From: Flavobacteriales bacterium
GTDB taxonomy: Bacteria; Bacteroidota; Bacteroidia; Flavobacteriales_D; Crocinitomicaceae
Direction: 5' to 3'
Length of the DNA stretch: 33,062 nucleotides
Assembly (NCBI GenBank): GCA_003331365.1
Contig: QOQC01000013.1
Span: 1 to 33,062, forward strand
Under the pieces are notes generated by a model. That model ran no database searches. It saw only the letters and a list, made by a program, of their open reading frames with translations, and was not told the origin of the DNA. The position numbers were made by a program, and so were the translations under genes. This document shows positions 1-33,062 of the stretch, in pieces. Numbering within the stretch: position 1 is the first letter of the stretch; the number at the start of each line of letters is the position of its first letter.

Positions 1-1553
1 TCATCTTCAGACAAACCAAATCTGCTTGTTGTTGACTCGCTAGGCTTACTGTCATCAAGCTCAATAGATCTCCTTTTGTAAGCAGGTTCCTTTTCAAAGT
101 CTGCAATCCCTTCAGCCCTTTTTAACTTTGCGGTATGTTCCTGTATTCTGTTTACGCGGTCTTGCGCATTTTTTTGTGCATTTTCAGATGAAACCTGTGA
201 AGCATCAATTTCCTCAGTGCTGTCATCCTCTAAATTGTGTTTAATGATCTTATCATTTGTGAATAAATCAGTTTGACCTTCGGTATCCGTACGAGGCTCC
301 ATTTCATTGACTTCCCAAACCACACCTTCACCCTCTGAGGATTCCTCATCACTGTCTTCTAAATTAAAGACTATTTTTTCTTTGTTTTCAACCTCAGTAA
401 TTTCTTCTACTTGTTCAGGGGTTATTTCTTCTGCTGATTTTTTGACTAAGTAAGGCTCGTCTTCTTTTGCCTCTTCGGTTACGTTTTCTTGTACTGGATT
501 TTGTAATGGCTGCTTAATTTCCACCATTTTTTTATCCTGTTCTAAATCCACAACCTTTCTTGGCTCTGGCTTTTCTAGTGGCACAATTAAATTATCGTCC
601 GTACCAAAACCAGTTGCAATAATGGTTAGAGATAATTTATCCCCGAGGCTCTCATCGTATCCGTGACCCCAGATAACATCCGCACCAACTCCGGCTGCTT
701 CCTCAATATAATCAGTGATTTCACTGATTTCGTCCATCATTACTTCTTTGGCTCCATAGGTCATGTTTAATAAGATGTATCTCGCCCCATGAATGTCGTT
801 ATCATTTAATAGTGGAGAGGACAAGGCCGCTTCAACTGCTTTCATAGCACGGCTTTCACCTTCCATTTCCGCAGAGCCCATAATGGCGTGTCCGCTATTA
901 CGCATTACAGTATTCACATCATTAAAATCGACATTAATTATACCCGTTTTCTTAATCACCTCTGCAATGCCTTTTGCCGCGACAGATAAAATATTATCCG
1001 CATGAGAAAAAGCAGTGGATAAAGTCATGTCTTTTCCAAACTCTTTTAAACGATCATTACTAATGATTAATAAGGTGTCTACATTTTGACGCATTTTCTC
1101 AAGTCCTTCTTGAGCTTGTTGTAAACGTCTTCTCCCCTCAAAGTTAAATGGAACCGTAACGATTCCAACTGTTAACACACCCATGTCCTTGGCAACCTGA
1201 GCAATTACTGGCCCTGCACCCGTACCTGTTCCGCCTCCCATACCAGCAGTTACAAAAACCATCTTTGTATTATTGCTTAGCAATTCTCGAATGTCTTCGA
1301 TATTTTCCATAGCAGCATTCATGCCCACATCTGGAATCATACCCGCTCCTCTTCCCTCAGTAAGGTCTTTACCAAGTTGAATCTTTATTGGAACAGGTGA
1401 TTCATCTAAGGCCTGCTTATCCGTATTGCATATGATAAAATCCACGCCTTCAATACCTTGATTGTACATATGATTGACAGCGTTTCCACCACCACCACCA
1501 ACACCAATTACTTTAATATCTGAACTGTTTTCTTTGGGCATTGCAAATTGCAT
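1..1553 (-). CDS. ftsZ: Cell division protein FtsZ (C-terminus cut off by window edge)
   Basis: FtsZ is the tubulin-like GTPase that polymerises into the cytoplasmic Z ring and recruits the divisome. I translated it from the minus strand; it starts at ATG 1553 and stays open to base 1, so at least 517 residues are present and the end is missing. Residues 17-24 are a glycine run typical of the nucleotide site (VIGVGGGGG), and the tubulin signature GGGTGTG is at 106-112. An NDVN-type T7 loop follows in the core. After roughly residue 325 the sequence becomes a long, Glu/Asp-rich, low-complexity linker of about 190 residues, much longer than in E. coli. The C-terminal peptide that binds FtsA lies outside the window. 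It is the last gene of the dcw operon seen here, 23 bases after ftsA. A second possible start is ATG 1541 (residue 5). Confidence 0.97.
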   Translation of the reverse strand, partial: MQFAMPKENSSDIKVIGVGGGGGNAVNHMYNQGIEGVDFIICNTDKQALDESPVPIKIQLGKDLTEGRGAGMIPDVGMNAAMENIEDIRELLSNNTKMVFVTAGMGGGTGTGAGPVIAQVAKDMGVLTVGIVTVPFNFEGRRRLQQAQEGLEKMRQNVDTLLIISNDRLKEFGKDMTLSTAFSHADNILSVAAKGIAEVIKKTGIINVDFNDVNTVMRNSGHAIMGSAEMEGESRAMKAVEAALSSPLLNDNDIHGARYILLNMTYGAKEVMMDEISEITDYIEEAAGVGADVIWGHGYDESLGDKLSLTIIATGFGTDDNLIVPLEKPEPRKVVDLEQDKKMVEIKQPLQNPVQENVTEEAKEDEPYLVKKSAEEITPEQVEEITEVENKEKIVFNLEDSDEESSEGEGVVWEVNEMEPRTDTEGQTDLFTNDKIIKHNLEDDSTEEIDASQVSSENAQKNAQDRVNRIQEHTAKLKRAEGIADFEKEPAYKRRSIELDDSKPSESTTSRFGLSED

Positions 1554-1576
1554 AATCTTATAATTTAAATTCTCAT

Positions 1577-2899
1577 TTATTCTTTATCACTTTCCTCATC
1601 GACAAAAAGGTCTTTCATGCTATCCAGAACTTTTTTAAAGAACGGCCCCCTATTCTCGGGTTCTTGTTCTTTACCTTCTGTTTTGACAATTCTCATTGAA
1701 TTACCTCCTTCAAATCCTTTTAAAACCAATCCTATTCCCGTAGAATACATTGGACTCATTAAATCTTTGTTATTCTCATTAGCTAAATGCTCACAAGGAT
1801 ACCCTATTCGAGAATACATCCCTGTGTGGTATTCAAAAAGCTGTGTAAGATGCTTAAGTTTAGATCCTCCACCCGTAATAACAATTCCTCCGATAATTTC
1901 ATCAGCATATCCAGAGCTATCAATTTGTTGCTTTACCAAATGAATGATCTCTGTCATTCTTGATTCTATGATATGTGCTAAGTTTTTAACGGTAATTTCT
2001 TTCTGCGGCTGACCTCTTAAGCTCGGTATTGCAACAACTTCGAGTTCACTGCTTTCTTTAGCCAGAGCACTACCAAAAGAAACCTTTAGCTTTTCGGCAT
2101 ACAACTCTAAAATCTTACATCCTTTTCTAATATCTTGTGTAATGACATTACCACCATAAGGGATGACAGCCGTGTGTCGAATGATTCCCTCATGAAAAAT
2201 AGCTACGTCAGTCGTACCTCCACCAATATCAACTAAAACGATACCTGCCTCCTTTTCTTCTTCGTTTAATACCGCATCAGCCGAGGCAATGGGCTCCAAA
2301 ATAACATCATCAATTTGCAATCCTGCTCTCTCAACGCAGTTGTATATGTTTTTTACATTACTGACCTGACCCGTAATGATATGGAAATTGGCTTCCATGC
2401 GAACACCAGCCATTCCAACCGGATCTTTTATACCCATTTCTCCATCAACATTGTATTCTTGAGGAATGACCGTAATGATTTCCTCTCCAGGATTCATCAC
2501 AAGCCCATACATATCATTAATGAATTCAGCGATATCAGCTTTCGAAATTTCACCATCTCGATTCTTTCTGGTGTAGCTACCCCTGTTCTGCATACTCCTT
2601 ATATGTTGTCCTGCAATTCCAACGATGACATGCTTCAGCACCAAATCCCCATCCTTCACATTTTTCTGGGTATCAACAATGGCTTTTTCTATGGATTCAA
2701 TCGTTTCCTGAATATTAAAAACAACGCCTTTTTTTACACCTAAAGATTTACTTTTGCCCATCGAAATGATTTCGATTTTTCCATGCTCATTCTTTACCCC
2801 CACAAAACAGGCAATTTTGGTGGTGCCAATATCAAGACCTACAACAATAGATTTTGATTTATTTTGAGGCGACTCTTTTGCAAACGATTTGTCCTTCAT
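1577..2899 (-). CDS. ftsA: Cell division protein FtsA
   Basis: FtsA is the actin-like ATPase that tethers FtsZ filaments to the inner face of the cytoplasmic membrane. At 440 residues it is close to the family norm. The phosphate-1 motif is GLDIGTTK at 21-28, the phosphate-2 motif DIGGGTTD at 224-231, and the adenosine motif ITGGGSKL is near 340. The SHS2/1C subdomain specific to FtsA sits between the first two. The last ~25 residues (FFKKVLDSMKDLF) form a likely amphipathic membrane-targeting helix. The start ATG lies inside ftsQ, with 41 bases of overlap. No later start precedes the phosphate-1 motif, so the overlap is probably real. It is followed 23 bases later by ftsZ, the usual partner. 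Confidence 0.97.
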   Translation of the reverse strand: MKDKSFAKESPQNKSKSIVVGLDIGTTKIACFVGVKNEHGKIEIISMGKSKSLGVKKGVVFNIQETIESIEKAIVDTQKNVKDGDLVLKHVIVGIAGQHIRSMQNRGSYTRKNRDGEISKADIAEFINDMYGLVMNPGEEIITVIPQEYNVDGEMGIKDPVGMAGVRMEANFHIITGQVSNVKNIYNCVERAGLQIDDVILEPIASADAVLNEEEKEAGIVLVDIGGGTTDVAIFHEGIIRHTAVIPYGGNVITQDIRKGCKILELYAEKLKVSFGSALAKESSELEVVAIPSLRGQPQKEITVKNLAHIIESRMTEIIHLVKQQIDSSGYADEIIGGIVITGGGSKLKHLTQLFEYHTGMYSRIGYPCEHLANENNKDLMSPMYSTGIGLVLKGFEGGNSMRIVKTEGKEQEPENRGPFFKKVLDSMKDLFVDEESDKE

Positions 2900-3662
2900 A
2901 TTTCAAACTAATTTCACTATACTTACTCCACCCCTCATAAGGGATTGCTTCTTTATAAAACACCTTAAGCCTTTGGAATTTTTCCTTAACCTGCTTTGCT
3001 GTATGAGCCTTTCCAAAAACAATTTTTTGATCCCCTAAGACCGGAATCATAATGAATTCTTTGTTTTCATTCAAATAGACTTGGCCTATTAAAGATTGCA
3101 GTAAGGGGTCATTACAAACATAATTTGAAATGTGAAAGATATCGTCAATATCTCGAATACTTTTCAAGGAGTCGTTGTTGATAATTGAAATAGCAGTTTC
3201 TGTGTTAAATTTATCGTGAATATTTCCTGTGAAAACGAGCACACGTGCGGTGTGTAAATCAGACCTTTTCATTTTTTTTCCATCGGCATCTAGGTAATAT
3301 GTTTCGCCCGAATTATTGAAAATTCTGGCGATTGGTTTAATCAATTCCACATCAATACTCCATTGATTATTGATTCTCTTATAGACCTGAGCACGTCGAA
3401 CTTCTGGCATTTTTAATACAAAAGACTCTATCTTGTTGATATTCAGTTTTTCATGTATCTGTCCTTCGAATAAAAGACCTTCATTTTTTAGCCTCAACAT
3501 CAGTTCTTGATCAGTCAGAAAGGTGTCTGGTCCATTCACCTTCATCTTAATTTGAGGAGCTTTAACAGCATCACTCATCTCCTTTTTATTCCCAAAATAA
3601 AGAACGAGTATTACCCCTATAAATAAGAGAATCCAAAGTGATATTTTCATCCATAACTTCAT
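2859..3662 (-). CDS. ftsQ: Cell division protein FtsQ/DivIB family
   Basis: FtsQ is a bitopic divisome protein that links the cytoplasmic Z ring to periplasmic wall synthesis through FtsL and its partners. The 267-residue product has one membrane segment at about residues 7-24 (ISLWILLFIGVILVLYF) after a short cytoplasmic start, then a periplasmic part. A POTRA-like stretch with the family's 'MPEVRRAQVYKRINNQWSID' pattern is at about 89-108, followed by a 'KPIARIFNNSGETYYLDADG' beta segment. Sequence conservation in this family is low, so the call also rests on position between murC and ftsA. Its ATG overlaps the murC stop (ATGA), and its end overlaps ftsA by 41 bases. Confidence 0.9.
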   Translation of the reverse strand: MKLWMKISLWILLFIGVILVLYFGNKKEMSDAVKAPQIKMKVNGPDTFLTDQELMLRLKNEGLLFEGQIHEKLNINKIESFVLKMPEVRRAQVYKRINNQWSIDVELIKPIARIFNNSGETYYLDADGKKMKRSDLHTARVLVFTGNIHDKFNTETAISIINNDSLKSIRDIDDIFHISNYVCNDPLLQSLIGQVYLNENKEFIMIPVLGDQKIVFGKAHTAKQVKEKFQRLKVFYKEAIPYEGWSKYSEISLKYEGQIVCKRVASK

Positions 3663-5047
3663 ACCTCTTGTATAATGTTTTGGCGTAATATTTTATTCAA
3701 GGGCGAAACCAATCGGTCAATATCTCCAGCACCAATGGTCAAAACCACTCCTTCCTTAGTCTCCTTCATTATTTCAAGAACTTTTGTTGGCTCAACAAGT
3801 CTCTTCAATTTTAAATCGACCTTTGCAAGCAACCATTCGCTAGATATACCAATGATTTCTTTTTCTCTTGCAGCATAAATGGGAAGCAAATACAATTCAT
3901 CAAAACGAGAAAGCTGTTCACTAAATTCAGCTCCAAAATCTTTTGTTCTGGAAAATAAATGAGGTTGAAAAATCGCAATCAATTTTTTATCGGGAAACAT
4001 CATTTTTAACGAATCAATAAGGAGCTTAAGTTCCTCAGGATGATGCGCATAGTCATCGATAAACATTAAATTTTCAGTCTTGATATGAACATCAAATCTT
4101 CTTCGCACACCTTTGAAAGAAGCGAGTCCTTTTTTAATTTCAGGATAAGAAAGACCAATTTTTTCCATTAATACAATACATGATAAAGCATTAAGTACAT
4201 TATGAATTCCAGGTATTCCTAACTCAAATTTACGTCCTTTATATTCATTTGAATCCACATAAAACACCATAACTCCTGCATCGTAACCAATATGATTTGC
4301 AGAATAATCTGATGTTTTTGATTCAATATTGTAAGTGCAATATTTTGAAAGTGTATGTAGTTCAATTCCCTCCCTGACAATGCACCAACCTCCAGGGTCT
4401 ATTTTCATTACATATTGCTGAAAACCTTCATTAAAATGCTCCGGATCTCCATAGATATCCAAATGATCAGGGTCCATTGCCGTAACTATACTGCAATAGG
4501 GAGATAGATGTAGAAAAGAACGATCAAATTCATCTGCCTCAACTACCGCCCAATCACTATTTTTATTTACCAAAACATTGGAGTCAAAATTGGCTGAAAT
4601 CCCTCCCAAAAAAGCACTGCACTGCAAATCTGTTTGACTCAGTACATGAGCAATCATTGCACTTGTAGTTGTTTTACCATGTGTGCCTGCAACACACAAT
4701 GCTTTACTAAATCTTGTGATTAGACCAAGCACCTCAGACCTTTTGATTACCTTAAAATAATTATCCCGAAAATAATTCAGCTGAAATTGATCCTCTGGAA
4801 TCGCAGGAGTGTATATGACAATGGTATCCTCTTTATTTAAATGCGATTTCGGTATTTTATTTTTACCGTCCTCAAAAGAGATTTCACAACCTTCAGCTAT
4901 CAAGGCATCAGTAATGACAGAGCTGTTTCGATCATATCCTGCAACACTCTTTCCAAATGAGTTAAAATATCTTGCTAAGGCAGACATGCCAATACCACCG
5001 ATTCCGATGAAAAAGAAATATTTATAGTCTATAATTCTCTTATTCAT
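3659..5047 (-). CDS. murC: UDP-N-acetylmuramate--L-alanine ligase MurC
   Basis: MurC adds L-alanine to UDP-MurNAc in an ATP-dependent step, the first amino acid of the peptidoglycan stem peptide, in the cytoplasm. The 462-residue protein has the three Mur ligase domains. The UDP-binding N-domain has GIGGIG at 15-20, the ATPase domain has the P-loop GTHGKTTT at 121-128, and the C-terminal domain has the MurC-type IDDYAHHP motif. EADEFDRSF, also typical of MurC, distinguishes it from MurD/E/F. Both ends are four-base ATGA overlaps: its start with the murG stop, and its stop with the ftsQ start. This implies translational coupling in the operon. Confidence 0.97.
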   Translation of the reverse strand: MNKRIIDYKYFFFIGIGGIGMSALARYFNSFGKSVAGYDRNSSVITDALIAEGCEISFEDGKNKIPKSHLNKEDTIVIYTPAIPEDQFQLNYFRDNYFKVIKRSEVLGLITRFSKALCVAGTHGKTTTSAMIAHVLSQTDLQCSAFLGGISANFDSNVLVNKNSDWAVVEADEFDRSFLHLSPYCSIVTAMDPDHLDIYGDPEHFNEGFQQYVMKIDPGGWCIVREGIELHTLSKYCTYNIESKTSDYSANHIGYDAGVMVFYVDSNEYKGRKFELGIPGIHNVLNALSCIVLMEKIGLSYPEIKKGLASFKGVRRRFDVHIKTENLMFIDDYAHHPEELKLLIDSLKMMFPDKKLIAIFQPHLFSRTKDFGAEFSEQLSRFDELYLLPIYAAREKEIIGISSEWLLAKVDLKLKRLVEPTKVLEIMKETKEGVVLTIGAGDIDRLVSPLNKILRQNIIQEV

Positions 5048-6162
5048 TTCAATATTAATTTCTCGGTTTCATTAACTATATCAGATGTTGCATTTGGTCT
5101 TGCCATGGCTATGATATTCTTGGACAATTTACTGGAAAGCTCTTTATCTAATAAAAGAGATTCTGCTTTTTCAAGGAGGTCTTTATGACAATCTGCATCC
5201 CTAACTATTAATGCAGCATCCGAACGGACTAAAGACATGGCATTCTTTGTCTGATGATCTTCTGAAACATTGGGAGAAGGAACAAGTATTACTGGTTTAC
5301 CCATTAAGCACAATTCCGAAACAGATAATGCTCCAGCTCTTGATATGATTACATCTGCTGCACAATATGCGGCATCCATTCGTGAGATAAATGAAAGAAG
5401 ACGGACTTCTGATTTTTGTTTGTTACCCACTCTTTTTTCGAGCTCATCAAAATAATATTTACCACATTGCCATATAAATTGATTTTCCATAGGCTCAGCC
5501 GATTCAACTCGATTAAGCATCGCTTGATTTAATGTTCTTGCCCCTAAACTACCCCCTAAAACCAAAATGGTTTTTTTATTGGGCGATAAGTCAAATGATT
5601 TATGTGCCTCTTCCCTAGAAATTTCATTTACCGAAAGGTTTTTTCTTACCGGATTTCCTGTTAGTCTGATTTTTTGTTTTGGAAAAAATTGCTCTAATCC
5701 ATCATATGCAGTACAAATCATATCGACCTTTTTTGACAATAAAATATTTGTCTTCCCAGGAAATGAATTCTGTTCTTGAACTACAGTAGGAACTCCTAGC
5801 AAGGTTGCCATTTTCAATGTAGGCCCGCTGGCATATCCACCAACACCTATAACCACCTCAGGAGCAAAATTCTTAATCACCTTTCGAGCACGTAGAAGAC
5901 TGATCAAAAGCTTAAATGGAAGTAAAAAATTTGAAAGGCTTAGCCTTCTTTGAAAACCCACAATAGGAAGTCCAATAATTTTAAATCCAGCATCAGGAAC
6001 ACGGGTCATTTCCATTTTCCCCGTAGCACCTACAAATAAAATATCGACATCTGAATTTCTTAATTTAATCTCATTGGCAATTGCAATTGCAGGAAAAATA
6101 TGCCCCCCAGTTCCGCCACCAGAAATAATTACTCTAGAAATATGCTTGCTATTATCCTTCAT
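5044..6162 (-). CDS. murG: Lipid II synthase MurG (UDP-GlcNAc transferase)
   Basis: MurG transfers GlcNAc from UDP-GlcNAc to lipid I on the inner membrane face, giving lipid II. The 372-residue protein has the GT-B fold signature GGGTGGH at 15-21 with HIFPA directly after. GVGGYASGP (lipid I binding region), the GGSLGA turn and the donor-site region ISRAGALSVSEL follow in the order expected of MurG. Hydrophobic and basic residues around 75-100 (FLLPFKLLISLLRARK) fit the membrane-association patch. The start ATG overlaps the end of ftsW by 11 bases and the stop overlaps murC (ATGA). This places it in the usual ftsW-murG-murC order. Confidence 0.97.
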   Translation of the reverse strand: MKDNSKHISRVIISGGGTGGHIFPAIAIANEIKLRNSDVDILFVGATGKMEMTRVPDAGFKIIGLPIVGFQRRLSLSNFLLPFKLLISLLRARKVIKNFAPEVVIGVGGYASGPTLKMATLLGVPTVVQEQNSFPGKTNILLSKKVDMICTAYDGLEQFFPKQKIRLTGNPVRKNLSVNEISREEAHKSFDLSPNKKTILVLGGSLGARTLNQAMLNRVESAEPMENQFIWQCGKYYFDELEKRVGNKQKSEVRLLSFISRMDAAYCAADVIISRAGALSVSELCLMGKPVILVPSPNVSEDHQTKNAMSLVRSDAALIVRDADCHKDLLEKAESLLLDKELSSKLSKNIIAMARPNATSDIVNETEKLILK

Positions 6163-7324
6163 CTAAAAATACTTTACCCGTCTTACTTCCCTTCATACTC
6201 TTGTAAGCGATTGACTGAACAATTCCAATAGATATACATGCCATAATGAGTGCAGAGCCTCCCATGGCCAAAAACGGCATATTTTGTCCAGTCACAGGAA
6301 GAAAACCCGTGCATACCAGCATATTTATGGTTGCCTGTGAAAGCAAATGAATACCAATACCCAAACAGGCATATGATTCAAAAAGACTGTCTGTTTTTAA
6401 GGCAATTTTTATAATTCTAAGTAAGAGAACGAGATATAAAAAAATAAGCAGAAAGGCGGACAAAGAACCAAATTCTTCTACAAAAGAAGCATAATAAAAA
6501 TCCGCATAAGCCTCAGGTAAATATTCCTTTAATCTTCCATCGCCAACTCCCTGACCAATGATCGATCCATTGAATATGGCCAATTCTGCATTATTAGATT
6601 GTGCGTTCTCACTTACACTAGATTGATTAGGTGCGGTTTTTCGATCAATGCGATTTTCCCAGGTGTCATAACGTGGCAATAAACCAAAGTTTGGAAAGGC
6701 TTTATGAATTGTTATTGCTAAGGATATCAAAACAACCCCTCCGGCAACAATACTTGTCAATTTGAGCCAAGGCATTTTACCAATAAACAATAGAATAAAT
6801 GACAATATAAAAATCATGAAGGCTGTAGATAAATTATCTTTAAAGATAAGTCCACATATTATAACTATCGGTATAAGTAATGGCCAAAATCCCTCTTTCC
6901 AATTATCGAGTTTATTCTCCTTTTTTACCAATAATCTTGACAAATACAAAATAAGAGCAAGCTTCGCAAAATCAGAAGACTGAAATGTCAAGCCGATATA
7001 TGGGATTCTTATCCAACGATTGGCATCATTGACATTCACACCAAAAAACATAGTGAAAATCAACAAGACGATAGAGAGATAAAAAGCAAACTTACTGATT
7101 TGGTAAATATATTTTGAATCGATTCTATGAACCACATACATTGAAAAAAATCCAATAAGCACATACATTAAATGCTTAAATAAATAATAAAAAGGAGTGC
7201 CACCCTCGATTTTAACAAGAATAGGAACAAAGCTGTAAACTGTTACCAAGGAAAAAGAAAGCATCAAAATTGATATCATCCAAATCACTGGATCTCCTTT
7301 TAGATATTTTAAATAAGCCCTCAT
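6152..7324 (-). CDS. ftsW: SEDS peptidoglycan glycosyltransferase FtsW
   Basis: FtsW is the septal SEDS polymerase that joins lipid II into glycan strands, working with the transpeptidase FtsI. The 390-residue protein has about ten hydrophobic segments. The catalytic aspartate region LPEAYADF places Asp at 275, and the late SEDS motif appears as TGQNMPFLAMGGSALI. NRWIRI near 102-107 corresponds to the family's NA-RWI segment. A hydrophilic extracytoplasmic loop around 212-250 is Asn/Ser-rich. The gene starts 3 bases after the small unknown gene and overlaps murG by 11 bases. FtsW is preferred over RodA because of its place inside the dcw cluster next to murG; sequence alone would leave some doubt. 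Confidence 0.95.
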   Translation of the reverse strand: MRAYLKYLKGDPVIWMISILMLSFSLVTVYSFVPILVKIEGGTPFYYLFKHLMYVLIGFFSMYVVHRIDSKYIYQISKFAFYLSIVLLIFTMFFGVNVNDANRWIRIPYIGLTFQSSDFAKLALILYLSRLLVKKENKLDNWKEGFWPLLIPIVIICGLIFKDNLSTAFMIFILSFILLFIGKMPWLKLTSIVAGGVVLISLAITIHKAFPNFGLLPRYDTWENRIDRKTAPNQSSVSENAQSNNAELAIFNGSIIGQGVGDGRLKEYLPEAYADFYYASFVEEFGSLSAFLLIFLYLVLLLRIIKIALKTDSLFESYACLGIGIHLLSQATINMLVCTGFLPVTGQNMPFLAMGGSALIMACISIGIVQSIAYKSMKGSKTGKVFLDEG

Positions 7325-7327
7325 TTA

Positions 7328-7777
7328 TTAAAGCTTAGAAAATAATGAAGAGAAATAATTCATGGAATATGGCCCATCTGAATCTGATGCTGTAAAGACC
7401 AAAATTCCTGGTGTAAAAGAAAAATTATTGAGATGATCTATGGCCTGTTTTATATCAACGAAATGTTTAATGTCCTTGTTAATTACTATGTCCTGACATT
7501 CTCCGTAAACAATATAATCTACAGGCTTTTTACAGTTGTCACCATAAAGATTTATATGGGCATCAATCTCTGCATAATTCCCCAACCAGATGGTTTTAAA
7601 CGGAAACGATTCAATGGTTTTTGCCAAAACCGAAATATTGGGATTGTGCCAGCTAAAAGCATCCATCCCAAATAACTTCCCATGCGACCTCAGCGAGGAT
7701 ACAGAAGAACTTGATTGTGAGAGTTCTTGAGCTTTAGCTATAGCACTCCTGATTTTATCGAATTCCTTTTCTATCAT
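7328..7777 (-). CDS. Unknown protein resembling a lone Mur ligase C-terminal domain
   Basis: I do not recognise this as a named gene. It encodes 149 residues with no membrane segment or signal peptide, so the product is probably cytoplasmic. Residues 1-34 are polar and helix-like with a serine run. From about residue 35 the order of motifs mirrors domain 3 of MurF: MDAFSWHNPNIS (compare the MurF DxYNANPxS motif), then FKTIWLGNYAEID (compare the LGDMxELG turn), then YIVYGE, IKHFVDIKQAIDHL and GILVFTASDSDG (compare the KGSRG segment). Key residues are altered, and there is no P-loop or UDP-binding domain, so it cannot be a complete ligase. It fits tightly between murD (2-base gap) and ftsW (3-base gap), so it is co-expressed with them. 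The reading frame is intact and murD is full length, which argues against a simple broken gene. The homology is by eye only; its role is unknown. Confidence 0.8.
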   Translation of the reverse strand: MIEKEFDKIRSAIAKAQELSQSSSSVSSLRSHGKLFGMDAFSWHNPNISVLAKTIESFPFKTIWLGNYAEIDAHINLYGDNCKKPVDYIVYGECQDIVINKDIKHFVDIKQAIDHLNNFSFTPGILVFTASDSDGPYSMNYFSSLFSKL

Positions 7778-7779
7778 GA

Positions 7780-9123
7780 TTAAAGCATTCTTACCGCTTG
7801 CTTAAATTGATTTCCACGATCTTCATAGCTCTCAAACAAATCAAAACTCGCACACGCAGGAGAAAGCAAAACCGACTCATTTTTTCTAGCCAATCGATAT
7901 GCATACGCAACAGCCTCAACGGCACTTCTTGCCTCAACTAATGTTTCAACTTTCGACTGAAAGGCCTCTTTTATTTTTTCATTATTTTCTCCCAAACAGA
8001 TAATGGCTTTTACTTTTTCATCTACCAAAGTGATTAATTCGTCATAATCATTGCCCTTATCTACTCCACCTACAATCCATACGGTAGGTTTTTCCATACT
8101 TTCCAGAGCAAACCAGGTTGAATTGATATTGGTTGCCTTGGAATCGTTAATAAATTCTACACCATTAATCTTGGCAACAAATTCTAAGCGGTGTTCTACA
8201 TTGACAAAATCCTCAAGACTTTGTCGCACAATATCCTTGCGGATTTCTACAATTCTGGCAGCTATCCCTGCCGCCAAAGAATTTTGGGTATTGTGCTTAC
8301 CCTTTAAAGCTAAATCATGAATGGACATAGTAAATTGATTTTTTATATTTATTATTATTTGTTCCTTGTTTAAGTACCCTCCCACCTCTTGCTTTTTGGT
8401 TAGAGAGAATGTTGCGAGATTCATATTGGTGCTTTTTTTTTTCAGCGCCGATGTAATTCTAGAATCGTCTGAGTTATAGATAAACCAGTCTTTTTCCGTC
8501 TGATTATTTATGATTTTCATTTTCGAATTGACATATAAATTCATGTCATTTTCATATCGATCTAAATGGTCAGGAGTGATATTCAACAAAACAGATATAT
8601 CCGCCCTAAAATCTTTCAAGTCATCAAGCTGAAATGAGCTTAGCTCAAGGACATAATATTCATAGTCTGAAGACGCCAACTGACGTGCAAAACTCTTTCC
8701 TATATTCCCACCGAAGCCAACGCTGTAACCTGCTGATTTAAGAATATGATACACCAACATTGTTGTTGTTGTTTTTCCATTACTTCCTGTGATACATATG
8801 GTTTTAGCAGAAGAAAATCTAGATGCAAACTCAATCTCAGAAAGCACTTTGATTTTTGAATCCTTTATGAAATTTATGATTGGTGTATTATTTGGAATTC
8901 CAGGCGACTTAATAATCAAATCAGCTTTTCCAATTTTATCAAGCGTATGTCCATTTTCTTCATAGGAAATGTCATTTCCTTCAAGCTCTTTTCGGAATTG
9001 ATCTTTGATCAAATTGAAATCAGAGACAAATACATTTGCACCCACTTTTTTGGCAAGCAGAGCTGCGCCAACTCCACTTTCTCCAGCGCCAATAATTGAG
9101 ATATATTTATTTTTCAAATTCAT
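7780..9123 (-). CDS. murD: UDP-N-acetylmuramoylalanine--D-glutamate ligase MurD
   Basis: MurD adds D-glutamate to UDP-MurNAc-L-Ala in the cytoplasm. With the start chosen here the protein has 447 residues, normal for the family. The N-domain has IIGAGESGVG at 10-19, the ATPase domain has the P-loop GSNGKTTT at 113-120 and LNITPDHLDRY, and the C-domain has the MurD motif NDSKATN followed by VWIVGGVDKG. The reading frame extends upstream to ATG 9180. I prefer ATG 9123 because it forms a TAATG junction with the mraY stop, like the two junctions upstream, and because the extra 19 residues do not look like MurD. The stop lies 2 bases before the unknown 149-aa gene. Confidence 0.96.
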   Translation of the reverse strand: MNLKNKYISIIGAGESGVGAALLAKKVGANVFVSDFNLIKDQFRKELEGNDISYEENGHTLDKIGKADLIIKSPGIPNNTPIINFIKDSKIKVLSEIEFASRFSSAKTICITGSNGKTTTTMLVYHILKSAGYSVGFGGNIGKSFARQLASSDYEYYVLELSSFQLDDLKDFRADISVLLNITPDHLDRYENDMNLYVNSKMKIINNQTEKDWFIYNSDDSRITSALKKKSTNMNLATFSLTKKQEVGGYLNKEQIIINIKNQFTMSIHDLALKGKHNTQNSLAAGIAARIVEIRKDIVRQSLEDFVNVEHRLEFVAKINGVEFINDSKATNINSTWFALESMEKPTVWIVGGVDKGNDYDELITLVDEKVKAIICLGENNEKIKEAFQSKVETLVEARSAVEAVAYAYRLARKNESVLLSPACASFDLFESYEDRGNQFKQAVRML

Positions 9124-10367
9124 TATCTGACCTTCAATGTTACAATGGTTACTACAGCCAAAAGAACTGCCAAAATCCAAAATCGAGCAACAATTTTGGC
9201 TTCATGTAAACCTGATTTTTGATAGTGATGATGTAATGGTGCCATCTTAAAGATTCGTCTTCCTTCACCATATTTTCGTCTCGAATATTTGAAATATCCC
9301 ACCTGTAGCATGACAGAAATATTTTCAATGAGAAATACACCGCACAAGACAGGAATCAGTAATTCCTTTCTAATTGAAATTGCAAAAACAGCAATAATTC
9401 CTCCAATCGCAAGACTTCCTGTATCACCCATGAACACTTGAGCAGGATAAGAATTGAACCATAAAAAACCAATACAAGCTCCTACGAATGCAGATATGAA
9501 GATGACGAGCTCCTCTGCAAAAGGGATATACATTACATTTAAATATTCAGCAAAACTGACGTGAGAACTCACATATGCCAATATGGCTAATGCGATACCA
9601 ATAATAGCCGAGGTTCCCGTCGCCAAACCATCTAGTCCATCAGTCATGTTTGCACCATTGGAAACTGCAATCACAATAAATATCACAATGGGAATAAAAA
9701 TTAACCAGCCATATGAACCATCCCCTCCAAGAAGCCATTTGTAGTTAAATTCATTATTCTTTACAAAAGGAATCGTTGTGGTCATTTCATCTGTTTCGAC
9801 CCATTTGTAATTTTCTTTAGCATTCAAGTCACCCTCTTCATGCGAGACTAATTTTTCATTCTCCTTAAGCTGATAGTCACTGGAAACTCTCTTGTGTACA
9901 ACCACATCATCCGAGAAATAGAGTACAGAGCCAACAATCAAACCAACTCCAATTTGTCCGATAATTTTAAATCTCCCCTTTAAACCTTCTTTATTTTTTT
10001 TGAATACCTTAATGTAATCATCTACAAATCCAATTAAACCGAGCCAAACTGTTGCCAGTAGCATAGTAATCACGTAAACGTTTTCCAGTCGAGCAAATAA
10101 AATGGTTGGTATGAGTATAGCCCCCAGAATAATCAACCCTCCCATAGTCGGAGTTCCAGATTTCTCCATTTGACCTTCTAATCCCAAATCTCGAACTGTC
10201 TCACCAATTTGTTGTCTTTGAAGACGGCCAATGATTCTTTTCCCAAAAACGATTGAAATAATTAAAGAAGAAATTAAAGCCAAAGCAGCTCTAAATGAAA
10301 TATATCCAAATAATCCAGCTCCCGGAAAATTGTACTTCTCTAAAAATTCAAAAATATAATACAGCAT
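9123..10367 (-). CDS. mraY: Phospho-MurNAc-pentapeptide transferase MraY
   Basis: MraY moves phospho-MurNAc-pentapeptide from UDP to undecaprenyl phosphate, making lipid I in the inner membrane. The protein has 414 residues and many membrane segments. Family motifs are GTPTMGG (71-77), the DDYIK aspartate pair at 116-117, [11 protein letters not shown] (237-247) and the MAPLHHHYQ histidine motif near the C-terminus. It is about 50 residues longer than E. coli MraY. The extra length is a charged, soluble-looking segment at about 153-215 ([20 protein letters not shown]) between membrane segments, which I associate with Bacteroidota MraY proteins. Both ends share one base with neighbours in TAATG junctions: the start with the murE stop and the stop with the murD start. 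Confidence 0.97.
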
Positions 10368-11830
10368 TAGTTTTCAATTTGATTTAAAAATTCACTTGCA
10401 ATCTGGTAATCATCAAAATCGTGTTTGACTCCATTAATCTCTTGGTATTTTTCGTGACCCTTTCCTGCGAGGAGAATGATATCCGTACTATCGGCTAGTT
10501 TTATAGCCAGTTTTATAGCCTCCCTTCTATCAGTAATCGAAAGCGTCATATCTCTTTCTCCCTGATTCAAGCCATTTTTCATATCATCTAAAATCATCTC
10601 AGGGTTTTCACTTCTTGGATTGTCAGAAGTAAGGATAAGTTGGTCACTCATTTTGGCAGCAATAGAAGCCATTATGGGGCGTTTTTTAGCGTCTCTGTCT
10701 CCCCCACAACCTACAACGGTAAAAAGTTTTACATTTTTCTTTTTTATACTATTGATGGTAGAAAGCACATTTTCTAATGCGTCAGGTGTATGGGCATAAT
10801 CTACTATTGCGGTGGGACCATTTTGACCTTTAACATACTGAAATCTACCATCGACAGACCTCAAATTGCTTAATGAACTAAGTGTTTTTAATTTATCCTC
10901 GCCAAGAAGTGCAGCAGTAGCAAATACAGCTAGTAAATTGTATGCATTGAATTGACCGATTAATCTTGAATAAAATTCTTTTCCATCCAAGTTTAAAATG
11001 AGTCCTGATATCTCATTCTCAATAATTTTAGCTTTAAAATCTGCTGGCGTTTTGAGGGCGTAATTATATTTTTGAGCAGCAGTATTTTGCAGCATCACCG
11101 TTCCATTTTTATCATCAATATTTGTGAGTGCAAAAGCGTTTGGTGAAAGCTCATCAAAAAACTTTTTCTTTGCTTTTATATACTCATCAAAGGTCTTGTG
11201 ATAATCTAAATGATCATGACTTATATTTGTAAACACCCCTCCCTTAAACACAATCCCATGTATGCGATTTTGAACGATGGCATGAGAGCTAACTTCCATA
11301 AAGCAATGGGTACACCCCTCGTTTACCATTTCATTTAATAAATGATTCAATGTAACAGGGTTTGGCGTAGTATGCGTTGCCTTTAATGATGTATCAACAA
11401 CCTTATTTGTTACAGTAGAAATTAAACCGCATTTATAGTTAAGCTGTCTATACAATTCATGCAACAAGGTTGCCGTGGTTGTTTTTCCATTGGTGCCGGT
11501 AATTCCAATCAGATTAATCTTCTTAGATGGAAAATTGTAAAAGGCACTCGCCATTAACGCCAAAGCCGCAGAGCTATCCTCCACGACTATTAAAGTCAAA
11601 TCATTTTGCTGATATTCTACATTTTTTTCAGAAACGATACACCTACATCCCTGTTCAATTGCCGACTTTACGTAATCATGACCATCTGCCATTTCTCCTC
11701 GAATTGCAAAGAAAACATCTCCTTGGGAAGCTTTTCTCGAATCAAATTGCAAACCACTTACTGCAAGATGATCATCCCCCTGAATCAAATCAAACTTGAA
11801 TCCAATCAATATGTCTTTTAATTGTTTCAT
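10367..11830 (-). CDS. murE: UDP-MurNAc-tripeptide synthetase MurE (meso-DAP adding)
   Basis: MurE adds the third stem-peptide residue to UDP-MurNAc-L-Ala-D-Glu in the cytoplasm. The 487-residue protein has the P-loop GTNGKTTT at 112-119, THTTPNP, EVSSHAI, the SHDHLDYH segment and DYAHTPD in the C-domain. The motif DNPR at 403-406, in SDNPRSENP, is the known signature for meso-diaminopimelate rather than lysine, so the wall is predicted to be DAP-type. Start and stop both lie in TAATG junctions, with ftsI upstream and mraY downstream. A short in-frame DNA repeat near 10497-10520 encodes IKLAIKLA but does not lengthen the protein relative to the family. Confidence 0.97.
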
Positions 11831-13941
11831 TATTCCGATAATGTGATTTGAATTAAACGCCCTTTTTCTATCTCCTCTCCCGCTCTCACAGATTGGTAAG
11901 CAACTTTTCCAAAACCCTTAATATCAACTATATACCCCATGTCTTCAAGAAGAAAAACAGCATCTCTAGCAGTCATCCCTTTGACATTTGGCATCACGTT
12001 TTCTTTAATTTTTCTATCACTTAGTTGAATTTCTGAAGCAGATTTTGTGGAATTAACCCATTTACCCTTTCTCCCAATTTGATAACCGTAACCTAATTCT
12101 GTGAGTGATCTAGAAATATCTGACTTATACCCCGCTTTTATTTCAGGAGATTTAGATGCCCGTTTCGCATCTTCATTAACTGCATCATGAAACTGTAAAT
12201 TTGATGCATAAACCTTATTAGCAACAGCAGCGAAAACAGTTCCCGAAACACTTGCACCATGAATTTTTACCTTAGGTTTATAAATTACCACGATGCAAGA
12301 GTACAAAGGGTTATCTGCGGGGAAATACCCACAAAATGACGCTTGATAATCTGATTTATCCTGGTTTAAAAACTCACCAGACTTGTCCATAAGCTTAGCT
12401 GTTCCTGTTTTTCCTGCTATATTGAACTCAACACTTTCCAGATTTGACCCGGTACCATTTGTCATTACACCTTCCAGACATTTTTTAACCTTATTTACAG
12501 TTGATTGAGAACATATTTTGTCCTTTATAACAATTGGGGGGAAACGTTCAACAAGTTCTCCTGACCGCCTTATTTCCTCTACAAATAATGGCTTCATCAT
12601 CTTTCCATTATTCGCGACAGAATTATAAAGACATAATGTTTGGAGAGGCACCTGCTCAACCTCATACCCAATAGCCATATATGGAATAGATAATCCCGAC
12701 CAAACCGCAGTTCCTGGTATAGAGACCAGTGGCTTCTTTTCTCCAAGCAAGTTGATCCCCACTGGTTCGGTCAATCCAAATTGCTCAAGACGGGCAATAA
12801 ACTTATATGGATCATTTTTATATTTTTCATTAATCGTTGGGGCAAGTACATTGGAAGATTTTTCAAATGCTTGTTTTACCGTTATCATTCCATAACCTCT
12901 ACCGTAGTTTGAATCATACAAGGGCTTATTTGACCCTTTAAATGAGTATTTTCCTTTTGCATGCACGATTTCGTTTAAATCAAGTTTACCATCCTCAAGG
13001 GCAGCCATTAATGAAGCCAATTTAAATGTAGAGCCAGGAGCAGTTCGACTACCAATGGCATAATTATAAGGTTGAGAAAAGGAATTATCATCATGTCTTT
13101 TCAGATTGGAGATGGCCCTTATATACCCTGTTTTTACCTCCATCACAATAACGCATCCATGCGATGCATCCATTTCAATAAGCTGTTTTTCTAGTTCTGA
13201 ATGAACCACCTCCTGTATATCGGAGTCAATTGTCAGCACCAAGTCTGCTCCTGATATGGCCCTCTCCTCGTATTCCCCAGTTTTCTTCCATCCTGTAGCC
13301 AATTTCTGCACAATATGCTTCCCTGGCTTGCCCGCAAGTACATCATGAAATGCGCCTTCAACTCCAATTGCTGTAACCTTTCCTTCACTTTCAGAATACC
13401 TGCCTATTGTTCTTGATGCATATCCTCTGAGTTTTTTACGAACTGAGACTTCATCATCATCAATGAGGCCTCCCTTATTTCTACCTTTCTCAAAAATGGG
13501 AAGCTTTCTTAGTTTTTTTCGTTGCTCATTAGTCACTTTTCTTTGCAGACGAAGAAACTGACTCCCTTTAATACGTTTTTCACTAATCAGATTTTCATAT
13601 TCTTGAGGTGTTCTATCTCCAAAAAGCTGACTTAAACCGGATGCAAGATTTGAGATTTCTGAATCGAAAAGGTCCTGATCAATAACTGACGGATCCATAG
13701 CAATATTGTAATAGTTTATCGTTGTCACTAAAGGATTTAAATCCTTATCGAGGATGTCACCATATTCGGCCTCTTCAATGATTGTCTTTTTTGGTATTCT
13801 GTCGTCCTCTGAATTAAATAAGCTTTTTTCATTGGTCAGCTGGATGGAGAGGGTCATCCATAGCACAAGTACCATGAGAAGCACAAAACTGAAGTAAATA
13901 ATATACGCTCGATAAAAAAGAAAATCCTTATTCTTGCTCAT
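11830..13941 (-). CDS. ftsI: Septal penicillin-binding protein FtsI with C-terminal PASTA domain
   Basis: FtsI is the class B PBP (transpeptidase) that crosslinks septal peptidoglycan made by FtsW. The 703-residue protein has a short cytoplasmic start, one membrane segment at about 13-31, a PBP dimerisation/pedestal region, and a transpeptidase domain. Catalytic motifs are STFK (Ser304, Lys307), SSN (362-364) and KTG (511-513). The final ~58 residues, beginning MPNVKGMTARDAVFLLED, form a PASTA domain. PASTA domains occur on PBPs and kinases in several phyla and on division transpeptidases of Bacteroidota, but not on E. coli FtsI. It lies 4 bases after the FtsL-like gene and joins murE by a TAATG overlap. 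Confidence 0.95.
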   Translation of the reverse strand: MSKNKDFLFYRAYIIYFSFVLLMVLVLWMTLSIQLTNEKSLFNSEDDRIPKKTIIEEAEYGDILDKDLNPLVTTINYYNIAMDPSVIDQDLFDSEISNLASGLSQLFGDRTPQEYENLISEKRIKGSQFLRLQRKVTNEQRKKLRKLPIFEKGRNKGGLIDDDEVSVRKKLRGYASRTIGRYSESEGKVTAIGVEGAFHDVLAGKPGKHIVQKLATGWKKTGEYEERAISGADLVLTIDSDIQEVVHSELEKQLIEMDASHGCVIVMEVKTGYIRAISNLKRHDDNSFSQPYNYAIGSRTAPGSTFKLASLMAALEDGKLDLNEIVHAKGKYSFKGSNKPLYDSNYGRGYGMITVKQAFEKSSNVLAPTINEKYKNDPYKFIARLEQFGLTEPVGINLLGEKKPLVSIPGTAVWSGLSIPYMAIGYEVEQVPLQTLCLYNSVANNGKMMKPLFVEEIRRSGELVERFPPIVIKDKICSQSTVNKVKKCLEGVMTNGTGSNLESVEFNIAGKTGTAKLMDKSGEFLNQDKSDYQASFCGYFPADNPLYSCIVVIYKPKVKIHGASVSGTVFAAVANKVYASNLQFHDAVNEDAKRASKSPEIKAGYKSDISRSLTELGYGYQIGRKGKWVNSTKSASEIQLSDRKIKENVMPNVKGMTARDAVFLLEDMGYIVDIKGFGKVAYQSVRAGEEIEKGRLIQITLSE

Positions 13942-13945
13942 TCGA

Positions 13946-14314
13946 TCATTTTTTAATTCGTATTACTTTGGTTGCATTCAGCGACTCTTTTAATTCAAGT
14001 TCCTGTAATTTTTCAACCAGCTTATATCTTTTTGTTTCTTCCTCAAGCTTTGTTTTGGATTCTATAAATTCAGCTGCATTCTGATTGAGTTCTATTTCAT
14101 TTATTTTGATTTCATCGTTTAGCTGCTTCACATAATACCCTTTGGCTACAAATACAATCAAAAGCAGAATGATGAAGAATATGTATGGAAGATTATTCAG
14201 TACAAAAGACTTTGTCAAAAACTCACCATTTAGAATTTGAGTGAGCGCATTAACGTCTTTCCCAGATTTGACCGACTTATCAGTCCCGCTTGATGATTTA
14301 TCCACTTTACCCAT
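13946..14314 (-). CDS. FtsL-like cell division protein
   Basis: This 122-residue product has the FtsL plan: a polar, Ser/Lys-rich cytoplasmic start of about 41 residues, one membrane segment at about 42-60 (YIFFIILLLIVFVAK), and a heptad-like charged helix (about 62-115) that should form a periplasmic coiled coil. FtsL proteins act with FtsQ and FtsB to activate the FtsW-FtsI synthase. Sequence conservation is too low to name it by sequence alone, so the call depends on topology and on its position between rsmH and ftsI, where ftsL is found in most dcw clusters. It overlaps rsmH by 8 bases and ends 4 bases before ftsI. No ftsB is visible in the window. Confidence 0.85.
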   Translation of the reverse strand: MGKVDKSSSGTDKSVKSGKDVNALTQILNGEFLTKSFVLNNLPYIFFIILLLIVFVAKGYYVKQLNDEIKINEIELNQNAAEFIESKTKLEEETKRYKLVEKLQELELKESLNATKVIRIKK

Positions 14315-15224
14315 TTTTCTCTGCTATTCTTAATTTGGCACTACGCGACCTGGTGTTTTCAGTTAATTCATCACTTTCAGGCGTAATTGGCTTCCTGTTC
14401 ACTTCCGATAAAGGTTTTATGGGATTTCCATAAAAATCTTTTTTCAGAACCCCTTCAAAATTTCCCCGCTTCATGAAGTTTTTCACAATTCGGTCTTCCA
14501 ATGAATGATAAGAAATGACAACGAGGCGACCGCCAGGACTTAGTAAATCAGCAGCCTGGATTAAAAAGCTTTCCAAAACCTCTAATTCCTTATTTACTTC
14601 GATTCTTAATGCCTGAAATACTTGAGAATAATACTTATGCTCCTTAAATTTTGGAGCTAACTTTGACAAGAGCTCAATAAATTCTTGAGTCGTGCGTATT
14701 GGTTGACTTACTCTTTGCTGAATGATTGTTGAAGCTAGCTTACGCGCATTTTTTATTTCTCCATACTTCTTAAATATTTCAACCAGGACTCCCTCCTCAT
14801 AATCATTAATAATGTCAGCTGCAGTAGTTGAGGCAGTCTTATTCATTCTCATATCGAGATCAGCCTGTCCACGTATTGAAAACCCGCGTTCAGGAACATC
14901 AAATTGATGAGACGAAACTCCAAGATCTGCTAAAATTCCATCTACCTTTTCAACCTTTCTTGCCCTGAGCTGATTTGATAGAAATGAAAAATTCGATTGA
15001 ATGAATTCAAAATTAGAAGCACTCCAAATATTTGATTTTGCATCCGAGTCCTGGTCTAAACCAAAGAGAAAACCTTGCTCATTTAGCTTTTCATAAATAG
15101 CTCGAGAATGCCCTCCTCCACCAAAGGTGACATCAACATAAGTGCCATCCGCATGGATATTTAAGCCCTCAATACAGGCCTCCCTAAGAACAGGTATGTG
15201 ATATGTATTAACCTTCTCTGTCAT
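14307..15224 (-). CDS. rsmH: 16S rRNA (cytosine-1402-N4)-methyltransferase RsmH (MraW)
   Basis: RsmH methylates N4 of C1402 in the decoding centre of 16S rRNA using S-adenosylmethionine. The 305-residue protein is normal in length. Motifs in order are HIPVLREACIEGL (9-21), the SAM-binding DVTFGGGGHSRA with GGGGHS at 35-40, the acidic turn GLDQDSDA around 55-62, the ILADLGVSSHQFD segment, FQALRIEVN, and VVISYHSLEDRIVKNF near the end. It is the second gene of the dcw operon, as in most bacteria. It overlaps mraZ by 17 bases and the FtsL-like gene by 8 bases. Confidence 0.97.
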   Translation of the reverse strand: MTEKVNTYHIPVLREACIEGLNIHADGTYVDVTFGGGGHSRAIYEKLNEQGFLFGLDQDSDAKSNIWSASNFEFIQSNFSFLSNQLRARKVEKVDGILADLGVSSHQFDVPERGFSIRGQADLDMRMNKTASTTAADIINDYEEGVLVEIFKKYGEIKNARKLASTIIQQRVSQPIRTTQEFIELLSKLAPKFKEHKYYSQVFQALRIEVNKELEVLESFLIQAADLLSPGGRLVVISYHSLEDRIVKNFMKRGNFEGVLKKDFYGNPIKPLSEVNRKPITPESDELTENTRSRSAKLRIAEKNG

Positions 15225-15669
15225 CCAAGTCGCCCATTACTTCATTCGCTAAATCAGCAAAGTCCGTCATGTTCTCTTCAATCATATTGAAGTACTTGGA
15301 TTTATCCCAGATTTCTATTCGATCATTGTAAGCTATAAGCATAACCTCTTGACCCAAACCCACTCTTTCTGAGTGAGCCGTAGGCACTAAAGCTCTTCCA
15401 GCTTTATCAAGAGACACATGTTTTGCCCCTTGATGAAACAATCGATAGAACATTCGATTTTGTGGCTTAAACAAATTCATTTTGGACAGCTTTTTACTCA
15501 TAGCCTCCCATTCTGAGATTGGATATAAAGTTAAGCAGTCTTCAAAACCCTTATTTAACATAAAATCGCGCTGAGCATTGGCAGGGAGCTGTTTACGCAG
15601 ACCCGAAGGGAAAAGAAATCTTCCCTTGCTATCTAACTTAACCTCAAATTCTCCTACTAATCCTGACAT
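15208..15669 (-). CDS. mraZ: Transcriptional regulator MraZ
   Basis: MraZ is a DNA-binding regulator of the dcw operon made of two SpoVT/AbrB-like swapped-hairpin halves; in studied species it binds direct repeats upstream of its own gene. The 153-residue product has both halves, each with the DxxGR motif: DSKGR at 13-17 (then FLFPSGLRKQL) and DKAGR at 88-92 (then ALVPTAHSERVGL). It is the first gene of the operon. Upstream, at 15701-15722, are repeats of the type AAAAAGTGGT, which resemble MraZ boxes, so autoregulation is likely. A second, oppositely oriented repeat pair lies at 15816-15835. Confidence 0.95.
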   Translation of the reverse strand: MSGLVGEFEVKLDSKGRFLFPSGLRKQLPANAQRDFMLNKGFEDCLTLYPISEWEAMSKKLSKMNLFKPQNRMFYRLFHQGAKHVSLDKAGRALVPTAHSERVGLGQEVMLIAYNDRIEIWDKSKYFNMIEENMTDFADLANEVMGDLDDREG

Positions 15670-15700
15670 AACGAATATATGGTTAAAAATAATGGATTTT

Positions 15701-15722
15701 TACCACTTTTTACCACCAAAAA
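15701..15722 (-). promoter_or_regulatory. MraZ-box-like repeats upstream of mraZ
   Basis: Read on the minus strand, this stretch holds GTGGT twice at 10-base spacing (TTTTTGGTGGT followed by AAAAAGTGGT). Known MraZ operators are 10-base-period direct repeats with a TGG or AAAGTGG core (E. coli and Mycoplasma studies). The repeats lie 32-53 bases before the mraZ ATG, where binding would block transcription. No binding evidence is available here. Confidence 0.65.
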
Positions 15723-15749
15723 TTAAATTGTTGAAAACTTATAACGCAA
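15717..15749 (-). promoter_or_regulatory. Tentative mraZ promoter
   Basis: On the minus strand, TTG (15749-15747) is followed after 21 bases by TAATTTTTG (15725-15717). This is one base longer than the Bacteroidota -7 consensus TAnnTTTG. It would place the transcript start inside the MraZ-like repeats, which fits repression. The box is imperfect, so this is a weak call. Confidence 0.3.
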
Positions 15750-15815
15750 TTTACATTATTTTGTTTCAGTAACCTAATGTAAATACTGTATTTATTGAAT
15801 TTTTAAGAAAAAATA

Positions 15816-15835
15816 AAAAGTGGTAAAAAGTGGAA
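15816..15835 (+). promoter_or_regulatory. Second MraZ-box-like direct repeat, facing the EamA gene
   Basis: The plus strand reads AAAAAGTGGT then AAAAAGTGGA, a direct repeat matching at 9 of 10 positions with exact 10-base period. It has the same core as the repeats before mraZ, in inverted orientation, about 117 bases away centre to centre. It sits about 21 bases upstream of the -33 element of the predicted EamA promoter. Confidence 0.6.
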
Positions 15836-15856
15836 AACTATTTACTTATTAACAAT

Positions 15857-15885
15857 TTTGAGTTTCCCTTATTTCCATACTTTTG
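15857..15885 (+). promoter_or_regulatory. Predicted promoter of the EamA transporter gene
   Basis: TTTG at 15857-15860 and TACTTTTG at 15878-15885 match the Bacteroidota -33 TTTG and -7 TAnnTTTG elements, with a 17-base spacer. The expected transcript start is at or next to the GTG codon at 15890. Confidence 0.5.
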
Positions 15886-15889
15886 TCAA

Positions 15890-16801
15890 GTGAAAATCGA
15901 AGGAAAATATTGGGTTTTATTGTTGCTTCTATCCCTAATCTGGGGAAGCTCATTTATGCTAATGAAGCTAGGAATGTACACTCCTTCTGACGAAGTCGTT
16001 TTTAATTCTAACCAGGTTGCGGCCCTAAGGTTAACTTTGGCAAGCCTTGTCCTTCTGCCCTTTGGATATAGAGCCTTTAAAAGAATTAACCTCAAAAAAG
16101 ACTGGTCTTATTTTTTATTAGTAGCCATATGCGGAAACATGTTTCCAGCTTTCCTTTTTACCTATGCAGAAACAGGCATATCCTCAGGATTCGCAGGTAT
16201 GCTCAATAGCATGACTCCTATTTTCACCATATTTATTGGTTTTGGCTTTTTTCAAGTTAAAATGACATGGACTCAAATCATAGGATCCCTTATAGGCAGT
16301 ATTGGCGTAGTTTTACTTTTATTTTTTGGAAAATCTGTATCCCTTAAAGGTGAATGGGTACATATCATTTCAGTTGTAATTGCAACCCTTTGTTACGCGA
16401 TAAGCTTAAGTGTAATTCGATATAAACTCAAACAATATAAATCTATCGATATCGCCACTATTGCATTTTTAATTTTATTAATTCCTTCTTTAATGATTTG
16501 CACTTTTGAAGAAACATGGCTCGTTTTTATAAACAATTCACAAGCCAATTCTAGCTTCATTGCCATTAGTATTCTGGGACTTATTGGAACTGCTTTTGCT
16601 TTATTTCTTTTTAATAACATTATAAAAAACACCTCTGCACTATTCGCAAGCTCCGTAACTTACTTTATTCCAATTGTTGCGGTAATTATAGGATTTTTCT
16701 TCGGTGAGCAGCTCTCAGTTTATCAAATTTTATCAATGTTTATCGTTCTTTCAGGGGTATTCCTGGCAAATTTTAAAAGCCCAAAAAATACAAGCCATTA
16801 A
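15890..16801 (+). CDS. EamA/DMT-superfamily membrane transporter
   Basis: This is a multi-pass inner-membrane protein of the drug/metabolite transporter superfamily; substrates in this family range from amino acids to metabolites and cannot be predicted here. With the GTG 15890 start it has 303 residues, about ten hydrophobic segments and two EamA repeats. The first opens with WVLLLLLSLIWGSSFMLMK, a typical EamA first helix; the second begins after about residue 150. The frame stays open back to GTG 15830, but that codon lies inside an MraZ-like repeat and would add 20 residues with no family counterpart. The 15890 start also follows a predicted promoter directly. The gene is divergent from mraZ and is followed by a separate promoter for rplU. 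Confidence 0.88.
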   Translation: MKIEGKYWVLLLLLSLIWGSSFMLMKLGMYTPSDEVVFNSNQVAALRLTLASLVLLPFGYRAFKRINLKKDWSYFLLVAICGNMFPAFLFTYAETGISSGFAGMLNSMTPIFTIFIGFGFFQVKMTWTQIIGSLIGSIGVVLLLFFGKSVSLKGEWVHIISVVIATLCYAISLSVIRYKLKQYKSIDIATIAFLILLIPSLMICTFEETWLVFINNSQANSSFIAISILGLIGTAFALFLFNNIIKNTSALFASSVTYFIPIVAVIIGFFFGEQLSVYQILSMFIVLSGVFLANFKSPKNTSH

Positions 16802-16814
16802 TTTCTTACAATAT

Positions 16815-16845
16815 TTTGACTGATTAGAATAAAACATTATCTTTG
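16815..16845 (+). promoter_or_regulatory. Promoter of the rplU-rpmA operon
   Basis: TTTG at 16815-16818, a 19-base spacer, and TATCTTTG at 16838-16845 match the Bacteroidota consensus TTTG-N19-TAnnTTTG exactly. The expected start near 16850 would leave a leader of about 35 bases before the rplU ATG. Confidence 0.75.
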
Positions 16846-16884
16846 CAGACCAATTTTGGATGAACTTTTAAAGTAAATATTGTT

Positions 16885-17232
16885 ATGTACGCAATAGTAG
16901 AGATAGCAGGGCAGCAATTTAAAGTGCAAAAAGACCAAAAAGTTTTCGTTCATCGACTTGATGCAAAAGAAGGATCAAAAGTAGAATTTGACCAAGTTTT
17001 GTTAATAGATGATAAGGGAAAAGTTAATGTTGGCGCCCCGGCTGTAGATGGTGCAAAAGTCACCGCAGAAGTAGTAAGTCACGTCAAAGGTGATAAAGTA
17101 ATCGTTTTCAAAAAGAAACGAAGAAAAGGATACAAGAAAAAGAATGGACATCGTCAGGCTTTTACCGAGCTTTCGATTAAAGGGATTAAAGTAAAAAAAC
17201 CAGCCGCTAAGAAAGCAGCTGCAGAAAAATAA
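16885..17232 (+). CDS. rplU: 50S ribosomal protein L21
   Basis: L21 is a 23S rRNA-binding protein of the large subunit. The 115-residue product begins [18 protein letters not shown], the standard L21 start, and contains the basic [17 protein letters not shown] segment that contacts rRNA. It is slightly longer than E. coli L21 (103 residues) because of a Lys/Ala-rich tail ([12 protein letters not shown]). The start ATG follows a consensus promoter by about 35 bases, and rpmA follows after 6 bases, the usual L21-L27 pair. Confidence 0.98.
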
Positions 17233-17238
17233 AAGAAT

Positions 17239-17508
17239 ATGGCACATAAGAAAGGAGTAGGTAGTTCGAAGAACGGTCGTGAATCTCAAAGTAAAAGATT
17301 AGGTGTTAAAATATTTGGTGGACAGGCTGCAATTGCCGGAAACATTATTGTTCGTCAGAGAGGAACACAGCACCACCCAGGAGATAACGTAGGTATGGGA
17401 AAAGATCATACTTTGTTTGCACTGCAAGATGGTTTAGTTGAATTCAAGAAGAAGAAGAATAATAGATCATTTGTTTCTATCGTTCCTTTTGAATCAGCGG
17501 AAGCATAG
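17239..17508 (+). CDS. rpmA: 50S ribosomal protein L27
   Basis: L27 is a large-subunit protein whose flexible N-terminus reaches the peptidyl transferase centre. The 89-residue product starts [16 protein letters not shown] directly, so it lacks the N-terminal extension that some Firmicutes cleave off. The conserved GVKIFGGQ and [15 protein letters not shown] segments are present. It is second in the rplU-rpmA operon and is followed 19 bases later by a strong terminator. Confidence 0.98.
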
Positions 17509-17527
17509 GACTTCACAAAAATATTTG

Positions 17528-17556
17528 AAAGGCCGACTTTTGTCGGCCTTTTTTGT
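17528..17556 (+). terminator. Rho-independent terminator after rpmA
   Basis: The arms AAAGGCCGAC (17528-17537) and GTCGGCCTTT (17542-17551) pair perfectly around a TTTT loop, followed by a T-rich tail. It ends the rplU-rpmA transcript just before the lnt promoter region. Confidence 0.92.
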
Positions 17557-17566
17557 TTGATAGATT

Positions 17567-17574
17567 TATATTTG
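17567..17574 (+). promoter_or_regulatory. Predicted -7 element of lnt
   Basis: TATATTTG is a perfect TAnnTTTG box between the rpmA terminator and the GTG start of lnt at 17580. No TTTG is found at the preferred spacing upstream (the nearest is 24 bases away, within the terminator), so the promoter call is moderate. Confidence 0.45.
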
Positions 17575-17579
17575 TAAGT

Positions 17580-19172
17580 GTGAAACTCTTGAGAAAATAT
17601 CGATTTCTGTGTTCAGTATTGTCTGGCTTAATGCTGATGCTTTGCTTTCCGTACTCCGGAAGCATAACACCATTGGTTTTTATTTCACTCGTCCCTTTAC
17701 TGATCGTTGAGGACTATATCACCACAAATAAACTTCCTTCGCGAAATGTATTTATACATGCATTTATATGTTTCTTCATTTATAACTTGGGAACCTCATA
17801 CTGGATTTACAACTCAAGTGCTGAAGGGGGTATTTTTGCCTTTATTTTCAATACCACAATGATGTGTCTGGCTTTTCAGTCTTTTCATTTTATCAAAAAA
17901 CATCTGGGAAACCATAAAGGATACCTTTCACTTCCTTTTGTTTGGTTAGGATTTGAACATGCACACACCAATTGGGAATTTTCCCACCCTTGGCTTTCCT
18001 TTGGGAATGTATTCTCAATAAGAACAAACTGGATTCAGTGGTATGAATATACCGGTATTAGCGGTGGAACTTTATGGGTGATTGTAATCAATTTACTCTT
18101 TTTCTTACTTGTTAAAAAATGGTTCGCCAAAGAGAAAATTAAAAAGGTTGCTTGGATTACTGGACTCGTTCTCCTTGTTCCCATGGTCTTTTCATTACTC
18201 ATTAAATGGTCCTACGAAAACAAAACAGATAAACAGAAAAAGCCATTTGAAGTGGTTATCGTACAGCCTAATATTGATCCATATAATGAAAAGTTTACCG
18301 GTGGTCCAAGGAAACAAACGGATAAATTTATCAGTCTTGCAAATTCAAAAATCACATCTAAAACTCAGCTAGTTGTTTATCCGGAAACTGCCCTTAGCTA
18401 TAGCTTTTATGAGGATGATTTTCAGCTTCTTTCTGTTTTTCCAAGTTACCTCAGTTCCGTTAGAAGATGGAACACCAATATACTTATTGGGGCATCTACA
18501 ATGAAAAGATTCAACACCAAACGCTCGAAAGCATCAAGAAAAAATCCAGATGGAACTTACACTGAACATTACAACTCTACGATACTCATAGATAAAAATT
18601 TAAATAACGACTTTATACATAAATCAAAGCTGGTTGTTGGTGTAGAAAAAATTCCTTATTCGGATTTTCTACCATTCCTGGAGGATTTAGCCATTGACAA
18701 TGGTGGAATTGTCGGTTCATTAGGTGAAGAGGATAGTGTGAAAATATTTAATACTTCAGTTGGAAAAATTGCACCAATTGTATGCTATGAGTCCATTTAT
18801 CCTGAATTTGTTGCAGAACAATGTCGCAAAGGAGCTGAGCTCCTAAGTGTAATAACCAATGACGGTTGGTGGGGAGATACGCCAGGCTATAAACAACATT
18901 TTAGCTTTTCTCGTTTAAGAGCTATTGAAAACAGAAGGTGGTTAGTCCGCTCAGCCAATACTGGAAAAAGTGGCGTAATTTCACCTACAGGGGAAGTTAT
19001 TTCAGAAACTCAATGGTGGAAAGAGGATGTATTATTGGCACAAACTGAGTTGCTAAATGAAAATACTGTTTTTTCAATTTATGGAGATTATCTCGGACGT
19101 AGCTCAGCTTTTGTTTGGATGTTGATTTTTATTTATGCTATTTCAAAAAAAATATTGCCCAGCAGAAAATAG
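17580..19172 (+). CDS. lnt: Apolipoprotein N-acyltransferase Lnt
   Basis: Lnt adds the third acyl chain to the N-terminal cysteine of lipoproteins in the inner membrane. The N-terminal ~200 residues hold several membrane segments, followed by a periplasmic nitrilase-type domain. The catalytic triad can be read as Glu269 (VVYPETALSY), Lys357 (VGVEKIPYSD) and Cys402 (PIVCYESIYPEF), in the family order. NDGWWGDTPGYKQH and the later RSANTGKSGVI segment are also typical. I start at GTG 17580 (530 residues). The frame extends to TTG 17553, but that lies in the rpmA terminator. The stop abuts the ispE stop directly, so the two converging genes have no base between them. Confidence 0.95.
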   Translation: MKLLRKYRFLCSVLSGLMLMLCFPYSGSITPLVFISLVPLLIVEDYITTNKLPSRNVFIHAFICFFIYNLGTSYWIYNSSAEGGIFAFIFNTTMMCLAFQSFHFIKKHLGNHKGYLSLPFVWLGFEHAHTNWEFSHPWLSFGNVFSIRTNWIQWYEYTGISGGTLWVIVINLLFFLLVKKWFAKEKIKKVAWITGLVLLVPMVFSLLIKWSYENKTDKQKKPFEVVIVQPNIDPYNEKFTGGPRKQTDKFISLANSKITSKTQLVVYPETALSYSFYEDDFQLLSVFPSYLSSVRRWNTNILIGASTMKRFNTKRSKASRKNPDGTYTEHYNSTILIDKNLNNDFIHKSKLVVGVEKIPYSDFLPFLEDLAIDNGGIVGSLGEEDSVKIFNTSVGKIAPIVCYESIYPEFVAEQCRKGAELLSVITNDGWWGDTPGYKQHFSFSRLRAIENRRWLVRSANTGKSGVISPTGEVISETQWWKEDVLLAQTELLNENTVFSIYGDYLGRSSAFVWMLIFIYAISKKILPSRK

Positions 19173-19979
19173 TTAAACCGGTCCGGCATAGACGATATGA
19201 CTTTTCAATTCATTTGACAAGACCACAGATTCATTAAATAAGCCAAAAACACTTGACCCACTGCCTGACATCGAGGCATAAATTGCACCAGCCTCATAAA
19301 GCTCAGTCTTTAGTGCTTTTATTTGAGGGTGTTTATTAAAAATGTGCTCTTCAAAGTCATTCTTTAAATAATTTTCCCAGCTTTCGGAGGGCATAGATAG
19401 GACTTCTTCAAGTGGCATTAAATGATTTGAATATGTAACATTTGAATAGGCTTCTTTCGTTGAGATATGAATCCCAGGATTCATCAACACTAAATACTTG
19501 GGAATTGAAGTCACATTTAACTTTGTCAAAAGTTCCCCGCGACCTGTCGCAAGCTGAAGCCCTCCCCTAACAAAAAAAGCACAATCACTTCCGAGCTCCG
19601 CCGAGATTTCCTCCATTTCGTTTTCTGAAAGCTTTAGCTGAAATAAATCAACCAACATTTTTACTACCGTTACAGCATCTGAAGATCCTCCTCCTAATCC
19701 TGCCCCAATTGGAATTTGCTTTCTAAGGTGAATTCGAACATTAGGTATTCCATATTGATTTTGAAGAAGATCATACGCTCTTGTACACAAGTTATCCTTG
19801 GAGTCACCCCCTACATCAATCCCGGATTGCATAAATTGAAATTCATCAGATTTGATAATCTCAATAATATCAAAAAAAGGGACCGCCATCATACCCGTCT
19901 CAATTTGATGAAAGCCATCTGGTCTTTTACCAATAATTCGAAGCCCTAAATTGATTTTTGCTGGTGCAAATGCAATCAT
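19173..19979 (-). CDS. ispE: 4-diphosphocytidyl-2-C-methyl-D-erythritol kinase IspE
   Basis: IspE phosphorylates CDP-methylerythritol in the MEP isoprenoid pathway, so this organism is predicted to make isoprenoids, including the undecaprenyl carrier needed by MraY, by the non-mevalonate route. The 268-residue protein is a GHMP kinase. It has FAPAKINLGLR at the N-terminus with the active-site Lys8, the ATP loop PIGAGLGGGSSD at 90-101, and Asp132 in ELGSDCAFF as the likely catalytic base. SGSGSSVFGLF near the end is the third GHMP motif. The gene is single, facing lnt at its end and divergent from the sulfotransferase-like gene at its start. Confidence 0.95.
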   Translation of the reverse strand: MIAFAPAKINLGLRIIGKRPDGFHQIETGMMAVPFFDIIEIIKSDEFQFMQSGIDVGGDSKDNLCTRAYDLLQNQYGIPNVRIHLRKQIPIGAGLGGGSSDAVTVVKMLVDLFQLKLSENEMEEISAELGSDCAFFVRGGLQLATGRGELLTKLNVTSIPKYLVLMNPGIHISTKEAYSNVTYSNHLMPLEEVLSMPSESWENYLKNDFEEHIFNKHPQIKALKTELYEAGAIYASMSGSGSSVFGLFNESVVLSNELKSHIVYAGPV

Positions 19980-19984
19980 AAATA

Positions 19985-19992
19985 CAAATATA
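19985..19992 (-). promoter_or_regulatory. Predicted -7 element of ispE
   Basis: On the minus strand TATATTTG, a perfect TAnnTTTG box, ends 5 bases before the ispE ATG at 19979. No clear -33 TTTG is seen at 17-23 bases upstream. Confidence 0.4.
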
Positions 19993-20039
19993 AAAGATTG
20001 TAAAGCGTTTCGTAATTATATTTTTTACAACTTTATGTT

Positions 20040-21143
20040 ATGTCCCAAAAAGAAATTAAAGAGCATCAATTATTCATATCTAGCTTTCGTCTTGTTTTTC
20101 AATTATGGAAAGACAACAAAGGCTCCATAAAAAACAAAAAAATGTTCTTCAAGATATTTCTTTTCACGAGTATCAGTGCTCCATTTAGGTGGTTTCAAAA
20201 ATTGATATATCAGCGAAAAATTAATGCTGTGAATCTTAAAAACAAACCACCTATTTTCGTTATCGGGCATTGGCGAAGTGGAACAACTCACTTGCATTAT
20301 GTTTTGGCACAAGATCAACGATTCTCATTCCTAGAGGCTTTCCAAGCATTTTTCTTCAGGACAGCTTTTGTTTCCAGGTCTTTTATGAAGCCATTGTTGA
20401 ATAAATTGATGCCTAAAACCAGACCGCAAGACAATGTTGAAATCAATGCCAGTGCTCCAACTGAAGAAGAACATCCCCTAACTAATTTGACTCATAGAAG
20501 TGGAATGCAATCCTTTTTCTTTCCAAAAAATATAAGCTATTTTAATGAATATAATGTTTTCGAAACCTCAAAGGAAAACATAAAGGCTTGGCAAAAAGTA
20601 TATGATAAAATGCTCAAGAGTATCGCTTATTACAATGGGCAGCAAAAACAATTACTTCTTAAAAACCCCCACAATACAGGACGAATAAGAATCCTTAAAA
20701 AAATGTACCCGAATGCGAAATTTATCTTCATTCACAGAAATCCATACGAGGTTTTCAATTCTACAAAACATCTATACCAAACCACCATTAAATCTCAATT
20801 CTTACAAGAATTTAGCGAAGGTGATATAGAAAAAAGAGTTCTACATTGCTATGAAAAAACAATGCTTGCCTACCTCCAACAAAAAGAAGAAATAGATGAA
20901 AATAATTTGATAGAGATTTCATATAACGAATTGAGTTCAAAACCCATAGAATGCATGGAGAAAATATATGAACATCTTAATCTCGGAGACTTCAAAAAGG
21001 TTCAACCCCAATTCGAGTCATACTTAAGCAAACAAAAAGGTTACAAGAAAAATGCCTTTAAGCCAATTGATCCAGCTCTAAAAAAGCAAATCAATGAACG
21101 GTGGAAGTTCGCTTTTAAAGTATGGAATTATCAAATGAACTAA
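20040..21143 (+). CDS. Sulfotransferase family protein
   Basis: The product (367 residues) looks like a PAPS-dependent sulfotransferase of the Sulfotransfer_3 type. The 5'-phosphosulfate loop is IGHWRSGTTHLH at about 75-86 and the 3'-phosphate-binding segment is FIFIHRNPYEVFNSTKHLY with Arg233 and Ser241. It has no clear signal peptide; a hydrophobic patch around 37-48 is short and followed by basic residues, so it may be a peripheral membrane protein. The acceptor is unknown: lipids, polysaccharides and small molecules are all possible. No sulfate-activation or glycan gene lies nearby. It stands alone between the divergent ispE and the accA promoter. Confidence 0.8.
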   Translation: MSQKEIKEHQLFISSFRLVFQLWKDNKGSIKNKKMFFKIFLFTSISAPFRWFQKLIYQRKINAVNLKNKPPIFVIGHWRSGTTHLHYVLAQDQRFSFLEAFQAFFFRTAFVSRSFMKPLLNKLMPKTRPQDNVEINASAPTEEEHPLTNLTHRSGMQSFFFPKNISYFNEYNVFETSKENIKAWQKVYDKMLKSIAYYNGQQKQLLLKNPHNTGRIRILKKMYPNAKFIFIHRNPYEVFNSTKHLYQTTIKSQFLQEFSEGDIEKRVLHCYEKTMLAYLQQKEEIDENNLIEISYNELSSKPIECMEKIYEHLNLGDFKKVQPQFESYLSKQKGYKKNAFKPIDPALKKQINERWKFAFKVWNYQMN

Positions 21144-21177
21144 TGTTAAATTAGGTCAGTAAATCAAATGATTTTAA

Positions 21178-21185
21178 TAGTTTTG
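21178..21185 (+). promoter_or_regulatory. Predicted -7 element of accA-recG
   Basis: TAGTTTTG matches TAnnTTTG and ends 23 bases before the accA ATG. The -33 region shows only TTAG at 21151-21154 with a 23-base spacer, so the -33 match is poor. Confidence 0.4.
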
Positions 21186-21208
21186 TAAGAAGAAAATATA
21201 ATCAACTC

Positions 21209-22162
21209 ATGAGTATATACTTAGATTTCGAGGAGCCCATTCAAGCGATTGAGGAACAAATTGAAAAAACAAAAGAAATTGGTCAATCAACAGAAGTTGA
21301 TATGTCCGACAAAATTCAAGAGCTTGAACTAAAGCTGAAAAATAAAACAAAGGAGATTTTTACCAATCTTACTCCTTGGCAGCGCGTTCAGCTATCAAGA
21401 CATCCTGAAAGACCTTATACCCTAGCCTATATAAATGCAATAACCGAAAGTAATTTCATCGAGCTGCACGGTGATCGAAATGTTAAAGACGATAAAGCGA
21501 TGGTTGGAGGCTTTGGATTGCTCGACGGTAGATCTGTAATGTTCATTGGTCAGCAAAAAGGTGTAAACACCAAAATGAGACAATATCGAAACTTCGGTAT
21601 GCCAAACCCAGAAGGCTATAGAAAAGCACTGAGATTAATGAAGCTCGCAGAAAAGTTCAATAAGCCTGTAGTTACTTTTATTGATACCCCAGGAGCGTTT
21701 CCAGGCTTGGAGGCTGAAGAACGAGGACAAGGCGAAGCAATTGCAAGAAATATCTATGAAATGATGAGGTTAAAAGTTCCAGTAATTTGCATTATCATTG
21801 GTGAAGGAGCATCAGGTGGAGCTTTAGGTATAGGCGTAGGTGATAAAGTCGTAATGCTCGAGAATACATGGTATTCTGTAATATCCCCGGAGTCATGCTC
21901 GTCTATTTTATGGAGATCGTGGGAATTTAAAGAAAAAGCAGCTGACGCTTTAAAGCTTACATCAAAAGACATGTCTAAAAACAAGCTGGTTGATGATGTG
22001 ATAAAAGAACCAATAGATGGAGCACATCGTTCACCCAAATTAATATTTGATCGCGTCAAAAAAAATATTAAAAAGTATTTACAAGAATTAGATAAAATTC
22101 CAGCTGAAGAACGTATTGAGCAAAGAATTGAAAAGTTCAATAAAATGGGTGTCTGGAAGTAG
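21209..22162 (+). CDS. accA: Acetyl-CoA carboxylase carboxyltransferase subunit alpha
   Basis: AccA, with AccD, transfers the carboxyl group from carboxybiotin to acetyl-CoA, giving malonyl-CoA for fatty acid synthesis in the cytoplasm. The 317-residue product has the family landmarks in order: YLDFEEPI at the start, [24 protein letters not shown], the oxyanion-hole regions [15 protein letters not shown] and [12 protein letters not shown], and [12 protein letters not shown]. Length matches E. coli AccA (319). accD is not in the window. recG follows after 17 bases and is probably cotranscribed. Confidence 0.97.
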
Positions 22163-22179
22163 TGAATTAATAACATAAA

Positions 22180-24276
22180 ATGAATGATCTCCCATCTACA
22201 CCCATTGAATATTTAAAAGGTGTCGGGCCCCAAAAAGCAACATTACTCAATAAAGAGTTGGAGATTTACAATTATGGAGATTTACTTTTCCATTTTCCCT
22301 ACAGATATGTAGACCGATCTTATTTTACAAAAATCAATGATCTGCATTATGAAGACAGCTATGTTCAGCTAAAAGGGAAAATAGATCAAATCAAGGAAAG
22401 CGGAAAAGGAAGATACAAAAAGCTGTCTGCTAGATTTAGTGATGGAACGGGAGATATTCAGCTCATCTGGTTTCAGGGAGTTTCATGGATTAAATCTAGC
22501 TTAACCATTGATAAAACCTATATCATTTTTGGTAAACCAAAGGTCTATTCGAAAAAATGGTCGATTCCCCACCCGGAAATGACAATCGTTACCCATAACG
22601 CCATAAGAACTGGATTTTTCCCGCTATATCCGAGTACCGAAAAGCTCAACTCAAAAGGACTGAATTCTAAGGGTATCGAAAAACTCATATCTTTAATTAT
22701 ACCCCAAATTGGTCAATCCTTTCCCGAAACGCTTTCTGATGATATTTTAAATGAATACCGTCTCATTTCAAAAAAAGAGGCCATTAAGAAAATTCATCAA
22801 CCCAAAAGTCAGCAAGAAATCCAGCAGGCTGTATTACGATTGAAATTTGAAGAATTATTTTACTTACAACTGGAATTACTGATTCGAAAAAAACTGAGTT
22901 CCATCAAACACAAAGGATTCGTTTTTAAAGATGTAGGCCCTATGTTTAATACATTTTACCAAGACAATTTACCTTTTCAACTTACAAATGCTCAAAAGAG
23001 AGTCATTAAAGAAATCCGAAAAGATTTTTTGAGTGGAGAGCATATGAATCGATTATTACAAGGGGATGTTGGAAGCGGAAAAACACTTGTTGCCCTAATG
23101 ACTATGCTTTTAGCCGCTGATAACGGATTTCAAGCGGCGATTATGGCCCCAACCGAAATATTGGCCACTCAACACTATGAGAGCATTAAAGACTTCCTCA
23201 AGGAACTACCCATAGAAATTTCTTTACTCACAGGTTCAACCAAAAAATCAGCTCGAAAAACAATTCATGAGGGGTTAGAAAAGGGTGAGATTCATATTTT
23301 AGTCGGGACTCATGCTCTTCTCGAAGATACTGTTCAATTTAAAAATATAGGTCTTGTGGTTATTGATGAACAGCATAGGTTTGGAGTCGCTCAGCGGTCT
23401 AAAATGTGGAGAAAAAACACCAATCCACCTCATATTCTTATCATGACCGCAACACCGATTCCAAGGACCTTGGCCATGACTTTTTATGGAGACCTTGAGG
23501 TATCTGTAATTGATGAGCTTCCTCCTGGAAGAAAAGAAATTCGTACAAGCCATCGTTACGAAAAACACAGACTAAACGTTTTTGAATTTGTCCGATCACA
23601 AATCAAACTTGGGAGGCAAATTTACATGGTGTACCCCCTAATTAAAGAATCTGAAAAGTTGGATTTTCACAATTTAATGGATGGTTTTGAGGCAGTTTCA
23701 AGATCTTTTCCTTTACCAGAGTATAAGGTGAGTATTGTTCATGGACAGATGAAAAGTGATGAAAAAGAATTTGAAATGCAGCGTTTCGTAAAAGGAGAAA
23801 CTCAAATAATGGTAGCCACAACCGTAATAGAGGTTGGCGTTAATGTACCCAATGCTTCAGTTATGATTATCGAGAGTGCTGAAAGGTTTGGTCTTTCGCA
23901 GCTACATCAGCTGAGAGGTCGAGTTGGTCGTGGTGCTGACCAATCATATTGTATTCTAATGACAGGGTTTGAGCTTTCAAAAGAATCTAAAAAACGGATG
24001 CAAACAATGGTTGAGTCGAATGATGGTTTTACCATTTCAGAAGTAGACCTTAAGCTAAGAGGTCCAGGAGATTTAATGGGGACACAGCAAAGCGGTCTAC
24101 TAGATCTTAAGATTTCAGATCTGCGTAAAGATGGACAAATTGTAATTCTAGCAAGAGAAGCTGCAAGAAAGCTTATTCATGAGGATCCTAAATTTGAACT
24201 TGAGAAACACAGCCGAATTAAACAGCACATCGACAAAATTATTTTAACCAAGCCAGACTGGGGTAAAATTGCATAA
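22180..24276 (+). CDS. recG: ATP-dependent DNA helicase RecG
   Basis: RecG remodels stalled replication forks and branch-migrates Holliday junctions. The 698-residue protein has an N-terminal wedge/OB-fold domain (GVGPQKA near residue 14, FHFPYRYVDRS near 38-48), then the two superfamily 2 helicase domains. Walker A is GDVGSGKT at 295-302, the motif II box DEQH is at 396-399 (DEQHRFGV), and TATPIPRTLA, ATTVIEVGVNVPNA and QLRGRVGRG follow. RecG is preferred to PriA or Mfd because of length, the wedge domain and the DEQH box. Its stop codon lies within the A-run that serves as the U-tract of the rpoC terminator on the other strand. Confidence 0.97.
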   Translation: MNDLPSTPIEYLKGVGPQKATLLNKELEIYNYGDLLFHFPYRYVDRSYFTKINDLHYEDSYVQLKGKIDQIKESGKGRYKKLSARFSDGTGDIQLIWFQGVSWIKSSLTIDKTYIIFGKPKVYSKKWSIPHPEMTIVTHNAIRTGFFPLYPSTEKLNSKGLNSKGIEKLISLIIPQIGQSFPETLSDDILNEYRLISKKEAIKKIHQPKSQQEIQQAVLRLKFEELFYLQLELLIRKKLSSIKHKGFVFKDVGPMFNTFYQDNLPFQLTNAQKRVIKEIRKDFLSGEHMNRLLQGDVGSGKTLVALMTMLLAADNGFQAAIMAPTEILATQHYESIKDFLKELPIEISLLTGSTKKSARKTIHEGLEKGEIHILVGTHALLEDTVQFKNIGLVVIDEQHRFGVAQRSKMWRKNTNPPHILIMTATPIPRTLAMTFYGDLEVSVIDELPPGRKEIRTSHRYEKHRLNVFEFVRSQIKLGRQIYMVYPLIKESEKLDFHNLMDGFEAVSRSFPLPEYKVSIVHGQMKSDEKEFEMQRFVKGETQIMVATTVIEVGVNVPNASVMIIESAERFGLSQLHQLRGRVGRGADQSYCILMTGFELSKESKKRMQTMVESNDGFTISEVDLKLRGPGDLMGTQQSGLLDLKISDLRKDGQIVILAREAARKLIHEDPKFELEKHSRIKQHIDKIILTKPDWGKIA

Positions 24277-24296
24277 AAAAGGGCGCCGAAGCGCCC
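24275..24296 (-). terminator. Rho-independent terminator of the rpoBC operon
   Basis: On the minus strand GGGCGC, a TTCG loop and GCGCCC are followed by six Ts: a stable UUCG-type tetraloop hairpin with a U-tract, 22 bases after the rpoC stop. The tract overlaps the recG stop codon. On the plus strand the same hairpin follows recG but has only a T/A-mixed tail, so it may also slow that transcript. Confidence 0.93.
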
Positions 24297-24318
24297 TATA
24301 TTTATTCTCTGTAAAAAA

Positions 24319-27300
24319 TTATTCCTTTTCCGCCTCTAATGATTCCAATGCTTGTTGTGATCCAACAATCATTTTTTGGAATTTTCTTACACCTGTACCC
24401 GCAGGAATAAGATGTCCAACAATCACATTCTCCTTCAATCCAAGAAGATGGTCTTCTTTTCCTGAAATAGCCGCTTCGTTAAGAACCTTAGTTGTTTCTT
24501 GGAATGAAGCCGCTGAAATAAACGACTGCGTTTGTAGAGATGCTCTCGTGATTCCTTGAAGCATTGGCTTCGATGTAGCAGCTCGAGCTTCTCGCGCATC
24601 AACTAAAGTTTTGTCTTCTCTTTTTAGTTTAGAATTCTCGTCTCTTAGCTTACGTACTGAAACAAGCTGTCCTTTCTTCAATTCTTCAGAATCTCCTGCA
24701 TCTTTAACCAACATCATTCCAAACAAGGCATCATTCTCTTCCATGATATCTGCCTTATGTACAGACTGACCTTCCAAGAAACGTGTATCACCAGAATCAA
24801 TAATTTCTGCTTTCAGCATCATTTGTCTTACAATAACTTCGAAGTGCTTGTCATTAATTTTCACTCCTTGAAGTCGATATACCTCTTGAATCTCATTTAC
24901 AATGTATTCTTGGACTTTTGTAGGCCCTTCAATATTCAATATATCTTTTGGCGTAATTGCTCCATCAGATAAAGGTTGTCCTGCACGAACAAAGTCATTT
25001 TGCTGAACAAGAATATGCTTTGAAAGTGGCACTAGGTACTTGTGATCATTTCCAACCTTCGGTGTGATAATGATTTCTCTATTACCTCTTTTGATGTTTC
25101 CATATGAAGCAACACCTTCAATTTCTGAAACTACTGCAGGATTTGATGGGTTTCTTGCCTCAAATAACTCAGTTACACGAGGTAGACCACCAGTAATATC
25201 TCCTGTTTTACCAGCTGTTCTCGGTATCTTGACTAGGACCTTTCCTTCATCAATTTTATCACCTTCGCTTACTGAAATGTGAGAATTAACAGGGATGGAA
25301 TATTCAAATAAAACTTCCTTCGATTTAGGGTCAACGATATGAATTGCGGGTGGTTTTTTTCTGTCCTTTAATTCAGTAATCACTTTTTCTGTAAATCCTG
25401 TTTGCTCATCTACCTCTTCCCTATATGTGATTCCTTTGATGATATTCTCAAAAGCCACCTTTCCTTTAAATTCGGAAATAATAAGTGCATTATAAGGATC
25501 CCATTTACAAATTACATCGTCCTTTTTAATTTTGGTTTTGTTTTTAACCAAGAGCTCTGATCCGTATGGAATATTTGTATTCATTATAACGATTCCGGTT
25601 TTCTCATCAGTTATCTTGAGCTCACCAGATCGACCAACAACAATGATTTTCTTCTCACCATCCTCTACTCTTTCTATTGTTCGAAGTTCATCTATTTCAA
25701 GATAACCATTCCCTTTCGCTTTAATATCTGATACATCAGCAATGTTAGATGCTGTACCCCCAACGTGGAAGGTACGAAGTGTCAGCTGCGTTCCTGGTTC
25801 ACCAATAGATTGAGCGGCAACTACACCTACTGCGTCTCCGCGCTGAGCAAGCCTATGATTTGAAAGATTCCTTCCGTAACATTTCGAACAGACTCCTCTT
25901 CTCATTTCACAAGTCAATACTGAGCGAATTTCAACCTCTTCAATTTCGGCATCCTCAATTTGCTTTGCAATGTCCTCAGAAATCAACTCACCTGCAGCAA
26001 CAATAAGGTTATCAGATTCTGGCATGTAAATATCATGAACAGAAGTTCTTCCTAATATTCGATCATACAATGGTTCGACAATCTCATCATTTTTCTTTAA
26101 AGCAGTAGCTACAATACCTCTGAGCGTTCCGCAATCTTCAGAATTAATTACAACATCCTGAGCCACATCTACTAAACGACGCGTTAAGTAACCAGCATCC
26201 GCAGTCTTTAGGGCGGTATCTGCAAGTCCTTTACGAGCACCGTGAGTAGAAATAAAGTATTCTAGAATGGATAATCCTTCTTTAAAGTTTGAAAGAATCG
26301 GATTTTCAATGATTTCCTGAACGGAAGCACCAGATTTTTGCGGTTTCGCCATTAATCCCCTCATTCCTGAAAGCTGACGAATTTGCTCTTTAGATCCCCT
26401 TGCTCCTGAATCAAACATCATATATATTGAATTGAATCCTTGTCTATCAGTTTTCAATTGATCCATTAAAGTATGCGTCAATCTTGAGTTTGTATGTGTC
26501 CAGATATCAATAATTTGGTTGTATCTCTCATTATTGGTAATCAGACCCATGTTGTAATTATCCATTACCTCTCTCACCTGTCCTTCTGCCTTATTTACAA
26601 GCGTCTCTTTTTCTTTAGGTATAATAATATCATCTAGATTAAAGGACAATCCTCCTTTGAAGGCCATTGTGTAACCTAAACCTTTAATTTCATCTAAGAA
26701 AAGAGCTGTTCTAGAAGTTCCACAAACCTTTAATACCTTACCAATAATATCTCTTAGTGCTTTTTTGGTAAGTACATCATTGATATATCCAACCTCTTGA
26801 GGTACCTTTTCATTAAAAATGACGCGTCCACATGAAGTTTCGATCAATTTTAATTCCGGTTCTCCAAGATGATTTAAATCATAGGTTTTAACCTTAATTT
26901 GTGCATGTAAATCAAGTTTGCCTTCATTATAAGCAATAATTACTTCTTGTGGAGAATAGAAAATACCATCTTCACCTTTAACCACATCATCTTTCATGGA
27001 CTTCTTACTCTTCGTAATGTAATATAGTCCTAGAACCATATCCTGAGATGGAACGGCAATAGGTGCACCATTCGCAGGATTCAAAATATTGTGTGAGGCA
27101 AGCATTAACATTTGTGCCTCTAGAATAGCCGCGTTTCCAAGAGGTACGTGAACCGCCATCTGGTCACCATCAAAATCCGCATTAAATGCCGTTGTTACAA
27201 GTGGATGCAATCGAATCGCTTTTCCTTCAATTAGCTTTGGCTGAAATGCTTGGATACCCAATCTGTGAAGTGTCGGTGCCCGGTTTAAAAGAACAGGGTG

Positions 27301-28608
27301 CCCCTTCAATACATTTTCTAAAATATCCCAAACCACTGGCTCTTTTTTATCTACAATTTTCTTAGCAGATTTTACAGTTTTAACGATTCCTCTTTCAATC
27401 ATCTTACGAATAATGAAAGGCTTGTATAATTCAGCTGCCATATCCTTTGGCAAACCACATTCATGTAGCTTTAGGTTTGGTCCAACGACAATTACAGAAC
27501 GTGCAGAATAATCAACCCTTTTACCTAACAGATTTTGTCTGAATCGACCTTGCTTTCCTTTTAAAGAATCTGATAAAGATTTTAATGCTCTATTGGATTC
27601 TGTTTTAACAGCGCTTGACTTTCTCGAGTTATCAAAAAGAGAATCTACAGATTCCTGAAGCATTCTTTTTTCATTTCGAAGAATAACCTCTGGAGCCTTA
27701 ATCTCAATTAATCTTTTCAATCGGTTATTTCTAATAATCACTCTTCGGTATAAGTCATTTAAATCAGATGTTGCAAAACGACCACCATCAAGCGGTACAA
27801 GAGGTCTTAATTCTGGTGGAATTACCGGAACAACCTTTACAATCATCCATTCTGGTCTATTTTCAATTCTAGATTGAGAATCTTTCATTGCTTCAACAAC
27901 CTGAAGTCTTTTCAGAGCCTCATTCTTTCTTTGAACTGAAGTTTCATTTTCCGCTAAATCTCGTAAAGAGTAAGATAATTCCTCTAGGTTTAAGGATGCA
28001 AGTAAGTCATTGATGGCCTCAGCACCCATCTTGGCGATGAACTTATTCGGATCAGAATCTTCTAGATATTGGTTCTCTTTTGGAAGAGCATCTAAAATAT
28101 CCAAATATTCCTCTTCAGTCAAGAAATCCATTTTTTGTAATTCTTTCTCTGGTAATTCAGTTGCTGCACCAGCCTGAATTATGACATACCTTTCGTAGTA
28201 AATGATTTGATCTAGCTTTTTAGTAGGAAGTCCGAGTAAATAACCTATTTTATTCGGTAAAGATCTAAAATACCATATGTGAGCAACCGGTACAACCAAT
28301 GAAATATGTCCCATTCTTTCACGACGTACTTTCTTCTCCGTAACCTCAACTCCACAACGGTCACAAACAATTCCCTTGTAGCGAATTCTTTTGTACTTAC
28401 CACAGTGACATTCGTAATCCTTTACAGGTCCAAAAATCCTTTCACAAAACAAACCATCTCTTTCGGGCTTGTATGTTCGATAATTAATGGTTTCTGGCTT
28501 TAAAACCTCACCACTTGAATTCTCCAGAATAATTTCTGGCGAAGACAATGAAATTGTGATTTTATTAAAGCTACTTTGTTTTTTTGGTGTTTCTTTTTTG
28601 AAAGCCAT
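24319..28608 (-). CDS. rpoC: DNA-directed RNA polymerase subunit beta'
   Basis: RpoC forms the clamp and active centre of RNA polymerase. The 1429-residue protein has the N-terminal zinc site Cys67, Cys69, Cys82, Cys85 (ECHCGKY and VCDRCGVEV). The catalytic motif [12 protein letters not shown] has the three Mg-binding aspartates at 478, 480 and 482. The second zinc site includes [16 protein letters not shown] plus a preceding Cys in EDCGTLRG. The bridge-helix/trigger-loop region contains [20 protein letters not shown]. The SBHM-type segment between about 1000 and 1200 follows, and the end ([10 protein letters not shown]) is typical. It lies 31 bases after rpoB and ends at a strong terminator. 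Confidence 0.99.
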
Positions 28609-28639
28609 TTTATATAGATAATTCGTTTTTAATCTTTTA

Positions 28640-31600
28640 TTAATCCATTGTTACATTCAGACATAAACCTCTTAATTCGTGAAGCAATACATTGAATGAT
28701 TCAGGAATTCCCGGTTCTCCAATGTTGTCTCCCTTCACAATAGATTCATATGCCTTCGCTCTACCCATTACGTCATCTGATTTGACAGTCAATATTTCTT
28801 GAAGAATATTGGATGCTCCAAAGGCTTCTAGAGCCCAAACCTCCATTTCTCCAAATCTTTGACCACCAAACTGAGCTTTACCTCCGAGAGGCTGCTGGGT
28901 GATAAGTGAGTAAGGTCCAATTGACCTAGCATGCATCTTATCATCAACCATATGTGATAATTTAAGCATGTAGATTACCCCAACAGTCGCTGGTTGATGG
29001 AATCTTTCACCCGTTCCTCCGTCATATAAATAAGTTTTTCCAGAAGTTGGCACACCAGCCTTCTCTGTCCACTCATTGATTTGCTCAGGAGTAGCTCCAT
29101 CAAAAATTGGAGTAGAAAACTTCATGCCTAATTTTTCACCAGCCCAACCAAGAACAGTTTCGTAAATCTGCCCAAGGTTCATTCGAGAAGGTACACCTAA
29201 TGGATTCAGAACGATATCCACGGGAGTTCCATCTTCTAGGAAAGGCATGTCCTCTTGACGAACGATATTGGCAACAATACCTTTGTTTCCGTGACGTCCT
29301 GCCATTTTATCTCCAACCTTAAGCTTTCTTTTCTTAGCCACATAAACCTTAGCCATCTTAATAATTCCTGCCGGCAATTCATCTCCCACAGAAATATGGA
29401 ATTTTCTACGCTTATAATTACCTAATAGGTCATTTGCCTTGATATTATAATTGTGTATCACACGACTAATCAATTGATTCGTTTTTTCATCTGCAGTCCA
29501 ATTCAATGGATTTACAATTGAATAATCTAACGAGGTTAATGATTTCGCAGAAAACTTAGTCCCTTTCTTTATCAATTCTTCTTTGAAGTTATTGAATACA
29601 CCTGCTGATTTTTTATCACCAACAATCTTGATAAGTTTTTCAGCTAGCTTGGACTTCAAAGACTCCAAATCACTTTCGTACTCTTTATCTATCGTCTCAA
29701 GCAATGGTTTATCCTGTGATTTAGACTTTCGATCTTTTACGGCTCTTGAGAATAATTTTTTCTCAATAACAACACCTCTAAGAGAAGGACCAGCTTTTAA
29801 TGAAGCATCCTTAACATCACCTGCTTTATCTCCAAATATCGCTCGAAGAAGTTTTTCTTCAGGAGATGGATCAGTCTCACCTTTTGGTGTGATCTTACCG
29901 ATAAGAATATCGCCTTCTTTAATTTCGGCTCCCACTCTAATTAAACCATTCTCATCTAAGTCTTTTGTCGCTTCTTCACTCACATTAGGGATATCTGCAG
30001 TAAGTTCCTCCATCCCTCTTTTCGTATCTCTGACATCCAATGAATACTCATCTATATGAATTGAAGTAAATACATCATCACGAACTACTTTTTCCGAGAT
30101 TACAATGGCATCCTCAAAATTGTATCCCTTCCATGGCATGAAAGCAACCTTTAAATTTTGACCTAAAGCCAATTCCCCTTTCTGAGTAGCATATCCTTCA
30201 CAAAGAACTTGTCCTTCAACAACCTTATCGCCTTTTTCAACAATTGGTTTTAGATTGATACAGGTACTCTGATTCGTCTTCATGAATTTTGTCAATGAAT
30301 ACTTTGTGACTTCACTTTCAAAGCTCACTAATTTATCTTCCGAATTCCAATCGTATCGGATCACAATTTCATTCGCATCAACATACTCCACAATACCTGA
30401 ACCTTCAGCATTGATTAACACACGTGAATCTTCAGCAACAAGCTGCTCAATTCCCGTTCCAACGATTGGTGAATTTGGCTTTAATAATGGTACCGCTTGA
30501 CGCTGCATATTCGATCCCATTAGAGCCCTGTTGGCATCGTCATGCTCTAAGAAAGGAATTGAAGATGCCGCAATAGATGCAATTTGGTTTGCACCAACAT
30601 CCATTAGATTCAGTTTTCCTGGCTCCACAACTGGGAAATCACCTTCAAATCTTGCTTTTACAACATCAGAAAGGAAGTTTCCTTTATCGTCAACCTGAGC
30701 ATTAGCCTGAGCAATTGTTTTTGAATCCTCTTCTTCAGCAGCTAAATATATTGGTTCTTTCTTGTATTGAACAATTCCTTTGTTAACTTCTCTATATGGA
30801 GTTTCTATAAACCCTAGTTTATTTACCTTAGCAAATACACAAAGAGAAGAAATCAAACCAATATTTGGTCCTTCAGGTGTTTCAATGGTACACAATCTTC
30901 CATAGTGAGTATAGTGAACATCTCTTACCTCAAAACCAGCTCTTTCTCTGGATAAACCTCCAGGTCCAAGTGCTGATAATCTTCTTTTATGCGTTACCTC
31001 AGATAGTGGATTCGTTTGATCCATAAATTGAGACAACTGGTTTGTTCCAAAAAAGGAATTGATTACGGAGGATAAGGTTTTCGCATTGATCAAATCAATC
31101 GGAGTAAATACCTCATTATCCCTAACATTCATTCTTTCTCTAATGGTTCTTGCCATTCTCGCCAAGCCAACACCGAACTGAGAATACAATTGCTCTCCTA
31201 CAGTTCTCACACGACGATTTGATAAGTGATCAATATCATCTACATCTGCTTTTGAGTTAATCAACTCAATCAGGTATTTGATAATCAGGATCATATCATC
31301 TTTTGTAAGTACTCTAGACTCTTCAGACTGATCTATTCCCAATTTTTTATTCAAACGGAAACGTCCAACCTCTCCCAAATCATAACGTGTATCAGAAAAG
31401 AATAACTTTTCGAAAACTCCCTTGGCTGTATCGTAGTCGGGGGGATCTGCATTTCTCAATTGTCTGTAGATATGCTCTACTGCTTCCTTTTGAGAATTCG
31501 AAATATCTTTTTGAAGCGTATTGTAAATTATGGTGTAATCCGCACTATTGATATCCTCTTTGTGTAATGTAACTGATTTGGCTCCTGATTCCATTATATC

Positions 31601-32449
31601 CTCAAGATGTTCTTCAGTTATTACCAATTCACGATCAAAAATAACCTCATTTCTTTCGATAGATACAACCTCTCCTGTATCCTCATCAACGAAATCTTCA
31701 ATCCATGTTTTTAATACTCTTGCAGCCAATTTTCTACCTACAAGTTTTTTGAGATTAGTTTTGTTAACCTTTACCTCATCTGCTAAACCAAAAATATCTA
31801 GAACATCTTTATCAGTCTCATAACCAATAGCCCTAAACAAGGTTGTAACAGGCAATTTTTTCTTTCTGTCAATGTATGCATACATGACATTGTTAATATC
31901 CGTTGCAAATTCTATCCACGAACCTTTGAAAGGAATAATTCTTGCTGAATATAGCTTTGTTCCATTGGCGTGACGTGACTGACCAAAGAAAACTCCAGGT
32001 GACCTGTGTAGTTGGGATACAATAACCCTCTCCGCACCATTCACCACAAAAGACCCTTTTGGGGTCATGTACGGAATAGTACCCAAGTATACATCCTGAA
32101 CAATCGTTTCGAAGTCTTCATGTTCTGGGTCAGTACAATACAGCTTCAATTTAGCCTTCAGAGGCACGCTATATGTTAAACCTCTCTCAATACACTCTTC
32201 TATGGAATATCTAGGTGGATCGATAAAATAGTCCAAAAACTCCAAAACGAATTGGTTCCGAGTATCAGTAATTGGAAAATTTTCAGCGAAAACCTTAAAT
32301 AGTCCTTCACTCTCACGATTTTCAGGTGTTGTTTCTAGCTGGAAAAATTCCCTAAAAGATTTTAATTGGATTTCTAAGAAATCCGGATAATCAAATTGAT
32401 TTTTGCTCGATGCAAAATTAATTCTGGTTGAATTATTTGATGTTGCCAA
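28640..32449 (-). CDS. rpoB: DNA-directed RNA polymerase subunit beta
   Basis: RpoB is the second catalytic subunit of RNA polymerase. The 1269-residue protein has the rifampicin pocket [20 protein letters not shown] at 471-490. The residues corresponding to E. coli Asp516, His526, Arg529, Ser531 and Leu533 are Asp477, His487, Arg490, Ser492 and Leu494. All are wild type, so no resistance mutation is seen in this pocket. GPNIGL, the [12 protein letters not shown] segment, [10 protein letters not shown] and the C-terminal [20 protein letters not shown] are present in order. It starts 108 bases after rplL, with a hairpin between them and no consensus promoter, so it is probably read from the upstream ribosomal-protein promoter. 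Confidence 0.99.
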
Positions 32450-32509
32450 GGATTTATGTTTTTAGTTAGTGATTGAGTCTACATTTAAGAAGACCGTTTA
32501 AAACAGGAC

Positions 32510-32535
32510 AAGGCACCCGCGTTTTGCGGTGCCTT
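32510..32535 (-). terminator. Hairpin between rplL and rpoB (possible attenuator)
   Basis: The plus-strand arms AAGGCACCCGC (32510-32520) and GCGGTGCCTT (32526-32535) pair with one bulged C around a GTTTT loop. Read in the direction of transcription the stem is followed by TTGTCCTGTTTT, a poor U-tract, so partial termination or RNA processing is more likely than full termination. E. coli has an attenuator and an RNase III site in the same gap. Confidence 0.6.
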
Positions 32536-32557
32536 TCCCGTTTATAATATGAATTGA

Positions 32558-32938
32558 TTACTTAATCTCAACTTCAGCGCCAGCCTCTTCTAGAGATTTC
32601 TTAAGCCCTTCAGCTTCGTCTTTAGCAACTCCTTCTTTTAATGTAGTAGGAGCGTTATCGACCATGTCTTTAGACTCTTTAAGACCTGTTCCAGTAAGTT
32701 CTTTTACAAGTTTAACTACTGCTAATTTACTAGGTCCACCAGCTTTTAAGATTACATCGAACTCTGTTTTAGCTTCACCAGCGTCGTCACCACCACCAGC
32801 GGCAGCACCACCAGCAACTGCAACTGCTGCAGCAGCAGGTTCAATTCCGTATTCATCTTTCATTATCGTCGCTAACTCACTTACTTCTTTAACTGTCAAG
32901 TTAACTAACGTTTCTGCAATTTGCTTTAAATCAGCCAT
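32558..32938 (-). CDS. rplL: 50S ribosomal protein L7/L12
   Basis: L7/L12 is the multicopy stalk protein that recruits elongation factors and stimulates their GTPase activity. The 126-residue product has the N-terminal dimerisation region (about 1-30), an Ala/Gly-rich hinge ([15 protein letters not shown], about 37-51), and the C-terminal factor-binding domain with [20 protein letters not shown] and [17 protein letters not shown]. It sits between rplJ (35-base gap) and rpoB, the standard order. Confidence 0.98.
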
Positions 32939-32973
32939 TTTATTTTAATTTAAAAAGGTTTAATAATAATTAA

Positions 32974-33062
32974 TTATGCTCTTTCTTCGAGCGTTTTCAT
33001 GATACCAGCGAGTTTACCACCAGCACCTTTCAATCCAGACAATACATTTTTGGCAGGACTCT
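32974..33062 (-). CDS. rplJ: 50S ribosomal protein L10, C-terminal fragment (cut by window edge)
   Basis: Only the last 28 codons and the stop are in the window: the translation includes VLSGLKGAGGKLAGIMKTL and ends EERA. This matches the C-terminal helix of L10, the base of the ribosomal stalk, which binds L7/L12 dimers. The rplJ-rplL order and 35-base gap support the call. The start and most of the gene lie beyond the right edge. Confidence 0.9.
   Translation of the reverse strand, partial: SPAKNVLSGLKGAGGKLAGIMKTLEERA

Follow-up and report, generated by a model that had tools for sequence, protein, structure and literature searches.

As a target for antibacterials MurD has been studied, and the dcw cluster in which it is encoded is among the best-known gene clusters. 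A Mur-type domain 3 put to another job is found in MurT of the lipid II amidotransferase MurT/GatD, which is a precedent for reuse; its partner is GatD, and MurT retains the central ATP-binding domain, unlike the protein described here. PDB entry 3mvn, a putative Mpl ligase C-terminal domain, is a domain 3 studied alone; by its title it is a domain cut from a ligase, whereas the gene described here is separate. According to PMC4816537, MurD switches between an open and a closed form by rigid-body motion of its C-terminal domain, and Thr321, Lys348 and Ser415 of the Escherichia coli enzyme contact D-Glu or its mimics (PMC3527612). Mur ligases that bind MurG are represented by the MurE-MurF fusion of Bordetella pertussis (PMC6420597), where whole enzymes are fused and no domain is free. 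The order of dcw genes has been reconstructed with tandem copies counted as one gene (PMC8871954), and searches of open-licence papers, judged by listed titles and the openings of abstracts, gave no description of a free-standing MurD domain.

In the window, i.e. the whole stretch of 33,062 nt from a Flavobacteriales bacterium that was analysed, a gene on the minus strand at 7328..7777 (149 aa; the coordinates take in the stop) is a free-standing, diverged copy of the MurD linker helix and domain 3, as judged by reading frame, predicted fold, profiles and place. It starts with ATG and runs through 149 codons with 0 internal stops; murD ends at 7780, 2 bases ahead of it, and ftsW starts at 7324, 3 bases further on, so that the intact 149-codon gene with 2- and 3-base gaps in the dcw operon, as the initial annotation had it, is borne out by the reading frames. 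The neighbouring murD (7780..9123, minus strand) is full length, with 447 aa from the ATG at 9123, and is the parent of the copy; it was recognised by reading frame and family match, as was ftsW (6152..7324, minus strand). The cluster reads mraZ, rsmH (mraW), a small gene, a PBP gene of ftsI type, murE, mraY, murD, the window gene, ftsW, murG, murC, an ftsQ-like gene and ftsA, where MurD and FtsW were checked against families and the other names were assigned by eye from translations.

The protein is predicted to have the fold of a Mur-ligase domain 3. An AlphaFold2 model built with 21 sequences reached pLDDT 80.2 and pTM 0.71, and a second model with 69 sequences reached 75.9 and 0.70. Foldseek found no match at E <= 0.001 for either model; its top match was 3mvn (E 1.3e-3 and 1.5e-3 for the two models), with DHFR entries close behind. 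Upon structural realignment against the PDB, all of the best 50 rows were of Mur-ligase type (MurC, MurD, MurF, MurT, Mpl, pseudomurein ligase and FolC/FPGS), MurT standing at Z 9.3-10.3. The first row was MurD of Thermotoga maritima (4buc) for both models, with Z 11.2, rmsd 2.6 Å and 117 aligned residues for the 21-sequence model, and Z 11.3, 2.7 Å and 121 residues for the 69-sequence model. MurF structures reach Z 10.6-10.7, within 1 Z unit of MurD, so that MurD and MurF cannot be told apart by fold alone. The domain-3 fold covers residues 26-149 (7331..7702, minus strand), with model residues 26..149 placed on 311..445 of 4buc, and it is preceded by an N-terminal helix of residues 3-22 (7712..7771, minus strand), which profiles, alignment and model identify as the counterpart of the MurD helix ahead of domain 3. 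In both models this helix is of low confidence, with block means of 45-65 over residues 1-30, and its motif LLxARKxxL is common in relatives and blurred in the window member. Two conserved blocks follow on the minus strand: GKLFGMDAFSWHNP (residues 33-46, 7640..7681) lies at the position of MurD NGVEFINDSKATN according to the 69-sequence alignment and the intermediate L121, and SFPFKTIWLGN (residues 57-67, 7577..7609) is the counterpart of MurD SMEKPTVWIVGG according to alignment and profiles. Residues G33, K34, G37, F41, W43, P59 and W64 are at least 90% conserved in the 69 sequences.

The three-domain architecture of MurD with its P-loop centre was not found, as the alignment of the 149 aa is confined to linker helix and domain 3. 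The resemblance to Mur domain 3 that had been proposed from motifs holds in predicted structure and profiles, and so does the description as a degenerate, free-standing C-terminal domain of a Mur ligase without ATPase or UDP-binding domains. The expected match to Pfam Mur_ligase_C was not obtained, yet the predicted fold is domain 3 and intermediates exist. In Pfam and NCBIfam, no family names the window protein, and among its relatives there are scattered weak matches at most; one relative gave a weak match to uroporphyrinogen-III synthase (0.056). Against PF02875 Mur_ligase_C (curated cut-off 28.4 bits) there was no match for the window protein or for any of the 69 rows of profile set A2, and a search of PDB sequences with profiles A1 and A2 did not find MurD. 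The family PF02875 shares the fold, and three of six copies from elsewhere in the class exceed its cut-off (42.0, 43.8 and 46.2 bits, the other three being just below at 25.9, 27.8 and 28.1), whereas the window protein and the 68 other A2 rows are unmatched.

Copies that can still be typed are found at the same junction across the class. When the family profile was run over 295 class genomes, it found MurD itself outside the family, most frames being of about 450 aa, and six loci with such frames were checked and all proved to be murD. Frames of 170-217 aa appeared in four genomes, and three of the four are free-standing copies of the MurD end at the murD-ftsW junction, sharing 39-47% identity with MurD of the window; one more copy lies in G496 beside its murD. 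The fourth frame, on contig 59 of G466 (L160:3695-4333), is a 212-aa frame resembling MurD domain 3; neither murD nor ftsW occurs in the 6.7 kb that were read there, and contig 100 of the same genome has another such frame adjoining a murD-sized one. Profile A4, built from four class copies, gave at least two matches in 45 of 178 class genomes and one match in 128. The junction was read in 41 of the 45 (G424, G466, G542 and G569 lie outside this reading), and a copy was present in 40, short and strongly changed in G490, and absent in one (G505). Among the one-match genomes, 39 of 128 were read at the junction and none had a copy; this profile is blind to copies of the window type, G000, G109 and G110 scoring as one-match genomes. 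The 40 genomes with a copy represent 17 family codes, or 18 with the window's family, and in the phylum outside the class two matches were found in 3 of 149 genomes.

The class copies have frame lengths of 133-231 aa and share up to 56% identity with MurD of the window; those compared by BLAST align to MurD from residue 266-311 to 444-447. Hence they contain the helix ahead of domain 3, whose counterpart in the window family is the LLxARKxxL motif, and the segment of the window's murD that matches the duplicated piece is about residues 285-447 (7783..8271, minus strand). In profile comparison, the 65-row profile of the window family matched the 41 class copies with a probability of 93.5% (131 columns), and with one of 97.5% (130 columns) when the target was enlarged by four family intermediates. 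Like these copies, the window gene lies between murD and ftsW on the same strand, encodes one domain, and is related in sequence to clear copies. The frames of 572-743 aa in f21 had been considered as MurD fused to a second domain 3; they are long upstream frames, and the copy there is a separate gene. The G500 junction (L245) has a gap of 352 bases that contains a frame of 66 aa, which bears no evident resemblance to MurD. The f16 genomes G424, G506, G539 and G569 have three or four A4-profile matches each, so further copies may exist elsewhere in them.

Two loci, the first of them in the window's own family, join the clear MurD copies to the window family by sequence similarity. The first, INTERMEDIATES L121 (G233), has a 156-aa gene between murD and ftsW (L121:1005-1475), which matches the window-family HMM built without it at 1.9e-9 and the NCBI murD model at 6.4e-9 (positions 331-418). 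In BLAST it matched 107 of 107 MurD sequences, the best at 7.8e-11, while the MurE and MurF sets gave no match at E 10 and the MurC set matched only at 3.9. The second, L126 of genus g28, matches L121 at 7.5e-12. In L121, YSWSGAN aligns with MurD INDSKATN, which would place the conserved Trp of the window family at the position of Asp in MurD DSKAT; this correspondence is one alignment's reading and no proof.

Thus, the window gene is a partial duplicate of murD, and the duplicate is probably old and inherited. The 3′ end of murD, i.e. linker helix and domain 3, would have been copied into the murD-ftsW gap in some ancestor belonging to the class, and the duplicate would then have been inherited and repeatedly lost; its divergence in the window's family went so far that it is no longer named by family libraries. 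A tree was built from 30 MurD ends and 25 copies. A single branch (support 67/52, with 68% of bootstraps) has all the copies on one of its sides, as fits a single old duplication followed by losses, and about 18.5 changes were needed when labels were shuffled. The AU test rejects a separate duplication in f17 (p 0.027) and f43 (p 0.020), and does not reject one in f24 (0.23) or f21 (0.14). One origin for all copies is favoured and not proven, because L121 and others are long branches and L121 is the sole member from the window's family in the tree.

In the window's family, a protein search found the gene in 21 of 60 genomes, its own included, and in 21 of 21 loci between murD and ftsW; counted from the first possible start, these frames have 140-154 aa, apart from two longer ones of 167 and 194 aa. 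Five named relatives are MAGs (one Crocinitomicaceae, four Flavobacteriales). The 21-row profile found the gene in 61 of 86 genomes of the genus, its own included, and in 76 of 299 genomes of the order, all 76 belonging to the window's family. The 69-row profile found matches at 0.001 in 175 of 240 family genomes, and 162 is the safer count because 13 matches fall only between 1e-3 and 9e-7, and the two of these with a given place (G020 and G072) lie inside murD; the place of the gene was read for a minority of the 162. Of 87 distinct family loci in which murD and ftsW are both in view, 64 have a profile-positive gene between the two, four have a different frame of that size, one has a gap of 194 bases, and 18 are empty, a split that is no frequency since 24 of the 109 underlying loci came from genomes picked mostly for lacking a profile match. 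As the gene is absent in whole lineages, it is not essential. The gene of L060 had been taken for a fusion to ftsW, its frame being first given as 555 aa; a stop lies between, and the later search gave 160 aa.

The window gene is under purifying selection. In eight usable pairs its dN/dS was 0.10-0.35, where murD gave 0.03-0.11 and ftsW 0.02-0.08 (one further pair was set aside as too close, with 0.51 at dS 0.03, and one as saturated), and it evolves faster than both in most pairs; compared with L064, the nearest named relative, the values were 0.105 for the window gene and 0.106 for murD. The value of 0.105, the constant place and the spread through the genus rule out a chance reading frame, and conservation in relatives is confirmed, as most of the genus carries the gene under purifying selection.

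With no P-loop domain and no UDP-binding domain, the window protein cannot catalyse ligation alone, and since it is kept under selection it is probably a partner of the cell-wall machinery. By a slight preference we infer that the partial murD duplicate acts as a non-catalytic partner of MurD or of a MurD/FtsW/MurG assembly. The copy would be made together with FtsW, and usually also with MurD, and would dock on MurD or on a MurD/MurG/FtsW assembly, adjusting the closure of MurD or placing it at the membrane; a co-produced free lid that has lost its substrate contacts and kept its fold would fit such a docking partner. In G166 (L099) and G110 (L114), both of genus g22, the dcw cluster is split at this point, the gene lying 4-5 bases before ftsW with other genes, not murD, behind it, and in G462 (L213) the copy lies directly before ftsW with no murD beside it. 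These three genomes suggest that FtsW is maybe an equally important partner. A pseudo-domain kept for regulation or scaffolding, which the initial annotation had put forward, is at present the best candidate reading of its role. We also consider, as a tentative idea, a trans-acting subunit derived from the lid of MurD and present in many families of the class, in which the free domain 3 might compete with or lock the mobile domain of MurD and so set the rate or place of D-glutamate addition together with FtsW. Equally tentative are the further parts of this idea, that the shared operon might fix the proportions of the two proteins, and that only the docking fold might be left at the final stage.

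A separate gene for the mobile domain of MurD seems to be kept in the middle of the dcw cluster in many families. Many unnamed genes gain a relationship and a testable role, in a series from enzyme domain to pseudo-domain. If it is true that the copy controls MurD, it would be a naturally occurring regulator derived from a part of the enzyme itself, and would offer a model for inhibition of Mur ligases by blocking domain closure.

A decaying remnant without protein function might also be retained, through translational coupling to ftsW or by leading into it, or since exact deletion is rare; we consider this unlikely. Of 64 distinct family loci, 43 have a 4-base overlap between the stop of the copy and the start of ftsW, though the window does not, the gene keeps its place ahead of ftsW even without murD as a neighbour, its faster evolution and the erosion of ligand residues are as expected for a remnant, and the one 194-base gap without a long frame is what decay would leave. 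However, the dN/dS values in the eight usable pairs and the seven residues conserved at 90% or more speak for constraint on the protein, frames are open in the rows listed apart from single stops right where the match ends, and the empty slots, where murD and ftsW are 7-29 bases apart, indicate that loss is possible.

The residues at the ligand site bear on a further proposal, that the domain is a sensor or decoy: it would bind D-Glu, UDP-MurNAc-dipeptide or some other precursor, which it would then report or buffer. In 28 MurD rows from 27 genomes there is no variation at four positions, namely Asp, Lys and Thr of DSKAT and the second Ser of SPACAS; the GG(V)DKG Lys is present in 27 rows. In the 41 class copies, the DSKAT residues are kept in 32 (Asp), 22 (Lys) and 29 (Thr), the second Ser of SPACAS in 36, and Lys of GG(V)DKG in 8; the Arg-Gly of the C-terminal motif is kept in 39 and 41 of 41. 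By position along the E. coli alignment, these residues take in the counterparts of Thr321, Lys348 and Ser415. All five checked residues are kept in five copies, all of family f24. A sensor would agree with the retention of Ser and Arg-Gly in most class copies and with the five complete f24 copies, but the Lys that contacts D-Glu mimics in E. coli (Lys348) is kept in so few copies, and the motifs are so far gone in the window's family, that we regard such a function as improbable. The D-Glu-binding motifs were unrecognisable by eye in the window-family rows listed, which were one in three of the 69. The window protein is like the MurD enzyme in its linker helix, its predicted fold, its neighbouring gene and its best matches by profile and by structure, and unlike it in the absence of domains 1 and 2 and of recognisable D-Glu-binding Lys, Thr and Ser motifs. 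Read along the alignments, the copies form a series from a nearly intact lid to a degenerate domain, with gradual loss of ligand-binding residues.

The best-preserved copies, those of f24 (L207-L211), have 157-251 bases between them and the ftsW frame, and are therefore not tightly coupled to ftsW; f24 MurD is itself on longer branches. Replacement of a broken MurD lid by the f24 copy was rejected, as MurD there retains its motifs.

MurF had been proposed in the initial annotation as the closest relative, and the absence of murF from the cluster as a sign that the gene could be what remains, or what was repurposed, of one. Profile comparisons point to MurD as the source. With a query of 21 rows from the window's genus, MurD domain 3 scored 37.7%, MurF 9.7%, MurE 1.0% and MurC 0.2%; with 65 rows including L121, MurD scored 92.6% and MurF 2.5%, and without L121 71.5% and 10.6%. 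When the MurD set was reduced to 13 rows, the number available for MurF, MurD still gave 15-60% (21-row query), 53-75% (without L121) and 88-93% (with L121). In a later comparison with the 65-row query, the MurD C-terminus scored 92.3%, MurD domain 3 alone 74.7%, MurF 4.2%, MurE 3.5% and MurC 0.2%; here the class-copy profile and one MurD profile contain the linker helix and the MurF, MurE and MurC profiles do not, so that D3.a is the like-for-like MurD row. Reversed controls stayed below 1%. A remnant or repurposed piece of MurF, for which a superficial likeness of DxFxWxxP to DxYNANP and the structural tie with MurD could be cited, is very improbable: MurD leads in profile probability (38-93% vs 2.5-11% for MurF) even at 13 rows, wherever a copy between murD and ftsW can be typed it is MurD, 17 other family codes carry such MurD copies, and a full murF above the curated cut-off lies elsewhere in the genome (G000:C71:2346-3563), which also removes the argument from its absence. 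That the gene is instead an unrelated Rossmann-like protein, arisen or inserted between murD and ftsW and resembling domain 3 by convergence, can practically be dismissed. The weak direct sequence evidence for the window member alone speaks for it, but place, size and N-terminal helix are the same as in MurD copies, L121 and L126 form a chain to them, and the profile match spans 130 columns.

Two minor observations concern other Mur ligase genes. In G104 (L143 and L122) two murD matches lie on different contigs, 56% and 66% identical to the window's MurD, the 56% match lying where a contig ends and covering no more than the N-terminal part; this may be due to duplication, a mixture of strains or contamination. 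The window's own genome has a second MurF-like frame of 761 aa (G000:C34:10422-10982), which matches MurF positions 2-185, i.e. the first half. It is probably a MurF-alanine racemase fusion, a known type of protein that would give such a match. Such a fusion exists as model NF008897, and similar MurF-like frames of about 740-820 aa recur across the family.
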